From Planctomycetaceae bacterium (lineage in GTDB: Bacteria; Planctomycetota; Planctomycetia; Pirellulales; Pirellulaceae): a stretch of 64,000 nucleotides of DNA. Positions 1-64,000 of the stretch are shown here, one piece after another. Positions within the stretch are counted from its first letter, which is position 1. Each line of letters starts with the position of its first letter. The DNA lies in contig SXOA01000174.1 in the NCBI GenBank assembly GCA_005778405.1, positions 1 to 64,000 on the forward strand, written 5' to 3'. Both the position numbers and the translations under genes were made by a program. The notes beneath the pieces are model-generated. The model was not told where the DNA came from. It did not search any database and saw only the letters and a program-made list of their open reading frames with translations.

Positions 1-2
1 CC

Positions 3-311
3 CGCGAAATCGGCATCCGGATGGCCGTGGGGGCCCGTCCGATTGACATCCTCACCCAGTTCCTGGTCGAGGCGGTGCTTTTGTCGTGCATCGGCGGAGT
101 GATTGGCTTTCTGCTTGGCGTCTTCTCTTCCTGGGGCTTTATCAGCCTGATCAACCTTCTCACCAGTGGCACCAAATGGACCCTCACCATCTCCATTCCC
201 GCCGCCATCATTTCCTTCTTCTTCGCCGCAGCCGTCGGCATCTTTTTTGGCTTCTATCCCGCCTGGCGGGCCAGCAAACTGGACCCGATTGAGGCGCTGC
301 GATACGAATAG
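3..311 (+). CDS. ABC transporter permease, C-terminal fragment (MacB/FtsX type)
   Basis: The gene is cut by the window start; the open frame begins REIGIRMAVGA, the cytoplasmic coupling motif found just before the last membrane segments of MacB/LolC/FtsX permeases. Two hydrophobic segments follow (about residues 20-50 and 65-90 of the visible part), and the protein ends with the family's usual tail PAWRASKLDPIEALRYE. The family works with an ATP-binding subunit to move lipoproteins, peptides or small molecules across the envelope, or to transmit mechanical force. The substrate cannot be read from this fragment, and the ATPase would lie upstream of the window. Confidence 0.9.
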   Translation, partial: REIGIRMAVGARPIDILTQFLVEAVLLSCIGGVIGFLLGVFSSWGFISLINLLTSGTKWTLTISIPAAIISFFFAAAVGIFFGFYPAWRASKLDPIEALRYE

Positions 312-444
312 ATGGGAGGCAGCCACCCTTCTTTTCCCGTTCAAATTTTTTGGGAAAGAGCCCAAGGTGGGGGACGCGCGAGATGCCGCTCTGGCGGTAG
401 AATAAAAAAGTGGCCCGCAGGGGCGAGCTGCTGAGGAAAAAGTT

Positions 445-529
445 GGGGGCTCTGACGTCCCAAAAACGATTTGGTGAGCGGTGATGGCCAGGGGCAAGGC
501 AACCACGCCGCAAAACCGTCAGAGCCCCC
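445..529. repeat. Perfect 13-bp inverted repeat in a 446-bp gene-free gap
   Basis: GGGGGCTCTGACG at 445-457 is matched exactly by CGTCAGAGCCCCC at 517-529, leaving a 59-nt loop. It sits in the gap 312-757 between the permease fragment and the lipid kinase, where I see no credible coding sequence. No T-run follows the right arm, so it is not a simple intrinsic terminator. It may be a structured RNA, an mRNA leader or a mobile palindrome. The rest of the gap shows nothing recognisable. Confidence 0.5.
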
Positions 530-757
530 ACGGTCCTCTGTTCCGTGGCCACACTTGCGTGTGACCGGCGAGATGTAAAGCACGAACTGCGCCGGATGAA
601 GAAAACTTTTTTGACGCAAGACGGCTTGCTCTATAACTCCCCAGTGATTAACGAGTTGCGCCGCGAAAGATCTTTTTTGGGACCTTCAGCCACCTCCTCG
701 GTGGAATTCCTCCTCAACTAGCGTCTGTTTTGTTTCGCAACGAATCCCAGAGAAACG

Positions 758-1765
758 GTGGTCACTCCTGCCGCACGGTGCTCCATTTTGAGCAAGTCTG
801 TTTTGAGCCCATTTTTCCGACATCTGCCCAGCCAGTGCACCGACGTGCTCATTTCGGTCAACCCGTCAGCCGGCCGCGGCCTCCGGGGCGGGTTGGTGGA
901 CGCGCTGGCCGAAGCTCTACGAGATAACTGGCTGAATGTCGAGGTCCTTACCAGCATCCAGGATGTGGAGGAAGCCGCCCAGGAAAAGTCGCGGCAAGGT
1001 CGATTGCGCGGGGTGATAGCAGCGGGGGGAGACGGCACCTTTCGCCTGGTTGCCGGACACACCACGGCGGAAATGCCCTTGGCCATCCTGCCGCTGGGGA
1101 CGGAAAACTTGCTTTCCAAGTACCTGGAAGTCCCTGCCGAGCCGGCCGACATCGCCGCCGTCATCGTGGCCGGCTGCTATATCCAACTCGATGCGGGGGA
1201 GGCGAACGGGAAGCTATTCACGCTCATGGCGGGCTGCGGTTTTGATGCTGATGTCGTCCGGCGGCTGCACAGCGAGCGAAAGGGGAACATCCATCATCTC
1301 TCTTATGCCAAACCAATCCTCGATTCCATCCGTAATTACGACTACCCCCTGCTCCGCGTAAACTATGGGACCGGGGGGGACCCGCCGGGGGTGAAACGCC
1401 CCGGTGCCGAAGGAAAGTGGGTGTTTGTGGTCAACTTGCCGCGCTATGCTGGCGGGCTGAACATTGCCCCTGGTGCCTCGGGAAGCGACGGCCTTTTGGA
1501 CATTTGCACGTTCAAGGAGGGGTCGCTGTGGAGTGGGCTGCTCTACCTGGGGGAAGTGATGTTCGGCCAGCATCAGTTGCTGGAAGACTTTACCCAGGTG
1601 CAGGCGTCCGAGGTGCTGGTGGAATCGGAATCGCCGGTCCCTTTCCAGCTTGATGGCGACCCGGGGGGCGAATTGCCGCTCGCGGTTCGTTCCCTACCGG
1701 GACGCCTGCGGGTGATTGTTAGCCGGGAATGGGCGGAAAGACATGGATACGTAGAAGAAAAGTAA
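758..1765 (+). CDS. Diacylglycerol/sphingosine kinase-like lipid kinase (YegS/DagK family)
   Basis: The product (335 aa from a GTG start) phosphorylates a lipid hydroxyl, typically diacylglycerol, with ATP at the inner membrane face. Near the N-terminus is [14 protein letters not shown] at about residues 91-96 is the catalytic glycine-rich loop of the DAGK_cat fold; LPLGTENLL at about 111-119 is the second nucleotide-binding motif. The length suits bacterial DgkB/YegS proteins. The start is uncertain: there is no ATG and no strong ribosome site, and the conserved domain begins near residue 30, so a TTG or GTG further in is possible. It is translationally coupled to kdsA through a TAATG overlap at 1763-1767. 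Confidence 0.88.
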
Positions 1766-2604
1766 TGCAAGAAGCTCCCAACAATCCTGCTCAAATCGGA
1801 CCCTACGCCTGCGGTCCCGGCCAGCCGCTGCTGCTCATCGCCGGTCCCTGCGTTATTGAAAGCGAAGAACTGTCTCTTTTGATTGCCCGGCGGCTGAAAG
1901 AGATAGTTGCCGGCCAGAGGGTGAACCTGGTCTTCAAAGCGTCCTTCGACAAGGCCAACCGGACCAGTGCCGCCGCGTTTCGCGGCGCGGGGCTGAAAGC
2001 CGGCCTCGCAGTGTTGGCCAAGATCAAGCAGGAGACCGGTCTGCCGGTGACGACGGACATCCACGAATCGGACCAAGCCGCTCCCGTGGCCGAAGTTTGC
2101 GACCTGCTGCAAATCCCCGCCTTCCTTGCCCGTCAAACCGACCTGCTGGTCGCCGCCGCCCAGACCGGCAAAGCAGTCAATGTAAAAAAAGGGCAGTTCA
2201 TGGCCCCCTGGGATATGAAACACGTCGTGCAAAAACTCGGCTCCGCCGGCTGCAAAAATGTGCTGCTTTGCGAACGAGGCACCTTCTTCGGCTACGGACG
2301 TCTGGTCAACGACATGCGGGCTCTGATTCAAATGCGGGAGCTGGGAGTGCCAGTGATCTTCGACGCCACGCACAGCGTGCAGGAGCCCGGCGGCCTGGGG
2401 AGCGCCACCGGCGGCAATCGCGCGATGGTCGAGCCGCTGGCCCGCGCCGCCACGGCCATCGGCATCGACGGCCTGTTCTTTGAAACCCATCCCGATCCGG
2501 ACAACGCCCCGAGCGACGGCCCCAACATGCTGCGGCTGGATGATTTTTCCGGCGTTCTCAAGCGCATCTTGCAAATTCGCCAAACCGTGGAGAGCCTTGC
2601 GTGA
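1765..2604 (+). CDS. kdsA: 3-deoxy-8-phosphooctulonate synthase (KDO-8-phosphate synthase)
   Basis: This enzyme condenses phosphoenolpyruvate with arabinose 5-phosphate to KDO-8-phosphate, the first committed step of lipopolysaccharide core sugar synthesis. The 279-aa product shows the family's [11 protein letters not shown] start, [12 protein letters not shown] at about residues 50-61, the conserved [16 protein letters not shown], and a C-terminal [15 protein letters not shown]. The frame is open back to 1729, but the ATG at 1765 overlaps the stop of the lipid kinase (TAATG) and gives the normal family length. Its own stop overlaps the GTG of the next gene, so the three genes look like one transcript. 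No kdsB or kdsC is visible nearby. Confidence 0.95.
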
Positions 2605-4382
2605 ATTTCCGTCGTCCTACGCTAGGGTTTCTGCTCGGTGTGCTGCTGCCATTTTTGGCGCTGCTCTTCGTGGTCGCGCTGTTCTTTAACAGTTGCGGCA
2701 GCGACCCGCGCGACAACATTCCCGGCGGCCGGACCAAACAGGAAACGGCTCAGGCGGTCAGCAGCCTGGACCTGGCCATGCTGGCGGTTGCTTCCATGCC
2801 GGTTTCCAAGGACAACGAGAATCCCAGCCGCGCGCTGTTCTATCTCAACCAATGGATTGGGGAGCTCGAAGCGCCTGAGAAGAAATTCGAGAAAGATCCA
2901 TTGCTTGCGCACACGCCCCGCGCTTATGACAACGCCCCGCCGCTGATGGATCTGGATCGCCGCCGATTCGAATCCCCCGACCTGTTCTACTTGCAACAAT
3001 GCATCTGGCTGCGCGACATTGCCAAACGAGTCGCGCCACGTCCGGCCCCCGCGGACTTGCAGCCGTGGCTCAAGGACTTGGAAAAACGGATTGGCATTTC
3101 CGATTCGGAGCGGGTAAGGTCAGCGGAGCGGATGTTTGACTGGACGGTCTGCAACATTCAGCTCGACAAGCTGCCACCCCCCCCCAAGATGGCCGCGGCG
3201 GGAGTGGGCAAGGCCGATCGCTTGTCTCAGCCCGGGCCGATCCGCGGCGAGAAGGGCCCCGGCTATTGGCAGCTTCCCTGGCAAACGTTGCTGTATGGGC
3301 ATGGGGACGCCTGGCAGCGGTCCCGCGTCTTTCTGCTGATGTGCCGCCAGGCGGGTCTCACCGCGCACATGCTCGGCGTGCAAGACGAAAGCGGCAGCGG
3401 CGCGGTTCGCCCCTGGCTGTGCGGTGTCCTCGTCAAAGACCAGCTCTATCTGTTTGATGCCGAGCTTGGCCTCCCCATTCTGGGACCGGACGAACAGGGC
3501 ATCGCCACTTTGGAACAGGTCGTCGCCGATCCGGGGCTCATCCGCGCCATGGACATTCCAGGAGAATCGCCCTATCGCGTTTCCGATGCGGAACTTCAGG
3601 GAATCCAGGTTCTCATCGACGCCGAGCCCGAATCGCTCACCCTCCGCATGCAGATGCTGGAAGCAGCCCTCATCGGCGACAAGCGGCTGGTCCTCTCCTG
3701 CCGTCCCAGCGACGAGGAAAGGGAGGTTCGCAAATGCAAGCACATCAGCGGCGTCTCCATCTGGCGGATCAGTTTGGAGGCGGTCTTTTTTCAGATTGCC
3801 CAGGCCATGATGCGGCAGCAGAATCCTGCCTTGAACTCGGCCCACACCAAGGAAACCTACATGTTTTTTCCGCCGTACGGCCTGGCCGAGGCCCGGTACT
3901 TGCAATTCGAAGGGCAGTTTTATCGCCAGGCGGAGGACGATAAAAAGGGAGCCTGCCAGGTGTTTTCACAACTCCGCATGCCGTACGCCGCGATCGATTC
4001 CCTGGAGAACTCGACCGAAGCCCGCCAGTTGCTCGGCATGCGGGATGAAATGCTGCAGAAGGATGCCAAGCTCCGCGCGGAGCAGATCAAGGATTGGGCC
4101 GCAATCGCCCGCGTGAACAAGCGCCACGCCACCTACTGGATGGGCCTCTGTCATTTCGACGCGGGAGATTACCAGGTCGCCGCCGAATGGTTTCGTGATC
4201 GCACGATCAACGACAAGGAGAGCAAGGATTCTCCGTGGCTGCCGGGTGCCCGCTACAACCTGGCCCGCTGCTACGAAGCGGAAGGAAAGTGGAACGAGGC
4301 CCGTGAGCTGTACCTCGCTGACGAATCGCCGCAGAAGATTGGCAACTTGCTTAGGGCCCAGAGAATCGAAGGGCGGAAGTAG
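2601..4382 (+). CDS. Membrane-anchored protein with transglutaminase-like core and TPR-like C-terminus
   Basis: The product is 593 aa and starts with GTG, overlapping the kdsA stop (GTGA), which indicates coupled translation. A single hydrophobic helix lies at about residues 8-28, so the bulk is probably periplasmic. The middle (about 170-330) contains [13 protein letters not shown] and [19 protein letters not shown], which resembles the Cys-containing helix of transglutaminase-like domains in planctomycete proteins; I infer the fold and do not see a complete Cys-His-Asp triad. The last 90 residues ([40 protein letters not shown]) are two TPR-like helical pairs. Function is unknown; coupling to kdsA hints at an envelope role. 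Confidence 0.8.
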
Positions 4383-4398
4383 CCACCTGCATCTGCGA

Positions 4399-4668
4399 CT
4401 ACCCGTTCAGCATCACTCGGAGGATCGTCAGGATGATCTGCAAAACGAAGCAACCTGACCAGAGCCCCATGACGGGAACAATTTCCCATTCCCAAGCTTT
4501 GATCCAGCCATAGACGAACGCGACGATGACCCCCAATCCCAAGACGCATGCGCCGACGAGGCAGACAATGCCGATCACCGACTCGGCGTTGTTGAACATC
4601 GTGTAGATCACGAAGAGATAGCACAGCAGACTCACCAGCCCGACCGCGATGGAGATGCCTTGGAGCAA
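4399..4668 (-). CDS. Small membrane protein, three to four transmembrane helices
   Basis: An 89-aa, almost entirely hydrophobic product with helices at about residues 5-25, 32-53 and 64-85, and a short charged tail RVMLNG. It must start with TTG at 4668, since no ATG is available in frame. It lies convergent to the gene ending at 4382, with only 16 bp between the two stops. I recognise no family. Its consistent hydrophobic pattern and the tight fit between neighbours argue it is real, but a chance frame in GC-rich DNA cannot be excluded. Confidence 0.6.
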   Translation of the reverse strand: MLQGISIAVGLVSLLCYLFVIYTMFNNAESVIGIVCLVGACVLGLGVIVAFVYGWIKAWEWEIVPVMGLWSGCFVLQIILTILRVMLNG

Positions 4669-4810
4669 GGTTCTCGCCTTCTAAACGACAGTATTGTTGT
4701 TGAAAAACTTTGCGCTGCCTGTAAGTGGCTTGGATTGTAGTTGCCAATTTTCAGCTTTTGAATCAGGGGAGGTTGTCCCAGCGCGGCCAAGGCCGCCATC
4801 GCAGGGAGTG

Positions 4811-4826
4811 CAGTCAAGGTTGACTG
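4811..4826. promoter_or_regulatory. Short perfect dyad, possible operator
   Basis: CAGTCAAGGTTGACTG is a perfect palindrome with 7-bp arms around GG. It lies about 90 bp upstream of the start of the large heme protein at 4915, in the 246-bp spacer after the small membrane protein. The size and symmetry suit a dimeric regulator site. No promoter hexamers are convincing next to it, so the call rests on symmetry and position only. Confidence 0.25.
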
Positions 4827-4914
4827 TCGGCTTTTCCTGCCTGTTCATTTCTTCCGGCGTTGGCGTTACGATGGCGTTGATGGTCCGGACGCTTTGCAAT
4901 GACTGAGGTCGAAT

Positions 4915-7900
4915 ATGAAAACGCGAATTCTAATTGCCGCATTGCACTTGGGCCTGGCATATAGTTTTGCCCTTCACGCCGACGAGCCTAAATCGGACAA
5001 GCCCGCAGAGCCTCTTCCCGAAGTCTTCTCCCCGCCTCCCTTTGAAGTCCCGCCGGGCTTCACCGTTGAAGTCGCTGCGTCCACGCCGCTGGTCAAGCAT
5101 CCCATCATGGCCGGCTTTGACGACAAAGGCCGGCTGTATGTGGCCGAGAACGCGGGGATGAACCTGCCGCGGGTGGATTTGGAAAAGCAGTTGCCCAACG
5201 GCGTCGTGCGGCTGGAGGACAGCGACGGTGACGGCAAGTTCGACAAGCAGACGGTCTTCGCCGACAAGATGACCTTCCCGCAAGGGGCCCTCTGGCATGA
5301 TGGCTCGCTTTACGTCGCCTCCTCCGGCGGCATCTGGAAATTGACCGACCACAACGACGACGGCGTGGCCGACGAGCGGCAGCTATTGGTCAGCAAATTC
5401 GGCTACACCGGCAACGCGGCCGACGTGCACGGCTGCTTCCTCGGCCCCGACGGCCGCATCTACTGGTGCGAAGGGCGGCACGGGCACGAAATCACGGACA
5501 AGGACGGCAAGCTCATCAGCAAGGGAAAGGCGGCTCGCGTCTTCTCCTGCAAAACGGACGGCAGCGACGTGCAAGTCTTTGCCGGCGGCGGCATGGACAA
5601 CCCGGTCGAGGTCGACTGGACCGAAGAAGGAGAGATGCTTGGCACCGCCAATATCTTCTATCACAAGCGGGGCGACACGCTGGTCCACTGGGTCCGCGGC
5701 GGCGTCTATCCCCGCCTCGACCAGCCGGAATGCCTGGCGGAATTCCCCCGGACCGGCGAGCCGCTCGACGCCGTCCACGACTTCGGTCACGTCGCCGTCA
5801 GCGGCTGCATGCGGTACCGCTCCGGCTCGTTCGGACTCGGCGAAGCGTACGCCAACAACTGGTTCGTCACCGAGTTCAACACCCACAAAGTCAAACGCTG
5901 CGTCCTCGAGCGCGAAGGAAGCACCTTCAAGGCCACCGTCCACGAATTCCTGAAAGCCAAGAGCGACGACTTCCACCCCACCGACGTCCTGGAAGACGCT
6001 GACGGCTCTCTCCTCGTCGTCGATACCGGCGGCTGGTTCCGCATCGGCTGCCCGACGAGCCAGATCGCCAAGTCGCATATCTTGGGGGGGATTTACCGGG
6101 TGCGGAAGACTTATTCAGAAAAAGTGGAAGACCCGAGGGGGCTGGCAATTGATTGGAACCAGAGAATCGACACATCCTTGTTGAAGATGATCGTTAATGA
6201 TCCACGGCCGGCAGTTCGTGCGCGCGCCATTCAAGAACTCTTGAAACGGCCAAATGGCGGCAATCGAATTACGGAAAAACTAGGTGCATTTTCGTTGTCA
6301 GAACGCGTGGAAATCGTCTGGGCGCTATCACGATTTGAAGCGCGGAAGCCAGGGAGCCTCTCGCGTATTCCAAAGACGGAAGACCCTCGTGTTGAGCAGA
6401 CGATTCTGGCAAGTTTTGGACCTGGATTTAACGACTCGCAGGCGATTGAACATTCGTACTCCAGGTTTGAGGATCCAGCATTTCGCAGGGAATTAGTCGC
6501 CTTTCTCGGACGACGTCGGCCGATTAAGGCTGTTCAGGGACTCCTAGATGAATTGCGGCTGGAGAATGATCGAGTCTTGGAGCATGGCATCATCCATTCT
6601 CTTATCGAAATCGGCGATCGGCGAGAAACCATTAAAGGTATTTCTCGCGGAAACTCCGCCGTCCGCCGCGGCGCTCTCATTGCCCTCGACCAGATGAAGG
6701 ACGGCAACCTCACCCGCGACGAAGTCGTGGCGCTGCTCGATACGACCGATGTCCGGTTGCAGACGGCTGCAATGGAGATTATCACGCGGCGGAAATGGAC
6801 GGACGACATCATCAGCTTCGTCGCCACACTGCTGGAGCCATTGCCGCTAGAGGAACCGGAGGTCACTGCCGCGCAGCAGGTGATTGTCGCGAATGCACTC
6901 ACTGCGCTCGTGAAGGAGAAAAAGGTGCAGGAGCTGATTGCGACCATGCTTGCGAAGAAGACTCTGCAAAACCCTCAACGAAAGCTTCTGTTGGACGTAC
7001 TTGGGCAAGGGGATCTGCCGGAGCTATCGCCCGAATTGAAGGTCGCCGTGCTGACTGCTTTATCCGCTCAAGACCCTGCGGTCCTGCACGCCGCCGTCCT
7101 GGCTGCCAAGGCTGATGCCTTCGCGGAACCGCTGCTGATGATTGCCCGCAATGATAAGAACGTCCTAGATACTCGCCTCGCCGCTTTTGCCACCGTTGCC
7201 GGTCATAAGAAGCCGCTTGGCGAAACGGACATTGGCTGGCTCAAAAACCTGGTGACACAAAGCGAATCGCCACTCTCGCGCATCTCTGCTGCTCGCGCCC
7301 TCGGCACTGCCGCATTGACAACGGACCAGCTCAAGGTCGTCGCCGCCCTGATTGCCGAAGTCGGCCCGCTGGAACTTTCGCCGTTACTGGCCGCGTTCAA
7401 CGGCGTCACCGACGATGCAGTCGGCAAAGAACTGGCCGCTGCACTCGCCAAATCCCCCGGAGCCGGCAGTCTCTCGCTCACGCAGATCGAATCGCTGCTC
7501 AAACCCTACTCCGAAGATGCCCGCAAACCCATTCAGCCGCTGCTGGAACGACTTGCCAATGCGGCGAAGGAACAACGGCAACGGCTCAAAGGTCTGCTCG
7601 CCAATCTCGACGGCGGCAACGCCCAGGCTGGCCGCGATATCTTCGTCAACAAACGGGCCGCATGCGCTGCGTGCCATAAGGTCGGCACCGACGGCGGCAA
7701 AATCGGACCCGACCTGACCAAAGTCGGCGAGCGCCGCAGCCAGCGAGACCTACTAGAAGCTGTCCTTTATCCCAGCGCCAGCGTCGGCCAGGGCTATGAG
7801 ACTTACGTCATCCAAACGACCGGCGGCCAGACCGTCACCGGCCTCGTCACTCGCCGCACCGCGGACGCCCTCTTCCTCCGCACTCCCGACCAGAAAGACA

Positions 7901-8031
7901 TCCGCCTCGCCACTGCCGACATCGAGCAAATGAAGCCCAGTCCCGTTTCCATCATGCCTGGTGGCCTGGAAAACACGATGACGAACGACCAACTCCGGGA
8001 TTTGATCGCCTATTTGCGAAGTTTGAAATGA
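4915..8031 (+). CDS. PVC-type CxxCH heme-binding protein with propeller and HEAT repeats
   Basis: A 1038-aa exported protein. A signal peptide ends near residue 22 (SFALHA/DE). Residues about 45-400 form the dehydrogenase-like six-bladed propeller domain of planctomycete/verrucomicrobial membrane-bound dehydrogenases (GFDDKGRLYVAEN, DSDGDGKFDKQTVFADKM, DVLEDADGSLLVVDTGGWF). About 410-890 is helical and HEAT-like. The C-terminus is the family's cytochrome c-type domain with CAACH at residues 917-921 and GKIGPDLTKVGERRS after it. The family is expanded in Planctomycetota and is thought to act in periplasmic sugar or alcohol oxidation; substrate unknown. About 6100-6660 is visibly less GC-rich than the rest of the gene. 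Confidence 0.93.
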   Translation: MKTRILIAALHLGLAYSFALHADEPKSDKPAEPLPEVFSPPPFEVPPGFTVEVAASTPLVKHPIMAGFDDKGRLYVAENAGMNLPRVDLEKQLPNGVVRLEDSDGDGKFDKQTVFADKMTFPQGALWHDGSLYVASSGGIWKLTDHNDDGVADERQLLVSKFGYTGNAADVHGCFLGPDGRIYWCEGRHGHEITDKDGKLISKGKAARVFSCKTDGSDVQVFAGGGMDNPVEVDWTEEGEMLGTANIFYHKRGDTLVHWVRGGVYPRLDQPECLAEFPRTGEPLDAVHDFGHVAVSGCMRYRSGSFGLGEAYANNWFVTEFNTHKVKRCVLEREGSTFKATVHEFLKAKSDDFHPTDVLEDADGSLLVVDTGGWFRIGCPTSQIAKSHILGGIYRVRKTYSEKVEDPRGLAIDWNQRIDTSLLKMIVNDPRPAVRARAIQELLKRPNGGNRITEKLGAFSLSERVEIVWALSRFEARKPGSLSRIPKTEDPRVEQTILASFGPGFNDSQAIEHSYSRFEDPAFRRELVAFLGRRRPIKAVQGLLDELRLENDRVLEHGIIHSLIEIGDRRETIKGISRGNSAVRRGALIALDQMKDGNLTRDEVVALLDTTDVRLQTAAMEIITRRKWTDDIISFVATLLEPLPLEEPEVTAAQQVIVANALTALVKEKKVQELIATMLAKKTLQNPQRKLLLDVLGQGDLPELSPELKVAVLTALSAQDPAVLHAAVLAAKADAFAEPLLMIARNDKNVLDTRLAAFATVAGHKKPLGETDIGWLKNLVTQSESPLSRISAARALGTAALTTDQLKVVAALIAEVGPLELSPLLAAFNGVTDDAVGKELAAALAKSPGAGSLSLTQIESLLKPYSEDARKPIQPLLERLANAAKEQRQRLKGLLANLDGGNAQAGRDIFVNKRAACAACHKVGTDGGKIGPDLTKVGERRSQRDLLEAVLYPSASVGQGYETYVIQTTGGQTVTGLVTRRTADALFLRTPDQKDIRLATADIEQMKPSPVSIMPGGLENTMTNDQLRDLIAYLRSLK

Positions 8032-8075
8032 CAGTCCTTGTTTCCACGCGGAGCCTGGGAACCAGGAGAACCCCC

Positions 8076-8267
8076 ATGACCACTGGCGATTGGCTCGGCC
8101 TTGTTTGTCTGGCGGGATTGGTTGGCTTCTTCGCCGGAGGCTTCTTCGTTTGGAACCTGTTCTTCAAGCGGCAAGAGCCGGACGACGATGATGAGGATGA
8201 GATCGGGACCGAATCGCCGGACGAAGAACGCCACTCCGATGAGGAGCACTGCGGACGTGATATTTAA
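8076..8267 (+). CDS. Small single-span membrane protein with acidic tail
   Basis: A 63-aa product. The ATG at 8076 is preceded by AGGAGA at 8064-8069, the best ribosome site in the area, and so is preferred to an upstream in-frame start at 8028. One membrane helix spans about residues 6-28 and is followed by FFKRQ and a very acidic tail (EPDDDDEDEIGTE). It starts 44 bp after the heme protein, on the same strand, so co-transcription is likely. I recognise no family; the layout resembles small assembly or stabilising subunits, but that is inference. Confidence 0.65.
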   Translation: MTTGDWLGLVCLAGLVGFFAGGFFVWNLFFKRQEPDDDDEDEIGTESPDEERHSDEEHCGRDI

Positions 8268-8350
8268 GCGGTGACTTTCCACCGAGCGCCGTAGCTTCCG
8301 GCGCTGAAGCGGGTGATAATCAGCCACACCTTTTTCCAAGGCAATTCGCC

Positions 8351-9016
8351 ATGAGCCAACCGCTGTCCGATTTTCGTTCCCAGTCCTCGGACGGCGCACC
8401 GCAAACACCAGTCGGACAGCCTGCGCCGGGGTCCGAAAATCCATACCAGTCGCCGGAAACGCCGGAATTGCCCGAGATCGAAGTGGAGCAGGCTCCCGAG
8501 ATCTCGCCCCTGGAGTCACAGATTGCCGTCCTCATGCAACAGGGGCGGCGCGGGGCGGGCTGGTTTTATTCCGTCGCTGGGTTTTCCCTCATCAACTCGC
8601 TCATCATGCTGGTGGGGGGCGGAACCTTTTTCGTCATTGGGCTGGGAGTGACGCTCATCGTCGATGTGGGAGCCGTCGAGGCCGCGAAACAGAACCCGGA
8701 GCAGGCGATCGTCCTGAAAGGGGTCGCGTTCGCTTTCGACCTTTTTGTGGCGGGAGTCGTCTGCGGCTTCGGCTGGCTGGCGGTGAAGCGCTGGCAGCCC
8801 CTGTTCTTTTTGGGAATGGTCCTGTACCTGCTCGATGGGCTATTGTTTCTGATGTTCGGCCAGATCATGGCTGTGGCGTTCCATGCGTACGGCCTCTACT
8901 GCATGTGGAGCGGCTTTCAGGCCTATCGCAAGCTGGCAGTGCTGGAGCGGCAACTCATGGATCCCATGCATCCGGCTGGAGTGTTCAATCCGCACCAGCC
9001 GGCGAACTTGGCGTAG
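8351..9016 (+). CDS. Hypothetical four-helix membrane protein with proline-rich N-terminus
   Basis: A 221-aa product. Residues 1-65 are Pro/Glu/Ser-rich and carry NPYQSPE, a short motif common at the start of planctomycete membrane proteins. Four hydrophobic helices follow at about 75-98, 120-142, 148-168 and 170-190, then a cytoplasmic tail. No catalytic motif is visible. A GATAAT hexamer at 8315-8320 preceded by TG could be an extended -10, but no good -35 accompanies it. It is convergent with the cupin gene, with 8 bp between the two. Confidence 0.75.
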   Translation: MSQPLSDFRSQSSDGAPQTPVGQPAPGSENPYQSPETPELPEIEVEQAPEISPLESQIAVLMQQGRRGAGWFYSVAGFSLINSLIMLVGGGTFFVIGLGVTLIVDVGAVEAAKQNPEQAIVLKGVAFAFDLFVAGVVCGFGWLAVKRWQPLFFLGMVLYLLDGLLFLMFGQIMAVAFHAYGLYCMWSGFQAYRKLAVLERQLMDPMHPAGVFNPHQPANLA

Positions 9017-9024
9017 CCGAGCCG

Positions 9025-9378
9025 CTATTCGAGTTCGACAATATCCCCAAGCACTCCCCGCGGGATGCAGACGGTGAGCACCGTCAGTTTGCCGACCGCC
9101 TTGTGCTTGACGCCGCGCGGAACGTAGACCACGACACCAGGATGCAGCTCGATTTCATCGTCATCCAGCACCATCGTCCCGCTGCCGGCAATGACGTAAT
9201 AGAACTCGTCGGTCCGAGCGTGATAATGCAGCTTGGCGTGGTCGATCTCCACGTGATGCACTTCCGCAGCCGCCTCGTCCTTCTCTTCGACGAGCGGGCG
9301 GATTTGTCCGCAGGTCTCTCGCCAGGGTTCAACTTCAGCAGGGTCTCGGCGGAAATATTTGGTTGCGGTGGCGGTCAT
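9025..9378 (-). CDS. Cupin-domain protein
   Basis: A 117-aa single-domain beta-barrel protein. The first cupin motif is LHYHARTDEFYYVIAGSG, giving the H-x-H...E metal-ligand set at about residues 51-58. The second is PGVVVYVPRGVKHKAV, which supplies the fourth ligand His at about residue 92. Such small cupins bind Fe, Mn or Zn and act as dioxygenases, isomerases or sensors; the substrate cannot be inferred. GGAGAACC lies just upstream of the ATG. It is divergent from the DUF1501 gene, and the 154-bp spacer between them holds an inverted repeat. Confidence 0.88.
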   Translation of the reverse strand: MTATATKYFRRDPAEVEPWRETCGQIRPLVEEKDEAAAEVHHVEIDHAKLHYHARTDEFYYVIAGSGTMVLDDDEIELHPGVVVYVPRGVKHKAVGKLTVLTVCIPRGVLGDIVELE

Positions 9379-9392
9379 GTGGTTCTCCTGGA

Positions 9393-9451
9393 AATGACGA
9401 ATGTCGAATGTCGAATTCGGACGCGATCTCTTTCATTCGCCATTCGTCATT
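9393..9451. repeat. Inverted repeat built on AATGACGAATG
   Basis: AATGACGAATG at 9393-9403 is matched exactly by CATTCGTCATT at 9441-9451. The interior repeats GAATGTC twice (GTCGAATGTCGAATTC). It lies in the spacer between the divergent cupin and DUF1501 genes. The internal reiteration and palindromic ends look like an interspersed short element rather than an operator. Confidence 0.45.
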
Positions 9452-9520
9452 ACTTACCTGATTCTGTCATCTCTGTCCTCAAATAGCCAGTCGACACTAT
9501 GACCTTTGATGTGGCTCTGC

Positions 9521-9526
9521 GATAAT
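9521..9526 (+). promoter_or_regulatory. Putative -10 hexamer for a leaderless DUF1501 transcript
   Basis: GATAAT ends 6 nt before the ATG at 9533, so transcription would begin at or within one or two bases of the start codon. No Shine-Dalgarno sequence is present. The second DUF1501 gene has the same arrangement (TAGAAT at 11889-11894, ATG at 11901). No clear -35 is seen. Confidence 0.35.
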
Positions 9527-9532
9527 AGCCCC

Positions 9533-10909
9533 ATGCTCAACCTGGGCCGGCAAATCGCGAAAGTCTGCGGCCGCACCACGCGGCGAGAGCTGCTCCGCGC
9601 CGGCGGCATTGCCGCGGCCGGGTTGTCGCTGGCGGATTTGCTGCGGCTGGAAGCGCGGGGACAAAACGAAACGCCGAAGAAAGCAAAGTCGGTCATTCTG
9701 CTTTGGCTCTGGGGAGGGCCGAGCCATCTCGATACGTTCGATATGAAACCCAAGGCCCCGGTCGATTACCGTGGGCCGTACGCGCCGGTCCCGACGCGCG
9801 TCCCCGGCATACAGATCTGTGAGCTATTTCCACTGCTCGCGTCCCGGGCGGACAAATATTCCATCTTGCGGTCGCTACACCACACTTCCAATGATCATGG
9901 CATCGGCGGCACCATAGGCCTGACGGGCTCGGATAGTGGGGCCATCAGCCTCAGCGGGCAGGTCTTATCGGGTCAGGTCAAGGCGACACACGGCTCCGTC
10001 GTCTCGCGGGTGCTCGGCTTTTCGCCGGAGATGCCCCGGTTCGTCACGATGGGAGGGACGCTGCATCAGGGGAAGAAGTCCATTACCGGTGAAGGGGCCG
10101 GCCCGCTCGGCGCACTCTACGATCCGTTCCGTCTCGACTATGACGTGCAACAAGGGGTTAAGATTCCGTCGCTCGACCTCATCGACGGCAATTCCGCCAG
10201 CGGCCTCGCTTCCCGCGAAGGGCTCCGGAAGCAGATGGACTCCCTGACGCGGGACCTCGAATCCTCACCAGCAGCCGAGCGGCTGGACAAGTTCTATCAG
10301 CAGGCATTGTCGCTCCTCACCGCGCCGAATGCCCGCCGCGTCTTCGACCTGAATGAAGAGCCCGAGAAACTTCGCCGGGCCTACGGCAAGTTCCGCTTCG
10401 GCCAGTGCTGCCTGATGGCCCGCCGCCTGGTGCAATCCGGCGTCCGCTTCGTGCAGGTCAACTGGAGCTCGCACGTTGAGCCAATCGAGGACACCGGCGA
10501 CGGCGGCTGGGATATGCACGACCGGAACTTTCAGCAGATGCAGGACCGTCATGCTTGGATGCTCGACCAGTCGCTCTCGGCGCTGCTCGACGACCTGGAA
10601 AGTCACGGCCTGCTCGATGAAACCGTCGTCATCGCGATGGGAGAATTCGGCCGCACCCCCAAGATCAACGGCAAAGCGGGGCGGGATCATTGGAACCAGT
10701 GCTTCAGCGCTCTCGTCGCGGGTGGCGGCCTGCAGCAAGGCATTGTCATCGGCGAAAGCGACGCCCGCGGCGAACATCCCGCCAGCCGGCCTGTCACCCC
10801 GGCCGACCTGTTCCGCACCGTCCTCCATCAGCTCGGCATCGGCACTACGCAGCTCACCACCGCCGGCCTGCCGCTGCAAGGGGAAGTGATTGAGGAACTG
10901 GTCGGATGA
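9533..10909 (+). CDS. DUF1501 domain-containing Tat-exported protein
   Basis: A 458-aa product with a twin-arginine signal at its N-terminus (TTRRELLRAGGIAAAGLSL, RR at residues 17-18). The body carries the DUF1501 hallmarks LWLWGGPSHLDTFDMKP, FPLLASRADKYSILRSL, SGVRFVQVNW, DETVVIAMGEFGRTPKI and GRDHWNQCFS. DUF1501 proteins are alkaline-phosphatase/sulfatase-fold relatives, greatly expanded in Planctomycetota and usually near cytochrome-like DUF1549/DUF1553 partners, none of which is adjacent here. Frame-compatible TTG and ATG codons at 9506/9509 exist, but the Tat n-region has normal length from 9533. Confidence 0.9.
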   Translation: MLNLGRQIAKVCGRTTRRELLRAGGIAAAGLSLADLLRLEARGQNETPKKAKSVILLWLWGGPSHLDTFDMKPKAPVDYRGPYAPVPTRVPGIQICELFPLLASRADKYSILRSLHHTSNDHGIGGTIGLTGSDSGAISLSGQVLSGQVKATHGSVVSRVLGFSPEMPRFVTMGGTLHQGKKSITGEGAGPLGALYDPFRLDYDVQQGVKIPSLDLIDGNSASGLASREGLRKQMDSLTRDLESSPAAERLDKFYQQALSLLTAPNARRVFDLNEEPEKLRRAYGKFRFGQCCLMARRLVQSGVRFVQVNWSSHVEPIEDTGDGGWDMHDRNFQQMQDRHAWMLDQSLSALLDDLESHGLLDETVVIAMGEFGRTPKINGKAGRDHWNQCFSALVAGGGLQQGIVIGESDARGEHPASRPVTPADLFRTVLHQLGIGTTQLTTAGLPLQGEVIEELVG

Positions 10910-11865
10910 AATCGGTAGGGTGTATGAGCGCAGCGAAATACACGCGTCGAGCGGTGTCCATTACGCGTGCATTTCGCTGCGCTCATGCACCCTACTTGTT
11001 TTGTGCCTTTTTGTGTCTTTCGTGGCCATCCCCGCCCCTGGTTTTTGGTCAAGCTTCAGCACCCAGTCGCCTCACCACCGATGGCCATTTCAAACAGCGG
11101 CCAGTCTGGTCGCCCGATGGGAAGTCGCTGCTCTTTACCCGGCATCAGGGGGCGACGATCTTCCTCTTTGTCCTCACTACCGAGAACAAGACCGAACGCC
11201 GGCTGACGGCCAACACTTATCCAGAGTTCGACGCGGTCTATTCCCCCGATGGGAAGCGGATTGCCTTTTCGTACGACAAGGCTTCCCCCAACCAGGGAGA
11301 CATCGACGTTAATAGTTGCCTGACCGATGGAACGGACATCAAGGTAGTGGCCGGCACCGAAGGGAAGCTCTCGCACGAAGAGTGGCCGAGTTGGTCCCCC
11401 GACGGCCAGTGGATCGCGTACTCCTGCACGAAGCACGACAACCAGGAAATTTACATCGCCAAAGCGGATGGCAGCGAAAAGAAGCGGCTCACCACCGACC
11501 CAGCTCTCGATGCCCATCCAGCCTGGTCGCCGGACGGGAAGAAAATCGTCTTCGCCACCAGCCGCTGGGGAGATTTGGAACTGGCCGTGATGAACGCCGA
11601 CGGCAGCGAGCTAGTCCGATTGACCAAGAGCCCCGGCCTGGACGACTACCCCGCTTGGTCGCCGGACGGCAAGCGGCTGGCCTTCACCAGCAACCGGGAC
11701 GGCAGTCTGGAAATCTACACCATCGACCCCGATGGCCAGAACCCACGCAACGAAACACAGAGCCCCGCCATCGACAACTTCGCCTCCTGGACGAAAGATG
11801 GCCGGCTGACGTTCGTCTCCAATCGCGAGAATGGGTTTGATGTGTACGTCGCGCCGCTGCCCTAA
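10906..11865 (+). CDS. TolB-like PD40 beta-propeller, exported
   Basis: A 319-aa product read from an ATG overlapping the DUF1501 stop (ATGA). It has six blade repeats built on WSPDGK (PVWSPDGKSL, AVYSPDGKRI, PSWSPDGQWI, PAWSPDGKKI, PAWSPDGKRL, ASWTKDGRLT), typical of TolB/PD40 propellers that act as periplasmic scaffolds. The signal region ends near VFGQA/SAP. Residues about 4-30 are encoded by a palindromic element (10915-10995), so the native start may lie downstream, for example TTG at 10996, which would leave a 20-residue hydrophobic leader. Start confidence is low; gene identity is firm. Confidence 0.85.
   Translation: MKSVGCMSAAKYTRRAVSITRAFRCAHAPYLFCAFLCLSWPSPPLVFGQASAPSRLTTDGHFKQRPVWSPDGKSLLFTRHQGATIFLFVLTTENKTERRLTANTYPEFDAVYSPDGKRIAFSYDKASPNQGDIDVNSCLTDGTDIKVVAGTEGKLSHEEWPSWSPDGQWIAYSCTKHDNQEIYIAKADGSEKKRLTTDPALDAHPAWSPDGKKIVFATSRWGDLELAVMNADGSELVRLTKSPGLDDYPAWSPDGKRLAFTSNRDGSLEIYTIDPDGQNPRNETQSPAIDNFASWTKDGRLTFVSNRENGFDVYVAPLP
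10915..10995. repeat. Paired inverted GTAG-headed hairpin element (REPIN-like)
   Basis: The left arm at 10915-10946 begins GTAGGGTGTATGAGCG and the right arm at 10964-10995 is its inverse, matching at 30 of 32 positions. Each arm can form its own hairpin: GTGTAT/ATACAC on the left, GTGCAT/ATGCAC on the right. The two differences between arms are compensatory for these stems. Both outer ends are GTAG when read inward, the head recognised by REP-specific transposases in enterobacteria. The element follows the DUF1501 stop by 5 bp and lies inside the predicted 5' coding region of the TolB-like gene. Confidence 0.8.
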
Positions 11866-11888
11866 CGCCAGCGGAGTTCCAACTGGAG

Positions 11889-11894
11889 TAGAAT
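11889..11894 (+). promoter_or_regulatory. Putative -10 hexamer for the second leaderless DUF1501 gene
   Basis: TAGAAT ends 6 nt before the ATG at 11901, repeating the spacing seen at 9521-9533. No ribosome-binding site or convincing -35 is present. Confidence 0.35.
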
Positions 11895-11900
11895 GTAGGA

Positions 11901-13310
11901 ATGAAGAACCTGTTCACACCCACCCGCCGCGAACTCCTCTCCGCCGCTGCCGGCGGCTTTGGGGCGATTGCACTGCGCGGCATTCTGGCGGAGGAAGCTC
12001 CCCCTGCCAAAGCTCCTGCCGCAGATCCGCTGGCGGCTCGACAGTCCCATTTCGTCCCCCGCGCCAAGTCCGTCATCTTCCTCTACATGACCGGCGGCGT
12101 GTCGCACGTCGATACGTTCGACCACAAGCCCAAGCTGGCGGCGGATCACGGCAAGTCGATCACGGTCGATAACTGGCAGGGGAAGCTCGGTAAGTTCACC
12201 CGCTTTCTCAAGGGGCCGGGCTGGAAGTTTGCTCCTGGCGGCACATGTGGCACCCAGGTGAGCGACTTGTTCCCGAATGTCCGCACGGTGGTCGATGACC
12301 TCTGCGTCATCCGCTCCCTTGAATCGAACCACACCAACCACTACGAGGGAACGCTCGGCATGCACACCGGCTCCTGGTCGTTCGCCCGCCCAAGCATCGG
12401 GGCCTGGGTGAGCTACGGCCTGGGGACCGAGAACCGTAACCTGCCGTCGTTCATGGTCATCGCCCCGAAAGCGCCTTATGCCGGCACCCAAACCTGGGGC
12501 TGCGACTTCCTCCCCGGCTGCCACCAGGGGACGCACATCGTCCCTGGCCCGGTCCCCATCGCCAACGTCAGCCGCCGCTCGCCGACGGACGAGCTGCAGA
12601 AGTTGGAGCTGGCCCGCATCGCTGCCGCCAACAAGAAGCACCTGGAAGAACGTCCCGGCGATGCGGCCCTGGAAGCTCGCATCCGCGCGATGGAAACCGC
12701 CTTCGGCATGCAGCAGGCCGCGCCGGAAGCATTCGACCTCTCGAAGGAAACGGAAGCGACACTCCGCCTTTACGGCCTCGCCCGCGGACAGACAAACGGC
12801 TTCGGCTGGCAATGTTTGCAGGCCCGGCGGATGGTGGAGCGCGGCGTCCGCTTCGTCGAGCTCATCGATGTCGGCTCATCCGGCAACTGGGACTCGCACG
12901 GCAACATGCAGGAGCACGTCGCCCTCGCCAAGAACGTCGACCAGCCGATCGCCGCTCTCATCACCGACCTCAAGCAGCGGGGCCTCCTCGACGAGACACT
13001 CGTCGTCTGGACCACCGAGTTCGGCCGCACTCCCTACCACGAACAAGCCGCCCACGCCGGCCGCGAGCATCATCACCAGGTCTTCTCTTCCTGGCTCGCC
13101 GGCGGCGGCATCAAAGGAGGCCTCGTCCACGGCTCTTCCGACGACTACGGCATCGGCCCTGGAGAAGACTCCGTCCACGTCCATGATTTCCACGCCACGA
13201 TCCTGCACCTGCTGGGATTGGACCACGAACGGCTGACCTACCGGCACGCGGGAAGGGACTATCGGCTGACGGATGTGGCGGGAGAGGTGGTGGGGGAGAT
13301 ACTGGCTTAG
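11901..13310 (+). CDS. DUF1501 domain-containing Tat-exported protein (second copy)
   Basis: A 469-aa product with TPTRRELLSAAAGGFGAIAL at the N-terminus (RR at residues 8-9), a twin-arginine signal. Conserved stretches are IFLYMTGGVSHVDTFDHKPK, DDLCVIRSLESNHTNHYEGT, GVRFVELIDVGSSGNWDSHG, DETLVVWTTEFGRTPYHE and HAGREHHHQVFSSWLAGGG. It belongs to the same superfamily as the 9533 gene but to a clearly different subgroup, so the pair is not a recent duplication. It begins 35 bp after the TolB-like gene. Probably periplasmic; activity unproven for the family. Confidence 0.9.
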   Translation: MKNLFTPTRRELLSAAAGGFGAIALRGILAEEAPPAKAPAADPLAARQSHFVPRAKSVIFLYMTGGVSHVDTFDHKPKLAADHGKSITVDNWQGKLGKFTRFLKGPGWKFAPGGTCGTQVSDLFPNVRTVVDDLCVIRSLESNHTNHYEGTLGMHTGSWSFARPSIGAWVSYGLGTENRNLPSFMVIAPKAPYAGTQTWGCDFLPGCHQGTHIVPGPVPIANVSRRSPTDELQKLELARIAAANKKHLEERPGDAALEARIRAMETAFGMQQAAPEAFDLSKETEATLRLYGLARGQTNGFGWQCLQARRMVERGVRFVELIDVGSSGNWDSHGNMQEHVALAKNVDQPIAALITDLKQRGLLDETLVVWTTEFGRTPYHEQAAHAGREHHHQVFSSWLAGGGIKGGLVHGSSDDYGIGPGEDSVHVHDFHATILHLLGLDHERLTYRHAGRDYRLTDVAGEVVGEILA

Positions 13311-13490
13311 TTTAGTTGCGATTTGGGTGATATCTTCAGGGTGTAACTCGCAAATCGCTATGCCGCGGTTGGTCGACATAACGCAGTCTATTCAGCTTGA
13401 ATGCGGCAAATCATGTAGGGATTACAGTCGCCGTGGAGGTGGATCGCACAAAGGTGGAGCAAGGCCTGGGCTCCGTTGAAGGTCCAGCGC

Positions 13491-13733
13491 ATGGATGCTC
13501 CCGAATACCGCCGTCTGGGTCTGCCGGTCAGCAGCGCACCGGTGGAGTCGACGATCAAGCAGATCAGCCGTCGCGTGAATGGGAGCGAAGAATTCTGGCT
13601 GACCGACGGCGCTGAAGCGATGCTGAAATTACGCGAGGGCCAATTGAGCCACGACGAGCGCTGGATACGGTACTCCTCCCGTCCCCGCCCCCACCGATCC
13701 GCCGACACCCATCGCCTCGCCCAAGCCGCATAA
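13491..13733 (+). pseudogene. ISKra4-family transposase, C-terminal remnant
   Basis: The frame reads MDAPEYRRLGLPVSSAPVES, then IKQISRRVNGSEEFW and GAEAMLKLREGQLSHDERW. That is the C-terminal signature of ISKra4-type (DDE) transposases, which use LP(I/V)-S-VES-IKQ-NRRVKG-EKFW. Everything upstream (catalytic core and N-terminus) is missing, and I find no terminal inverted repeats. The remnant lies in the gene-free gap 13311-14017; the rest of that gap, before 13480 and after 13740, shows nothing else recognisable. It marks an old insertion largely deleted since. Confidence 0.75.
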
Positions 13734-14017
13734 CCACGCAGATACGCGAATGCACCCCGCGCCGTGCTTCTGTTGGGAAACGCGCCAGCGAGTCCGTCCA
13801 CTTTCTGAACAATTCTCGCCGCTCCCAGCGAACCGCCGCTGTTGCTATCGCGTCTTGGCTGGTGTCAACCAAAGCTCCTCCAATTTCGATGAAGAATCGT
13901 GGAAATACGGTTGTCTCGCGCCCTGACTTCGTAAACAATAGATGCGTTGGCGTTTCATCTCACCCAGATTCCAATCCCCAGCCGCGAGTCCCTAACCCCC
14001 CAGCCCCCGTCCTTCAC

Positions 14018-14611
14018 ATGTCACGCGTCCTTGAGCGTCCCACCCTGGTGCTGAACCGCACCTGGCAGCCAGTGCATGTCAGCTCCGTGGCTCGCGCACT
14101 CATTCTCGTGTGGAATGGGGCGGCCAAGGTGGTGGACCCGCACGACTTTGCCCAGTACGACTGGGCCGATTGGTCGAAGCTGCGGCCCGACACCGACGAG
14201 CTGTTCGTGCAGGCGGTGACGATGCAATTGCGGGTTCCCGAGGTCATTTCGCTTACCACATTTGACCGGGTTCCTCGCGGCGAAGTCGCCTTCAGCCGGC
14301 GGAACCTCTGCAAACGGGACGGCTACACTTGCCAGTACTGCCGGCAGAAGATGACCGGCGACGAGCTGACCATCGACCACGTTACTCCCCGCTCGCGCGG
14401 CGGCCAAAGTACGTGGGAAAACTGCGTGCTGGCCTGCGTGGAGTGCAACAAGCGGAAGGCGGACAAGACCCCGGAGCAGGCCCACATGCGGCTGCTCCAC
14501 AAGCCCATCCGCCCCAAGTGGAAGCCGCTCTACGCCACGAGCCATTTGCCCATCGCCAGCTGGACGAAGTTCATCAGCGAGGCTTACTGGAGCGTGGAGC
14601 TCGAGCCGTAA
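14018..14611 (+). CDS. HNH endonuclease family protein
   Basis: A 197-aa product. The C-terminal half holds a complete HNH module: RNLCKRDGYTCQYC at about residues 93-106 supplies the first CxxC zinc pair, TIDHVTPRSRGGQSTWENCV the catalytic DH and N, and CVECNKRK the second CxxC pair. The N-terminal part (LVLNRTWQPVHVSSVARALI) is the usual extension of the bacterial HNH group often found as a single housekeeping-like gene. The frame is open upstream to 13862, but homology starts at the ATG at 14018. Cellular role is unknown in this subgroup. A strong terminator follows. Confidence 0.92.
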   Translation: MSRVLERPTLVLNRTWQPVHVSSVARALILVWNGAAKVVDPHDFAQYDWADWSKLRPDTDELFVQAVTMQLRVPEVISLTTFDRVPRGEVAFSRRNLCKRDGYTCQYCRQKMTGDELTIDHVTPRSRGGQSTWENCVLACVECNKRKADKTPEQAHMRLLHKPIRPKWKPLYATSHLPIASWTKFISEAYWSVELEP

Positions 14612-14646
14612 CAGGAGCGGTAATTGCCGCTAAAGATTGTCCTCAA

Positions 14647-14690
14647 AAGGCGGCCTGGCCAATTATCTTGGCCGGGCCGCTTTGTTTCTT
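14647..14690 (+). terminator. Rho-independent terminator after the HNH gene
   Basis: GCGGCCTGGCCAA at 14650-14662 pairs with TTGGCCGGGCCGC at 14668-14680 (one G-U pair). The stem extends outward through AAG/TTT and has a 5-nt loop. The T-rich tail TTTGTTTCTT runs to 14690. It lies 38 bp after the HNH stop and before the TTG start of the next gene. Confidence 0.75.
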
Positions 14691-14753
14691 GCCCGGCGAT
14701 TCGGACTATACTGGCAAACCGGATTTCTTTTGAAACTCTGCTGGGAGCCTCCT

Positions 14754-16139
14754 TTGCCCATCTCCGTCACGTGTCCTCAGTGCAGCACCACGCTCAAGGT
14801 CAAGGATGAGCTGGCGGGAAAACGCGGCAAGTGCCCCAAGTGCCAGGGAGCCGTGCAGATACCCGCGGCGAGCGCCGCGGAGACGAAGCCCGCACCCCCA
14901 TTCGCGCCACAACCTGCGAAAAAGACTTCACTATCGGCGGAAGAGCGGCGAGCGAGGGTTCTCGGCCTCCTTTCCGGCCCGATGGAAAAACTGTCGGCCC
15001 CATTTTCCTTCCGCTTGCGGATGTTCATGGCGGCGACGGCGACTTGCCTGTTGCCGGCGCTCTACGCTGTGCTGGTGACGCTGTTTCTCGGCGGCGCGGT
15101 GATGTGGTTTCTGTATGCACCTTCGATCGTCGGCAGTGGCGCAGTGCTCCTCTATGGTCCGGTAGCTGTGCTGCTCATCATCGGGCTCGCGCTGCTCAAG
15201 CCGCTGATCGCTCCGCGTCCCGCGAAGGGCAAGGTCAAATCACTCGCGCGTGACAAAGCGCCGCTGCTGTTTGAATTTGTGGACAAGATTGCGGCTGCGT
15301 TGAATGCGGAAGGACCGAAGCAAATCACCGTCGATGGCAACCCGGATTTTCACGGTTCAAGGTCGCACCTGCACATCGGCCTGCCGCTCGTGGCCTGTTG
15401 CACCGTAGACCAGTTGGCGGGAATGATCGCCCATGAATGTGGCCGCCATGTCAAAGGAACCGCGTCTGGAACAGCCAGCTTTGTCCGGGGCATCAGCCAC
15501 TTCTTCTTCCGGGCCGTCAAGCAGCGCGATGCCTGGGATGAGTCGATCTATGCCGCCACAACCAGCCGCCGCTCTGTATTGGGCAAGCTGCTCTGGCCGC
15601 TTAGGATCTTGTTTTCGCTCGTCAAGATCCTGCTCTGGCCGCTAATGTACTTGGGGCAACTGTTTTCTGGATTGCTACTGCAAAAAACCGAGTTTGACGC
15701 TGACCTCTGTCAAATCCGTCTCATCGGCAGCGGTCCTTATGAAGCCACGTTCCGCACGCTGCGGGTCATCGATTTTGCCTGGAAACAGGTCCAGGCGGAT
15801 CTTGTCTTCCAGCACAAGGAAAACCAGCTTCCCGACAATCTGCCTCGGCAACTGGAGAGCGCCGTTGCCCAAATCCCGGACGAATTCCGTGCTGGCCTCG
15901 CCGTTGAGGCTGATACCACCGAAACGGCCGATTTCGCCCTCATGCCCGCCGAGAAGGACCGCCTTGCCGCCGCAATTGCCGCTGCCTCGCCTGGTATTTA
16001 TTCCTGTCCGCTCCCCGCGACAGTCCTCTTCGACGACTTCGACTCTCTCGCCAAGGACGTGACTTGGGACTACTATCTCGTAGAACTCGGCCCGCCCCTT
16101 GAACGCCGCTTCCTGCAGCCGGTCGTGTCGGGTGCATGA
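14754..16139 (+). CDS. M48 peptidase-like membrane protein with zinc ribbon and degenerate HExxH
   Basis: A 461-aa product from TTG at 14754, preceded by GGGAG at 14743-14747. The N-terminus is an MJ0042-type zinc ribbon (CPQCSTTLKVKDELAG then CPKC). Hydrophobic helices lie at about residues 95-150 and 275-305. The region 200-330 matches planctomycete M48 (HtpX/Ste24-like) proteins, but the zinc motif reads HECGRH at 227-232, so the second His of HExxH is replaced by Arg and a His sits one place later. The third ligand in EFDAD (Glu 313) is kept. It may be a pseudoprotease. Its stop codon lies in a degenerate palindromic element. Confidence 0.8.
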   Translation: MPISVTCPQCSTTLKVKDELAGKRGKCPKCQGAVQIPAASAAETKPAPPFAPQPAKKTSLSAEERRARVLGLLSGPMEKLSAPFSFRLRMFMAATATCLLPALYAVLVTLFLGGAVMWFLYAPSIVGSGAVLLYGPVAVLLIIGLALLKPLIAPRPAKGKVKSLARDKAPLLFEFVDKIAAALNAEGPKQITVDGNPDFHGSRSHLHIGLPLVACCTVDQLAGMIAHECGRHVKGTASGTASFVRGISHFFFRAVKQRDAWDESIYAATTSRRSVLGKLLWPLRILFSLVKILLWPLMYLGQLFSGLLLQKTEFDADLCQIRLIGSGPYEATFRTLRVIDFAWKQVQADLVFQHKENQLPDNLPRQLESAVAQIPDEFRAGLAVEADTTETADFALMPAEKDRLAAAIAAASPGIYSCPLPATVLFDDFDSLAKDVTWDYYLVELGPPLERRFLQPVVSGA

Positions 16140-16167
16140 TCGTCAACGAAATGCACGCGTAATCGAC
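16130..16167. repeat. Degenerate half copy of the 10915 hairpin element
   Basis: GGGTGCATGA at 16130-16139, followed after 7 nt by CGAAATGCACGCGTAAT, matches the right arm of the 10915-10995 element and its flank (CGCGTAAT-GAC), with a 1-nt indel and a few mismatches in the loop. The GTGCAT/ATGCAC stem is intact; the head is GTCG instead of GTAG. The TGA inside it is the stop codon of the M48-like gene. Confidence 0.6.
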
Positions 16168-16179
16168 TCTGCTGTCCGC

Positions 16180-18099
16180 ATGATTGACAATTCCCGCCTC
16201 AGGGCCGCCTACGAAACCGCCAAGTCCGAACTGCTGGCGGAGCGGACGCCGGATGGACATTGGGTGGGAGAACTCTCCACCAGCGCACTCTCGACAGCGA
16301 CGGCGGTGAGTGCCTTGGCCATTGCCCAAAAGCATGGTGGAACAGGTCGCTTTGATTCTCTCATCTCGGGCGGCATTGCCTGGCTGGTCGCTCATCAAAA
16401 CGACGACGGCGGCTTTGGCGATACCGACAAGAGCTACTCGAACATTGCCACGACGATGCTCGTGGTCGCAGCGATTCATTTAGCTGGGCACTCAGAACAA
16501 CACAAAGAACTTCTCGTTCGTGCGGAAGAGTACATCGACGCCAAAGGCCACCTGAAAGGACTGCGGGACCGCTATGGCGTAGATAAGACGTTCGTCGTCC
16601 CCATCATGACGAACCTGGCCCTGGCGGGGCTGGTGGAGTGGAAGGAGGTCTCGCCGCTGCCATTTGAATTGGCGTGTGTGCCGCAGTCGTGGTATCGCTT
16701 CATGCGGATGCCGGTGGTCAGCTACGCTATCCCCGCCCTCGTCGCCATCGGCCAGTGCCGCTACTTCCACAAAAAACCGTGGAATCCGGTCGCACGAATG
16801 GTGAGAAGCCTCTCCATCAGCCGCAGCCTGAGCGTCCTTCGCCAGATGCAACCGGAAAGCGGCGGCTATCTGGAGGCGGTGCCACTGACGAGCTTCGTGG
16901 TGATGAGCCTCGCCTCCACCGGCCGCCAGGACCACGCCGTGACCCGCGAGGGAATCAAGTTCCTCGAGGATTCCGTCCGACCCGACGGGAGTTGGCCCAT
17001 CGACACCAACCTGGCCACCTGGGTCACCACCCTCTCCATCAACGCCCTCGCCAGCGGCGGCGAAGACGTGGCCGCCCTCCTCGGCCCCCAGTGCCTCGAT
17101 TGGCTCCTCTCCTGCCAACACCTCACTCGCCACCCCTTCACCGGCGCCGATCCCGGCGGCTGGGGCTGGAGCGATCTATCAGGGGCGGTGCCGGATGCGG
17201 ATGATACGCCGGGGGCGCTGCTGGCACTAGAGAATTGGATGATCAGCGACCATTGCAACAAGGAAGATCGTGATCGTGTTGCCGATGCATATCTGGTGGG
17301 TAGTGCATGGCTTGACTCATTGTGGAACCGAGATGGAGGATGGCCGACGTTCTGCCGCGGTTGGGGTAGGCTTCCCTTCGACCGCAGCGGAGTCGATCTC
17401 ACTGCTCATGTTCTTCGATCGTTCTGTGTGGTCGATCGAAGTTGGCACATGATCGAACCCGGCCCAAGTCGCAAACGTCCACTGCCTGAATTGCTGCCAT
17501 GGCCATTCAAATATCTTCGGCGTCACCAACATAGCGACGGTTCTTGGTCTCCCCTCTGGTTCGGCAATCAAGACCATCTGAACGAAGACAATCCCGTCTA
17601 CGGCACCTCCAAGGTTCTCGCGGCATATCGCGACCTCGACATGATGGATTCGAGTGAGGCCAAACGCGGTCTGGCTTGGCTCCGACAAAACCAAAACCCC
17701 GACGGCGGCTGGGGGAGCGGCGTGTGGGGGAAGAGGGGAGTACCGAGTACTCAGTACGGAGTGCAGAGTGCAAAGTGCAAAGTGAAGAGTGAAGAAGACG
17801 GAGTCCCCGGTTCTTCCCCCAGCCCCCAGCCCCTAGCTCCCAGCCCCCTGCATTCCTCCATTGAAGAAACCGCCCTCGCCGTCGAAGCCCTTCTGGCCGC
17901 GGCTGGCGAGCTGGAATTCCAGCAGACAATCGAAAAAGGCTTGACTTGGCTCATCGAGCGGGTGGAGCGGGGGGAGCACCGGAATGCGGCTCCGATAGGT
18001 TTTTACTTCGCCAAGTTGTGGTATTATGAAAAGCTCTATCCGCTGGCGTTCACCGTCTCGGCCCTGGGCCGAGCCGTGCGGACGCTGAGCCCCGCCTAA
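16180..18099 (+). CDS. Squalene-hopene-type terpene cyclase
   Basis: A 639-aa product that should protonate and cyclise a linear polyprene at the membrane surface. The acid motif DADDTP (Asp 339, 341, 342) corresponds to the DxDD of class II cyclases. Several QW-type repeats are visible (QNDDGGFGD, VRPDGSWPID, NRDGGWPTF, QHSDGSWSPLWFG, NQNPDGGWGSG). Length is close to squalene-hopene cyclases, but the N-terminal half differs, so a related substrate such as a longer polyprene is possible. An apparently inserted 40-residue segment (about 518-558) separates the last QW motif from SSIEETALAVEALL. The ATG at 16180 is chosen because family similarity begins there. Confidence 0.85.
   Translation: MIDNSRLRAAYETAKSELLAERTPDGHWVGELSTSALSTATAVSALAIAQKHGGTGRFDSLISGGIAWLVAHQNDDGGFGDTDKSYSNIATTMLVVAAIHLAGHSEQHKELLVRAEEYIDAKGHLKGLRDRYGVDKTFVVPIMTNLALAGLVEWKEVSPLPFELACVPQSWYRFMRMPVVSYAIPALVAIGQCRYFHKKPWNPVARMVRSLSISRSLSVLRQMQPESGGYLEAVPLTSFVVMSLASTGRQDHAVTREGIKFLEDSVRPDGSWPIDTNLATWVTTLSINALASGGEDVAALLGPQCLDWLLSCQHLTRHPFTGADPGGWGWSDLSGAVPDADDTPGALLALENWMISDHCNKEDRDRVADAYLVGSAWLDSLWNRDGGWPTFCRGWGRLPFDRSGVDLTAHVLRSFCVVDRSWHMIEPGPSRKRPLPELLPWPFKYLRRHQHSDGSWSPLWFGNQDHLNEDNPVYGTSKVLAAYRDLDMMDSSEAKRGLAWLRQNQNPDGGWGSGVWGKRGVPSTQYGVQSAKCKVKSEEDGVPGSSPSPQPLAPSPLHSSIEETALAVEALLAAAGELEFQQTIEKGLTWLIERVERGEHRNAAPIGFYFAKLWYYEKLYPLAFTVSALGRAVRTLSPA
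17731..17853. repeat. Simple-sequence element inserted in frame in the cyclase gene
   Basis: The segment carries GAGTACTCAGTACGGAGT, then GTGCAGAGTGCAAAGTGCAA and AGTGAAGAGTGAAG, followed by reiterated CCCAGCCCC/CCTAGCTCCCAGCCCC. It has the look of an intergenic simple repeat, not of coding DNA. It keeps the reading frame and has no stop. It separates GGWGSG from SSIEETA, which are close together in other cyclases of this family. Confidence 0.65.
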
Positions 18100-18127
18100 C
18101 GACGAGCCCGCCACTAGGATTTGCACC

Positions 18128-20032
18128 TTGGACTACGCATCCACGACTTCCGATTCCGGACAGCACGAGGGAAGCGACTCCGTTGCTTTCAGCGGCCCGG
18201 CCGCTGAGTTTGTGCCCCCCGAGTTTGCCGGCGAAGCTCCCAAGCGGAGCAAGCGACGACAGACGGCGCATCTCAAACTGGTGCCGGAGACGCGGGAATT
18301 GCGGGACAAGCTCCATGCCAAGTGCCGCGAGGTGGCCGGCACGTTCGATAAGGCCCGGCCGCTCGGCAAGGACGAGATGGAGAAGGTCGTTCGCGATACG
18401 CTCGCGGAGCTGAATCTGGCCGAAGGATACGTCGGCTGGATGATGGTGGTGCTGGCGAGTGAATTCTGGCGCGACCAGGTTGCCGCGGTGCCGCCGTCAC
18501 GTCGCCTGTTCCTACTGCCGCACTGTTTGAAGCATGCGGAAGGCTGCCCCGCCGACTACGACGAGTTCGGCCTGGAGTGCAAAAAGTGCGGAGCGTGCAG
18601 CATCGCCGATTTCCGCGGCCTGGCGGACGAGATGGGGTATAAGGTCCTCGTCGCCGAAGGCTCCCCCATCGTTCTCAAAATCATCGTTAGCGGCTATGTG
18701 GACGCCATCGTTGGCGTCGCCTGCCTGAACGTGCTCGAAAAGGCGATCGACAAAATTCTGCTCGCCGGCATCCCCTGCATGGCGGTGCCGCTCCTCTCCA
18801 GCGATTGCCGCAACACCAGCGTGGACGAGGACTGGGTGCTGGACATCATCAAGACCCAGCCGGGCCAGGCGACGCAGCAAACCGCCAGCTACGTCCACCT
18901 GCTCCGCTCAGCCAGCAGCATGTTCAAGCCGGAAGAGCTGGACCGCATTTGTCCGCGACTGCGGGGAGGGCCGAAACTTTCGGAAGTAAATGGCCAGGGG
19001 ATAGCAGCGCTCGACCCCATCGCCGCCACCGAGGCCATCGCCTACGACTTCCTCGGCAAGGGGGGCAAATACTCCCGCCCCTTCATTACGCTGGCTGTTC
19101 ACGATGCTATGACGGGCGGCAAGGGAACATTGGCCGGCGGCGAACAGCATCTCGCCACAAACGTCAACGACTCCGTTCGCCGGGCGGCGATGTCCATCGA
19201 GACGTTCCACAAGGCCTCGCTCGTTCACGACGACATCCAGGACAACGACTCCTTCCGCTACGGCGAAGAGACCATCCACAAGCGGTACGGCATCCCCACC
19301 GCCATCAACGTCGGCGACTATCTCATCGGCCTCGGCTATCGGCTCGTCAGCCGCGAGTCGAAGACGCTGGGGGCGGACGTGGTGGCCGACATTCTCGATA
19401 ACCTGGCCGACTCCCACCTACGGCTCTCCGAAGGGCAAGGGGCCGAGCTGCTGTGGCGCGACGCCCGCGACAAACGCCTGAAGCCGCTCGACGCGCTGAA
19501 GATTTACGCCCTCAAAACGTCCCCCGCCTTCGAAGCCGCCATGTTCAGCGGCATTCGGCTGGCCGGGTCCGCAGAAGAATACCGCGAGCCGGTGCGGCAG
19601 TTCGCCCGCAATCTCGGCGTGGCGTTCCAAATCCTCAACGATCTAAACGACTGGCAGGGGGACGAACACAACAAGCTCTCCGCCGGCGGCGACATCCTCG
19701 GCGGCCGCCCGACGGTTCTGTGGGCACTCGCCCTCGAAGGCATTGACTCTGCTGCGCAAGAAGAACTCCTGTCGCTGGTGAATGGTGACCATCGCATGGC
19801 CGGCGAGCGCATTGCCCGCGTCCGCCAGCTCTACGAAAAGGCCGGCGTTTTCGAAAAGGCGGCCCGGCTCATCGACAAGCATCAAGAGCGCGCCGAGGCC
19901 ATCGCTGACAAGCTCCAGCCTGAAGAGCTGCGGCGGCTGATGTACTATCTCATCGACAGCGTTCTTGACGGGCCGCGGGGTGTCCCGCAGTCACCAGAGC
20001 GCGAGCTGCTGCCGCTGCAGATCCAGACGTAG
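18128..20032 (+). CDS. DUF116-polyprenyl diphosphate synthase fusion
   Basis: A 634-aa two-domain protein from TTG at 18128. Residues about 95-280 form a DUF116 domain with a cysteine cluster (C133, C140, C151, C154, C157, plus C199, C217, C227), suggesting a metal or Fe-S site. Residues about 295-610 form a trans-prenyltransferase: the first Asp-rich motif is DDIQD at 368-372 and the second NDLND at 504-508, with GGKYSRP replacing the usual GGKRxRP. The enzyme elongates allylic diphosphates with isopentenyl diphosphate. It begins 28 bp after the cyclase, so one transcript probably makes and cyclises a polyprene. Confidence 0.88.
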   Translation: MDYASTTSDSGQHEGSDSVAFSGPAAEFVPPEFAGEAPKRSKRRQTAHLKLVPETRELRDKLHAKCREVAGTFDKARPLGKDEMEKVVRDTLAELNLAEGYVGWMMVVLASEFWRDQVAAVPPSRRLFLLPHCLKHAEGCPADYDEFGLECKKCGACSIADFRGLADEMGYKVLVAEGSPIVLKIIVSGYVDAIVGVACLNVLEKAIDKILLAGIPCMAVPLLSSDCRNTSVDEDWVLDIIKTQPGQATQQTASYVHLLRSASSMFKPEELDRICPRLRGGPKLSEVNGQGIAALDPIAATEAIAYDFLGKGGKYSRPFITLAVHDAMTGGKGTLAGGEQHLATNVNDSVRRAAMSIETFHKASLVHDDIQDNDSFRYGEETIHKRYGIPTAINVGDYLIGLGYRLVSRESKTLGADVVADILDNLADSHLRLSEGQGAELLWRDARDKRLKPLDALKIYALKTSPAFEAAMFSGIRLAGSAEEYREPVRQFARNLGVAFQILNDLNDWQGDEHNKLSAGGDILGGRPTVLWALALEGIDSAAQEELLSLVNGDHRMAGERIARVRQLYEKAGVFEKAARLIDKHQERAEAIADKLQPEELRRLMYYLIDSVLDGPRGVPQSPERELLPLQIQT

Positions 20033-20046
20033 GACAACAGCATAAC

Positions 20047-21516
20047 CTACGGCTCGATGCTCACCTGGAACGCGATGACTTGCACGTTTCCAAAGGACTG
20101 CTTCTTGATGATGCCAAAGCTATCGAGCTCTTGAGCCATCGGCTCGGCATTGTCCGCCGACTGCCGCAGGATCACGACGGCTCCTCCTGCCTTGAGCACC
20201 GCGTCGCGGGTTTGCTCCGTCAATCGCTCCGGCCCAGTCATGGGAAGCGGGATCAGGGCGTCTTCCGGAGCATCGAGGTTGTAGCGTGCTCGCACCGGCA
20301 AAAGTCCATATTCCCTCAAGGCGGGCGTGGGGTTCTCACCTAAGTCATCAGTCTCGATCAGTCCCGAGTGCACCAGGATTTTCCACCGCGGGTGCTGTTG
20401 GTGGGCCTGATTGACGGCAGCAATCGCCGCGCGCCAGTCTTCCTGACGGTCGACAAGAAGCTTGCCGTGATTCACGCCATTCTCGACAAGGCCGCTCCAC
20501 CAGACTGCCACTGCCAAAACAACAATCGACGCAACTTGCCGCACTCGCGGCTGATCCGCGACCTGGCTGGCGGCAGCGATGCTGACCCAGAGCAGGGGAA
20601 ACGTCACCACGATATACCTGGTTTGAAAGACGGCTGCGAATCCCCACCAGGTGAGCCCAGCGGCGGCCAATGTGGGAATGAGGCAAGCCGCAGCCGTGAG
20701 GAGCACTCGCCGTGGTGGGAGCGGACTCCAAAGGGCAAGGAGAACGACGAGGGGAATATACACCTGGGCCGGCGAGAAATCGTCGGCAAACCCTGTCCAG
20801 TTGCTTCGCCGAGCCGCGATGTCCAGTAGTTGGTAGGCAGCCGGCAAAGCGCACACCGTGATGACACTCCCGATGATCAGCCAGACCTTCCTGTCGGACG
20901 GCTTTCCTTCTCGATCGAAAAACGAATAGACGAAGCAGCAGCCGATCAGGCCACCGATGTAAAGCGCCGTCGTGTAATGCAAATAGAATAACGCGATGAG
21001 AGTCGGCACGAGCGCAGCAGGCCAGAGGAATCCGCCGCGCAGCGATTCAATAGCCAGAATCATGGCCCCCGCACTCGCTAGTTCGACGAGGGCATAGGGG
21101 CGGGCCTCCGTGGAATAGAAAATCGACGTACGATCCACACAGACCAGGAGTGCCGCCAGGATCGCGGCGAGAGAGGTCTTCTCTCCGAGTTCCAGTCGCC
21201 GCACGAGCAGCCACGCCATCGCGGGGAGAGCGATTCCCGCGAGCACGCTCGGCAGCCGCAAGGTGAACTCGCTTTCGCCGAGCAGTCGCGTGACTCCCCA
21301 AACGAGCCAGAAATAGAGAGGGGATTGGTTGCCCTCTGCGGCCCGCTGGGCCACTTGATCCAAACCGGCCTGCACACACCACGAAGTGTGCAGCTCGTCA
21401 ATCCACAGACTCTCGTTGACTTGCCACAGGCGCAGCATAGCCGCGAGCGCCGTTATGCCGGCGAGAATCATCCAGTCCCTCAATGAAGAAGAAGTGCGGC
21501 TCATCTTCCGCATCAT
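20047..21516 (-). CDS. GT39/ArnT-like membrane glycosyltransferase
   Basis: A 489-aa polytopic protein with roughly ten to eleven hydrophobic helices. It has the GT-C signature near the N-terminus: LWIDELHTSWCVQ supplies the acidic D-E pair in the first extracytoplasmic loop (about residues 38-43), followed by NQSPLYFWLVWGVTRL, typical of dolichyl/undecaprenyl-phosphate sugar-dependent transferases (GT39, ArnT). The soluble C-terminal part is about 150 residues. It would move a sugar from a lipid-phosphate donor at the outer face of the cytoplasmic membrane. It starts 3 bp after the ExeA-like stop and is the last gene of the four-gene set. Confidence 0.85.
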   Translation of the reverse strand: MMRKMSRTSSSLRDWMILAGITALAAMLRLWQVNESLWIDELHTSWCVQAGLDQVAQRAAEGNQSPLYFWLVWGVTRLLGESEFTLRLPSVLAGIALPAMAWLLVRRLELGEKTSLAAILAALLVCVDRTSIFYSTEARPYALVELASAGAMILAIESLRGGFLWPAALVPTLIALFYLHYTTALYIGGLIGCCFVYSFFDREGKPSDRKVWLIIGSVITVCALPAAYQLLDIAARRSNWTGFADDFSPAQVYIPLVVLLALWSPLPPRRVLLTAAACLIPTLAAAGLTWWGFAAVFQTRYIVVTFPLLWVSIAAASQVADQPRVRQVASIVVLAVAVWWSGLVENGVNHGKLLVDRQEDWRAAIAAVNQAHQQHPRWKILVHSGLIETDDLGENPTPALREYGLLPVRARYNLDAPEDALIPLPMTGPERLTEQTRDAVLKAGGAVVILRQSADNAEPMAQELDSFGIIKKQSFGNVQVIAFQVSIEP

Positions 21517-21519
21517 AAA

Positions 21520-22335
21520 CTACTCGGCTGTCACGCCGGTAAGTTCTTCGGAGATGGCGGCGATCTGATCAGGGCCGATGGAAGTCAGCTCTTCCGCAAA
21601 GCCGACGAGGAGGGCCAGGTCGCAGAGTCGGTTGATCCGCCGTGGAATGCCGAGTGTTTCCTGATGGATGGCTTCCAACGCCCCATCCGTGAAGATGGCT
21701 TGCTTCGCCCCAGCCGCGGTCAGGCGGTGCTGAATGTATCCCATCGTCTCTTCCGGCTTGAATCGCCGCAGCAGGCACTTCACCGCCAGCCGCTCTTCCA
21801 AATCGGGGTGACGCTCAATGGCCAGGAGCAGCGAGGTCTGCCCCGTGAGCAGGAACGAAGCCAGCGGCCGGGCGTCCTGTTCTAAGTTGAGCAGGAGCCG
21901 CACCGTTTCCAAGGCCTGCGAGTCGTCGAGCAAATGAGCTTCGTCAATGACGATGACTGCGTGTTTGCCGGCCTTGGCATTTTCCCGCAGTCGCGTTTCA
22001 ATTCGCCGAAGACTTTGTTCGACGGTCAGCGAAGTTCCACCACCGGCACTAAGCTGGTCCGCCAAATAGGCCAGCAGTTGACCCGGCGGCATCTGCGGAA
22101 AGACCAGATGCACTTTCGGCGACAGACTCTCTCCTAGCTGCCGCGTCAGCGTCTGCGCGAGCATCGTTTTGCCGAGGCCCGCGGCACCCGTCAGCAGCGC
22201 GGCACCGCGGCGGTTTTCGAGAGCATAGCGGAGCTTGAGGAGCGCCCCTTGCTGGGACTCGCTCGGGTAATAGAATCTCGAGTCGGCCGAATGGTCGAAT
22301 GGGCGGGCGGCAAGTTGCCAATGCGTCTCGTACAT
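21520..22335 (-). CDS. ExeA/GspA-like AAA ATPase
   Basis: A 271-aa AAA ATPase. The opening MYETHWQLAARPFDHSAD corresponds to the conserved MYxxxFGLxxxPF of ExeA-like proteins. Walker A is GAAGLGKT at residues 50-57, Walker B VIVIDEAH at 127-134, and the sensor LLTGQTSLL follows. The C-terminal helical lid has GIPRRINRLCDLALL. Relatives energise assembly of secretin or exopolysaccharide/exosortase systems. Its ATG shares one base with the stop of the CpsD-like gene (TAATG), so both are translated together. Confidence 0.9.
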   Translation of the reverse strand: MYETHWQLAARPFDHSADSRFYYPSESQQGALLKLRYALENRRGAALLTGAAGLGKTMLAQTLTRQLGESLSPKVHLVFPQMPPGQLLAYLADQLSAGGGTSLTVEQSLRRIETRLRENAKAGKHAVIVIDEAHLLDDSQALETVRLLLNLEQDARPLASFLLTGQTSLLLAIERHPDLEERLAVKCLLRRFKPEETMGYIQHRLTAAGAKQAIFTDGALEAIHQETLGIPRRINRLCDLALLVGFAEELTSIGPDQIAAISEELTGVTAE

Positions 22336-24026
22336 TAAGCCACAAGCTTCTCTTGGGGGACGAAGTTTTCCGCGATGCCCACCGCCTCGATGCCGCTCAG
22401 GCTCAGCCGCTCACCAATGGCCTGGCTCTCCGAGGGGGTGCAGTAGCGAAGATCCCGCACGACGATCGCTGCATCCGCCGGCGGAGCTTCATTCTCGGGG
22501 AACAACGAACCATCTCCCGCCGCGGTTGGGCCCAAATCCAACACCAGTAAGTCGAATGCACTGGCCGCCTCGCGGAGCGTCTTGGTCAGCCGCGGATCCG
22601 CCAGTGACAGCGGAGCGGCTGCGGTGGAGACGTCGAGCGGCAGGACCGTAAGATTGTCGTCGAGGGACTTGATGGCGGCTTCGGAGAGAGTGGTTTTTCC
22701 CAGGGCCGCTTCGTGCCAACTGCCGGCAATTTCCAGTCCTAGGCTCGCGGCGAGCTGGGGGCGGGCAAAGTCGGCATCGACGAGAGCCACCTTCAGCCCC
22801 GCCGAGGCCGCACTCCGAGCCAGACACAGTGCCAGAGTCGTCCGTCCCTCACCCCGCCGACTGCCAGTGATGGCGAGAGACCTCAAGCCGTCCCGTACCG
22901 CGGCGACAATCTTTTCGCCAGCCTGCGCAAAGTACGACTGTTCGTCACGCAAGAGCTTGTCGCACAAAGCCGGCCAATGGAACCGGTCGACTTCCCAGGC
23001 AGGAACCAGCTGCTGACCATGGTGGGGCGCGGTGGTGATTGTCTTAGCGGAAGCGGCGGCGGCCATGGCAGGGGCTTGCGCAACTCCCACGAGCTCAGCA
23101 GCTTCTTCTTCCGTAACTACCAGAGGGCGATCTTTAATCTTCGCTTCGGAAGGTGTGGCGAAGGGTGCTTCCGCGGCAGGCTTGATGAGGTCTTCTACCG
23201 AGGGCTGCGGCGGCTGATGGGGCCCGGCGACCGCGGCATGAGCGGCGTCGAGGCGGTAGCTTTTGGCCGGCGACTGTTCCGGCACCGCGGCCTCCATGAC
23301 CCTTTCGTGTACCAGTTCCGTCACCGCCGCTGGCTGCTCGGGCATCGTTTCCAGGTCGAGCGAAATCAGCGAACTCGCTTGTGCGGCAGCCAGATCTTCC
23401 TGCTGGGGCCAGACGGCGAATGCCGAGTCAGCCACCACGGGAGAATCTCCCAACAATTCATCCCACCGTTGGCGGACTTCCACGGCGTTCGCTAAAGCCA
23501 AGAGGGGAACAACCTCGGCTACGACAACCGGAGCCTTCGCTTCTACCTCTGCCGGATTGACCACCGCAACCACTTCTTCCGGCAGTTCTTCCACTTCATT
23601 GCCAGCACTCGTCGTTAACTGCGGAAGAGGCGGAATCTGCGCCTTCCTGGCTCGCTTCGGCTGGGACGCGATTGCGGCGGGCTGAACCACCGGCTTCGGC
23701 AGGTGCTGCAGAACAGGTGCGGCGGTCTCGACCACTTCCATCTGCGCCAGACGATATCGCAAAGGGAGACGGCGGGAGGCACGGCCAGCGAAGTGCGGCG
23801 GCGGCACTGACACAGGCTCCGCGGCCCGCGGAGTTTCCAGGCGATACAGCGTGCCGGCGGCGTAGATGTTCTCAATCTGCGCGCTGGTCGCGTGTCCAAG
23901 AGGCGCGCGTGCGAACCGTTCGGCCACGGCTGGCGCATGGGTTGCCTCGGCATTGTTCGTTGCCGCTTTTGCCGGCGGTGGCTCTTTGGCGTACGCCTTA
24001 ATAAAGGCCTGATCCAGTGCGCTCAT
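22335..24026 (-). CDS. CpsD/MinD-like ATPase with long disordered N-terminus
   Basis: A 563-aa product. Residues 1 to about 330 are Ala/Pro/Val-rich and low in predicted structure. The C-terminal 200 residues form a P-loop domain like the bacterial tyrosine-kinase (CpsD/Wzc) catalytic unit: Walker A GSRRGEGRTT at about 388-397, Walker A' KVALVDADFARPQ, and LLVLDLGP. The C-terminus lacks the usual tyrosine cluster, so autophosphorylation as in Wzc is doubtful. The start (MSALDQAF) overlaps the upstream gene by 29 bp. Likely role is control of polysaccharide export or synthesis with the ExeA-like ATPase; inferred from context. Confidence 0.82.
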   Translation of the reverse strand: MSALDQAFIKAYAKEPPPAKAATNNAEATHAPAVAERFARAPLGHATSAQIENIYAAGTLYRLETPRAAEPVSVPPPHFAGRASRRLPLRYRLAQMEVVETAAPVLQHLPKPVVQPAAIASQPKRARKAQIPPLPQLTTSAGNEVEELPEEVVAVVNPAEVEAKAPVVVAEVVPLLALANAVEVRQRWDELLGDSPVVADSAFAVWPQQEDLAAAQASSLISLDLETMPEQPAAVTELVHERVMEAAVPEQSPAKSYRLDAAHAAVAGPHQPPQPSVEDLIKPAAEAPFATPSEAKIKDRPLVVTEEEAAELVGVAQAPAMAAAASAKTITTAPHHGQQLVPAWEVDRFHWPALCDKLLRDEQSYFAQAGEKIVAAVRDGLRSLAITGSRRGEGRTTLALCLARSAASAGLKVALVDADFARPQLAASLGLEIAGSWHEAALGKTTLSEAAIKSLDDNLTVLPLDVSTAAAPLSLADPRLTKTLREAASAFDLLVLDLGPTAAGDGSLFPENEAPPADAAIVVRDLRYCTPSESQAIGERLSLSGIEAVGIAENFVPQEKLVA

Positions 24027-25359
24027 GACGGGGTCCGCTGGTTCTGGTTGGGGGGACGTTGTTTGGGGTGCCAGGCTGATTCGAAGCAGGCGCGGCTCGC
24101 GGCGGCGAACTCCGCGGCTGGGCTGGTGCCGTCCGACTCGGCGGCGGTTCGAAATCACGATAGGTGCCGGGATTGGTCACCGGATAGCTTTCTGGTGCCT
24201 TTCCTTCCGGCGCTTCGCTGGTCGCCTGGCGGACCACGGGATCCTGCGGAGCGCTACTGGGAGGTCCGTAAACGCTGGGCGACTCCTCTGACTCTGAGAT
24301 CGCCGGCAGTTTCCCTTCTTTGGCTTCCGGCTTCGCCGCAACCCGCTCATCCGCCGCTTCTTTCCAGGGGAAGAGGGATTTGGAATCGGCAATCTCCGTG
24401 GGGAGCGCGGAATCTGGAATTGCCGAATCGGACTTGGATCCAGGCAAATCCGCGCTGGCCTCCGCGGATGCAGTCCTTGCCGCGGGGCTGGTCTCCTCCA
24501 TCAAGGTCGGCGATTGATGAGGCTCGCTGGCCGAAACCGATTCCTTCGCCGTGTGGGCGTCGGTGACTTTGGATTCCGCTTCGGTCGGCGTCTTGCTCAG
24601 GGCCTCCTCGTGCGATGTCGCGGCTCTGTCGGGGTTGGCCGGGGCCGGCTCATCGCCGTTCTGCGCCATGTAAATGGTGGCAATCAAGGCAAACACAAAT
24701 CCCACGGCAATGACCTTGCCATGTGTCCCCATCCAGTTGTTGTTTTTCGCGGGAGCCGCCGGCCGATTTCTGGCTCGCTGCTCTGTCCGATGGCGAGGGG
24801 AAGGAGCATTAGACTCTTGCGGCGGAGTAATGTCCGTGGCCATCACCTTTCCCTTGGTCGGCGCGGCGGGCACAGTATCCTCCGCAGTTGCTTCCACAGC
24901 AGGAGTTGCCACCGGCGGTTCAGCGGCAACGGAATCGGAAATCTTGCTGATCTGCGTGCTCTCGGTCTGACTCGGTTCGGCAAGGGTTTGCGGAACCACC
25001 AATTCCGGCTGCTGCTCGACCTGGGGAATTCCTGGTTTCGGCCCTTCTGCCGCAGGGGGCTCCAGACTATCGGCCGCTGGCTGCGGAACCTCGGCTTGGG
25101 GGGGCTCCATGGTGGCCGGGCTTTCGGCAATCGGCGCGGGGGGAGCCATCACTTCCGGAGTCGCAAGCGCTGCATCAACGGTGACGGCCTCTGGAAGCGC
25201 GAGCAGCGGAGTCGACAATGTTTTCGGTGGTGCAACCCGGCCTTGCAGACTCAGGTCTGCAAGCTGAAACAGGACCGGCATTTCCAGCGGCGGCCGGCCC
25301 GGCTTGCGGAAGGCATCCCGCGCGGTGCGGCGGGGATCCGTTTGCAATGTGGTCGTCAT
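23998..25359 (-). CDS. Pro/Ala/Glu-rich single-span membrane protein
   Basis: A 453-aa low-complexity protein. The first 210 residues are Pro/Ala/Glu-rich and presumably cytoplasmic. A basic stretch (RHRTEQRARNRPAAPAKNNN) precedes a single helix at about 214-232 (KVIAVGFVFALIATIYMA). The remaining 220 residues are Ser/Glu/Pro-rich and presumably extracytoplasmic, ending in PRHERTGSGLY. The ATG at 25359 has GGAAGG upstream and is preferred to the in-frame ATG at 25410. It may link the ATPases to the periplasm, like the Wzz-type partner of a CpsD kinase, but no Wzz motif is visible. Confidence 0.75.
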   Translation of the reverse strand: MTTTLQTDPRRTARDAFRKPGRPPLEMPVLFQLADLSLQGRVAPPKTLSTPLLALPEAVTVDAALATPEVMAPPAPIAESPATMEPPQAEVPQPAADSLEPPAAEGPKPGIPQVEQQPELVVPQTLAEPSQTESTQISKISDSVAAEPPVATPAVEATAEDTVPAAPTKGKVMATDITPPQESNAPSPRHRTEQRARNRPAAPAKNNNWMGTHGKVIAVGFVFALIATIYMAQNGDEPAPANPDRAATSHEEALSKTPTEAESKVTDAHTAKESVSASEPHQSPTLMEETSPAARTASAEASADLPGSKSDSAIPDSALPTEIADSKSLFPWKEAADERVAAKPEAKEGKLPAISESEESPSVYGPPSSAPQDPVVRQATSEAPEGKAPESYPVTNPGTYRDFEPPPSRTAPAQPRSSPPRAAPASNQPGTPNNVPPTRTSGPRHERTGSGLY

Positions 25360-25578
25360 GCGGGGTCCTTCCCGAAATGTGGGGCGGGCTTCCTGTCTGC
25401 CTGTTTCCAACTACCTTCGCATCGTGCGCCAACACCTTCAGCGCATCGAGCGCAGCCCATGCCGCCCCTCTGTTATCGGTTCCGCCTGCATCAATCTTGA
25501 TACGTGGGCGAACTTTACCGCCTGCGGAAGAAATTCCCCAGAGGGAAAGCGGGCGGGATCGCTGCTGGTGCTAGCAGG

Positions 25579-26541
25579 CTAATGTCCGAACTTGTCTCTC
25601 GCTCGCACAGGGTAGCCCCGGAGGAACTCAGCAACCTCCATTACTCGCTTTCCTGCGGGTTGAAGGGCGTGGATGAAAAGTCTGCCGCTGCCGGTGGCAA
25701 TGAGAAGTTGCTTGCTGTCGCTCAGTATGACCTCGCCAGGTGGGAAGGAGCACTGCTCCGTCCTACTATCCACGGACACCTGGTCGAGCAGCAGCCGCAG
25801 CGGCTCGGCGCCGGCGCGGAGCCAGTGGGTGTAGGTGGCGGGCCAGGGTTTGAAGGCGCGGACCTGGTTGCGGATTTGCTCGGCGGTGCGGGTCCAGTCG
25901 ACCGCGCCGTCGGTTTTTTTGAGGCGGGGGGCTTTGGTGGCTTGCGATTGGTCCTGGATTTCGCCGATGGGGGAGACTCGATCCCAGCGGGAGAGTTTTT
26001 CGATGGCTTCCTGGACCGCTTCGACTCCCAAGTACGACAACTGCTGTTCCAGATTCGGCATCGTCACATTGCTGCTGATTGCCATGCGCCGCACGGCCAA
26101 ACAGGGTCCGCCGTCCAGCCGCGGCGTCATGTGGATGACGGTCACACCGGTCTCCGCATCGCCGTTGTAAACCGCCCAGTGGACCGGAGCCGCCCCGCGA
26201 TACTTCGGCAGCAGCGAGCCATGCAGATTGATTCCCCCCAGCGGCGCGACCGCCAGCAGCTCGCGCGAAAGAATCTGGCCGTAGTCGCAGACCACGAGCA
26301 AATCCGGCTGCCAGGAAGCAAGCTTCTGCCGGGCTTCTTCGGTATTGATGCTGTCGGGGGCGTAGACTTCGAGGCCGCGCTCTTCGGCTAAGTCCCGCAT
26401 GGGGTTGAGGGATGTCTTTTCACGGCCTTTGGCCGCCTGCGTAGGGCGCGTCACGAGCGCCGGCACTTCGTGTGAAGAATCGAGCAGCCACCGAAATGTT
26501 GGAACGGCAAATGGACCCGTTCCCAAGGGAAGAATACGCAT
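25579..26541 (-). CDS. fmt: Methionyl-tRNA formyltransferase
   Basis: This enzyme formylates initiator Met-tRNA with 10-formyltetrahydrofolate. The 320-aa product has GTGPFAVPTFRWLL at the N-terminus and the catalytic signature NLHGSLLPKYRGAAP with Asn 105 and His 107; the catalytic Asp is in TPRLDGG (143). The C-terminal domain (PWPATYTHW, GRLFIHALQPAGKRVMEVAEF) completes a normal length. The start at MRILPLGTG is preferred; the frame extends 12 codons further. It lies 36 bp downstream of the unknown gene that ends at 26578. No deformylase gene is adjacent. Confidence 0.93.
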   Translation of the reverse strand: MRILPLGTGPFAVPTFRWLLDSSHEVPALVTRPTQAAKGREKTSLNPMRDLAEERGLEVYAPDSINTEEARQKLASWQPDLLVVCDYGQILSRELLAVAPLGGINLHGSLLPKYRGAAPVHWAVYNGDAETGVTVIHMTPRLDGGPCLAVRRMAISSNVTMPNLEQQLSYLGVEAVQEAIEKLSRWDRVSPIGEIQDQSQATKAPRLKKTDGAVDWTRTAEQIRNQVRAFKPWPATYTHWLRAGAEPLRLLLDQVSVDSRTEQCSFPPGEVILSDSKQLLIATGSGRLFIHALQPAGKRVMEVAEFLRGYPVRARDKFGH

Positions 26542-26577
26542 AATTTGAGGTTCTTTGCCAATGCCGACAAATCGCAA

Positions 26578-27171
26578 TCATCCTTCTCTTGCCAGTTCTG
26601 CTTGGAATCCCCACTTTGTTAACAACTCGTCGGTATCGTCGTGGTAATAGAGCACGAAATTGCTTTGCTTACCTTGCTCGTTCTTCCAAAGAAAATAGTT
26701 CGCAAATCGCCGTGCCACATGCAACTCAACATCCGCTTCATTAGTCTGGCTTTCATAAAGCGGTAGAAATATTCCAGCGAACAGCTTCATAAGTCCATCG
26801 CCCGAGTCATTGTGATTATTCCACTGTCTCGCCTTAAGTGCTCTTCCGATGAGGTCTCCAAAGTCTGGGGCGGTCACCAATCCGCTGTCGAAGACGCCGT
26901 AGATTGGAATGTGCAGCGGAATGCCTGTTTGTCGTCTATCCCAGCTTTGCTGGAGCTTTTTCCAATGAATCAGCAGACTATCCCTTGCTGATTCCGGCAA
27001 TCGGCCCCAAACACGCGCCGACACGCGACCAACACTGTCGCGTTTCGGTGCCAAGCAGATGGATAGGTATAGGTTGGGGACACCGTCTACCGGCGATGCC
27101 TCCCGATAGACTCGTTTCCAGCGTTGCTTCCGCGTAAAGTTTGTCCACCAAACTTTGAGATCTGAAAACAT
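26578..27171 (-). CDS. Hypothetical protein between asnS and fmt, AT-richer than neighbours
   Basis: A 197-aa soluble product beginning MFSDLKVWWTNFTRKQRW. I recognise no family. Aromatic and charged residues are frequent (KLQQSWDRRQTG, NYFLWKNEQGKQ, VLYYHDDTDELLTKWGFQAE) and there is no signal or membrane segment. The DNA is visibly less GC-rich and its codons less biased than asnS and fmt on either side, consistent with recent acquisition. It starts 17 bp after the asnS stop. The open frame runs upstream into asnS on the same strand, but homology and composition support the ATG at 27171. Confidence 0.7.
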   Translation of the reverse strand: MFSDLKVWWTNFTRKQRWKRVYREASPVDGVPNLYLSICLAPKRDSVGRVSARVWGRLPESARDSLLIHWKKLQQSWDRRQTGIPLHIPIYGVFDSGLVTAPDFGDLIGRALKARQWNNHNDSGDGLMKLFAGIFLPLYESQTNEADVELHVARRFANYFLWKNEQGKQSNFVLYYHDDTDELLTKWGFQAELAREG

Positions 27172-27188
27172 AGCTTTGCGCAGGGATG

Positions 27189-28580
<1,392 letters not shown>

Positions 28581-28818
28581 GGTGGATCCTTCCGAAGGGA
28601 GGAGAAAAATGAAAAGCGGAAAGTGGAATGCGGAAAGCCGAAGTGATGCTGGGTTCATTCTGGCGTTTGGCGGCGGGACTGAGAAGTTCCCCTCACTGCG
28701 ACTCATGAAACGACCATTATTCGCTCACCATGCTCGATTCTCCGGCAATCGCCGCATACACTCTGAGTGATTGCCGCAGATTTTTCGCATCCTTGAACTT
28801 GCAACCCCGAGTGCCGTT

Positions 28819-30501
28819 ATGTCCCAACATTTCCGTCGAGTAAATTCCCCGCGTCGCCTCTTTTTGGAGCAATTGGAACCGCGCGACCTGTTCGCGGCCG
28901 ACATGGTGATTCAGTGGAATGACCATATCTTGGCTGCGATTCGCGTGGATAAGACTCCGCCTCCCAAGGCATCTCGTAATCTGGCCATTATTCAGGCGTC
29001 AGTCTACGACGCGGTGAATGCCATCGACCGGACGCATGCACCCTATGCGGTGGATGTTCCCGCACTTCCCGGCACTTCTGCGGAAGCAGCCATCGCCGCC
29101 GCCGCTCATCGGGCGCTGGTGGCGCTCTATCCCGCGCAAACGGCGACGTTCGACGCCCAGTTTACGGCCTCACTGGCGACAATCACGGACGGTGCCGCGG
29201 AAACCAACGGGGTCGCCCTCGGAAATCTGGTCGCGGACAAGATGCTCGCACTGCGGGCCAATGACGGCTCGGCAACCGTCGTTCCTTATGCTCCTGGCAC
29301 TGGCCCTGGCGTCTGGATTCCCACTCCACCGGCCTTTGCCGCCGCGCTCCTCCCACAATGGCCGAAGGTCACCCCTTTTGCCATGACAACCGGCAGTCAG
29401 TTCACACCGCACGACTTGCCGACGCTCACAAGCGCTGAATACACAGCGGATTTCAACGAAGTAAAAGACCTCGGCTCTTTGACAAGCGTCACGCGGACTG
29501 CCGACCAAACCGCGATTGCAAAATTCTGGGCTAACGGCGGAGGGACCGCTACGCCGCCGGGACACCTCAATCTCATGGCTCAGGCAGCAGCAAATTCGCA
29601 GGGGAACACCCTTTCTCAGAATGCTCGGCTGTTTGCGGAAATCAACGTGGCCATGGCCGATGCCGCCATCATGGCCTGGGACGCCAAGTACGCCACCAAT
29701 TTCTGGCGGCCCGTGACGGCCATCCAAGCGGCGGATACCGACGGCAATGCGGGTACCGCTCAGGATGCGGCGTGGACACCACTTCTCACCACGCCCCCTT
29801 TCCCCACCTACGTTTCCGGCCATTCCAGCTTCAGCGGAGCCGCGGCAGCGGTGCTCAAGAGCTTCTTCGGGCGCGACAACATCGCCTTTACCTTGGCTTC
29901 GGAAGATGCCACCGTGGCCAGCCGTTCCTTCACCAGTTTCTCAGAGGCTGCCCAGGAATCCGCCGACAGCCGGCTGTATGGCGGCATTCATTTCCGGTTC
30001 GACAACGAAGATGGACTCGCGGCCGGCACCAAACTAGGTGCCTTCGTGGCCCAGAACTTCTTTCTGGCCCAGGAACATGCTCCCTCCGCCGGCTTCATCG
30101 GCTCGGTCCTCGTCATTACTGGCACCAGCCGCCTGGACAGCATCACGATGTTTCGCAGCGGCACCAACTTGATTGTGCAGAATCTTGGGAGGCGACTGGG
30201 CTCGTTCAGGTTGAGTTCGATTGCCGAGCTGAACATCGATGCTCGCGGTGGGAACGACTATGTCCACGTCGGCAAAGCCATTCGCATCCGCTCCACCATT
30301 TTCGGCGGCGACGGCAATGATGTCCTGTTCGGCGGGGGGGCCAGCGACAGCCTGTTCGGCGGCGCGGGGAACGATTTCCTGTATGGCCTGCTGGGAAATG
30401 ACCAGCTCGACGGTGGCGACGGCAATGACTGGCTCTTCGGCGGCCTGGGGACCGATACCCTGGTCGGCGGCAAGGGCAAAAACCGCCTATTCCAGACGTA
30501 A
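28819..30501 (+). CDS. Secreted vanadium-type haloperoxidase with LEPR leader and calcium-binding repeats
   Basis: A 560-aa product. The N-terminus [17 protein letters not shown] is the LEPR-XLL type segment found on exported planctomycete proteins. The core matches vanadium-dependent haloperoxidase/PAP2-type proteins: [27 protein letters not shown] (vanadate-site Ser-Gly-His) and [18 protein letters not shown] (active-site His). The C-terminal 90 residues contain RTX-type nonapeptides ([32 protein letters not shown]) that bind calcium. It may oxidise halides with peroxide or act as a phosphatase; the sequence cannot decide. It is divergent from asnS. Confidence 0.9.
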
Positions 30502-30603
30502 CCCATTGAAGTCAATGGACTTGTGGTCGTCATGTGCCTTCCTGGCTTAGCTCGCATACAATGAGCAGCGTCAGTCTGCACTTACTTTGGAACGGAGTCG
30601 CCC

Positions 30604-33510
30604 ATGCCGCGCAACAGTCTCATTCCCCTCGTCGTCCTCGCTTGCAGCTGGCTTACCTCGGTTTCGCATGCCCGTGTGGACGCCGAGGCCATCGCCGGAA
30701 AGCCCTTTGGCGTAGCCCGCGTTACCTTTACTGCGGCGGATACTGGCGGACAGATCGACGAAAGCCAGGTCCTCACCTACGAACGAGAAGGACGTATCCA
30801 CTATCCGGCGGTCAACGGCGCGGGGATCGGCCGCGCGCTGGGACAAATCCTCGATGGCGGCGGCAACCAAGGCGCGGCCAGCGTCACGGTGACGTTCCTG
30901 TTCCAAGGAGACGCGCCGCTCAAGATCAGCCTCTTCACACCGCAGCGCCTCGAATTCACGCTCCCTGTTGCCGCTGATGATGGCAAGCAGCACACCCGCT
31001 TGCTGGCCAGTTGGTGGAAGGACTATTCCCAGCAAGCCAATCGTCTGGAAGAAGCGGGGGACCATCCACAAATGGTGCAGAACTATCTCACGTCCATGCT
31101 CGCCCAGCGGCTGCGGGTGGATGCCCTTCCCGCCGAGCCAGCCGCACGACCGCCTCGCGAAGGCCGCCCCGACCGTCCCCTCATCGGCAAGCTCAAGTCC
31201 AAGGTCGGCGAGTTGATCCGGCCTGCGCCCCAGGAAGCAAATGGCCAACCTGTTCCCCAGACTCAAAAGTCGCTGGAGCTTCTGCTGGGGATGGAGCGGC
31301 TCCGGAGCGAAACGCTCAAGGAGACGATGCTCGGCCGGGGAGATTTTGGCGAGCCGCTGGAATTCCCCATTCCCAAGGCTCTGAAATGGCCCGACTTGCC
31401 GCTGCCGACTCTCCCCAAGGATATCGCCGTCGAGCCGCTGGCCATGCATGTGCCGCAGGAGTGCTTTTACGTCCGATTTGACAAGTTTTCCAATTACCTT
31501 TGGCTGAACAAACTGCTGGAAGACTACGGCGGGGACATCAGCAGCATGGTTTCCCTGCGGGGTTACATTCCGCCCCTGAGCAAACGGGCTCGCGAGCAAC
31601 TCGCTTTGGAGCAGAATGCTCTGGCCGAGATTTTCGGTAACCAGGTGATCGCCGACGTCGCTCTCATCGGGCGCGACACGTACGTCAACGAAGGAGCCGC
31701 CATCGGCATGCTCTTTGAGACCCGCAACGAACTGTTCGCCAGCGACGTCGCCGGACAGCGCAAGCGGGCCTTGGAGCGCGAGAAAGCCAACGGCTCAGCG
31801 GCGGAGACTGTGAAGATTGCCGGGCATGAGGTCTCGTTTATTTCGACGCCGGACAATCGGCTCCGTTCGTTTCATGCGGTCGATGGAAAATTTCATTTGG
31901 TAACCACCTCGCGAGCGATGGTCGAGCGTTTTTATGAAGCGGGGGCCGGAAACGATTCGCTCGGCCAGTCGGAAGAGTTCCGCTTTGCCCGCTCACAAAT
32001 GCCGCTCAAGCGGGAAGACACGATCTTCGTCTACATGTCCGCCAGGTTCTTTCAGGGGCTCCTCTCGCCGCAATATCAAACGGAGCTGTCGCGGCGGCTG
32101 AAATCGGTTACCGATATTGAAGCCCTTACTCTCGCCCGCCTGGCCGCCCGCGGCGAAAACTCGTCCGCCGAGTCCGTCGAGGACCTCGTGGGCGGCGGCT
32201 TTCTGCCTAAGGGCTTTGGCCGGCGACCCGACGGCAGCGGACTGGTGATTGCGGGGGACAAGATTCTCGATTCCCGCCGCGGCGCTCGCGGCACTTTCAT
32301 TCCCGTCCCCGATGTGGAGCTCCAAGGGCTGACGACGAGCGAACAGGTTCACTACACCGAGCTGGCTCAAGCCTATATCCACGACTGGAAGCAGTTGGAC
32401 CCGCTGATGATCGCTTTGCGGCGGTTCGCCCTTGAAAAACCGGGGCAAGAACGCTTGGTCATTGACGGCACCATCGCCCCTTTCGACGAGAGCAAATACG
32501 GCACGATCGCCTCGATCCTTGGCCCGCCGACGGACACGATGATCACGCCCGCGCCCGGTGATGTCATCAATCTGCAAGGTTCGGTGCGCGGCGGCTTGTT
32601 CTTTCCCACCGTGCCGCCGAGCACGATGTTCCTGGGGGTGCAAGACATGGTCCCGCTCAGCGACCTGCCGCCTAAGGGGCTGATGCAGACGCTGCAACTC
32701 ATGCGGGCCACGCCAGGGTATCTCGGCGGCTGGCCCAAGCCGGGTTTTCTCGACATTCTGCCGCTGGGACTGGGTGGAACACCGGACGAGTACGGATTCT
32801 CCAAGCTGCTGTTTGGCCTGTGGCGACGGCAAGGGAATGGGTTCTCCGTCCTCTCCTTCGATCCGCAGCTCTTGGCGGATGTGACGCCCCATCTCCGCCC
32901 CGTCGAAGCGGCACAGCCCGCGCAGATTCGGCTGCACGTCAGCGACTTGTCGAAGTCCAAGTTTGCGTCCTGGATCAACACCACCTGGTTTCAGCGGGCG
33001 GTGGAAACGGTCGCCGGCAATAACCGCCTGCTCCATGCGCTCAATCAACAATTGCACGTGCCGATGGATGACTGCCGCACCGTGGCGGAAGACCTGCTCG
33101 ACGCCCGTCTCCGCTGCACGCTCGGCGGCGATTACGCGGTGGCGGAACTTCCCGGCGGCGGCAAATACTGGCAATCGACCGCGTCTCCCAAACCGGGCCA
33201 GTGGATGCCGGAGAACTATTCCGCGCCGCTCCTGGAGTGGTTCCGCGGAGCCGATGCCAGCCTGATAAAGCTCGATGACAAAGTGGTCGCCCACATCGAA
33301 ATTGACATGCAGCGCAAGCCCGCCAAGGCCGGTGAACTGCCGAAAATCGAGATTCCCAAGATCGACGTTCTCAACCTCTTCGGCGGCGGCCAGAAAGCAT
33401 TGCAGCCCAAGGCAAAGAAGGACGATCCGAAAAAACCGGCGGCGGAAGAACGTCCCCCGCCACTGCCTCCGGTTCCGCGCGATGCCCGGCCGAAGAGTAG
33501 AGAGTTCTAA
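30604..33510 (+). CDS. Large secreted protein of unknown function
   Basis: A 968-aa product with a signal peptide (MPRNSLIPLVVLACSWLTS, cleavage after SHA near residue 23). No recognised catalytic motif. Regions with secondary-structure-like order include CFYVRFDKFSNYLWLNKLLE (about 290), an alternating beta/alpha stretch near 400-470 (FHLVTTSRAMVERFYEAG), and a Lys/Pro-rich tail (KPAAEERPPPLPPVPRD). Similar large exported proteins occur in planctomycetes without known role. It begins 102 bp after the haloperoxidase on the same strand. TACAAT near 30553 could be a -10, without a good -35. Confidence 0.8.
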   Translation: MPRNSLIPLVVLACSWLTSVSHARVDAEAIAGKPFGVARVTFTAADTGGQIDESQVLTYEREGRIHYPAVNGAGIGRALGQILDGGGNQGAASVTVTFLFQGDAPLKISLFTPQRLEFTLPVAADDGKQHTRLLASWWKDYSQQANRLEEAGDHPQMVQNYLTSMLAQRLRVDALPAEPAARPPREGRPDRPLIGKLKSKVGELIRPAPQEANGQPVPQTQKSLELLLGMERLRSETLKETMLGRGDFGEPLEFPIPKALKWPDLPLPTLPKDIAVEPLAMHVPQECFYVRFDKFSNYLWLNKLLEDYGGDISSMVSLRGYIPPLSKRAREQLALEQNALAEIFGNQVIADVALIGRDTYVNEGAAIGMLFETRNELFASDVAGQRKRALEREKANGSAAETVKIAGHEVSFISTPDNRLRSFHAVDGKFHLVTTSRAMVERFYEAGAGNDSLGQSEEFRFARSQMPLKREDTIFVYMSARFFQGLLSPQYQTELSRRLKSVTDIEALTLARLAARGENSSAESVEDLVGGGFLPKGFGRRPDGSGLVIAGDKILDSRRGARGTFIPVPDVELQGLTTSEQVHYTELAQAYIHDWKQLDPLMIALRRFALEKPGQERLVIDGTIAPFDESKYGTIASILGPPTDTMITPAPGDVINLQGSVRGGLFFPTVPPSTMFLGVQDMVPLSDLPPKGLMQTLQLMRATPGYLGGWPKPGFLDILPLGLGGTPDEYGFSKLLFGLWRRQGNGFSVLSFDPQLLADVTPHLRPVEAAQPAQIRLHVSDLSKSKFASWINTTWFQRAVETVAGNNRLLHALNQQLHVPMDDCRTVAEDLLDARLRCTLGGDYAVAELPGGGKYWQSTASPKPGQWMPENYSAPLLEWFRGADASLIKLDDKVVAHIEIDMQRKPAKAGELPKIEIPKIDVLNLFGGGQKALQPKAKKDDPKKPAAEERPPPLPPVPRDARPKSREF

Positions 33511-33528
33511 GTCATCGCCAAGCAACCA

Positions 33529-35250
33529 CTACGGTGATTTCGCCTCTTTGGCCGCCGCAGGCTTATCCAGCGGCGGTCGTTTGAGATGGGCTCCGCTGGC
33601 CTGCTGATACGCATGCGCGAGGGCCAGAAGTTTGGACTCGCCGAATAGGGCTCCGGTGAAGGTGATGGTGTCCGGCTGGCCGCTGGGGCTGCCGGGGCGG
33701 TCGCCGTCGGGGACAATGACCGTGGGATGGCCGGTAAAGTTGGTGAGGACGAGGTCGTCGCCGCCGACGTAAGCGTCGATGCCCATCATGGCCTCAGCCA
33801 TCTCCCGTATCACGAGTGTGCGGATGCGACAGGCCCGGAGGTATTCGACGGCGGGAACGAATTGCCCTTGGCGGAACGTAGTTCCCCATTTGCCGATGCC
33901 GTCTCGGACGCCGGCCCTGGTTAGATCATCGAAGGCGGCTGCAGCTTCCGTATTGAGGATGAGGGTGAGCGGGCCGACGGGGTATCGTTGCGGGAGTTTC
34001 ATGGGGACGAGCGTGACTCCGAGCATTCTCAAGCCAGCAATTGCCCGCTTCTCTTCGGGCGGACGGTCCCCTTCGAAATAGCCGACCTTGAGCGACTTGA
34101 TATCGATTGGCGACGGCCATGTGAAGGGGCGGTCAACAGCAGTCATGTCGCCGGGATCACTGCCATGAATCGCGCCGAAGACGAGGGCACAATCCTCCAG
34201 CGAACGGGCAATAGGCCCGATCTTGTCCATGCTCCACGAAAGGGTCATGCAGCCGAACCGGCTGACGCGGCCGAATGTTGGCCGCAGGCCGGAAGCGCTG
34301 CAGCGGCGGCAGGGGGAGACGATGCTCCCTAGCGTTTCGCTGCCGAGGGCGAAGCCGACGAGACCGGCCACCACGGCGGACGTGGAACCGGCGGACGAGC
34401 CGCTGGAACCCTCTTCCGGCTTCCAGGGATTGCGGGTCATGCCGCCAAACCACTCGTCCCCAAGTGCGAGTGTACCAACGGTCAGTTTCGCAACCAGGAC
34501 TGCGCCTGCTTCCTGCAACCGGCGAGCCACGGTCGCGTGCACATCGAGAGACTGATCCTGATAATGCCCAGCCCCCCAGGTCGTCTTGTAGCCGGGGACC
34601 GCGATGATGTCCTTCGCCCCCCAGGGAATTCCATGCAGCGGCCCACGATATTTTCCGGCGGCAATTTCTTCGTCCGCCCTTTCCGCCTGTCTTAGGGCGA
34701 GATCTTCCGTCAGGGTCACCACGCACTTCAGCAGCGGGTCGTACTTCTTAAGCCGAGCGAGGTAGAGCTTCGTGAGCTCGGTGGAGGAGACTTTCTTGGC
34801 CCTGAGTAGCGCCGCGAGCTTCGTCACCGGCAGGAACGCCAGGTCTTCCTCCGCAACGGGTTTCTCCTCCGCGACTTCCATCCCTATCGGCCGAATCTCG
34901 TCGCGATTGATCTTCGCCTGCGCTTCCTGTGGCGGAGCGGCAAAGAACGAGAGCGCCGGCGGGACGCTGTTCTTCAAATCCACCTTCCGCAGGACCTCAA
35001 ACTTTTGCTGATCCCGTTGCACTGCGCCTGCCACCGACTTGCGGTCCTCCTCCGTCAGCGTGATCCCGGCGATCCACTCGGATTGCTGGATGAGTTCCGG
35101 CGTGATCTTTCCCGCTTGCTCGGCTTGTGCAGCCAGCGCCCGCTGAAAAGCCACGGTCCCGACGCCGATGCCGGCGAGCGTCGTAAGAAGATTGCGGCGG
35201 GTGAGGAGTGGCTCGGTGTCCAAGGGGAGTTGTTGCATGGCGTCCATCAT
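33529..35250 (-). CDS. Exported amidase (amidase-signature family)
   Basis: A 573-aa hydrolase of amide bonds (GatA/FAAH superfamily). A twin-arginine-like leader is present (LLTRRNLLTTLAGIGVGTVA, RR at about 18-19). The amidase core has the catalytic Lys in GIPWGAKDI and the Ser-cisSer pair in EEGSSGSSAGSTSAVV, followed by GLRPTFGRVSRFG. An N-terminal 130-residue extension precedes the core. The leader implies a periplasmic enzyme rather than the Glu-tRNA amidotransferase subunit. It lies 23 bp after the DUF1552 gene on the same strand, so it may belong to that transcript. Confidence 0.9.
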   Translation of the reverse strand: MMDAMQQLPLDTEPLLTRRNLLTTLAGIGVGTVAFQRALAAQAEQAGKITPELIQQSEWIAGITLTEEDRKSVAGAVQRDQQKFEVLRKVDLKNSVPPALSFFAAPPQEAQAKINRDEIRPIGMEVAEEKPVAEEDLAFLPVTKLAALLRAKKVSSTELTKLYLARLKKYDPLLKCVVTLTEDLALRQAERADEEIAAGKYRGPLHGIPWGAKDIIAVPGYKTTWGAGHYQDQSLDVHATVARRLQEAGAVLVAKLTVGTLALGDEWFGGMTRNPWKPEEGSSGSSAGSTSAVVAGLVGFALGSETLGSIVSPCRRCSASGLRPTFGRVSRFGCMTLSWSMDKIGPIARSLEDCALVFGAIHGSDPGDMTAVDRPFTWPSPIDIKSLKVGYFEGDRPPEEKRAIAGLRMLGVTLVPMKLPQRYPVGPLTLILNTEAAAAFDDLTRAGVRDGIGKWGTTFRQGQFVPAVEYLRACRIRTLVIREMAEAMMGIDAYVGGDDLVLTNFTGHPTVIVPDGDRPGSPSGQPDTITFTGALFGESKLLALAHAYQQASGAHLKRPPLDKPAAAKEAKSP

Positions 35251-35273
35251 CGCGAATTCCGTGTGAAAGGTGA

Positions 35274-36539
35274 CTACGCTTCCAACCCCGTCATCGTTCC
35301 GGAGCTCGATGCGAATTTGTCGGTTTCGATGCCGAGCCGCTGGAGCATGGAGACGAACAGGTTCGGCAGCGGGTAGTTGTTGGTTTTGTCGAAGCCCAAG
35401 TGCTGCCCGTGCTTGAAGCCGCCGCCGGCCAGGATGATCGGCAAATTGTGGTTGTCGTGGCTGCTGCCGTTGCCGAGGTCCGACCCCAGCAGCACCATCG
35501 TGTTTTCCAGCAGCGTTCCTTCGGCTTCCTTGGCTCCCCGAAGCTGGCCGAGGAATTCCGCGAAGGCTTTCATTTGCTCGAGCTCCACCACCTTCAGCTG
35601 GGCGAGGCGCTCCGCGTCCTGGCCGTGGTGGGAGAGATTGTGGTAGTCCTGCGTGACCCCCTCAATCGGCGGGACGGCGTTGACGCCGGGATTGTACAGG
35701 GTGATGAGGCGCGTGGAGTCGGTTTCCAGGGCGAGGTGCATCATGTCGAACATCAGTCGCGCTCCGCCAATGACATCGGCGGAGTTTGTCACATCCTGCG
35801 GCGGCTTCGCTGTCACGTGCGGCTTGGGGCGATGTTCCCATTCCTCCGCCTGCACCAGCCGCTGCTCCGTCGCCCGCACGGAGCTGAAATACTGATCGAG
35901 CTTTTCGCGGTCGCGCGCGCCGACGCGGCTTTGCATCGCCTTGGCCCTGTCGAGCACCGCATCCATCACGCTCTGTCCATCCTTAAGACGCTGAATCTGC
36001 TGTTGCTTCTCCTCCGGCTTGCCGCCCAAGAACATTTTGGCGAAGAGTCTTGAGGCTCGGCTCTCTGACGGGATTTCGACGCCGCTGCGGGAATACGCAA
36101 TTCCCCGTCCCGCCATCAGACTAAGCGTCAAGCTGCTGAACCGCGTTTCCAAGCCGATCCGCTCGGCGGCAGATTGGTCCAGCGAGATCGAGTTCTTGAA
36201 GTTGGCGCTCGTCGGTTTGGGAGCCCCGGTGAGGAACGACTTCGCCGCAAAATGCCCGCCGTCGACGTCCGGGTGGGAGGTGCCGGAGATGATGGTGTAG
36301 TCGTCCCGGAACTCCTTCAGCACATCCAGGTAAGGAGTGCTCTCATAATCCCGCCCCGTCTTCGTGGGAAACAGGTTCGGCGCATGCAGCCCAAAGCCGA
36401 GATCAATCAGCACCATGCGACGCCTGGCCTTCTCGGCCTCCGCGGCTTTGCTGGATTCTGCCAGCATCGCGTCGAGCAACGGTAGGGAGAGGGCGACTCC
36501 GGAGGCTCGCAGAAATGTGCGGCGATGAATGGTACCCAT
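35274..36539 (-). CDS. DUF1552 domain-containing Tat-exported protein
   Basis: A 421-aa product with RRTFLRASGVALSLPLLDA at the N-terminus (twin-arginine signal). Diagnostic DUF1552 stretches are LHAPNLFPTKTGRDYESTPY, SGTSHPDVDGGHFAAKSFL, SISLDQSAAERIG, DYHNLSHHGQD and GSDLGNGSSHDNHNLPIIL. In Planctomycetota this family is almost always encoded next to a DUF1592-type cytochrome-like protein, as here. It is thought to be periplasmic and related to the DUF1501/sulfatase fold. The frame extends 6 codons upstream to 36557, overlapping the DUF1592 stop; the start at MGTIHRR is preferred. Confidence 0.92.
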   Translation of the reverse strand: MGTIHRRTFLRASGVALSLPLLDAMLAESSKAAEAEKARRRMVLIDLGFGLHAPNLFPTKTGRDYESTPYLDVLKEFRDDYTIISGTSHPDVDGGHFAAKSFLTGAPKPTSANFKNSISLDQSAAERIGLETRFSSLTLSLMAGRGIAYSRSGVEIPSESRASRLFAKMFLGGKPEEKQQQIQRLKDGQSVMDAVLDRAKAMQSRVGARDREKLDQYFSSVRATEQRLVQAEEWEHRPKPHVTAKPPQDVTNSADVIGGARLMFDMMHLALETDSTRLITLYNPGVNAVPPIEGVTQDYHNLSHHGQDAERLAQLKVVELEQMKAFAEFLGQLRGAKEAEGTLLENTMVLLGSDLGNGSSHDNHNLPIILAGGGFKHGQHLGFDKTNNYPLPNLFVSMLQRLGIETDKFASSSGTMTGLEA

Positions 36540-36553
36540 AGCTTCTTTCCTTG

Positions 36554-38911
36554 TCACTTTTGCCGAAACGTCTTGCTTAAGACAACCTCATGAATCAGCG
36601 AACGAAAGCCATAATTCTTCTCGCGGTCCTTGTTGACAATCTCGCTTACCGCGGGACGATCCGCAAATCTAAGCCCTCTGCCAAGGCCATAAGTCAGCAG
36701 CTTTTCGGTCAGGCAGCGGGCCACCTGGTCGTTATCCTCCAGCAGCAAGTCCTTGAACTGCCGAACGTCCGCGAACTCCTGGCCATTGTCCATGTTGCCG
36801 CTCGGATCGACAGCTGGACCCTTTTTATATTGCACCCGGATGCGGCCGATTTCGAGGTCCACTTTTTCGCCGGTGCCGAGACTCCGATACCAATCCCGCC
36901 AGCCGCCGATGGCGTCAAAGCTTTCCAGCGCGAAGCCGGGTGGATCGATCCGTTTGTGGCAGACGGCACAGGACTCGATATTGCGGTGCTTGTCGAGTTG
37001 CTCCCGGATGGTGGTTGCTCCACGAATATCGGGCTCGATGGCACCGATGCCGGGAGGCGGCGGGGGAACCGGTTTGCCCAGGATGTTTTCCAGCACCCAG
37101 ACGCCGCGGATGACCGGAGACGTGTTGGTGCCGTTGGCGGTCACTTTCAGAATGCTCGCTTGTGTCAGCAAGCCGCCCCGCGGGCTGCCGGCGGGGAGCG
37201 TGACGCGGCGATAGTGCTGGCCGGTCACTCCGCCGATGCCGTAGTGCTTCGCCAGCCGCTCATTGAGAATCGTCCAGTCGGAATCAACGAAGTCGAGGAG
37301 CGAATGATCCTTCTCCAGGACCTCGCGGAAGAACCGCTCCGTTTCCTGGACGATGGAATAACGGAGCATTTCGTCGAACTCGGGATATTGCCGCGCATCG
37401 GGCTCCGTGAAGTCGATCTCGCGCAGCTTGAGCCACTGCCCGGTGAAGTTCTTGACGAACCGGTCCCCCTTGGGATCGCGCAGCAGGCGCTCCACCTGGC
37501 CGCGCAGGACATCGGGCTGACTCAGCTTCCCTTGATCGGCGAGGGTTAGTAGCTCATCGTCCGGCATCGAGCTCCAAAGAAAGTACGAGAGCCGCGAAGC
37601 GAGAGCATGATCGGAAATGGTGGCCTCTTGGTTCTCCGCGGCGGGCTCTTCACGGAGCAGAAACTCAGGCGAGCAGAGAATCCCCGTGAGCCCCACGCGC
37701 AGAGCATCGGTAAGTGGCCGCTTGTCGTCGAGAGCTTTCTGCGTCAACAGGGCGTAACGCTTAACTTCATCAGGCTCGACCTTTCGCCGGAAGGCCCGCG
37801 GAAGGAGCCGCGAAAAGACTTCTTCGGCGTCAGCGAGCGTTCCCTTCTTGACATCGACCTTCCCCAACAGCTTCGTGCGACTGGGCGGCGGCCAGGCTTC
37901 AAGCGGGCCTTCGACCGAGACTTCGCCAATCATCAAGCCGGCCCCTTTGAACTTGTTCGGCCCCTGAGTTGGGGCGCTGAGGGCGTAAGGTTTCATCTGG
38001 TAGCAGCCGTGCATCTCCAGCCAGTCCTCGAAGGCGATCTCCGTCCACTTTTCGCCGGGCTGCACGTCGTAGTATCCAACGAGATGGGTCGGTAATCGGC
38101 CGACGATTGTATCGCCACCGTAGACCGCCATCACCACCGGTTTGTCGGTCTGATACGCCTTGGCCTTAATGCGAACGCGGTAAGTGCCGTCGACCGGGGC
38201 CTGGCCCGAGAGAAAAACGGACGGGCACCAATGTCCTTGAAAAGTGACTAGCGAATCATCGTCTGTCTTCACAAACAACTGTCCGATGGAGCGGCTGGCG
38301 AATTTGTCGAGGCCCAGGGGCATCTTGGCGGCGACTCGCTTGGGTTCCTTGTCCGATCCAAAAACCTGATCGAGAGCTTTGCTCGCCGCTTGCAAATAGA
38401 CTTCCATCTGTTCGGGAGAAATCGCCAGCACCTCCCCGACCGTGTCAAAGCCGTGGGCGGCGGGATCCTGGGGAAGCATATCCTTGAGGTCGACCCGAAT
38501 ATTGAATAGGTCGCGGACGGTGTTCTCGTACTCCACCCTGTTGAGTCGCCGGAGAACGACGTGGCGGCGTTGCCTATCCGCTGTCGTGAGCGATTTGCTC
38601 AGGCTCGACAAGAAATCTTGCGCTGCTTTCGCCGTGGGCCTGGGCTCATCCTTGGGGGGCATCTCTCCGCCAGCTACGCGGTCGTGAATCTGTACCCAGC
38701 GGCGGAGCAAGTCGGGGTTGTCCAGATCGGCACCCAGCTTTTTCAGGTCGAGGCCGCCGGACGGCTTCTCTCCCATATGGCAAGCGAAACAATGCTCCTT
38801 GAGAAACGGAGTCAGCGGTCCCTGCGCATCGGGCTCCGCGCCTGGGGACGGAGATACGACAGCGGCAAGGAAGAACGTGAGTACGGCGAACCTGAGTCCG
38901 TGTTTACACAT
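36554..38911 (-). CDS. DUF1592/DUF1588/DUF1585 protein with CxxCH heme-type motifs
   Basis: A 785-aa exported protein with a signal peptide ending SPSPGA/EPDA. Its N-terminal cytochrome-like motif is HCFACHMGEKP, and a second CAVCHKRIDPPGFALESFD lies in the DUF1588 region. DUF1587 (RRLNRVEYENTVRDLF), DUF1595, DUF1592 (SRLSYFLWSSMPDDELL), DUF1588 (PRGGLLTQASIL) and DUF1585 (TYGLGRGLRFADRPAV) follow in order. The protein is the standard partner of DUF1552. Heme attachment is inferred from the CxxCH motifs; the substrate is unknown. The ATG at 38911 (MCKHGLRF) gives a normal signal peptide. Confidence 0.93.
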   Translation of the reverse strand: MCKHGLRFAVLTFFLAAVVSPSPGAEPDAQGPLTPFLKEHCFACHMGEKPSGGLDLKKLGADLDNPDLLRRWVQIHDRVAGGEMPPKDEPRPTAKAAQDFLSSLSKSLTTADRQRRHVVLRRLNRVEYENTVRDLFNIRVDLKDMLPQDPAAHGFDTVGEVLAISPEQMEVYLQAASKALDQVFGSDKEPKRVAAKMPLGLDKFASRSIGQLFVKTDDDSLVTFQGHWCPSVFLSGQAPVDGTYRVRIKAKAYQTDKPVVMAVYGGDTIVGRLPTHLVGYYDVQPGEKWTEIAFEDWLEMHGCYQMKPYALSAPTQGPNKFKGAGLMIGEVSVEGPLEAWPPPSRTKLLGKVDVKKGTLADAEEVFSRLLPRAFRRKVEPDEVKRYALLTQKALDDKRPLTDALRVGLTGILCSPEFLLREEPAAENQEATISDHALASRLSYFLWSSMPDDELLTLADQGKLSQPDVLRGQVERLLRDPKGDRFVKNFTGQWLKLREIDFTEPDARQYPEFDEMLRYSIVQETERFFREVLEKDHSLLDFVDSDWTILNERLAKHYGIGGVTGQHYRRVTLPAGSPRGGLLTQASILKVTANGTNTSPVIRGVWVLENILGKPVPPPPPGIGAIEPDIRGATTIREQLDKHRNIESCAVCHKRIDPPGFALESFDAIGGWRDWYRSLGTGEKVDLEIGRIRVQYKKGPAVDPSGNMDNGQEFADVRQFKDLLLEDNDQVARCLTEKLLTYGLGRGLRFADRPAVSEIVNKDREKNYGFRSLIHEVVLSKTFRQK

Positions 38912-39065
38912 GGAAGATTCCTGCACCAGATTGCCTTCCCCGTTGAGACATCGTCAGGCTGCGGCGTTGATTGTAACTGAGAATAGCCAAAGTACCAAAG
39001 GACTCTGAAATACTTGCGGCTGGGCGAAGAGTCTCTTACGATGAGACGTGTGTCGGAGACAATTT

Positions 39066-40769
39066 ATGAACAATCGAAAGGACCCAAGTCTAATAGGCAG
39101 TGGGGCCGCTGCATCCCGCGATTTGGCGGAGACGGTCACGTTCTCAGGCACCGATCCCAAGCCGCTGATCCCCCCCGCTTTCGAACACCAGGCACTGGGC
39201 CGTTACCAGGTCGTTCGCCTTTTAGGGAAGGGGTCATTTGGCTCCGTTTATCTAGCGGAAGATTCGGCCCTTGGCCGGCAAGTGGCAGTGAAAGTGACCA
39301 GGCCATCTTCACAAGCAACTGCGGAGGGGAGCAGCCAAGAAGAGGCTCAAACATTGGCCCGCCTGGACCATCCTGCCATCGTTCCGGTTTTTGACTTAGG
39401 AAGCCTTCCCTCAGGTGAGCATTACACCGTCGCCAAATACATCCGCGGTCAGTCGCTAGCGGATCGCATGATGAGCGGGTCATTGACGCCCGCGGATGCG
39501 GCGGCGATTCTGGCTCAAGTCTGTGAAGGGTTGCATCACGCTCACCAGCAGGGCATTTTCCACCGGGACATAAAGCCTGCCAACATTCTGCTCGACGACA
39601 AGGGACAGGCGCTCGTTGCGGATTTCGGCCTGGCGGTTAGTGAAGACCAACAGCAGACGCACCGGGGAGAAGTTTCCGGATCGCCTGGTTACATGTCTCC
39701 GGAACAGGTGCGCGGTGACGTCCACTTGCTCGACGGCCGCGCCGATATCTGGGGAGTTGGCGTCATCCTGTACGAAGCCCTGACCGGCAAGCGGCCGTTT
39801 TCCGAGTCTTCGCGCCAGCAGCTCTTTGAGGAAATTCTCGGCAAGGAGCCGAAGCCTCCGCGGCTCATGGACGCGGCAATTCCGGTCGAACTCGAATGCA
39901 TCACGCTCCGCTGTCTGCGGAAGGAGATTGCGGATCGCTATGCGACGGCGTCGGACGTGGCGAAGGATTTGCGGCGGTGGCTAACCGAACAAGGAGCTGC
40001 CGCAACGCTGGCTGTGAACCGCTCCCCTGGTCAGCGTGGCCTGCTAGCAGTCGGGGTCGGCATCGTAATGCTGCTGGTAGCGGCCCTAGTCATCTGGCGA
40101 TTGGTCGGGAATGCCGCCGAATCGACTGCCGATACGAAGGGGTCCGTCGCTACTTCCCTTTCCCCGGCACAGCCCGCGGCCGAGCCTGTCAGCGGCCAAA
40201 TCAGTCTCCGTATCTGGTCGCCGCAGCAGCCCGAGCGGCGCGGCAAGCTTCTCGATGAGCCCGGCATGCTTCCCCTGGCGGCCGACGATCAAGTGCGCGT
40301 CGAGGCGGAGCTGTCTCGCCCTGCCTATGCTTACATCCTTTGGGTAGACGGCCAAGGCAAGGTCAGCCCCGTATATCCTTGGACCCCCGGCGACTGGAGC
40401 CAGCGGCCGGAAGTGGAGACCAAGGTCGCCAGGCTTTCGTTGCCGGAGCAACTGGACACCGGCTGGGAATTGGAACCCAGTACCGGCATGGAAACGCTGC
40501 TCCTGCTCGGCCGAGACGAGCCGTTGCCGCGGGACGTCGATTTGCAATTGCTGCTGGCTGGTTTGCCGCTGCAGGTCCGGCAAGACCCTCGGTCGCTCGC
40601 CTGGTTTGACAACGGTGTTCCTCGGCAAGATACCGTACGTGGCCCGCGGTTTTTCGATCCCAAGAAGATCGACGACCCGCTGTTGGCGACGCATCAGGCC
40701 CTGCAAGAGCGTCTTGGAACCAGGTTCACTTTCCTCCGTGCCGTCAGCTTCGCCAGCCGTGGAGAATAA
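39066..40769 (+). CDS. Serine/threonine protein kinase with DUF4384-like C-terminus
   Basis: A 567-aa Hanks-type kinase. The catalytic domain spans about 47-305: glycine loop GKGSFGSV (54-61), ATP-binding Lys 76, catalytic HRDIKPANI (Asp 168), DFG (186-188) and GSPGYMSPEQ activation segment. It is an RD kinase, so activation-loop control is likely. One transmembrane helix follows at about 328-346. The extracytoplasmic part (about 385-485) resembles DUF4384 (AYAYILWVDGQGKVSPVYPW), a domain often found with caspase-like proteins. Only 9 bp separate it from the TPR-CHAT gene, so the two are one operon. Confidence 0.92.
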   Translation: MNNRKDPSLIGSGAAASRDLAETVTFSGTDPKPLIPPAFEHQALGRYQVVRLLGKGSFGSVYLAEDSALGRQVAVKVTRPSSQATAEGSSQEEAQTLARLDHPAIVPVFDLGSLPSGEHYTVAKYIRGQSLADRMMSGSLTPADAAAILAQVCEGLHHAHQQGIFHRDIKPANILLDDKGQALVADFGLAVSEDQQQTHRGEVSGSPGYMSPEQVRGDVHLLDGRADIWGVGVILYEALTGKRPFSESSRQQLFEEILGKEPKPPRLMDAAIPVELECITLRCLRKEIADRYATASDVAKDLRRWLTEQGAAATLAVNRSPGQRGLLAVGVGIVMLLVAALVIWRLVGNAAESTADTKGSVATSLSPAQPAAEPVSGQISLRIWSPQQPERRGKLLDEPGMLPLAADDQVRVEAELSRPAYAYILWVDGQGKVSPVYPWTPGDWSQRPEVETKVARLSLPEQLDTGWELEPSTGMETLLLLGRDEPLPRDVDLQLLLAGLPLQVRQDPRSLAWFDNGVPRQDTVRGPRFFDPKKIDDPLLATHQALQERLGTRFTFLRAVSFASRGE

Positions 40770-40778
40770 CAAGCAACA

Positions 40779-43700
40779 ATGCTCCATGCCCGAACAATCC
40801 TTGTGCTACTCTTCCTCCTCGGTCTAGCGATCACTCTGCACGCGGAGGACGCTCCGCCCAAGACCCTTCCCGAACTGAAATCCGCTGCCGACTCGGATGA
40901 AGGGGCCGGCAAGTTTGACGCGTCCTTTCCACTCCGCGAGAAGATCCTGGAACTAACTCGAAAGGAGAAGGGAGAAGACTCGCTGCTCACCGCCGAGGCG
41001 TACTACCTTCTGGCAAACAACTACCGCCAGAGAAACAAGCTGAAGGAAGCGGAATCACCGGCCCGCAAAGCCTTGGAAGTCCGCCTGAAAGAGGTGGGGG
41101 AAAGAGATCCAAGCACGATCGGGAGCTACGCCCAAGTCGTTGACATTCTCAATCACTCCGCTAAGTATCAAGATGCCGAGGTTCTGGCCCGAAAGCTCCT
41201 CGTGCTTCGCCAGGACGTGCTTGGTGTCGACCACGTGGAGACCGCTAATGCCCGCATGATGCTCGGGGGGGCGTTATTCTTTCTGAAGAAGAACGACGAA
41301 GCGGCTCCGCTATTCCAGCGGGCGTTTGAAATCCACTTGAAGGAGTATGGCCCCGACCATGCGATCACCAAGAGAACGGCCCAGAGCTTCGCGGATAACC
41401 TCAATGGCTCCCTTGGTAACGTCTACACCGCCGCTCAAAAGAAGTATCCCAACGACCCAATTACTGCTCAGTACGTCACTTTCGAGCACATGCTCGAAGT
41501 GATGAAAACCTGTTTCCCTGAGTCACGCTATCCCGATGGCCATCGGCGGATGGCTCGGACTATGTTGCAACTCGGAGATTTGCGGAACATGCAGGGGCGA
41601 CGGGCCGAGTCCCGGACTTGGTATGAAAAGGCCCTCGCCATTCAAGACAAAATCATCGGCAAGGAATTTCCAAACGGACACCAGGAGTGGGCCCAGACAC
41701 ACACCCGCCTTGCCCGGACGTTGCATACCCACGGCGAGTATGAAGAGGCAGGCAAGCACGCCCAAAAGGCTGTGGCGATGTACCGGCACCTCTACAACGC
41801 CCAGGAATTCCCCAATGGACATCCCGATCTGGCGGCTGCCCTCGTCGATTCCGCGTTTATGAAGGGGGGCGGGATCGAAGGGCGGAAGCTATACGAAGAG
41901 GCCCTGGAGATGCAGAAAAAGCAGTATCCGGACGGTCACCGCGACGTGGTGGCGACGCTGATGAACCTGGGAAACGTCCTCATTGGCTTGGGTGATGCTC
42001 GCGGAGCCGCTCAGCGCCTGACCGAGGCTCTCGAAATGAGCCGAAAGGTGGACAAAGAGCCGACCTACGAGCAGGCGTCGACGCTTCAATACATCGGCCG
42101 GTTACACAAACGACTGGGAGATGCCGAGGAGGCGGAAAAATATCTCACCGAAGCCGTCCTCGCGTGCGTCGAGCTTTATCCGAAGCATCTCTATCCGCTC
42201 GGGCACGACCATCTGGCCACGACCCGCAAGGAGCTGGCCCTGGCTCTTTACGATCATGGCAAAGGACCGGAGGCGGCTGTCGAGGCGGATCGCTCCGAGA
42301 AGATGCAGTTCGATCTGGCCGCAGCTCACATGCCTGATGTTTCGGAGGCGGAGGCCCTGAACTTTGCCGTGTTGCACCTCAGCACGCCCGATTTGCTGAT
42401 CAGCACCTGGATTTCTTGCGGGCGTTCCGACGACGAGCTTTACGAGCACCTTTGGCGGCGGCGCGGTTTGATTCACCGGGTCCATACTCTCCGGCAGCAA
42501 GCGGCTCTGAAATCGTCGTCCCCCGAAGTGAAGCAGCTCGTGGCCCGCTATCAGGAATCGCGGCAGAAGCTGGCACAGGCTGCCTTTGCCCCCGCCGCAT
42601 CGACGGTTCAGGAACGGACTACAGCCGGCGAGCGACTGGCGGCTCTGACCAAATCGAAAGAGTCGCTGGAACGCGAGCTAGCCAGTTCTCTCCCCGAGCT
42701 CCGTCGACTTGCCGCCGAGGCCACGCCGCCGGACCATCGCCAGCTGGGTGCGAAACTGCCGCCGCATGCCGTGTTCATCGACCTCGTGCAATTCTATTAC
42801 TTCCCGCCTGGAAAACCACAACAAGTGCGACGGAAAACGCCGCTCAACAATCTTTCGAAAGACACCGTTTGTTACGCGGCGTTCCTACTCTCTAGCAATG
42901 GGAAAGTCACCTGGATCGATCTCGGTCCCGCGGAGCCAATTGACAAGCTCGTCAAACGCTGGCGAGAGGAAATCGTCGGCGATGCCGCCGGTGAGCGGGT
43001 CACAGCCGCGGAGCTCGGTAAACTTCTCTGGTCGCCACTGGCGAACAACCTTCCGCAGGGAGTGAACACTGTTTTTATCGGCCCCGATGGAGCGCTCTCC
43101 GCTGTCCCGTGGTGCGCCCTGCCGGGAACGAAACCGGGTTCCATTTTGCTGGAAGATCTGGCCATTGCCACGGTTCCGCACGGGCAGTTCCTGCTCGCGG
43201 AGCTTTCCGGCGCGAAGTCGCCGGTGGCGACAGCGGGACGAGTGCTGTCGGTGGGGGATGTCGACTTCCGCCTGGCGACGGGAGGCAAGGCTGTCCCGAA
43301 TTCTCCCCGCAGCAAAAGCGACGGGCTTTGGCCGGAGTTGCCCGGTACCAGGCAGGAGCTGAGCGATCTGGCTGCAATCGGCGGGGAACGGGTGACGGCG
43401 CTCCGCGGACGCGAGGCCACATCCAGCCACGTCCTCGCAGAGCTGCCAAAGGTCCGCTTTGCCCATCTGGCCACGCATGGTTTTTTCGCCGATCCCGAGC
43501 TGCAATCAATCCTCCAAGTGGATGAGAAAGCGTTTGTCGCCCGTAGCGGACGGGTGCCCATTCGCTCGTCGGTCGCGGCCCGCAACCCACTCCTGTTGTC
43601 CGGTCTGGTCTTCGCCGGCGGAGAAGCGAAAGCAGGCGTACCGGCGGCGGACGACGGCCTTCTCACGGCCGAAGCCATCGCCGCGTTGCCGCTCGCCGAT

Positions 43701-44096
43701 CTGCAATTGGCGGTCCTTTCCGCCTGCGAGACCGGCCTAGGAGACGTCGCCGGCGGCGAAGGCGTGTTTGGCTTGCAACGAGCCTTTCATCAAGCGGGGA
43801 CCAAGAACGTCGTCGCCAGCCTTTGGAAAGTGAACGATGAACCTACCGCCGCGCTCATGCGGCTCTTCTACCGCAACCTCTGGGAGCAGAATTTGCCCCC
43901 GCTGGAGGCACTGCGGCAGGCACAACTCGCCCTCTATCGCCATCCCGAGCAGGTGACCGCCCTGGCCAGCGCCACTCGCGGCCCGAATTTCAACAAAGTC
44001 GTGAAGCTGGTCGAAGGGGGTGCCGTGGAACCGACAGCTCCGCGCAGCTCGCCGCGACGCTGGGCGGCGTTTGTGCTGTCAGGGACAGGGCAATAG
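40779..44096 (+). CDS. Secreted TPR-CHAT caspase-like protein
   Basis: A 1105-aa product with a signal peptide at residues 1-22 (LFLLGLAITLHA/EDA). Residues about 30-510 are tetratricopeptide repeats of the Kinesin-light-chain type (YLLANNYRQRNKLKEAE, HTRLARTLHTHGEYEEAGKH, ASTLQYIGRLHKRLGDAEEA). The C-terminal third is a CHAT domain with the caspase-type dyad: His 900 in HLATHGFF and Cys 983 in LSACETGLG, then GLQRAFHQAGTKNVVASLW. Both residues are present, so it may be an active protease. Pairing with the membrane kinase suggests kinase-linked signalling across the membrane; target unknown. Confidence 0.93.
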   Translation: MLHARTILVLLFLLGLAITLHAEDAPPKTLPELKSAADSDEGAGKFDASFPLREKILELTRKEKGEDSLLTAEAYYLLANNYRQRNKLKEAESPARKALEVRLKEVGERDPSTIGSYAQVVDILNHSAKYQDAEVLARKLLVLRQDVLGVDHVETANARMMLGGALFFLKKNDEAAPLFQRAFEIHLKEYGPDHAITKRTAQSFADNLNGSLGNVYTAAQKKYPNDPITAQYVTFEHMLEVMKTCFPESRYPDGHRRMARTMLQLGDLRNMQGRRAESRTWYEKALAIQDKIIGKEFPNGHQEWAQTHTRLARTLHTHGEYEEAGKHAQKAVAMYRHLYNAQEFPNGHPDLAAALVDSAFMKGGGIEGRKLYEEALEMQKKQYPDGHRDVVATLMNLGNVLIGLGDARGAAQRLTEALEMSRKVDKEPTYEQASTLQYIGRLHKRLGDAEEAEKYLTEAVLACVELYPKHLYPLGHDHLATTRKELALALYDHGKGPEAAVEADRSEKMQFDLAAAHMPDVSEAEALNFAVLHLSTPDLLISTWISCGRSDDELYEHLWRRRGLIHRVHTLRQQAALKSSSPEVKQLVARYQESRQKLAQAAFAPAASTVQERTTAGERLAALTKSKESLERELASSLPELRRLAAEATPPDHRQLGAKLPPHAVFIDLVQFYYFPPGKPQQVRRKTPLNNLSKDTVCYAAFLLSSNGKVTWIDLGPAEPIDKLVKRWREEIVGDAAGERVTAAELGKLLWSPLANNLPQGVNTVFIGPDGALSAVPWCALPGTKPGSILLEDLAIATVPHGQFLLAELSGAKSPVATAGRVLSVGDVDFRLATGGKAVPNSPRSKSDGLWPELPGTRQELSDLAAIGGERVTALRGREATSSHVLAELPKVRFAHLATHGFFADPELQSILQVDEKAFVARSGRVPIRSSVAARNPLLLSGLVFAGGEAKAGVPAADDGLLTAEAIAALPLADLQLAVLSACETGLGDVAGGEGVFGLQRAFHQAGTKNVVASLWKVNDEPTAALMRLFYRNLWEQNLPPLEALRQAQLALYRHPEQVTALASATRGPNFNKVVKLVEGGAVEPTAPRSSPRRWAAFVLSGTGQ

Positions 44097-44264
44097 TGCC
44101 ATCCAAATCTCGAGAACGGAACCTATTGGTCCAATTCTTCTGTGGCGCTTTGATCCCAGTGCTTGTCGAGATTTCCCGAGGCATTGAACTCGATGCCGTG
44201 AGTCGAGCGAGGCCCCATGGCAAGCGGACTATTCAAATGCGCGTCGTGAATCCTGTCGCATCCG

Positions 44265-45263
44265 TCATTTTTCCCCCTTAATCTCCTTGATCCGCGTCGT
44301 CAGTTCCGTCGCCTTCTTCTCCGCTTCTTCCAGCGGCAGGCCGGCGGTGATGCCGGGGCGTTTGTGGCCGGTAGAGGAAAGCCAGGCATCGCGGAGCAGG
44401 TGGTTGCGCTGCTGGGTGAGCTTGAGGATTTCCAGGCCGTGCGGGTAACTCTTCAGCAGCTCGTCGGCGGATTTGGCCTTGTTGATTTCCGCGGGCGGGG
44501 CTTGGAGAGCGAGCAGGAGCTGCTGGGCGGCGAGCCAGTGGCCGGTGGCGTTCATGTGGACGCCGTCGCCGGCGAGCGTGAACTTGGGATCAGTCTTCCG
44601 CTGCTCGGCGAGGTAGGCATTCATCGGGCCGTGCAGGTCCGCGACTAGCCAGCCTTTAGTTCGCTGCTCCAGCAGCCACTTCGAGAACTCGTCCAGCACT
44701 TCGTTGTAGCCCACGTACGGCTGGCGATATTCGGCCTGGCCGGCGGGAAGGGTGCGGCTTTTGATCGGCTCGGAATCGAAGGTCGGCGGGGTGATGTGCA
44801 GCACTTTGGCCCCCGCTTTCTCGGCCGCTTCCCGCAGGCGAAGGATGCCGCTCTGAAACTTCTCCAGCCGCTCCTTGCTCGGTGGATAGTACATGCCGCA
44901 GTTCATGCCATAGCAGGCGACGACCAGGTCCGGCTTCGTTTTTTCCAACACCCGCCCCAGCCGCTCATGCACATCGGGCCTGGGGAACGAGCCCCCCGCG
45001 TGCCCCGGCTCGGAGAGCCCCGAGACCGTCTCACTGGGGAGGCCGAGATTGATCAACTCGCACTTCTGGTCGGGATACTTCACCGCCAGGTACGCACCGA
45101 CCGCGTCGATGTATTGGCCGCTGTAGGTGATGCTGTCCCCTAAAAAGATCACCCGATTGTGACCCTTGAGGCCAGGGAGCTCGTCGGCGTACAACGCGGT
45201 TGCAAGCAGCATGGATAACGCGGCAACGATGGGAAGGATCTTTCGCAACTGGGCAACGCACAT
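44265..45263 (-). CDS. SGNH/GDSL-family hydrolase
   Basis: A 332-aa exported hydrolase with a signal peptide (KILPIVAALSMLLATALYA). Block I is VIFLGDSITYSGQY with the nucleophilic Ser; the catalytic Asp/His pair is in LAGDGVHMNATGHW. Block III has the conserved Asn in YGMNCGMYYP. Family members remove acetyl or acyl groups from polysaccharides and lipids. The frame runs to 45323, but the ATG at 45263 starts the signal peptide. It lies 43 bp downstream of the esterase gene and is likely co-transcribed with it. Confidence 0.9.
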   Translation of the reverse strand: MCVAQLRKILPIVAALSMLLATALYADELPGLKGHNRVIFLGDSITYSGQYIDAVGAYLAVKYPDQKCELINLGLPSETVSGLSEPGHAGGSFPRPDVHERLGRVLEKTKPDLVVACYGMNCGMYYPPSKERLEKFQSGILRLREAAEKAGAKVLHITPPTFDSEPIKSRTLPAGQAEYRQPYVGYNEVLDEFSKWLLEQRTKGWLVADLHGPMNAYLAEQRKTDPKFTLAGDGVHMNATGHWLAAQQLLLALQAPPAEINKAKSADELLKSYPHGLEILKLTQQRNHLLRDAWLSSTGHKRPGITAGLPLEEAEKKATELTTRIKEIKGEK

Positions 45264-45306
45264 TGATCGAGCTTTCAGTTTGGTTAGTGGCTTCAGTAAA
45301 CAGGTT

Positions 45307-46185
45307 TCACTGCCGCTTCTCATTCGGCAGCAGCAATTCTACGGTTTCGCTCACCCACCCGCTGTGCCAGTCATGTTTCCGCTCGGGGCCGTCCTTGTAG
45401 ACGTGCGGGATTCTCAGTTCGTTCATCAGGGCGTGCATTCGGACATGCTCGTCCCGAAAGCCGCCGTAGCCGATGAGGATCAGCCGTTCGCTTGTGCCAA
45501 GTTCCTTACTCTTCGCCCGGAGCAGCAATTCAATCCTGTATTTGGCGAAGTTCTCCTGCGTCCCAAAGATTTGTCCCGAGCCGAACTTGCCCGATTTGTC
45601 CATCATCAGCGGAGCATCCCAGGCTGCGGCTTTGCCGAACATATCGGGATGCCGCAGCAGCAGGCTCCAGGCTCCCCAGCCCGACTTGCTGAACCCCAGC
45701 AGCAGCCGATGGTCGGCGTCGGCCTGTACGGCATAGGTCTTTTCGATGAAAGGGATGACTACCTCCAGGAAGTACGACTCCTGCCGAATTTCCAGTTTGT
45801 CAGGATGGTCGGCATACCAGGGAAGGTGAGAAAAAGTGGGAGCGACAAAAGTGACAGAATGCTTGTTGTGCAGTCCATGCTTCTTCACCTCCGCCAGACC
45901 ATCGCCATAGCGTGATTCCGTTCCCGCTTCGACCGGCAGGAGGTAAATCACGGAGAGCTTCTCACCGGCGTTGCGACCATCGGGGAGCAGTACGCGGATG
46001 CTCGTCTTGCCGGCCTGAAAGGGTGAGCTGACCTCGTGGACGAAAAAGCCATTGGAATCTGGCTTGGCTTCGGAAATCGTGACCAGTCTCTCCGCTTTCT
46101 GCTCATCTCCGCTCGAAGGGTTGCCACCCTGTGCCATCAAAACGGCCAGCGCCAGTCCGAGCCAAGTTGATCGCCTCATCCGCAT
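45307..46185 (-). CDS. Exported alpha/beta-hydrolase (esterase D-like)
   Basis: A 292-aa product with signal peptide (MRMRRSTWLGLALAVLMAQG). The nucleophile elbow is GFSKSGWGAWSLLLRHP (Ser in G-F-S-K-S-G), preceded by IYLLPVEAG. The likely catalytic His is in KHDWHSGW near the C-terminus. The layout matches the esterase/D-type fold of carbohydrate esterases. GGAGG lies just upstream of the ATG. It is divergent from the FKBP gene, with a 229-bp spacer. Possible substrates are acylated polysaccharides, given its GDSL neighbour. Confidence 0.85.
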   Translation of the reverse strand: MRMRRSTWLGLALAVLMAQGGNPSSGDEQKAERLVTISEAKPDSNGFFVHEVSSPFQAGKTSIRVLLPDGRNAGEKLSVIYLLPVEAGTESRYGDGLAEVKKHGLHNKHSVTFVAPTFSHLPWYADHPDKLEIRQESYFLEVVIPFIEKTYAVQADADHRLLLGFSKSGWGAWSLLLRHPDMFGKAAAWDAPLMMDKSGKFGSGQIFGTQENFAKYRIELLLRAKSKELGTSERLILIGYGGFRDEHVRMHALMNELRIPHVYKDGPERKHDWHSGWVSETVELLLPNEKRQ

Positions 46186-46414
46186 GGTATTCCTCCAGTG
46201 GTGGATTGTACCCTCTGGTGCCCCTTGGTTCTGGCGCAGAAATGAAGGTTGCCGGACATCTACTCTTGCCCGACGTTTCCGGCGGCACGACGGGCTGGAA
46301 TCCGACCTCGCCAAAATCAGGCCCGTGTCGTTGCCCGCATCCGTCATCCGCCCTAAAATCGGGCTGTGTTTTTGTGTCTCTCCGGCCGACTGGCCGCTAA
46401 CCAAGGAGTGAGGT

Positions 46415-46897
46415 ATGCGTTTGCAATTGACAGGCGGCGTGGTGGTGCTGGGATTGTTCCTCTTGCTAACGAAGGTTTCCATAAGTGCGGATGAATCAAA
46501 AGAAGTCGCTTTGCCGGAGCTTCCCAAGGGTGCTGGCAAGGTGGACAAGGATGCGGCGAAGAAATTCACGGCCACCGATTCGGGGCTCAAGTACCGCATC
46601 CTCCGCAAGGGGACCGGCGACAAACCCAAGGCGACTGACTCCGTGAAGGTCAACTATCACGGTTGGCTGGATGGGGGCAGGGTCTTTGACAGTTCGTATA
46701 AGCGGGAAGAGCCAATCTCCTTTCCGCTCAACCGCGTCATCAAGGGGTGGACCGAAGGAATGCAGCTTGTGGGTGAAGGGGGAATGATTGAGTTGGAGAT
46801 TCCCTCCGACCTGGGCTACGGCGACCGCGGTTCACCCGGCGCGATTCCCCCGAAGGCCACGCTACATTTCCTGGTGGAACTTTTGAAAGTGGAGTGA
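46415..46897 (+). CDS. Exported FKBP-type peptidyl-prolyl isomerase
   Basis: A 160-aa product with an N-terminal signal peptide (GVVVLGLFLLLTKVSISA). The FKBP domain includes VKVNYHGWLDGGRVFDSSY, PISFPLNRVIKGWTEGMQLV and GYGDRGSPGAIPPKATLHFLVELLKV. It accelerates proline isomerisation in extracytoplasmic proteins. An AGGAGTGAGG ribosome site precedes the ATG. Its stop overlaps a GTG in frame with the following FAH gene, so the genes are probably cotranscribed. Confidence 0.95.
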   Translation: MRLQLTGGVVVLGLFLLLTKVSISADESKEVALPELPKGAGKVDKDAAKKFTATDSGLKYRILRKGTGDKPKATDSVKVNYHGWLDGGRVFDSSYKREEPISFPLNRVIKGWTEGMQLVGEGGMIELEIPSDLGYGDRGSPGAIPPKATLHFLVELLKVE

Positions 46898-46899
46898 CC

Positions 46900-47862
46900 A
46901 TGCGACTCTGCCGTTTCCGTCATCAGAATATCGTGCACCTCGGCTTCTATAGCGAAGAAGGGGTGATTCCAATTGCGGTCGCTGCGGCGGCCTACGCGGA
47001 CGCGACGCACGAGAAGCTCGCGCTACCTGTGGGGGATAGTCTTATCGATTTTCTGCCACCTGATGGCAAGGGCTTTGCAGCGGCATTGAAAGTGGCTCAT
47101 TGGCTGGGTGGCCACCCGGGGGCGGCGGCGAAAAGTTTGTTGCCACTCGCCAAGGTGGAATTGCTGGTTCCGATTCCGCGGCCCAGCAAGCTCTTTCTCT
47201 TGGCGGGGAATTACGCCGCTCATATCATCGAAGGCGGGGGCGAAGCGCCGGAGCGGAAGGAGACCTTTCCTTACGTCTTCATGAAGCCGCCGACCACGAC
47301 GTTGACCGACCCCGGCAAGCCGGTGGTTGTGCCGAGCATTTCTCCCAAGCACGTCGATTGGGAATGTGAGTTGGCGGTCGTCATCGGCCGCGGCGGCAAG
47401 CACATTCCAGAAGCGGACGCGCTGAAGCATGTCGCCGGCTACGCGGTCGTCAACGACATTTCGGATCGCAAATTCCGCCCCAATCCAGATCGCAAGATGC
47501 GCGAGAAAGACAGTTTCTTCGACTGGCTGCACGGCAAATGGCACGACAGCTTTTGTCCGATGGGTCCGTGCATCGCGTCGGCGGACGCGATCCCCAATCC
47601 GCAAAAACTGGCCATGAAACTCAGCGTCAATGGCAAGCTGTTTCAAAACGCCAGCACTGGCCAACAGATTTTTCCCGTGGCAGCGGTCATCGAGTTCATT
47701 TCCAACAATTGCACCCTGGAACCAGGCGACATCATCTCCACCGGCACTCCTGCCGGCGTCGGTAACGCGACCGGGACGTATCTTGGCCCCGGTGACAAGG
47801 TGGAAGCCTGGATTGAGAACATCGGCACGCTCTTCTCGCCCGTAGTTGCCGAAAAGGCATAG
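46900..47862 (+). CDS. Fumarylacetoacetate hydrolase family protein
   Basis: A 320-aa product of the FAH superfamily, which hydrolyses or decarboxylates acylpyruvate-type compounds. The core contains FLLAGNYAAHI, DPGKPVVVPSISPKHVDWECELAVVIGR (divalent-metal ligands in the E-x-E pattern), VNDISDRKF and GDIISTGTPAGVGNATGTYL. The ATG at 46900 has GGAG six bases upstream; an overlapping GTG at 46894 is an alternative. It is followed after 3 bp by the dehydrogenase gene, suggesting a shared catabolic step. Confidence 0.92.
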   Translation: MRLCRFRHQNIVHLGFYSEEGVIPIAVAAAAYADATHEKLALPVGDSLIDFLPPDGKGFAAALKVAHWLGGHPGAAAKSLLPLAKVELLVPIPRPSKLFLLAGNYAAHIIEGGGEAPERKETFPYVFMKPPTTTLTDPGKPVVVPSISPKHVDWECELAVVIGRGGKHIPEADALKHVAGYAVVNDISDRKFRPNPDRKMREKDSFFDWLHGKWHDSFCPMGPCIASADAIPNPQKLAMKLSVNGKLFQNASTGQQIFPVAAVIEFISNNCTLEPGDIISTGTPAGVGNATGTYLGPGDKVEAWIENIGTLFSPVVAEKA

Positions 47863-47865
47863 TCG

Positions 47866-48714
47866 ATGGAACGCGTCGGCATCATTGGCATTGGGCTTGT
47901 CGGCAGCGCGCTGGCGGAGCGGTTGCTGGCGGCGGGCTTTGAAGTTGCCGGATTCGACGCACAGGCTGCTCAGAATGACGCTTTGAGCAAGCTTGGCGGC
48001 CAGCCGCTGGGGAGTGCTGACGAGGTAGCGAAGCTGTGTGAGACGATTCTGCTCAGCTTGCCGACCAGCGACATCTCAGCCGTAACGATCGAGGAAATCA
48101 AGCTGCACCTGGCGGGGAAGACCATCCTGGATACCACCACTGGTCAGCCGGAGGCGATGGCGTCGCTGGGTCAGCAGCTCGCGGATATTGGCTGCGACTA
48201 TCTCGATGCCACGATCGCTGGTTCGAGCAGCCAGGTCCGAGATGGGAACGTGATTGTGATGCTTGGAGGGACGAAAGCAGCGGTATCGCGATGCGAGAAA
48301 CTGCTTACAGCGTTCGCCAAGCAATGGTTCCATCTCGGTCCATGGGGAAGCGGCGCGAGGATGAAGCTGGTTGTGAATTTGGTGCTTGGCCTGAACCGCG
48401 CGGTGCTGGCGGAAGGGCTGTCCTTCGCAAAATCAGTAGGTGTCGACCAGCGACAGGCTCTGGAAGTCCTGAAAGCTGGCCCGGCATTCTCGCGCGTTAT
48501 GGAAATTAAGGGGGAGAAGATGCTGGCTCGCGATTTCTCGCCTCAGGCGCGGCTGGCGCAGCATCACAAGGACGTGAAGTTGATTCTGGCGGAAGCAGCG
48601 CGTGCGGATGTGACGTTACCACTCTCTCAGTTGCATAACGAACTGCTGGCCAGTCTGGTTGCGGCGGGAGACGGCGACCTGGACAATAGCGCGATTCTCA
48701 AAGCGTTTGCTTAG
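47866..48714 (+). CDS. 3-hydroxyisobutyrate dehydrogenase-like oxidoreductase
   Basis: A 282-aa NAD(P)-dependent enzyme of the beta-hydroxyacid dehydrogenase group. The Rossmann motif is VGIIGIGLVGSALAERLLAAG, the substrate-binding stretch DATIAGSSSQVRDGNVIVMLG, and the catalytic Lys lies in GSGARMKLVVNLVLG. Normal family length. It is tightly linked to the FAH gene. Its stop codon TAG at 48712-48714 is part of the TTAG head of a paired hairpin element. Confidence 0.93.
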   Translation: MERVGIIGIGLVGSALAERLLAAGFEVAGFDAQAAQNDALSKLGGQPLGSADEVAKLCETILLSLPTSDISAVTIEEIKLHLAGKTILDTTTGQPEAMASLGQQLADIGCDYLDATIAGSSSQVRDGNVIVMLGGTKAAVSRCEKLLTAFAKQWFHLGPWGSGARMKLVVNLVLGLNRAVLAEGLSFAKSVGVDQRQALEVLKAGPAFSRVMEIKGEKMLARDFSPQARLAQHHKDVKLILAEAARADVTLPLSQLHNELLASLVAAGDGDLDNSAILKAFA

Positions 48715-48784
48715 CCGCCTCGTCCACGAGGCGCTGAATCGCCGCGAAGTTGAACGCATTCCCCGCGTGGACGCGGGGGGCTAA
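48711..48784. repeat. Paired inverted TTAG-headed hairpins (REPIN-like)
   Basis: Left hairpin CGCCTCGTCCACGAGGCG at 48716-48733 and right hairpin CCCCGCGTGGACGCGGGG at 48761-48778. Their outer stems differ but the cores are exact inverses (CGTCCACG at 48721-48728, CGTGGACG at 48766-48773). Outside them lie TTAG (48711-48714) and its inverse CTAA (48781-48784), so each hairpin read from its own head is TTAGCC + stem + TCCA loop. It fills the spacer between the dehydrogenase and the aldo/keto reductase. Confidence 0.75.
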
Positions 48785-48795
48785 GCTCTCCTTCC

Positions 48796-49755
48796 ATGCT
48801 CTACCGCCCTCTTGGCAAAACCGGCATTCAGGTCTCCGCAATCGCCTTCGGCGCGGGGCCCGTGGCGGAATTGATGACGAACGCGGGGCGGTTTGAGGAC
48901 CAGTGCAAAACTCTGCAACGGGCTGCCGAGCTTGGCATCAATTGGATTGATACGGCGGCGACCTATGGCGACGGCCGTTCGGAGGAATCGCTGGGTTGCG
49001 TTTTGCAGGCACTCGATCTGCGGACCAAGATGCATGTGGCGACGAAGGTTCGCGTTCCGCCGGAGGCGATTGGCGACATACCCGGTTACATCCACAAATC
49101 CGTCGGTGCCAGCCTTGGCCGGCTGCGGCTGCCGAAGGTGACGCTGCTGCAACTGCACAATTCGATCACCGCGGAGCGAGGCGCTCAGCCGACTTCGCTG
49201 ACTCCGGAGGACGTGCTCGGACGCGGTGGCGTGCTGACGGCATTCAATAAACTGAAGTCAGCCGGCGCGGTGGAGCACTTTGGTCTGACCGGACTTGGAG
49301 AGCCGGCCGCGCTAATGGAAGTTCTTTGTAGTCACCAGTTCGAGACGGTGCAGACGCCCTACAACCTCCTCAATCCGAGTTCCGGGCGAGAGATGCCAGC
49401 GGACTTCTCAGAAGCCAATCTTGGAAACTTGCTGGCTACTTGTCGGGAATTCGGCGTTGGCGTCTTCGCCATCCGCGTCTTCGCCGGCGGCGCTTTGGCC
49501 GGACAAAAACCTAGCAGGCATACACTCACTACCAAATTCTTCCCCCTCGACCTCTTCCGCCGCGATGAAGAGCGAGTCGCTGCGCTTGCCAAGCGCCTTC
49601 CGGAAGGAATGTCCCTGCGTGAGGTTGCACTTCGCTTCGCCATCAGCCATCCTGACGTAGCCTCCGCCATCATCGGCTTTGGGTCAACGGCCGAAGTGGA
49701 AGAATCGGCGCGGCATGTGGCTAAGGGGCCGCTCAGTAGTCCGCTCACTCCGTGA
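48796..49755 (+). CDS. Aldo/keto reductase
   Basis: A 319-aa product with the TIM-barrel AKR fold: N-terminal YRPLGKTGIQVSAIAFGAGP, catalytic Asp/Tyr in WIDTAATYGDGRSEE, catalytic Lys in HVATKVRVP, and the His position in LLQLHNS. It reduces aldehydes or ketones with NADPH; substrate unknown. The last codons (SSPLTP and stop) are encoded inside a hairpin of the following palindromic element, which may have replaced the original C-terminus. Confidence 0.92.
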   Translation: MLYRPLGKTGIQVSAIAFGAGPVAELMTNAGRFEDQCKTLQRAAELGINWIDTAATYGDGRSEESLGCVLQALDLRTKMHVATKVRVPPEAIGDIPGYIHKSVGASLGRLRLPKVTLLQLHNSITAERGAQPTSLTPEDVLGRGGVLTAFNKLKSAGAVEHFGLTGLGEPAALMEVLCSHQFETVQTPYNLLNPSSGREMPADFSEANLGNLLATCREFGVGVFAIRVFAGGALAGQKPSRHTLTTKFFPLDLFRRDEERVAALAKRLPEGMSLREVALRFAISHPDVASAIIGFGSTAEVEESARHVAKGPLSSPLTP

Positions 49756-49789
49756 GCGGACATTCCTGCACACGGAGTGTGCAGGCTAC
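49736..49789. repeat. Paired inverted GTAG-headed hairpins with TCC loops (REPIN-like)
   Basis: Left hairpin GTCCGCTCAC-TCC-GTGAGCGGAC at 49739-49761 (10-bp stem); right hairpin CCTGCACAC-GGA-GTGTGCAGG at 49765-49785 (9-bp stem). GTAG lies at 49736-49739 and its inverse CTAC at 49786-49789. Read from its own GTAG, each hairpin ends in CAC-TCC-GTG, so stems vary while head and loop are conserved. The aldo/keto reductase stop (49753-49755) lies in the left stem, and the MFS start at 49794 follows 4 bp after the right head. Confidence 0.85.
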
Positions 49790-49793
49790 TTTT

Positions 49794-51161
49794 ATGAAAC
49801 CAGCCGAATTATCCCCGACAAGCCGTTACATCATCCTGGTGGCGGGCTTTCTGGGGTGGATGTTTTCCGGCGTGCAGATGTCGCTGATGAACCTCGCCTC
49901 GGGTTCCGCGACGGAAGAGTTTGTTCGTAGCGGACTGTTTGAAGGCGGCGGCTCATTCCAACTCCAGAGGCTCCTCGTCGCGCCGAGGTTTCAGTCCCCC
50001 CCTAAACCAATTGCCGTTGTTCCCGCGACGCCCGAGCAGAAGGCTCAATTCAAGCAGTTCAAGCCGCGGTGGTATGCCTTTTACAACAGCGGTTTCCTGC
50101 TCGGGGCGGCAGCCGGCGGACTGCTGTTTGGCTGGATTGCGGATCGAACGGGACGGGTGCGGGCGATGGGGGCCAGCGTCCTCTGCTATTCACTGTTCGC
50201 TGGGGCCGGGTATTTTGCGGCGACTCCCGAACAATTGCTGCTGTGCCGGTTTCTCTCCGGCATGGGGGTCGGCGGCATGTGGCCCACGGGCGTTTCGCTC
50301 GCATCCGAAGCCTGGTCCGATGTGTCCCGTCCCACTCTGGCCGGCCTGCTGGGACCCGCGGCCAATGTGGGCATCGTGCTGATGAGCGTGCTCTGCTGGT
50401 ATCAGCCGCTGGACTGGACTTCCTGGCGCTGGTGCCTGCTCGCGGGAAGCTCATCGATCATTCTAGGCGTCTTGGTTTTCCTCGCCGTGCCGGAGTCGGT
50501 TGCCTGGCTGAAGACAAAAACGGACACAAGCAAAAGCAAACCGGCGGGGGCTCTCACCAGCCTGCTTTCCCCTCCGCTGTTGCCGCTCACTCTGATTGGC
50601 ATTGCCCTGGGGACCATTCCGCTTCTCGGCGGCTGGGGAGTGACAAGCTGGCTCATTCCCTGGACAGAGGCAGTCCGCGGGGCGGAGGACCAAAGCGCCA
50701 AAGCCCTCACCGCCATCATGCGGGCCAGCGGCGGGGCGGTCGGGAGCCTGTTCGGCGGCTGGATTGCCAACCAACTCGGGCGACGGACGACGTACTTTCT
50801 CATCAGCCTCGGTTCCTTCGGCCTGAGCGAGTTCATCTTCCTGCGTCTGGACCCGAGCATGACCGGATTCTCCGCCGCCGTCTTCGCCGTCGGCTGTGTC
50901 AGCACAGTCTTCTTCGGCTGGCTCCCGCTCTATCTCCCCGAACTGTTCCCCACCCACGCCCGCGCGACCGGCTCAGGCATCTCCTTCAACTTCGGCCGCA
51001 TCCTGACGGCGGTCGGCGTCTTGGGAACCGGCACCATCACATCCTGGTTTCAAGAGGATTATGCCCGCGCCGGAGCCATCATGAGCCTGATCTACGCGGC
51101 CGGAATGCTGGTCATTTTGTTGGCTCCCGATACGACGAAGAACCGGGTGGGGAGCGAGTGA
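49794..51161 (+). CDS. MFS transporter
   Basis: A 455-aa protein with about twelve transmembrane helices. Motif A is GWIADRTGRVRAMG after helix 2 (with GLLFGW before it), and the second-half counterpart is GWIANQLGRRTTYF. A long first extracytoplasmic loop (about residues 40-95) contains KPIAVVPATPEQ. Proton-coupled sugar or organic-acid transport is typical of the SP/AAHS-like arrangement; substrate is not readable. The frame extends upstream to 49752 through the hairpin element; the ATG at 49794 begins the true sequence. Confidence 0.9.
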   Translation: MKPAELSPTSRYIILVAGFLGWMFSGVQMSLMNLASGSATEEFVRSGLFEGGGSFQLQRLLVAPRFQSPPKPIAVVPATPEQKAQFKQFKPRWYAFYNSGFLLGAAAGGLLFGWIADRTGRVRAMGASVLCYSLFAGAGYFAATPEQLLLCRFLSGMGVGGMWPTGVSLASEAWSDVSRPTLAGLLGPAANVGIVLMSVLCWYQPLDWTSWRWCLLAGSSSIILGVLVFLAVPESVAWLKTKTDTSKSKPAGALTSLLSPPLLPLTLIGIALGTIPLLGGWGVTSWLIPWTEAVRGAEDQSAKALTAIMRASGGAVGSLFGGWIANQLGRRTTYFLISLGSFGLSEFIFLRLDPSMTGFSAAVFAVGCVSTVFFGWLPLYLPELFPTHARATGSGISFNFGRILTAVGVLGTGTITSWFQEDYARAGAIMSLIYAAGMLVILLAPDTTKNRVGSE

Positions 51162-51186
51162 AAGATTTGTCAGGTTTGCGACGATG

Positions 51187-51216
51187 TTGCTTTACCGGGA
51201 CGCCAGCCGATACAAT
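51187..51216 (+). promoter_or_regulatory. Sigma-70-like promoter
   Basis: TTGCTT at 51187-51192 and TACAAT at 51211-51216 are separated by 18 bp. An AGGAG ribosome site (51223-51227) and the ATG at 51238 follow directly. It lies just after the MFS stop and would drive the secreted protein gene. Confidence 0.5.
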
Positions 51217-51237
51217 ACGAACAGGAGAAGCGATGCC

Positions 51238-51894
51238 ATGAAGCGAACGAATCTTTTGCTGGTGGGCGCATCCCTGGTGATCTCTTTCGCCATTACCATT
51301 ATCTCCTCTGCCCAGCCTCCCACCACCGTTCAGCTTCCCACCTTCAGCTTCTTCACGGTGAACACCAGCGTCTCCGTTCCGGATAGTGGCGGGACGTATC
51401 TCGGCGGCCTCTTGCGGGGACGAGATTCGAGCACCATGAGGGGTCTCGCTCCATTTCCTGGACTGGCGAACCGGGGGATTGGGAGTGAGCGGAGTTCGGG
51501 AGGCATGAGCATTCGGGCCTGGGTCCATGACTTCCGCAAACTGGACGATGCCTTGCTTGCCGAGGCCGCCGCTAAGAGGCGAGAATCCGATCCGGCGGCG
51601 CTCCGAGGGGAAACTCTAGCGGGTAGTCTGGAAAAATCATCGGCTGGCAATCCCGCTGCCGAAGCCCCACTTCTCTCCGTCGCAGATATCCGCCGCCAGA
51701 ACGAGCAGCAGGACGCGGCTCAGCGGGAGGAGGCCCTCGCATACTTCACCAAGGCCGAAGAATATCGCATTGCCGGAAAACTGGGCCTCGCCAAGCTCAA
51801 CTATCAGCGAGCGGCGGCGCGGGATGGGGGGAAGGTGAAGGAAGCGGCGCTCGTGCGGATTCGGGGGATGGAGCAAGAACAGGTAAAGAGGTAA
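51238..51894 (+). CDS. Small exported protein of a planctomycete-type family
   Basis: A 218-aa product with a signal peptide (TNLLLVGASLVISFAITI, cleavage after SSA). After it comes TTVQLPTFSFFTVNTSVSVP then DSGGTYLGG, a conserved opening in planctomycete secreted proteins of unknown role. The C-terminal third is helical and TPR-like (REEALAYFTKAEEYRIAGKL, LAKLNYQRAAARDGGKVKEA). The ATG at 51238 is chosen because AGGAG and the promoter-like sequence precede it. A purine-rich imperfect inverted repeat (51895-51953) follows the stop. Confidence 0.8.
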   Translation: MKRTNLLLVGASLVISFAITIISSAQPPTTVQLPTFSFFTVNTSVSVPDSGGTYLGGLLRGRDSSTMRGLAPFPGLANRGIGSERSSGGMSIRAWVHDFRKLDDALLAEAAAKRRESDPAALRGETLAGSLEKSSAGNPAAEAPLLSVADIRRQNEQQDAAQREEALAYFTKAEEYRIAGKLGLAKLNYQRAAARDGGKVKEAALVRIRGMEQEQVKR

Positions 51895-51953
51895 GGGGAT
51901 GATGGGATAAGGGGAAAGTTCCTTTCCCATCTTCCCGTTACCCCATCATGCCC
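51895..51953. repeat. Imperfect purine-rich inverted repeat after the stop codon
   Basis: GGGGATGATGGGATAAGGGG at 51895-51914 is matched inversely by a stretch ending CCCCATCATGCCC at 51953, about 19 of 22 positions. It begins one base after the stop of the secreted protein gene. It has no clear T-tail and could be an interspersed element or an RNA 3'-end hairpin. Confidence 0.35.
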
Positions 51954-52021
51954 TCATCTCGCCCCTCTGCTCCCCGTCTTCCTTTCACCTCGCCGCGCGG
52001 GTTCAATAGTGGCTTCTTCCC

Positions 52022-52109
52022 GTGGCGACACGCGGCACGCGTGTCAGCCGTTTTTGCTGTGCGATTCCTAATCACCATGAAGCCGACACGCGGGCCGCGT
52101 GTGGCTACG
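52022..52109. repeat. Paired inverted hairpins, GTGG/GTAG heads (REPIN-like)
   Basis: The left hairpin has GTGG at 52022-52025 and the stem GACACGCG-GCA-CGCGTGTC at 52027-52045. The right hairpin has stem ACACGCG-GGC-CGCGTGT at 52086-52102 and the inverted head CTAC at 52105-52108. It lies upstream of the Gfo/Idh/MocA gene. The 31 bp at 52079-52109 recur exactly, inverted, at 53973-54003. Confidence 0.75.
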
Positions 52110-52129
52110 CATTTTGTCGGAGAATTAAC

Positions 52130-53245
52130 ATGAGCACCAAGAAAGTCAACGTCGCGATGGTCGGGCTCGGGTTCGGAGCGGAGTTCATTCCTATCTATCA
52201 GCGGCACCCGAATGCCAACGTCTACGCCATCTGCCAGCGAAACATGGAGAAGATGAACACGGTCGGCGACCGATTCAAAATCGAGAAGCGGTACACGAAG
52301 TTCGAGGACGTGCTCAAGGATCCGGGCGTCGACTTCGTGCATATCAACTCACCGATTCCGGACCATGCCTGGATGAGCATGGAGGCCCTCAAAGCGGGGA
52401 AGCACGTGATGTGTACCGTGCCGATGGCGACGACCGTCGAGGATTGCCAGAAAATCTGCGAGTTGGTGAAGCAGACGGGCCTTAAATATATGATGGCCGA
52501 GACTGTGGTCTACAGCCGCGAGTTTCTGTTCATCAAGGAGCTGTATCAGAAGGGGGAACTCGGAAAAATCCAGCACTTGGCCGCTTCGCACCCGCAGGAC
52601 ATGGACGGCTGGCCGGATTACTGGGAGCGGATGATCCCGATGCACTATGCCACGCATGTCGTCAGCCCGTGCCTCGGCCTCCTCAACGGACGGGCCGACT
52701 ACGTGAGCTGTTTTGGCAGCGGGACGGTGCGGGAGGATATCGCCAAGAAGTCGGGCAACAAGTTCGCCGTCGAGTCGTGCCACATCAAAATCAAGGACAG
52801 CGATGTCTCCTGTCACATCTGGCGGTTCCTGTACGACGTCGCCCGGCAGTACCGCGAGAGCTTCGACGTCTACGGCACCAAGAAGAGCTTTGAATGGACG
52901 CTTGTCGAAGGTGAGCCTCATGTGCTCCACACCGCCAAGAAGCCGGAGCATGAAATCGCCTCCAAGATCGAAGTCCCCGACTTCGCCCATCTGCTGCCCG
53001 AGCCGATCCGGATGTTCACGAAGACGATCCAGGACGCGGACCACCTTTCGTTCATTCAAGGTGGCGGCCACGGCGGCTCACATCCCCACCTTGTCAACGA
53101 ATTCGTTTCCGCCCTCAGCGCCGGCCGCGACCCCTGGCCGAACGCCACCCTCTCCGCCAACTGGACCTGCGTCGGCATCCTGGCTCATCAGTCCGCCCTC
53201 AAGGGGGGCGAAATCGTCCGGCTACCGGAGTTTACGCTTACTTAG
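52130..53245 (+). CDS. Gfo/Idh/MocA family oxidoreductase
   Basis: A 371-aa NAD(P)-dependent sugar- or inositol-type dehydrogenase. The Rossmann start is VNVAMVGLGFGAEFIPIYQ; the family signature AGKHVMCTVPMATTVEDCQ holds the conserved Pro-Met variation of EKP, and the substrate domain includes QHLAASHPQDMDGWPDYW. The EKP motif, usual for the catalytic Lys, reads TVPMA here, so Lys is missing from that position, which is unusual and may mean a different substrate or activity. The ATG at 52130 is the first start after the hairpin element. Confidence 0.88.
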   Translation: MSTKKVNVAMVGLGFGAEFIPIYQRHPNANVYAICQRNMEKMNTVGDRFKIEKRYTKFEDVLKDPGVDFVHINSPIPDHAWMSMEALKAGKHVMCTVPMATTVEDCQKICELVKQTGLKYMMAETVVYSREFLFIKELYQKGELGKIQHLAASHPQDMDGWPDYWERMIPMHYATHVVSPCLGLLNGRADYVSCFGSGTVREDIAKKSGNKFAVESCHIKIKDSDVSCHIWRFLYDVARQYRESFDVYGTKKSFEWTLVEGEPHVLHTAKKPEHEIASKIEVPDFAHLLPEPIRMFTKTIQDADHLSFIQGGGHGGSHPHLVNEFVSALSAGRDPWPNATLSANWTCVGILAHQSALKGGEIVRLPEFTLT

Positions 53246-53266
53246 ACTCGCATCGAAAGAACTACC

Positions 53267-53848
53267 ATGTCGCTCCCCGTCCGCATTCTCGTTGCCGGCC
53301 TTGTCGGCGGAATTCTCGTGTTCTTCATGGGGGCCTTTGAGCACATGGCGCTCGACTGGGGGGGCAGAACGATTTCCCGCATCCCGCGGGACGCGACATT
53401 TCGGGAGCACGTCCAAGAGCAGAGCCTCCCTCCCGCGATCTACATGTTTCCCGAAATGCCCAAAGAGGGAAGCAACGCGGAAACAAAGCGGTTTGGCGAG
53501 CAATGGAAAGCCGGACCAAGCGGCCTGCTGATCATCGCACCGCCAGGGGAAGACGTGATGCCTCCTAAGACGCTTATCCTGGAAGCTCTCAGCAACATCA
53601 TCGCCGCTCTGATCGCCGCCTGGATTGTCTCGCTGATCTCGGCGGACAAGCCGTTCCTTTGGCGTTGGAAGGTGGTCGTGCTAATGGCCATCTTCGCCTG
53701 GGTTTCTCTCGTCGCCTCTTATGGCATTTGGTACCACTTTCCCTGGCCGTTCATTCGGGACGATCTGCTCTGCACGATTCTGGAATGGTCCGTCGGCGGT
53801 GCGGCGATTGCGGGGCTTGTGCCTGGCGGAACTAAAGACAATGCGTAA
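53267..53848 (+). CDS. Hypothetical membrane protein, four hydrophobic segments
   Basis: A 193-aa product. The first helix at about residues 5-24 (RILVAGLVGGILVFFMGAFE) is followed by a 75-residue soluble loop containing PPAIYMFPEMPKEG, then helices at about 107-128, 137-158 and 173-190. It begins 21 bp after the Gfo/Idh/MocA gene and is probably co-transcribed. No family recognised; similar proteins are found in planctomycetes with a conserved signal-like first helix. Confidence 0.78.
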   Translation: MSLPVRILVAGLVGGILVFFMGAFEHMALDWGGRTISRIPRDATFREHVQEQSLPPAIYMFPEMPKEGSNAETKRFGEQWKAGPSGLLIIAPPGEDVMPPKTLILEALSNIIAALIAAWIVSLISADKPFLWRWKVVVLMAIFAWVSLVASYGIWYHFPWPFIRDDLLCTILEWSVGGAAIAGLVPGGTKDNA

Positions 53849-53859
53849 CAGCAGGATCG

Positions 53860-53919
53860 TGGGGTAGGCTTCCAGCCTGCCACGAACTGGCTTGCAAGGC
53901 AGGCTGGAAGCCTACCCCA
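53860..53919. repeat. Perfect 22-bp inverted repeat with GTAG heads
   Basis: Arms at 53860-53881 (TGGGGTAGGCTTCCAGCCTG...) and 53898-53919 are exact inverses with a 16-nt loop. GTAG lies at 53864-53867 and its inverse CTAC at 53912-53915. Within each arm AGGCT-TCC-AGCCT forms a short hairpin with the same TCC loop seen in the 49736 and 48711 elements. It lies 11 bp after the membrane protein stop. Confidence 0.8.
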
Positions 53920-53963
53920 TAAAAAATCGCCCCGGACAAGTCAGATCGACTGATCCGGGGCGA
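53920..53963 (-). terminator. Rho-independent terminator for the BBP7 gene
   Basis: On the minus strand TCGCCCCGGA (53963-53954) pairs with TCCGGGGCGA (53936-53927) and runs into TTTTTT (53926-53921). It lies 56 bp downstream of the BBP7 stop at 54020. The stem is GC-rich with a 17-nt loop. Confidence 0.75.
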
Positions 53964-53972
53964 GTGAAAACT

Positions 53973-54003
53973 CGTAGCCACACGCGGCCCGCGTGTCGGC
54001 TTC
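53973..54003. repeat. Single GTAG-headed hairpin, inverted 31-bp copy of 52079-52109
   Basis: GTAG at 53974-53977 precedes ACACGCG-GCC-CGCGTGT. All 31 bp are the exact inverse of 52079-52109. It lies between the terminator and the BBP7 stop. Confidence 0.8.
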
Positions 54004-54019
54004 TTTTTCTTACCGGGCC

Positions 54020-55345
54020 TTACCAGCAGAAGGTCGCGCCGACGTAACCGCCGTGCAGAATGAGGCAGTCGCTGGCGTGAACCCGCTGGGCGTCGGGCAG
54101 GTAGGCGAAGTTGTTCGGAATCTGGCCATCCGTCAGGGCCAGGCCCGTGACGCCGACCATCCGGTATCCGCCGTCGATGCTCCAGCACTTGCTCATCTGG
54201 TACTTGCCGCCGAGGTCAAGCTGGCCGAGGAAGGCCAGGCCGGTCTGGCTGCTTTGGAAGCGGTAGGCGGTGGTGGCATAGGGGCCGACGTTGACCACCG
54301 CGTCACCTGCCGCTCCGTACACGGCCTGGTTCACGATGGCATGGTTGCCATAGATGCCGGCCTTGCCGATTCCGTACAGCGAGAAGCAGTTCCACACCCG
54401 GTAGTTCAGACCGCCGCCGACCTGGAAGCCCAGGAGGTTGTTGCGGGTCCGGACCAGGTACTCGATTTCGTTGGGGGAACCGTCAAACACGTTGTCGGCG
54501 TTGTCGCTATAGAAGCGGAAGTCGTCATTCATCTGAAAGTAACGGACGCCAACCATCCAGCCCGCACCCAGCCGCGGGCCGCAGGGGCCCGAGTAAGGCG
54601 AGCAGCCGAATAATCCGCCGCTGCAGCCGCAGTTGCCGAGCAGGTTCCATTCAACGCTGTTGATGGCCTGGTTGGTGATGACCCGGTGGTGGAAGGCGTT
54701 GTTCCAATAGCCGGTGGCGGGGTTGGCGTTGTAGTCCAGTCCGGCAAAGTTGACATAGCTGCCGATGGGATAGTTGGTGTTGTAAACGTCGGCCTGCTGG
54801 GCGGAGGGATAGATGCCCCAGTAGGTGAAAGCCGCACCCCAGTTCCCACATCCGAACATCTTACCGGCCGTGACATCCACCCCGCCGCTGAACTGGCCGT
54901 TGGTGTCGCCAGTCTGCATCACCGGCAGGTACGTATTGGTGTTATAGGTGAGGTACGTGCTGCCTCGCGTTGGCGAGCCAAGGACCAAGGCCCCGACCGA
55001 CCCGAACCAGTATCCGCCGCGGCAGCCGTTGTCCACGCAGCCGGATGTGCAGGGGGTGTCACTGCCCCATTGCTGCATCGCGGTCTTATAACTCGGAGGA
55101 GCTTGCAGAGGAGCATCGCTGGGGCTGGGAATGGCGTCCGGCGGGGCGGGATTATCGCCCTCGGCGGCTTCCACGATCACGCTGTCTTGATGAGCGACCG
55201 GCGACGCCATGATGCAGTCGGAGTCGGTCGGAATGGGAAGTAGTGCTGGCAGGCCATACTCCTGGCCACGTGCCATCGTCGCCACACCACCCGCCAGGAC
55301 AAAGCCCAGCGTCAATAACACGCCTCGTGCGTAATAGGATCTCAT
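54020..55345 (-). CDS. BBP7-family outer-membrane beta-barrel protein
   Basis: A 441-aa exported protein with a signal peptide (GVLLTLGFVLAGGVATMARG). After a 70-residue Pro-rich linker comes a barrel with BBP7 features: WFGSVGALVLGSPTRG, GCGNWGAAFTYWGIYP, LGAGWMVGVRYFQMNDDF, NNLLGFQVGGGLNYR and LHGGYVGATFCW with terminal aromatic residue. Several Cys residues (CTSGCVDNGC, NCGCSGGLFGC) suggest disulfides. It is typical of planctomycete outer membranes. An AAGGAG ribosome site lies upstream of the ATG at 55345, and a T-tailed terminator follows. Confidence 0.92.
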   Translation of the reverse strand: MRSYYARGVLLTLGFVLAGGVATMARGQEYGLPALLPIPTDSDCIMASPVAHQDSVIVEAAEGDNPAPPDAIPSPSDAPLQAPPSYKTAMQQWGSDTPCTSGCVDNGCRGGYWFGSVGALVLGSPTRGSTYLTYNTNTYLPVMQTGDTNGQFSGGVDVTAGKMFGCGNWGAAFTYWGIYPSAQQADVYNTNYPIGSYVNFAGLDYNANPATGYWNNAFHHRVITNQAINSVEWNLLGNCGCSGGLFGCSPYSGPCGPRLGAGWMVGVRYFQMNDDFRFYSDNADNVFDGSPNEIEYLVRTRNNLLGFQVGGGLNYRVWNCFSLYGIGKAGIYGNHAIVNQAVYGAAGDAVVNVGPYATTAYRFQSSQTGLAFLGQLDLGGKYQMSKCWSIDGGYRMVGVTGLALTDGQIPNNFAYLPDAQRVHASDCLILHGGYVGATFCW

Positions 55346-55806
55346 CGCATACTCCTTACTGGACAGATCCATCATGGTCGCGGCACGCGGTCCGTCGCGC
55401 ATGCCGAGGATGGTCTAATGGGTTGGGGGTAGATAGAGTCAGAGGCATCCTGCCCCATCGCGATGGCATCCAGTGCCGCAGCCGCGCATCCTGGCGCGGG
55501 TCGAACCCCCGTCATCAATCCGTTGCGGGTGTCCTAACAGGGAAAATCGGTCGCTCTGCCGCTCCATGCTTGCTGAAAGCACCAGCCACGCTGCAATTGC
55601 TGACAAGCGGCAAAGCACAACCGGCAGCCGCGGCGCAGGCGTTCTGGCCGGACATTCCGCCTGTGCGGACTAGTGGCGTGATGCGGTGGCAGAAGCGGTG
55701 CGAAAGGAATCGTCAGAATAAATGGACCGGCGCTGGCGAGGGCAAGAACCAGAACCGCAAGTTAGCTCACACTTCACAAACGGCAAGTCGCTCGGCTAGA
55801 TTTTTT
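55346..55806. other. 461-bp gene-free spacer
   Basis: Between the BBP7 start and the lipoprotein stop. It holds the BBP7 ribosome site near 55351 and a stretch at about 55490-55545 that resembles tRNA T-arm and D-arm sequence on the minus strand but cannot form a tRNA. No open frame has coding character. The BBP7 promoter should lie here, but no hexamer pair is convincing. Confidence 0.4.
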
Positions 55807-56628
55807 TCAGGGAGCGATGCCGCTGACGGGCACGACTTGCCCGTTTTGCCGATTGGCCGGAGTGGACGGAGGGCCGGCCGGGGGGAGCGTGGCCAGCCGT
55901 TTGGGCTCTCCCTGAAAATCGATGCTCGCCGAGTAGGCCTCCAGCGGATCGAGCTTTTGCAGCCCCTGGTCCCCTTTGACGAGACTCGGCCGGTCGTTCA
56001 TCGAAGCCTGAGCGGCTTTATAAACTCGCCCCCGCTGGAACGGGCCTATTCCCATCACCCACAATTCGCGGGCCTGGCTCGCGCCGGTCGAAACCCCCGC
56101 TTGCCAGACTCGCTGCTGGCTGGCCCGGTCGTAGGCGAACAAGCCAACCTTGGCCGCACCCCACTGATGGTTCCGCCTTCCCAAGGAAAGCTCGGGCAAA
56201 GAGCCGGCCGGCGAAAAGCCGGTGGCAAAAGCCGCCGCCGCGCTCACGGCCGCGCTACCGGGAATTCCATACGTCGCTTCGTTGCCGTCATTGCCCAGCG
56301 CCCCGACACGGGCTTCCACCACCAGGTCCGACTCCTCCATCTTCTCCGTCAGCCGGCAGTCATAGGCCAGCATCTGTTGGCGGAGGGAACTGGTGAGATA
56401 CTCGACGTTTGGATTGCCGCTGAGCTTGGCCCCGCTCAGGTACTTGGTATCGAAAAATACCTTCTGGCCGGAAAGCGGGCTGAAATCGACCTGGGCCACC
56501 ACTCGGTCCACCGCATCGGAAACCACCAGTTGTTCCGTCGCCATCCGGGACTTATTGATGGTGCAGCCCCCCAGCGCAACAGCGGCCATCAGCAGGAACA
56601 AACGAAGGTACAAAGATAGACGCGGCAT
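55807..56628 (-). CDS. DUF6655-type exported lipoprotein
   Basis: A 273-aa product. The leader LYLRLFLLMAAVALGGC ends in a lipobox (LGGC), so Cys 21 is probably lipidated. The mature part contains INKSRMATEQLVVSDAVD, VFFDTKYLSGA, VEARVGALGNDGNEATYGIP and WQAGVSTGASQARELWVMG, characteristic of a conserved lipoprotein group in Planctomycetota with no assigned function. The open frame reaches 56694, but the ATG at 56628 starts the lipoprotein signal. A 400-bp spacer separates it from the barrel gene on the same strand. Confidence 0.85.
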   Translation of the reverse strand: MPRLSLYLRLFLLMAAVALGGCTINKSRMATEQLVVSDAVDRVVAQVDFSPLSGQKVFFDTKYLSGAKLSGNPNVEYLTSSLRQQMLAYDCRLTEKMEESDLVVEARVGALGNDGNEATYGIPGSAAVSAAAAFATGFSPAGSLPELSLGRRNHQWGAAKVGLFAYDRASQQRVWQAGVSTGASQARELWVMGIGPFQRGRVYKAAQASMNDRPSLVKGDQGLQKLDPLEAYSASIDFQGEPKRLATLPPAGPPSTPANRQNGQVVPVSGIAP

Positions 56629-56767
56629 AGGAGGCGGATAGTAGCGATTATTCACCGACTGGCAAACGTGGATTCGTCGCCTGCTAGCAGGCATCTCTCA
56701 CGCACGTTTCCGTCACCAGCCTGAAGCACAAGCGAAGGAAACCACCGCGATTCCAAACGATGGATTT

Positions 56768-56855
56768 GCCTAAAAACCTAAGTGCTTGCCCCATCTGTTG
56801 CGATAGCAGAGTCAGCCAGCTTCTAGGTTCAGTACCCTAGATAAGGTTTTTGGGC
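56768..56855. repeat. 12-bp inverted repeat upstream of the lipoprotein
   Basis: GCCTAAAAACCT at 56768-56779 is matched inversely at 11 of 12 positions by AGGTTTTTGGGC at 56844-56855, with a 64-nt loop. It lies in the 269-bp spacer between the carboxyltransferase stop and the lipoprotein start. It could be a terminator-like structure or a regulatory loop. Confidence 0.35.
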
Positions 56856-56897
56856 AAAGCCTCGATCCCATCGAAAAACTGCCTCCCACTGTTCGCT

Positions 56898-58541
56898 CTA
56901 TACCTGATAAACCCCCACCTTAAACGGCTCGTCGCTGGCGTGGCGGGTGACGAGGGTTAGAGTGTCGATGAGCGTTTCTCGCGTGGTGGCGGGGTCGAGA
57001 ATGGCGTCCACCCAGCTGCGGGCGGCGGCGTAGCGGACGTCGGTTTGCCGCTCGTAGTCGCCGGCCACTTGCTCGCGGAGCTGCTCCAACTCGGCGGCAT
57101 CGACTTGCTGCCCCTGTTTTTTCAGGCTGGCAACCATCACGTCGAGCAGGGTGCTGGTGGCCTGGACGGGGCCCATCACGGCGCAGCGGGCGGTGGGCCA
57201 GGCGAAGATAAAGCGGGGGTCAAAGGCCTTGCCGCAGAGGGCGTAGTTTCCCGCCCCGTAGCTGCCGCCGGTGAGCAGCGTGATCTTCGGCACGCGGCTG
57301 TTGCTGACCGCGCTGACGAGTTTGGCCCCGGCTTTGATGATGCCGGCCCGTTCGCTGTCGCGGCCGACCATGAAGCCGTTGACGTCCTGCAGGAACAGAA
57401 GGGGGAGCCAGTCCTGGTTGCAATTCATCACGAAGCGGGCGGCTTTCTCCGCGGAGTCCACATAGATGACGCCGCCGAACTGGTACTCGCCGCGGGCCGT
57501 TTTGATCCGGTGCCGCTGGTTGGCCACGATGCCGACGGGATAACCGCCGAGGCGGGCGGTGCCGCAGACGAGGGTCTGGCCGTACTCCGCCTTATATTCA
57601 TCGAACGAGCCAGCATCGACCAGGCACTGGAGCACGTCGCGGACTTCATAGTTGCGCTGCGGGTCGGCATTGATGAGGTGATGGAGGTCGCTGCCGGGGC
57701 GAGCGGGCTCGGCCGGGACGTGGCGGACGAAAGGATGCGGCGGCTGGGCATCATCGGGACGATGAGCGCCGACGAGACAGCGAATGCGTTCAAGGCAGGC
57801 TTCGTCATTGGGCTCGTGATAGTCGATAGTGCCGCTGATGGCGGCGTGCATCGCCGCGCCGCCGAGATCCTCGCTGGAAGCCTCCTGCCCGATGGCGCTC
57901 TTCACCAGTGCCGGTCCGGCGAGATACAGCCCCGAGCCTTCCGTCATCAGCAGCTTGTCGCAAAGGACCGGCAGGTACCCGCCGCCGGCGACGCAGTTTC
58001 CCATGATGGCCGCGATCTGTCCGATCCCCGCGGCCGAGAGGACGGCGTTGTTGCGAAAGATGCGGCCGAAGTCGTCCTCATCGGGAAACACATCCTCTTG
58101 CAGCGGCAGGAAGATGCCGGCCGAGTCCACGAGGTAAATCAGCGGCAAGCGATTGGCAAACGCAATTCGCTGCGCCCGCAATACCTTCTTCGCCGTTGCG
58201 GGAAAGAACGCTCCCGCCTTCACCGTAGCGTCGTTCGCCACAATCATGTGCCGCCTTCCGCCAACATCGCCAATGGTCGTCACCACTCCGGCGCACGGTG
58301 CTCCCCCCCACTTCTCATACATTCCCTGCGCGGCCCAAAGGCCAACCTCCAGCGGCACGGTGCCCGGGTCAATCAACTTCGCAATTCGCTCTCGCGCCGT
58401 CAGCCGGCCCTTGGCATGCTGCCGGTCGATGGCGGCTGGGCCACCGCCGAGCAGAATTTGGTCCTTTGCCAAAGTCAATTCCGCCAGGAGGGCCGGAATC
58501 CTCAAATCTGCGTTCGAGAGAGCTATATCGCTGGTGGTCAC
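56898..58541 (-). CDS. Acyl-CoA carboxyltransferase (propionyl/methylcrotonyl-CoA carboxylase beta type)
   Basis: A 547-aa product that would transfer CO2 from biotin to an acyl-CoA. Features: AKGRLTARERIAKLIDPGT, oxyanion-loop region VAGGGYLPVLCD, SGTIDYHEPNDEACLERIR, GFMVGRDSERAGIIKAGAKL, and the second oxyanion GGSYGAGNYALCGKAFDPRF. The length suits methylcrotonyl-type beta subunits. No ATG exists near the homology start; GTG at 58541 is the most plausible start, with no Shine-Dalgarno. No biotin-carboxylase alpha subunit or biotin-carrier gene is in the window. The frame is open to 58733. Confidence 0.9.
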   Translation of the reverse strand: MTTSDIALSNADLRIPALLAELTLAKDQILLGGGPAAIDRQHAKGRLTARERIAKLIDPGTVPLEVGLWAAQGMYEKWGGAPCAGVVTTIGDVGGRRHMIVANDATVKAGAFFPATAKKVLRAQRIAFANRLPLIYLVDSAGIFLPLQEDVFPDEDDFGRIFRNNAVLSAAGIGQIAAIMGNCVAGGGYLPVLCDKLLMTEGSGLYLAGPALVKSAIGQEASSEDLGGAAMHAAISGTIDYHEPNDEACLERIRCLVGAHRPDDAQPPHPFVRHVPAEPARPGSDLHHLINADPQRNYEVRDVLQCLVDAGSFDEYKAEYGQTLVCGTARLGGYPVGIVANQRHRIKTARGEYQFGGVIYVDSAEKAARFVMNCNQDWLPLLFLQDVNGFMVGRDSERAGIIKAGAKLVSAVSNSRVPKITLLTGGSYGAGNYALCGKAFDPRFIFAWPTARCAVMGPVQATSTLLDVMVASLKKQGQQVDAAELEQLREQVAGDYERQTDVRYAAARSWVDAILDPATTRETLIDTLTLVTRHASDEPFKVGVYQV

Positions 58542-58725
58542 AAAGGAGTCCCGCTGGGAGGGAAGGCACGGCGCAATTTGTTTGATAATTGTAGCTTCTG
58601 GCGGGGGGCGTGGAAAAACTGACCGGCCGCTACGACTATTTCTGGCGGTTCTTTCCTGCCCCTGACTCTTCCCGCTATAACAAACGGTCTCGACACCTCC
58701 CATTCCATGATTCGCGGTAACTATT

Positions 58726-59604
58726 ATGCCCATTCAATTCTCCTGTCCCGCCTGCGGAAAACAGACAACGGTCGCCGACCAGTACGCCGGCCAATCTGGC
58801 CCCTGCGCGGGGTGCGGCAAGCCCGTCACCATTCCGTTTGCCGCGGGCGTTGCCCCCAAGTACCCGGCGTATCAAAGCTCGGGCTCCGGCGCAGCAGCCG
58901 CGGGAGCCGGTGTTGGCATCGTGGTGATCCTACTGGTCGTTGGCGGCGTGGTACTAGTGTGCGGCGGAATCATGGTCGCTCTGCTGCTCCCCGCGGTGCA
59001 ATCGGCCCGCGAAGCGGCTCGGCGGATGCAGTCCGCTAACAACCTCAAGCAGATCGGCATCGCCATGCACATGTATCACGACATTCACAAGGAATTTCCC
59101 CCGGCAGTCGTGAAAGATGCGGATGGGAAGCCGCTCTACAGCGGCATGGTCCTCCTGCTGCCGATGCTGGAGCAGCAGCGACTGTACGATCAATTCGACA
59201 AGAGCAAGGCCTGGGATTCTCCGGAAAACCTTGCTCTTTCCAGCATAAATATGGCGGTCTTCATGGATCCTTCCAACCCCAGTACCGCCCTTGGGCGGAC
59301 GGACTATCTGATCATCACGGGAAAGAACAGCATTCTGGAAGACGTCCCCGGAATGAGACATGGACTGGAAACCGTTGTAGATGGGACCAGCAACACCATG
59401 CTGGTGATTGAGGTCAAGGGCAACGCCAGTTGGGCGGCCCCGAATACCTGGGATATTTCCAAACCCTTTGACGGCAGTCACCCGGGAGTGGTCCAGGCCG
59501 TTTTTGCGGACGGGAGCGTGCATGCGATCAGCAAGACGATCGACCCGGAAACGCTTCGCCGCCTGGTGGAGCGGAACGATGGCCTCGCGCCTGGCGACTT
59601 TTAA
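58726..59604 (+). CDS. Zinc-ribbon membrane-anchored DUF1559 protein, copy 1
   Basis: A 292-aa product. The N-terminus has two CxxC pairs ([16 protein letters not shown], then CAGCGK), a zinc-ribbon. A single hydrophobic helix follows (about 62-84, [20 protein letters not shown]) and runs into [18 protein letters not shown], the sequence that normally follows the prepilin helix in DUF1559 proteins. The rest, with [32 protein letters not shown] and [10 protein letters not shown], is the DUF1559 globular domain. Thus the prepilin leader has been replaced by a zinc-ribbon. Part of a tandem triplet. Confidence 0.9.
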
Positions 59605-59644
59605 TCGAACGAACCCGCAGTGCCTTTAGATTTGAGGAATCAAC

Positions 59645-60538
59645 ATGCCCATTCAATTCTCCTGTCCCGCTTGCGGTAAGCAGACCACGGTCGCCGACCA
59701 GTACGCTGGCCAATCGGGCCCCTGCGCAGGGTGCGGCAAGCCCGTCACCATTCCTTTCGCAGCGGGGCAGGCGGCCTATCCGGCTTATCAGAATTCCGGC
59801 GCCAGTGCTGGCGCAGCTGCCGGTGCAGCTGCCGCGGGGGCGGGACTCGGCATTGTCGTGATCCTGCTGGTCGTTGGAGCGGTGGTCCTGGTATGCGGCG
59901 GGGTGCTCGTGGCTTTGCTGCTCCCCGCGGTGCAAATGTCCCGCGAAGCTGCCAGGCGGGTGCAGTCCACCAACAACCTGAAACAGATCGTGCTGGCGAT
60001 GCACATGTATCACGACGCACACCGCGCGCTTCCCCCGGCCGTCGTCAAGGACGCCAATGGCAAGCCGCTTTACAGCGGCATGGTCTGCCTGCTGCCGTAC
60101 CTGGAACAGAAGGCGCTGTACGATCGGTTCGACAAGGACAGAGCCTGGGACTCACCGGAAAACCTCTCGCTCTCCAGCGTCAGCATGCCCCTCTTCATGG
60201 ACCCCTCCAACCCTCGCATCGCGGATGGGCACACCGACTATCTGCTCATCAGCGGCCCCAACAGCGCTCTCGAAGATGCGCCTGGGAATCGGCGAACCCT
60301 GATGGACATCGTCGACGGCACCTCCAACACCATCCTCGTCATGGAGGTCAAAGGAAGCACCAGTTGGGCCGCGCCGAACACCTGGGATGTGACGAAGCCA
60401 CTCGACGGCAACCATCCCCAGGTGGTGATTGTCGGCTTCGCCGATGGGAGTGTGCGGACGATTCGCCGCGATATTGATCCGCAAACACTTCGCCGACTGG
60501 TGGAGCGGAACGATGGACAGGTCGTTGGGGAATTCTAG
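59645..60538 (+). CDS. Zinc-ribbon membrane-anchored DUF1559 protein, copy 2
   Basis: A 297-aa paralogue of the preceding gene, nearly identical through the first 40 residues and about two-thirds similar after that. It has CPACGKQ and CAGCGK, an Ala/Gly-rich linker ([15 protein letters not shown]), one membrane helix and the DUF1559 body ([42 protein letters not shown]). Forty bp separate it from copy 1. The high N-terminal identity suggests recent duplication or gene conversion. Confidence 0.9.
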   Translation: MPIQFSCPACGKQTTVADQYAGQSGPCAGCGKPVTIPFAAGQAAYPAYQNSGASAGAAAGAAAAGAGLGIVVILLVVGAVVLVCGGVLVALLLPAVQMSREAARRVQSTNNLKQIVLAMHMYHDAHRALPPAVVKDANGKPLYSGMVCLLPYLEQKALYDRFDKDRAWDSPENLSLSSVSMPLFMDPSNPRIADGHTDYLLISGPNSALEDAPGNRRTLMDIVDGTSNTILVMEVKGSTSWAAPNTWDVTKPLDGNHPQVVIVGFADGSVRTIRRDIDPQTLRRLVERNDGQVVGEF

Positions 60539-60602
60539 GAGCGGGGTGCCAAGACTCAGCTATGGCAGACGAATACTTGTAAATCACTTTGAGGATCTCA
60601 CC

Positions 60603-61463
60603 ATGCCCATTCAGTTTTCCTGTCCGCAGTGCGGCAAGCAGACCACGGTGGCCGACCAGTATGCCGGGCAATCCGGCCCCTGCGCCGGCTGCGGCAAGAA
60701 TGTGACGGTGCCGTTTTCCGCCGCACCGGCCTATCCCGTCGCTGGTGCCGCTGGCGGCGGAGCGGGGACGGCGATGATTGTGATCGGCGTCGTACTGCTC
60801 GGCGGGCTGTTGGTGTGCGGCGGAGTTGTCGCGCTCATCGCCATTCCGGGTGTCAGCCGCGTCCGTATGTCGGCCCAGCGAGCAAATTCGCAAAACAATC
60901 TCAGGCAGCTCGGCATTGCCATCCATAACTATCACGACACCTACCAGGAATTTCCCCCGGCCGTGGTGAAGGATGCCAACGGCAAACCGCTCTACAGCGG
61001 ACTGGTGCTGCTGTTGCCGTTCATGGAGCAACAGAACATTTATCAGCAGTTTGACCAGTCCAAAGCTTGGGACGATCCGGTCAATCGCAATGCGTCTCGT
61101 CAAATGATTCCGGCCTTCACGAACCCCGCCTCGACCGACAACCGCATGGGGCACTCCGACTACATGTTGGTCGGCGGACCCAACGCCATACTCTCGGAAA
61201 CGGGAAAGAACACGTTTGCCAATATTCTCGACGGCACCAGCAACACCATCATGGCCGTGGAAGTCGGCAGCGGAAACACACTGGAAAGCTGGGCCCAGCC
61301 CGTGACGTGGGATCCCTCCAAGCCGTTCAATGGCCCCGATCCGACAATGGTCAACGTGCTGTTCGGGGACGGCTCGGTCCGAGCGCTCCCCAAGACGACA
61401 CCTTTGCAAACGCTGCGGCTAATCAGCGACCGGCAAGATGGTCAGCCGGTGAATATCCCGTAG
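60603..61463 (+). CDS. Zinc-ribbon membrane-anchored DUF1559 protein, copy 3
   Basis: A 286-aa paralogue and the most divergent of the three: [26 protein letters not shown], a helix (AMIVIGVVLLGGLLVCGGVV) and the body [47 protein letters not shown]. The frame extends upstream into the previous gene; the ATG at 60603 is fixed by paralogue alignment. A short GC stem and T-run follows the stop. Probably the oldest duplicate. Confidence 0.9.
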   Translation: MPIQFSCPQCGKQTTVADQYAGQSGPCAGCGKNVTVPFSAAPAYPVAGAAGGGAGTAMIVIGVVLLGGLLVCGGVVALIAIPGVSRVRMSAQRANSQNNLRQLGIAIHNYHDTYQEFPPAVVKDANGKPLYSGLVLLLPFMEQQNIYQQFDQSKAWDDPVNRNASRQMIPAFTNPASTDNRMGHSDYMLVGGPNAILSETGKNTFANILDGTSNTIMAVEVGSGNTLESWAQPVTWDPSKPFNGPDPTMVNVLFGDGSVRALPKTTPLQTLRLISDRQDGQPVNIP

Positions 61464-61483
61464 GGCCGGCGGCCAGATTTTTT

Positions 61484-61585
61484 GGCCACGGATTGAACGC
61501 GGATGGGCACGGATTGGTTAAGGCGCAGCAATGGAAAGGGACAGCCATTTACTTTCCGTGTTCAATCCGTGTTTCATCCGTGGCC
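61484..61585. repeat. CACGGATT-type inverted element
   Basis: GGCCACGGATTGAACGCGGA begins at 61484 and the right part (CCGTGTTCAATCCGTG then TTTCATCCGTGGCC) ends at 61585, reading inversely as GGCCACGGATGAAACACGGA. The unit CACGGATTGAA/CACGGATGAA is reiterated. It fills the spacer between the convergent DUF1559 copy 3 and lipoprotein genes and looks like an interspersed simple-sequence palindrome. Confidence 0.55.
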
Positions 61586-61594
61586 TGCTATTTC

Positions 61595-62137
61595 CTAATG
61601 CTTGTGGCCGGCGTGTCCGTGCTCGTCATGCTCTTCGAACTTCCCTTCATAGGCTTTGCCGTTCACATCGACGCGGATTTTTGCGGTGACCGTCTTGCCC
61701 ACGGTTTCGAGTTTTCCCAGCAGTTCCTTACTGGTCAATTCGAACTTGAAGGCGCTGGCCTTTTCGCCGGTGGTGCGGTCCACGGCGGCCAGTTCATACC
61801 CCTGCGTCTTGTCACCGGCCGTGATGTCAATGAAGACGCTGTCGGCACTGATAGGCACCGTTTTCTTGGCCGCGCCGTCGAGAATCCAAACGGTGATCGC
61901 CCCGTTTTCCTCGTGGTCCCACTCCACGTGGTACTCCTCCTTGATGGCTTGCCCCGGTTCCGCCAATTCCACCAGGTGCCCGCCGTGCGGCCCGGATTCC
62001 GCATGAGCATGGTCATGGGCATGCTCCTCGGCCTTGCCACCGCCGTTTTTGGCAGGCTTGTTTGGTCCGCCACAGCCGAAGAGCGATAGCCCAATCAACA
62101 CCAAGCCGGGGATGATCACAAAATGATAGCGAGACAT
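61595..62137 (-). CDS. His-rich metal-binding lipoprotein
   Basis: A 180-aa exported lipoprotein (LVLIGLSLFGCGGPN, lipobox Cys at about 22). The mature N-terminus is a His/Asp cluster (EEHAHDHAHAESGPHGGHL) and the C-terminus another (EEHDEHGHAGHKH), flanking a beta-rich domain (YHVEWDHEENGAITVWILDG). Such termini bind Zn, Ni or Cu. It follows the ABC permease by 37 bp on the same strand, so a metal- or copper-related transport role is possible. Start ATG at 62137 gives an ordinary signal. Confidence 0.85.
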   Translation of the reverse strand: MSRYHFVIIPGLVLIGLSLFGCGGPNKPAKNGGGKAEEHAHDHAHAESGPHGGHLVELAEPGQAIKEEYHVEWDHEENGAITVWILDGAAKKTVPISADSVFIDITAGDKTQGYELAAVDRTTGEKASAFKFELTSKELLGKLETVGKTVTAKIRVDVNGKAYEGKFEEHDEHGHAGHKH

Positions 62138-62174
62138 AAGTAGCTCCGTGGTAAAAACGCTTCAAAATCCGTTT

Positions 62175-64000
62175 TCAAAACTGATGTCGCTCGATGTAAA
62201 CACAGGCCAGCGCCAGCATCACAGTCACAAAAATAGCACTGCTCCAGACCGGCTGCCAGGGATTCAGGTTCCCGCGGGCCTGGGACAAGTCTCCTCGGAA
62301 AAGCCCTAAATCCGTGGTCTCCTTTTCGGTGATCAAAAACTGGACCGTATTATCAAGCTCTCCCGGCTTGGGAAAAACCGTGTAAATCGGGGAAACCAAA
62401 TAGTAGTAAACACTTTGCGAAGTTGTCATGGCAGGGGAGTATACCGTCTGCAACTTGAGATCCGCGATTTGGTAATCCGAAACACGGTTGATTCGGTCGG
62501 CCACGAGCAGCCGTTCCCCCTGGAAGGTAAAGCCGGAGATGTCTCCCTGGCCGCGAACGCTGGCCAGGCGGCAATCGCCGGACAGGGTATCAATCATCCA
62601 CAACCGTTGGTTGTGAAACAGAATGCCGACTTGCTTGCCATCCGGAGAACTGGCGATGGTCCGCGGCTGGCTGTGCGGCTCAAGCGGCTTTTCAGCGACG
62701 AGCGTCAGGTCTTTTGGCGACAGCAGCACAGCCTTGCCGTCCTCTCGGGAAACGACGACGTTGTTGCCGCCAATCGCGATCAAGGCCGCTTGATTCTCGT
62801 CGCCGGAAAACTTGTAAGTACCACTCTGGGAATAATTCCCCTTTTTGTCTTTGCTGAGCAAGTACGCCGTTCCGCGACTATAAACGGCGATATCCCCGGT
62901 GATAGGATTCAGTGCCGCCGAAAGGGGCTCGGGAAAATTTAGCTTGTCGTCGGACATGACCCGGACAAACGGAGCGCGACTTGCAAAGGGAAGCGGCATC
63001 CCCAGAAACTTCATTTGGTTTTCCGCGGGCGAGGGCTTCCCTTGAAGACGAAAAACTCCACCCTTCGCGACGGCCAGCACAGACCCTTCGTGATCGACCA
63101 GAATCGCGGCCGTCTCGTCGGGAAGCGGTTGGGCTTCTTTGAACAGCCAACCTTCGCCGCCACGGGCAACCTGAAATGTGACCTGGCGACCACCCAGACC
63201 AAAGGGAGCCCGCCACCCTTCACCCAGTAAAAGCTGATCCGTCTGCGAATGATAGATGGGTCCAATGGTGACCGGCAGCCCGCCACGATCGTTACGAACA
63301 TGGATTCGCTCCCATTCGCTGGTTTCCGATTTCCAGCGCTGCATGACTCCCTGCTCGGTGATGCCAATCAGCGTGCCATCGGCCTCGACCACGCGCACCA
63401 GCCGCTGAGTCTGCACGACGAACGGCTCCATCACGCCAACTTTAATCACGCCGACGATAAAACAAAGCAGCCACAGCGTGATGCTCAGCACGACGGAAAC
63501 CACGGCGCTCTTCCAGATGATGCCTGTCAGCGCGGAAATCGAATAATAAATGCTGAACAGAAACAGAAAGATCGGAATGCACAACAGAATGCCGCGGTTC
63601 CAAATGCCGTACCGCAGCCCGGCAATCAGCCACAATCCCACGCAGAGGTATCCCACATTAAGCAGCGTGAAAGCGCACCCACCGACGAATTTCGACAGGT
63701 ATACCGCCGACCTTTGCACCGGCTTGCTGAGCAAGAGGTTGATGGAGCCCGGCTCAAACATCTGGGGAATCACGGGCGATGTCACCAGGATCGCGACGAA
63801 GATTCCGACAATACCCACCAGAAACTTCATCAGCGTCGGCACCACAACCGACTTGATGAAGGAGTCGGTCTGCGTTTTGGTGAAAGGGAGACTTTCGCTG
63901 GTTTCCATCCACAAATACCCGACCGCGATGGATTCCTTCTCGCGGGGGTTGAACTCGCCGGGAATTGCCCCTTCGATCAGAATGCGATTGAGACGGGCCC
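62175..64000 (-). CDS. ABC-2-type transporter permease with large extracytoplasmic domain, 5' end cut by the window
   Basis: The frame is open to the window edge, reading RARLNRILIEGAIPGEFNP upstream of the first in-frame TTG, so the start lies outside. The visible N-terminal part has about five membrane helices (FLVGIVGIFVAILVTSPV, FLFSIYYSISALTGIIW, AVVSVVLSITLWLLCFIVGV). About residues 200-560 form a repetitive beta-rich region (VTIGPIYHSQTDQLLLGEGW, AVYSRGTAYLLSKDKKG, TIASSPDGKQVGILFHNQRL) like a beta-propeller. A last helix is at the C-terminus (FVTVMLALACVYIERHQF). ABC-2 permeases pair with an ATPase, probably just upstream of the window. Confidence 0.8.
   Translation of the reverse strand, partial: ARLNRILIEGAIPGEFNPREKESIAVGYLWMETSESLPFTKTQTDSFIKSVVVPTLMKFLVGIVGIFVAILVTSPVIPQMFEPGSINLLLSKPVQRSAVYLSKFVGGCAFTLLNVGYLCVGLWLIAGLRYGIWNRGILLCIPIFLFLFSIYYSISALTGIIWKSAVVSVVLSITLWLLCFIVGVIKVGVMEPFVVQTQRLVRVVEADGTLIGITEQGVMQRWKSETSEWERIHVRNDRGGLPVTIGPIYHSQTDQLLLGEGWRAPFGLGGRQVTFQVARGGEGWLFKEAQPLPDETAAILVDHEGSVLAVAKGGVFRLQGKPSPAENQMKFLGMPLPFASRAPFVRVMSDDKLNFPEPLSAALNPITGDIAVYSRGTAYLLSKDKKGNYSQSGTYKFSGDENQAALIAIGGNNVVVSREDGKAVLLSPKDLTLVAEKPLEPHSQPRTIASSPDGKQVGILFHNQRLWMIDTLSGDCRLASVRGQGDISGFTFQGERLLVADRINRVSDYQIADLKLQTVYSPAMTTSQSVYYYLVSPIYTVFPKPGELDNTVQFLITEKETTDLGLFRGDLSQARGNLNPWQPVWSSAIFVTVMLALACVYIERHQF

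Follow-up and report, generated by a model that had tools for sequence, protein, structure and literature searches.

A palindromic element at positions 10915 to 10995 of contig SXOA01000174.1, from a Planctomycetaceae bacterium (assembly GCA_005778405.1), raises the question of what kind of element it is, and of whether the small hairpin formed by each arm, and not just the complementarity between the arms, is under selection. By the window we mean the whole stretch of DNA analyzed, which is 64,000 nucleotides long. The palindrome consists of two inverted 33-nt copies of one unit, separated by a 15-nt spacer (10948 to 10962) and differing at two positions. The left arm (10915 to 10947, plus strand; GTAGGGTGTATGAGCGCAGCGAAATACACGCGT in its own orientation) contains a GTAG tag, a 6-bp stem, GTGTAT/ATACAC, with T-A at position 4, a bulge with a mini-hairpin (GA-GC-GCA-GC-GAA), and the tail GCGT. 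The right arm (10963 to 10995, minus strand; GTAGGGTGCATGAGCGCAGCGAAATGCACGCGT in its own orientation) is the same unit with the stem GTGCAT/ATGCAC, in which position 4 is C-G, and it matches the consensus of alignment A1 without a difference. A sequence-only reading of this DNA had described 32-nt arms that differ at only two positions, lying opposite each other in each arm's small hairpin so that pairing is kept. Apart from the unit length, this description is borne out: both differences fall at stem position 4, one on each side. When up to 3 mismatches were allowed, a degenerate pattern of 29 nt matched only these two arms within the window, where shuffles expect 0.00.

A single (half) copy, which the covariance-model search described below also places in the family, lies at 16127 to 16160 on the plus strand. 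It carries the tag GTCG and an apical part unlike that of the window arms, and it retains GTGCAT/ATGCAC, the C-G form, as the sequence-only reading had said, although that reading placed it at 16130 to 16167. The TGA (16137 to 16139) of an upstream 500-amino-acid ORF sits inside this copy, and a squalene-hopene cyclase gene follows directly. The element at 10915 to 10995 is preceded by a DUF1501 gene, whose stop codon (10907 to 10909) it follows by five bases, and a PD40 gene lies downstream. The flanking gene families resemble those of planctomycetes. Extragenic location was assessed for these two window sites only: one lies just past a stop codon, with the PD40 frame readable as open through it, and the other overlaps a stop codon. 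Across 10906 to 11035 the open PD40 frame spans the repeat, which may thus supply the protein's N-terminal residues. Elsewhere in the window (53864 to 53915), a 52-nt palindrome with GTAG ends and 18-nt perfect arms perhaps represents another palindromic family.

The unit is repeated across the genome. A covariance model built from alignment A1 (37 arms hand-picked by eye, with chance matches excluded) retrieved at least 60 arms on many contigs, a lower bound because scoring covered 150 of the 4988 candidates from the first look. A set made up of the window plus 30 loci was chosen so that no arm counts twice. A loose pattern applied genome-wide matched 21 arms, versus 0 control matches. Forty-eight of the at least 60 arms form 24 inverted pairs, and the remaining 12 are single. 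All 24 neighboring pairs are inverted with GTAG outward, no other arrangement of arms within 200 nt was found among the at least 60 arms, and the spacers range from −6 (tails overlapping) to 52 nt. A search at an E value of 0.001 through 39 other genomes, of which 24 share this bacterium's family and 15 its order, yielded no arm.

Each arm comprises GTAG, one G, a 6-bp lower stem, a bulge, a 2-bp upper stem, and a loop of 3 to 4 nt. The exact tag, unpaired beside the short hairpin, is present in 55/60 arms (counted by hand). The bulge is GA or AA facing GAA, GCA, or GCC, and the upper stem is GC/GC or GT/AC in most arms. In a subtype, AAGCGAAGCGCC, AA faces GC within the stem, as read from the sequence. 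The GC-GNA-GC apical part presumably resembles a very stable DNA mini-hairpin. We conclude that the repeat unit is a GTAG-tagged REP and that the pair is a REPIN, or BIME.

A candidate agent of dispersal is encoded on contig C94, where six arms lie between 48053 and 50291 (about 2.3 kb) around one gene for a REP-associated tyrosine transposase (RAYT; 49777 to 50226), with REP arms on both sides. The gene matches NF047646 at 177.8 bits (cutoff, 80), its sole solved-structure match is 4er8 (TnpArep; 9e-36 over 170 residues), and the HLH and YIHYNP motifs are visible. On both sides of this gene (L006:1150-1220 and about 2050-2100), the DNA is a repeat of an ORF's 3′ end, which would look like duplication of part of the neighboring gene around the RAYT gene. 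More broadly, repeated GTAG hairpins occurred near RAYT genes at 9/30 loci versus 2/23 control tiles of contig C169, a weak contrast in which one of the 2 positive control tiles is the window element itself. Such hairpins were present at all of the loci from the four best-scoring RAYT genomes (L072 to L075).

Dispersed inverted GTAG arms together with the RAYT cluster on C94 constitute the anatomy of a REP/REPIN/RAYT system. We therefore postulate, with a probability of about 0.93, that the element is a REPIN, a nonautonomous mobile repeat dispersed by the RAYT (TnpA-REP type) on C94, whose lower stem depends on being paired more than on its exact bases. Each arm, when single-stranded, would fold as its own hairpin; the RAYT would bind by reading the GTAG tag, lower stem, and bulge, and would cut or rejoin the DNA nearby. 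Under selection for pairing over exact bases, a C-G pair could turn into T-A if both sides changed.

Position 4 of the lower stem was examined in a structural alignment of 58/60 arms, two with truncated loops (C92:2391-2419 and C4:48947-48974) being left out. This position is C-G in 50 arms, T-A in 5, C with A in 2, and A with G in 1. C-A intermediates are thus seen, and T-G intermediates are absent. Counting C4:48947-48974, T-A occurs in 6/60 arms, and every T-bearing arm (6/6) has the matching A. The natural one-sided arms at L018 and L065 (C with A) lose the stem on folding. The sequence-only reading had allowed that other copies might break the short stem freely; they do not, since 336/348 lower-stem cells are Watson-Crick or G-T paired (58 arms; summed by hand). 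Patterns that left stem positions 3 to 6 open retrieved 21 and 25 arms, none of them outside the 60, so stem-breaking copies are not hidden by the model, at least among copies with a recognizable tag, loop, and tail.

The covariation analysis that the sequence-only reading had proposed was run with an R-scape-like script and gave a mixed answer. With relatedness ignored, alignment A2 (60 arms, 45 distinct) contained 6 double-changed cells versus 1.1 in shuffles (0/500 reached this value), and the association of T with A at position 4 had a Fisher p of 4.6e-6. A relatedness-aware null, in which parsimony changes were replayed on FastTree and neighbor-joining (NJ) trees, gave the position 4 pair a p of about 0.008 and 0.006, respectively; across all 595 column pairs this is not significant (E of about 4.7). 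An upper-stem C-G/T-A pair, T-A in 9/58 arms, also covaries (p of 0.0007 and 0.0005), with the upper-stem register picked with the data in view, so that this part of the test was not blind. For eight stem pairs summed, the observed value was reached in 2/400 and 0/400 null draws, and the other six stem pairs had no covariation of their own (p of 0.4 to 0.7). Strong signals also came from nonpairing columns, such as the first and last loop bases, because of subfamilies. By parsimony, T arose twice and A arose twice at position 4, or about two independent events. The compensatory change at position 4 is real, but it is statistically thin once relatedness is counted.

The sequence-only reading had gone further, taking the two differences as what selection on each arm's own hairpin would produce. 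This interpretation is partly supported: four REPINs carry a T-A arm, the partner arm is C-G in 4/4, and it is therefore the two sides of one arm that change together, not the two partner arms. Against it, 279/288 cells over all pairs (G-T allowed) are paired within arms versus 277/288 arm to arm; overall, intra-arm pairing is not better kept. By hand count, 18 stem positions differ between partner arms; at 9 of them both arms stay paired, and at the other 9 one arm loses its pair.

Partner arms also differ in their apical modules, which are unlike in 23/24 pairs (for example, GA-GC-N3/4-GC-GAA versus AA-GC-N3-GC-GCC). The window pair, with identical loops in both arms, is the single exception among the 24. 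One could speculate, and we hold this to be a doubtful proposition, that the REPIN is an asymmetric heterodimer by design, its apical modules differing between arms and its lower stem drifting through compensated changes. Two different bulges, one per arm, may then be required by the transposase, and the apical modules, rather than the stem, may persist when a new REP family forms.

Similar behavior was seen beyond this family. For a second GTAG family, GTAGGCCGTCTCTCCGAGACGGCC, 20 arms were counted genome-wide within 3 mismatches, three of them on contig C149 around a RAYT-like gene (25472 to 25762), which is flanked by minus-strand arms at L010:996-1017 and 1942-1963, and one on contig C28 near another such gene. 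By reading, its stem CTC/GAG has become CTT/AAG (C-G to T-A) in 3/20 arms and CAC/GTG (T-A to A-T) in 1/20, and at least 4/20 have one-sided or broken states. RAYTs of the related genomes G024, G011, and G043 share 55, 48, and 48% identity with the C94 RAYT, and each has GTAG hairpins of its own. The RAYT-side REPs of G024 and G011 have stems that differ by one compensated pair, and the REP stem of G040 has A-T against T-A; pairing is kept across wholly different stems in these relatives. The 57 arms of G043 combine a lower stem, CCGGAAC, that bears no relation to that of the window family with an inner AAGC-N3-GCGC that resembles the subtype in this genome; among these 57 arms some one-sided stem changes were present and no double changes were seen by eye.

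The strongest rival to selection on pairing accepts the same element and attributes the double change to template switching during replication, with one side of a hairpin copied from the other. The excerpts of PMC8794818 drawn on here describe such a mechanism for hairpin stems. The presence of C-A intermediates without T-G ones would suit it, as would one upper-stem double change that the NJ-tree reconstruction places on a single branch. Against it, the two position 4 changes, C to T and G to A, map to different branches in both trees, compensation mostly involves single pairs and not tracts, and pairing persists in the relatives even where the stems are wholly different. We therefore regard template switching as the sole source of the change as somewhat unlikely. 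It is compatible with selection, and both may act; selection and template-switch repair of the stem are not separated by the data here.

We give still less credit to chance or shared descent, in which the T-A arms all go back to a single altered arm and are uninformative about constraint. The few parsimony changes at position 4 and the E value over all column pairs would fit this account, but T-A is found with different apical loops, the upper stem, the second REP family, and the relatives behave alike, and the summed test of eight pairs is seldom or never matched by the null. Equally improbable is that the element simply serves the DUF1501 gene as a transcription terminator or mRNA 3′ stabilizer, with selection acting on the long hairpin formed between the arms: it does begin just past that gene's stop codon, the whole element folds very stably as single-stranded DNA (z of −11, mostly arm-to-arm pairing, versus modest z scores of −0.9 and −1.0 for the arms folded singly, in which the 6-bp stem is predicted), and an RNA-level role has been suggested for REPs in the part of PMC3733652 consulted, but a terminator scan, whose loop limit of 8 rules out a loop of this length, gave no hit there, the arms pair less well with each other at two positions (one T-G and one A-C) while each arm's own pairing is intact, and the GTAG tag, dispersed copies, RAYT cluster, and single arms would go unexplained.

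For the element read as a REPIN dispersed by a RAYT, three known systems are the closest. GTAG REP families, as covered in the consulted part of PMC3733652, also have an unpaired GTAG at one end, stems of 6 to 9 bp, dimers, and a RAYT flanked by repeats, and they occur in Planctomycetes; most have subfamilies with alternative complementary stem residues. Unlike them, the window family occurs in only this genome among the 40 searched. The REPINs in the excerpts of PMC3116915 are likewise units of two REPs in inverted orientation whose spacer varies, and compensatory changes on the two sides of the predicted REPIN hairpin are described there as common. Those changes apparently lie in the spacer hairpin, whereas ours lie inside the REP stem, and this genome has only about 24 pairs.

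The E. coli REP/BIME and its TnpA-REP (4er8), to the extent given in the same kind of excerpt from PMC8266576, share the GTAG tag, lower stem, internal AA-GC mismatch, and upper stem. The E. coli transposase needs that mismatch, and the AAGCGAAGCGCC subtype has AA facing GC at the corresponding place, whereas many arms here have GA facing GA; the stem sequence is also different here, and the upper stem is shorter. The analysis adds a REP family specific to this genome, along with its RAYT, and provides a small set of natural variants that bears on which parts of such a hairpin may vary. The window family is a new, genome-specific member of the REP/REPIN/RAYT systems, and compensated stem changes like the one in the palindrome are familiar from such repeats.

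Follow-up and report, generated by a model that had tools for sequence, protein, structure and literature searches.

Introduction

The question raised by the present locus is what produced the hairpins that lie scattered over it, each preceded by GTAG or a similar tetranucleotide and most of them arranged as inverted pairs, and by what means they spread. The stretch of planctomycete DNA analysed, 64,000 nucleotides and here called the window, is contig C169 in an assembly of 6.11 Mb and 203 contigs, 91.65% complete. The original prediction took the hairpins for a REP or REPIN family. REP repeats have already been reported in Planctomycetes (GTAG REP super-family, REPtrons and TIRtrons; Di Nocera et al. 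2013, PMC3733652). The matter bears on the recognition of cognate REPs by RAYTs, which are Y1 HUH transposases, and on how stems may change fast with heads and loops persisting; no structure is available for the RAYTs of perfect-palindrome REPs (PMC8266576).

Methods

Hairpins were defined strictly by a [GT]TAG head, a gap of 0-2 nt, at least 7 net pairs and a loop of 3-4. Hairpin statistics were taken from a 1.31-Mb sample of genome stretches and compared with dinucleotide shuffles, 200 for the window and ten for the sample. Family copy counts come from pattern searches of the whole genome, with reversed patterns as controls. The RAYT group represented by the genes C143 and C149 was followed through 60 genomes of the bacterial family and 298 genomes of the class, and also through 80 loci from a second collection. 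The first set for residue analysis consisted of 57 RAYTs that each had two or more REPs beside them. A loop-bias control with non-GTNG heads was contaminated by the same REPs in shifted frames and was left out.

Repeat families in the window

All seven places named beforehand carry hairpins as described, and in the window the strict hairpins number 6, against a shuffle mean of 0.3 and a maximum of 3, with 2 head-out pairs against 0 in all 200 shuffles. The larger sample gave the same picture, with 86 hairpins where the shuffles gave 1-7 and 20 head-out pairs where they gave none, and the tetranucleotides TTAG and GTAG stand before hairpins 8 and 5.6 times as often as the average tetranucleotide. 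The hairpins of the window are REPs and REPINs of a known kind, in several coexisting families of which one is headed by TTAG. Where a single family had been proposed, the loci sort into at least five separate and independent ones, designated A, B, C, F and G, with D, E and H found elsewhere in the genome. The arms in the window are as follows.

10915-10946, plus strand: family G, left arm, head GTAG, long imperfect hairpin
10963-10995, minus strand: family G, right arm, head GTAG
16127-16159, plus strand: decayed single (half) REP with similarity to family G, head GTCG
48711-48733, plus strand: family C, left arm, head TTAG, loop TCCA
48761-48784, minus strand: family C, right arm, head TTAG, loop TCCA
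49736-49760, plus strand: family A, left arm, head GTAG, 9-bp stem, loop TCC
49765-49789, minus strand: family A, right arm, head GTAG, 9-bp stem unlike that of the left arm, loop TCC
52022-52045, plus strand: family B, left arm, head GTGG, loop GCA
52082-52108, minus strand: family B, right arm, head GTAG, loop GCC
53859-53881, plus strand: family F, left arm, head GTGG, 8-bp stem with one T.G wobble, loop TCC
53898-53920, minus strand: family F, right arm, degenerate head ATGG, stem and loop as in the left arm (homodimer)
53974-54000, plus strand: family B, single copy, head GTAG, loop GCC

The families are abundant in the genome. Family A, with the pattern GTAG-YCNGCWCAC-TCC-stem (locus 49736-49789), has 123 matches against 1 for the reversed pattern; family B, with CGTAGCCACACGCG-GCC-CGCGTGTCGGCTT (loci 52022-52108 and 53974-54000), has 118 against 0; family C, with CTTAGCCSCCGCG-NCCA-CGCGGSG (locus 48711-48784), has 99 against 0; and family F (locus 53859-53920) has 179 against 0. 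Copies thus run to tens or hundreds beyond chance for A, B, C and F, with only 9 matches for G, of which contig C94 holds six. Family F leads the repeats in both abundance and uniformity, at least 88 of its 179 matches being identical, with the T.G wobble retained.

A one-sided, GTAG-like foot was found in A, B and G, where it is GTAG, and in F, where folding leaves GTGG unpaired; the GTAG that had been taken for the head at 53859-53920 is inside the 8-bp stem. The foot of family C is TTAG. A loop of TCC, noted beforehand as often kept between loci, is indeed found in A and F, and as TCCA in C; B has GCC or GCA, and G has another structure. The half copy placed at 16130-16167 proved to be a decayed half of family G with slightly different boundaries and a GTCG head.

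Families B and C appear largely private to this genome: in 59 other genomes of the bacterial family, B gave only chance-level matches, and C gave 5 related matches, all in one genome. In that genome (G071), a relative of family C at five places has the head GTTAACC. Given this relative, TTAG may belong to a broader class of heads.

Pairing, stems and genomic position

Neighbouring copies were invariably oriented head-out among the places listed, in 26 of 26 cases for A, 27 of 27 for C and 12 of 12 for F; for A and C these cover 82 of 123 and 55 of 99 places, a selection leaning to paired copies. A 1.06-Mb sample held 19 head-out pairs and no head-in pair. Spacing from start to start is nearly fixed, at 30-31 in 20 of 26 A pairs and 27-28 in 24 of 27 C pairs. 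An inverted REP pair is also the repeated unit in Pseudomonas REPINs (Bertels and Rainey 2011, PMC3116915), from which A and C differ in that their listed dimers mostly have unlike arms (22 of 26 and 24 of 27, respectively), whereas those of F have like arms. Avoidance of long palindromes was considered for the unlike arms and set aside, family F being homodimeric with 179 copies; a founder effect of the copied unit is a simpler explanation.

Stems vary by compensatory changes. Among 82 copies of A, position 3 is C:G in 43, T:A in 15, A:T in 9 and G:C in 7, and position 6 is T:A in 39 and A:T in 36; in B, among 52 copies, the pairs are C:G in 34, G:C in 11 and T:A in 4. This covariation could reflect selection by a RAYT for pairing or, on a reading that we consider rather unlikely though deserving of weight, hairpin-templated correction, in which the repeats are REPs and their stems are re-paired by quasi-palindrome template switching. 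Template switching at hairpins is a known process, and the occurrence of all four Watson-Crick pairs at position 3 of A is what correction after a single mutation would give. It leaves unexplained the kept heads and loops, the head-out pairing and the linkage to RAYTs, and as it concerns stem change only, it is compatible with dispersal of REPs by RAYTs. The border of family B is sharp, with C at position -1 in 98% of copies and nearly random bases beyond.

The repeats lie preferentially at the 3' ends of genes, 53% being within 30 bp of, or over, the stop codon of a long ORF compared with 10% of random places. In the window, the gene preceding the family C repeat (47866-48714) has as its stop codon the TAG of the head at 48711, and the last codons and stop of an aldo/keto reductase gene (48796-49755) come from the family A REP at 49736, the aldo/keto reductase domain ending (residue 314) where that REP starts. 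Use of the head TAG as a stop codon is enriched only mildly (26% versus 14%), and therefore no function is claimed for it. That most of the hairpins stand just behind stop codons would also be expected if they were intrinsic terminators, or stabilised the 3' ends of mRNAs, and had evolved where genes end, resembling REPs only in being hairpins. We consider this highly improbable, since copies of one family retain their sequence, head and spacer at unrelated genes, and terminators need neither head-out dimers at near-fixed spacing nor a one-sided head. It is possible that REPs gained a terminator function later. Mobile repeats, rather than regulators, are the best reading of the hundreds of intergenic hairpins, some of which provide host genes with their stop codons. 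No empty site, in which the presence or absence of a copy could be seen, was found among the nearest genomes compared, because these belong to other genera and B and C hardly occur outside the present genome.

RAYT genes of the genome

The genome has about 13 Y1 HUH genes, including, as had been anticipated, genes of RAYT type, three of which are flanked by REPs. C94 clearly encodes a REP_Tyr_transpos protein (178 bits against a cut-off of 80), in which respect it resembles E. coli TnpAREP (group 2, structure 4er8), and it is bracketed by family G REPs. C149 has family D REPs and C143 family H REPs on both flanks; both genes have significant matches to NF047646 that lie below its cut-off and keep the motif PNHVH. 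Copies far more frequent than in shuffled sequence, a head-out pairing bias and RAYT-like genes in the genome together support the REP interpretation of the original prediction.

The unit formed by the C94 RAYT and its family G REPs (L021:9419-10436) stands between two copies, 93% identical and 879 bp apart, of a 139-nt segment of a host gene, as if it had arrived with a long duplication.

Two of the Y1 genes, C23 and C129, are of IS200 type, and IS200/IS605 ends are likewise subterminal hairpins (PMC6006769), yet it is scarcely credible that the repeats are ends or remnants (MITEs) of such insertion sequences, given that the flanks of both genes contain none of the window families, that hundreds of head-out GTAG/GTGG dimers are a RAYT signature, and that such hairpins lie on both sides of RAYTs here and in relatives.

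The preferred explanation is therefore that the repeats of the window are REPs, and REPINs in the sense of head-out REP dimers, of at least five families dispersed by RAYTs, and we hold this to be very probable. Copy number, head-out pairing, the border of B, covariation, position at 3' ends, the REP-flanked RAYTs and the same layout in relatives support it directly. Under this explanation a REP would be a short hairpin in which the unpaired tetranucleotide at the foot (GTAG, GTGG or TTAG) and the apical loop mark one strand; once that strand is single-stranded, the RAYT would recognise its foot and loop together with a stem that is well paired, cut beside the hairpin and disperse copies, which would be tolerated chiefly just downstream of genes. 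With the stem sequence barely read, stems could drift by compensatory changes, such that each lineage would come to have families of its own. The cutting chemistry is carried over by analogy from the TnpAREP proteins of E. coli, Stenotrophomonas and Marinomonas, and would be presumed similar here.

Besides the lack of an empty site among the genomes compared, two observations stand against this explanation. First is that, among the about 13 Y1 HUH genes of the 91.65% complete assembly, none is flanked by A, B, C or F. From the anatomy of the repeats we infer that these four families were spread by RAYTs that are missing from the assembly or unlinked in it, the mobiliser gene presumably lying in the missing part, having been lost or acting from a distance. 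Secondly, the TTAG head of family C is outside the published variants (GYAG, GYRG, GTRG, GTMG and GTGG; PMC3733652).

In most other respects the repeats resemble the GTAG REP super-family (PMC3733652), with which they share the foot tetranucleotide, stems of 6-9 bp, complementary changes between subfamilies, short loops, head-head dimers that are frequently heterodimers, several families per genome, a site behind genes, and RAYTs flanked by cognate REPs alongside other RAYT-like genes with long inverted repeats. They differ from it in the TTAG head, in that the assembly links no RAYT to A, B, C or F, and in that these families, so far as tests went (B and C), are specific to the present genome. 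E. coli REPs contain a conserved bulge, and their loop is not read; in comparison, A and C are without a bulge, F has one T.G wobble and G is imperfect. In assays of group 3 TnpAREP, loop and foot matter and stem sequence hardly does, provided that it is paired (Corneloup et al. 2021, PMC8266576); families A and C are likewise perfect short hairpins with a conserved loop and foot motif.

RAYTs and REPs of related genomes

The named relatives of the RAYTs of this genome are mostly from Planctomycetes and Verrucomicrobia. The group of C143 and C149 is marked by the motif xPHWxQ and the HUH motif PNHVH, and many of its members in relatives are flanked by hairpins with heads GTAG, GTGG or GTCG. 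TCC was the commonest loop in 83 of the 103 loci with at least two such hairpins, across 74 different upper stems. By this survey, the observation from the window that stems vary while head and TCC loop stay holds for the whole RAYT group, and it fits the biochemistry of group 3 TnpAREP (PMC8266576). From those enzymes the planctomycete group differs in a longer N-terminal part, which bears xPHWxQ, in its TCC loops and in the inclusion of GTCG-headed REPs. GTMG is among the REP head variants listed in PMC3733652; a literature search, limited in reach, yielded no paper joining "REP-associated tyrosine transposase" with GTCG.

The residue immediately before PHW appears to track the third base of the head, as a correlation among sequences. 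In the first set of 57 RAYTs it is Arg in 18 of 18 with GTCG heads, and with other heads it is Leu or Met in 38 and Arg in one (L164, GTGG); the aligned residue of L218 is Leu. This column has the highest mutual information with the head. In two columns the separate GTCG lineage L129 shares the residue of the main clade, and only the column before PHW sets it apart from its sisters. Among 39 further non-redundant RAYTs, Arg occurs with GTCG in 7, with GTGG in 2 and with an ambiguous head in 1, and Leu occurs with GTAG in 17, with GTGG in 11, with an ambiguous head in 1 and with GTCG in none. For both sets together, all 25 RAYTs with GTCG heads have Arg, while with other heads 66 have Leu or Met and 3 have Arg, all of these with GTGG. 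Minor exceptions were L213, with Leu and GTTG plus some GTCG heads, and L167 and L238, with Leu and one GTCG hairpin each. The Fisher values for residue against head (6e-14 and 3e-6) ignore relatedness, and the independent support for the link therefore consists of two coincident gains: in a tree of 96 RAYTs, Arg needs two changes, both in GTCG lineages, and no bootstrap tree has a single change.

The bases in front of the head suggest why its third position could vary. CA exactly four bases before the head was found for 43% of GTCG, 25% of GTAG and 20% of GTGG heads against a background of 6.4% (p = 1e-8, 5e-5 and 0.02, respectively), and under the published guide rule T2 and G4 would select the C|A site, so that base 3 of the head would be free to change. 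CG at +4 behind GTCG REPs (49%, compared with 10% for GTAG) was considered as support for the guide rule (C3G4 to CG) and dropped; it is not claimed because many GTCG REPs are homologous and the GTAG REPs lack a matching CT.

An AlphaFold model of a C143 relative has as its best solved match 4er8, the RAYT-REP complex of E. coli TnpAREP. In this model, residues 1-19, with the Arg at 18 among them, are of low confidence, and the sequence alignment to 4er8 begins after the N-terminus, so that the Arg/Leu column falls outside it. We propose tentatively, giving the idea a little less than even weight, that in the xPHWxQ RAYTs one N-terminal residue helps to read base 3 of the head, Arg going with GTCG and sometimes GTGG and Leu or Met with GTAG or GTGG, that base 3 is variable as the 5' C|A site uses only T2 and G4, and that the TTAG head of family C may represent another variant, served by a RAYT of its own.

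What looks new, then, is a RAYT group of Planctomycetes and Verrucomicrobia that keeps the TCC loop while stems turn over, and in which the residue before PHW tracks head base 3. These phyla offer dozens of natural RAYT/REP pairs with differing heads and stems, and the Arg/Leu correlation yields a one-residue prediction that is testable in vitro.

Other Y1 HUH genes

Several further Y1 genes have surroundings of other kinds. The RAYT C170 (L099:8500-9800) is over the NF047646 cut-off and has repeated units of the type GGTCGGGAGACCGGCCACAAC on both sides, with no GTAG hairpins close by. Around C9, C111 and C118a lie inverted repeats of a different sort, like the TIRYT kind of PMC3733652: these RAYT-like genes (L022:1-760, L023:1-364 and L013:8550-9320 for C111, C118 and C9) have long terminal inverted repeats, for example AAAAGGTGTCAGGAACCTT, and no REPs, and two of them are related copies at contig ends. 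Finally, the Y1 gene C66 (L025:7840-9036), which has one in-frame TAG, lies amid repeated CACCGGC...GCCGGT hairpins that are perhaps of the class 3 type of PMC6006769.
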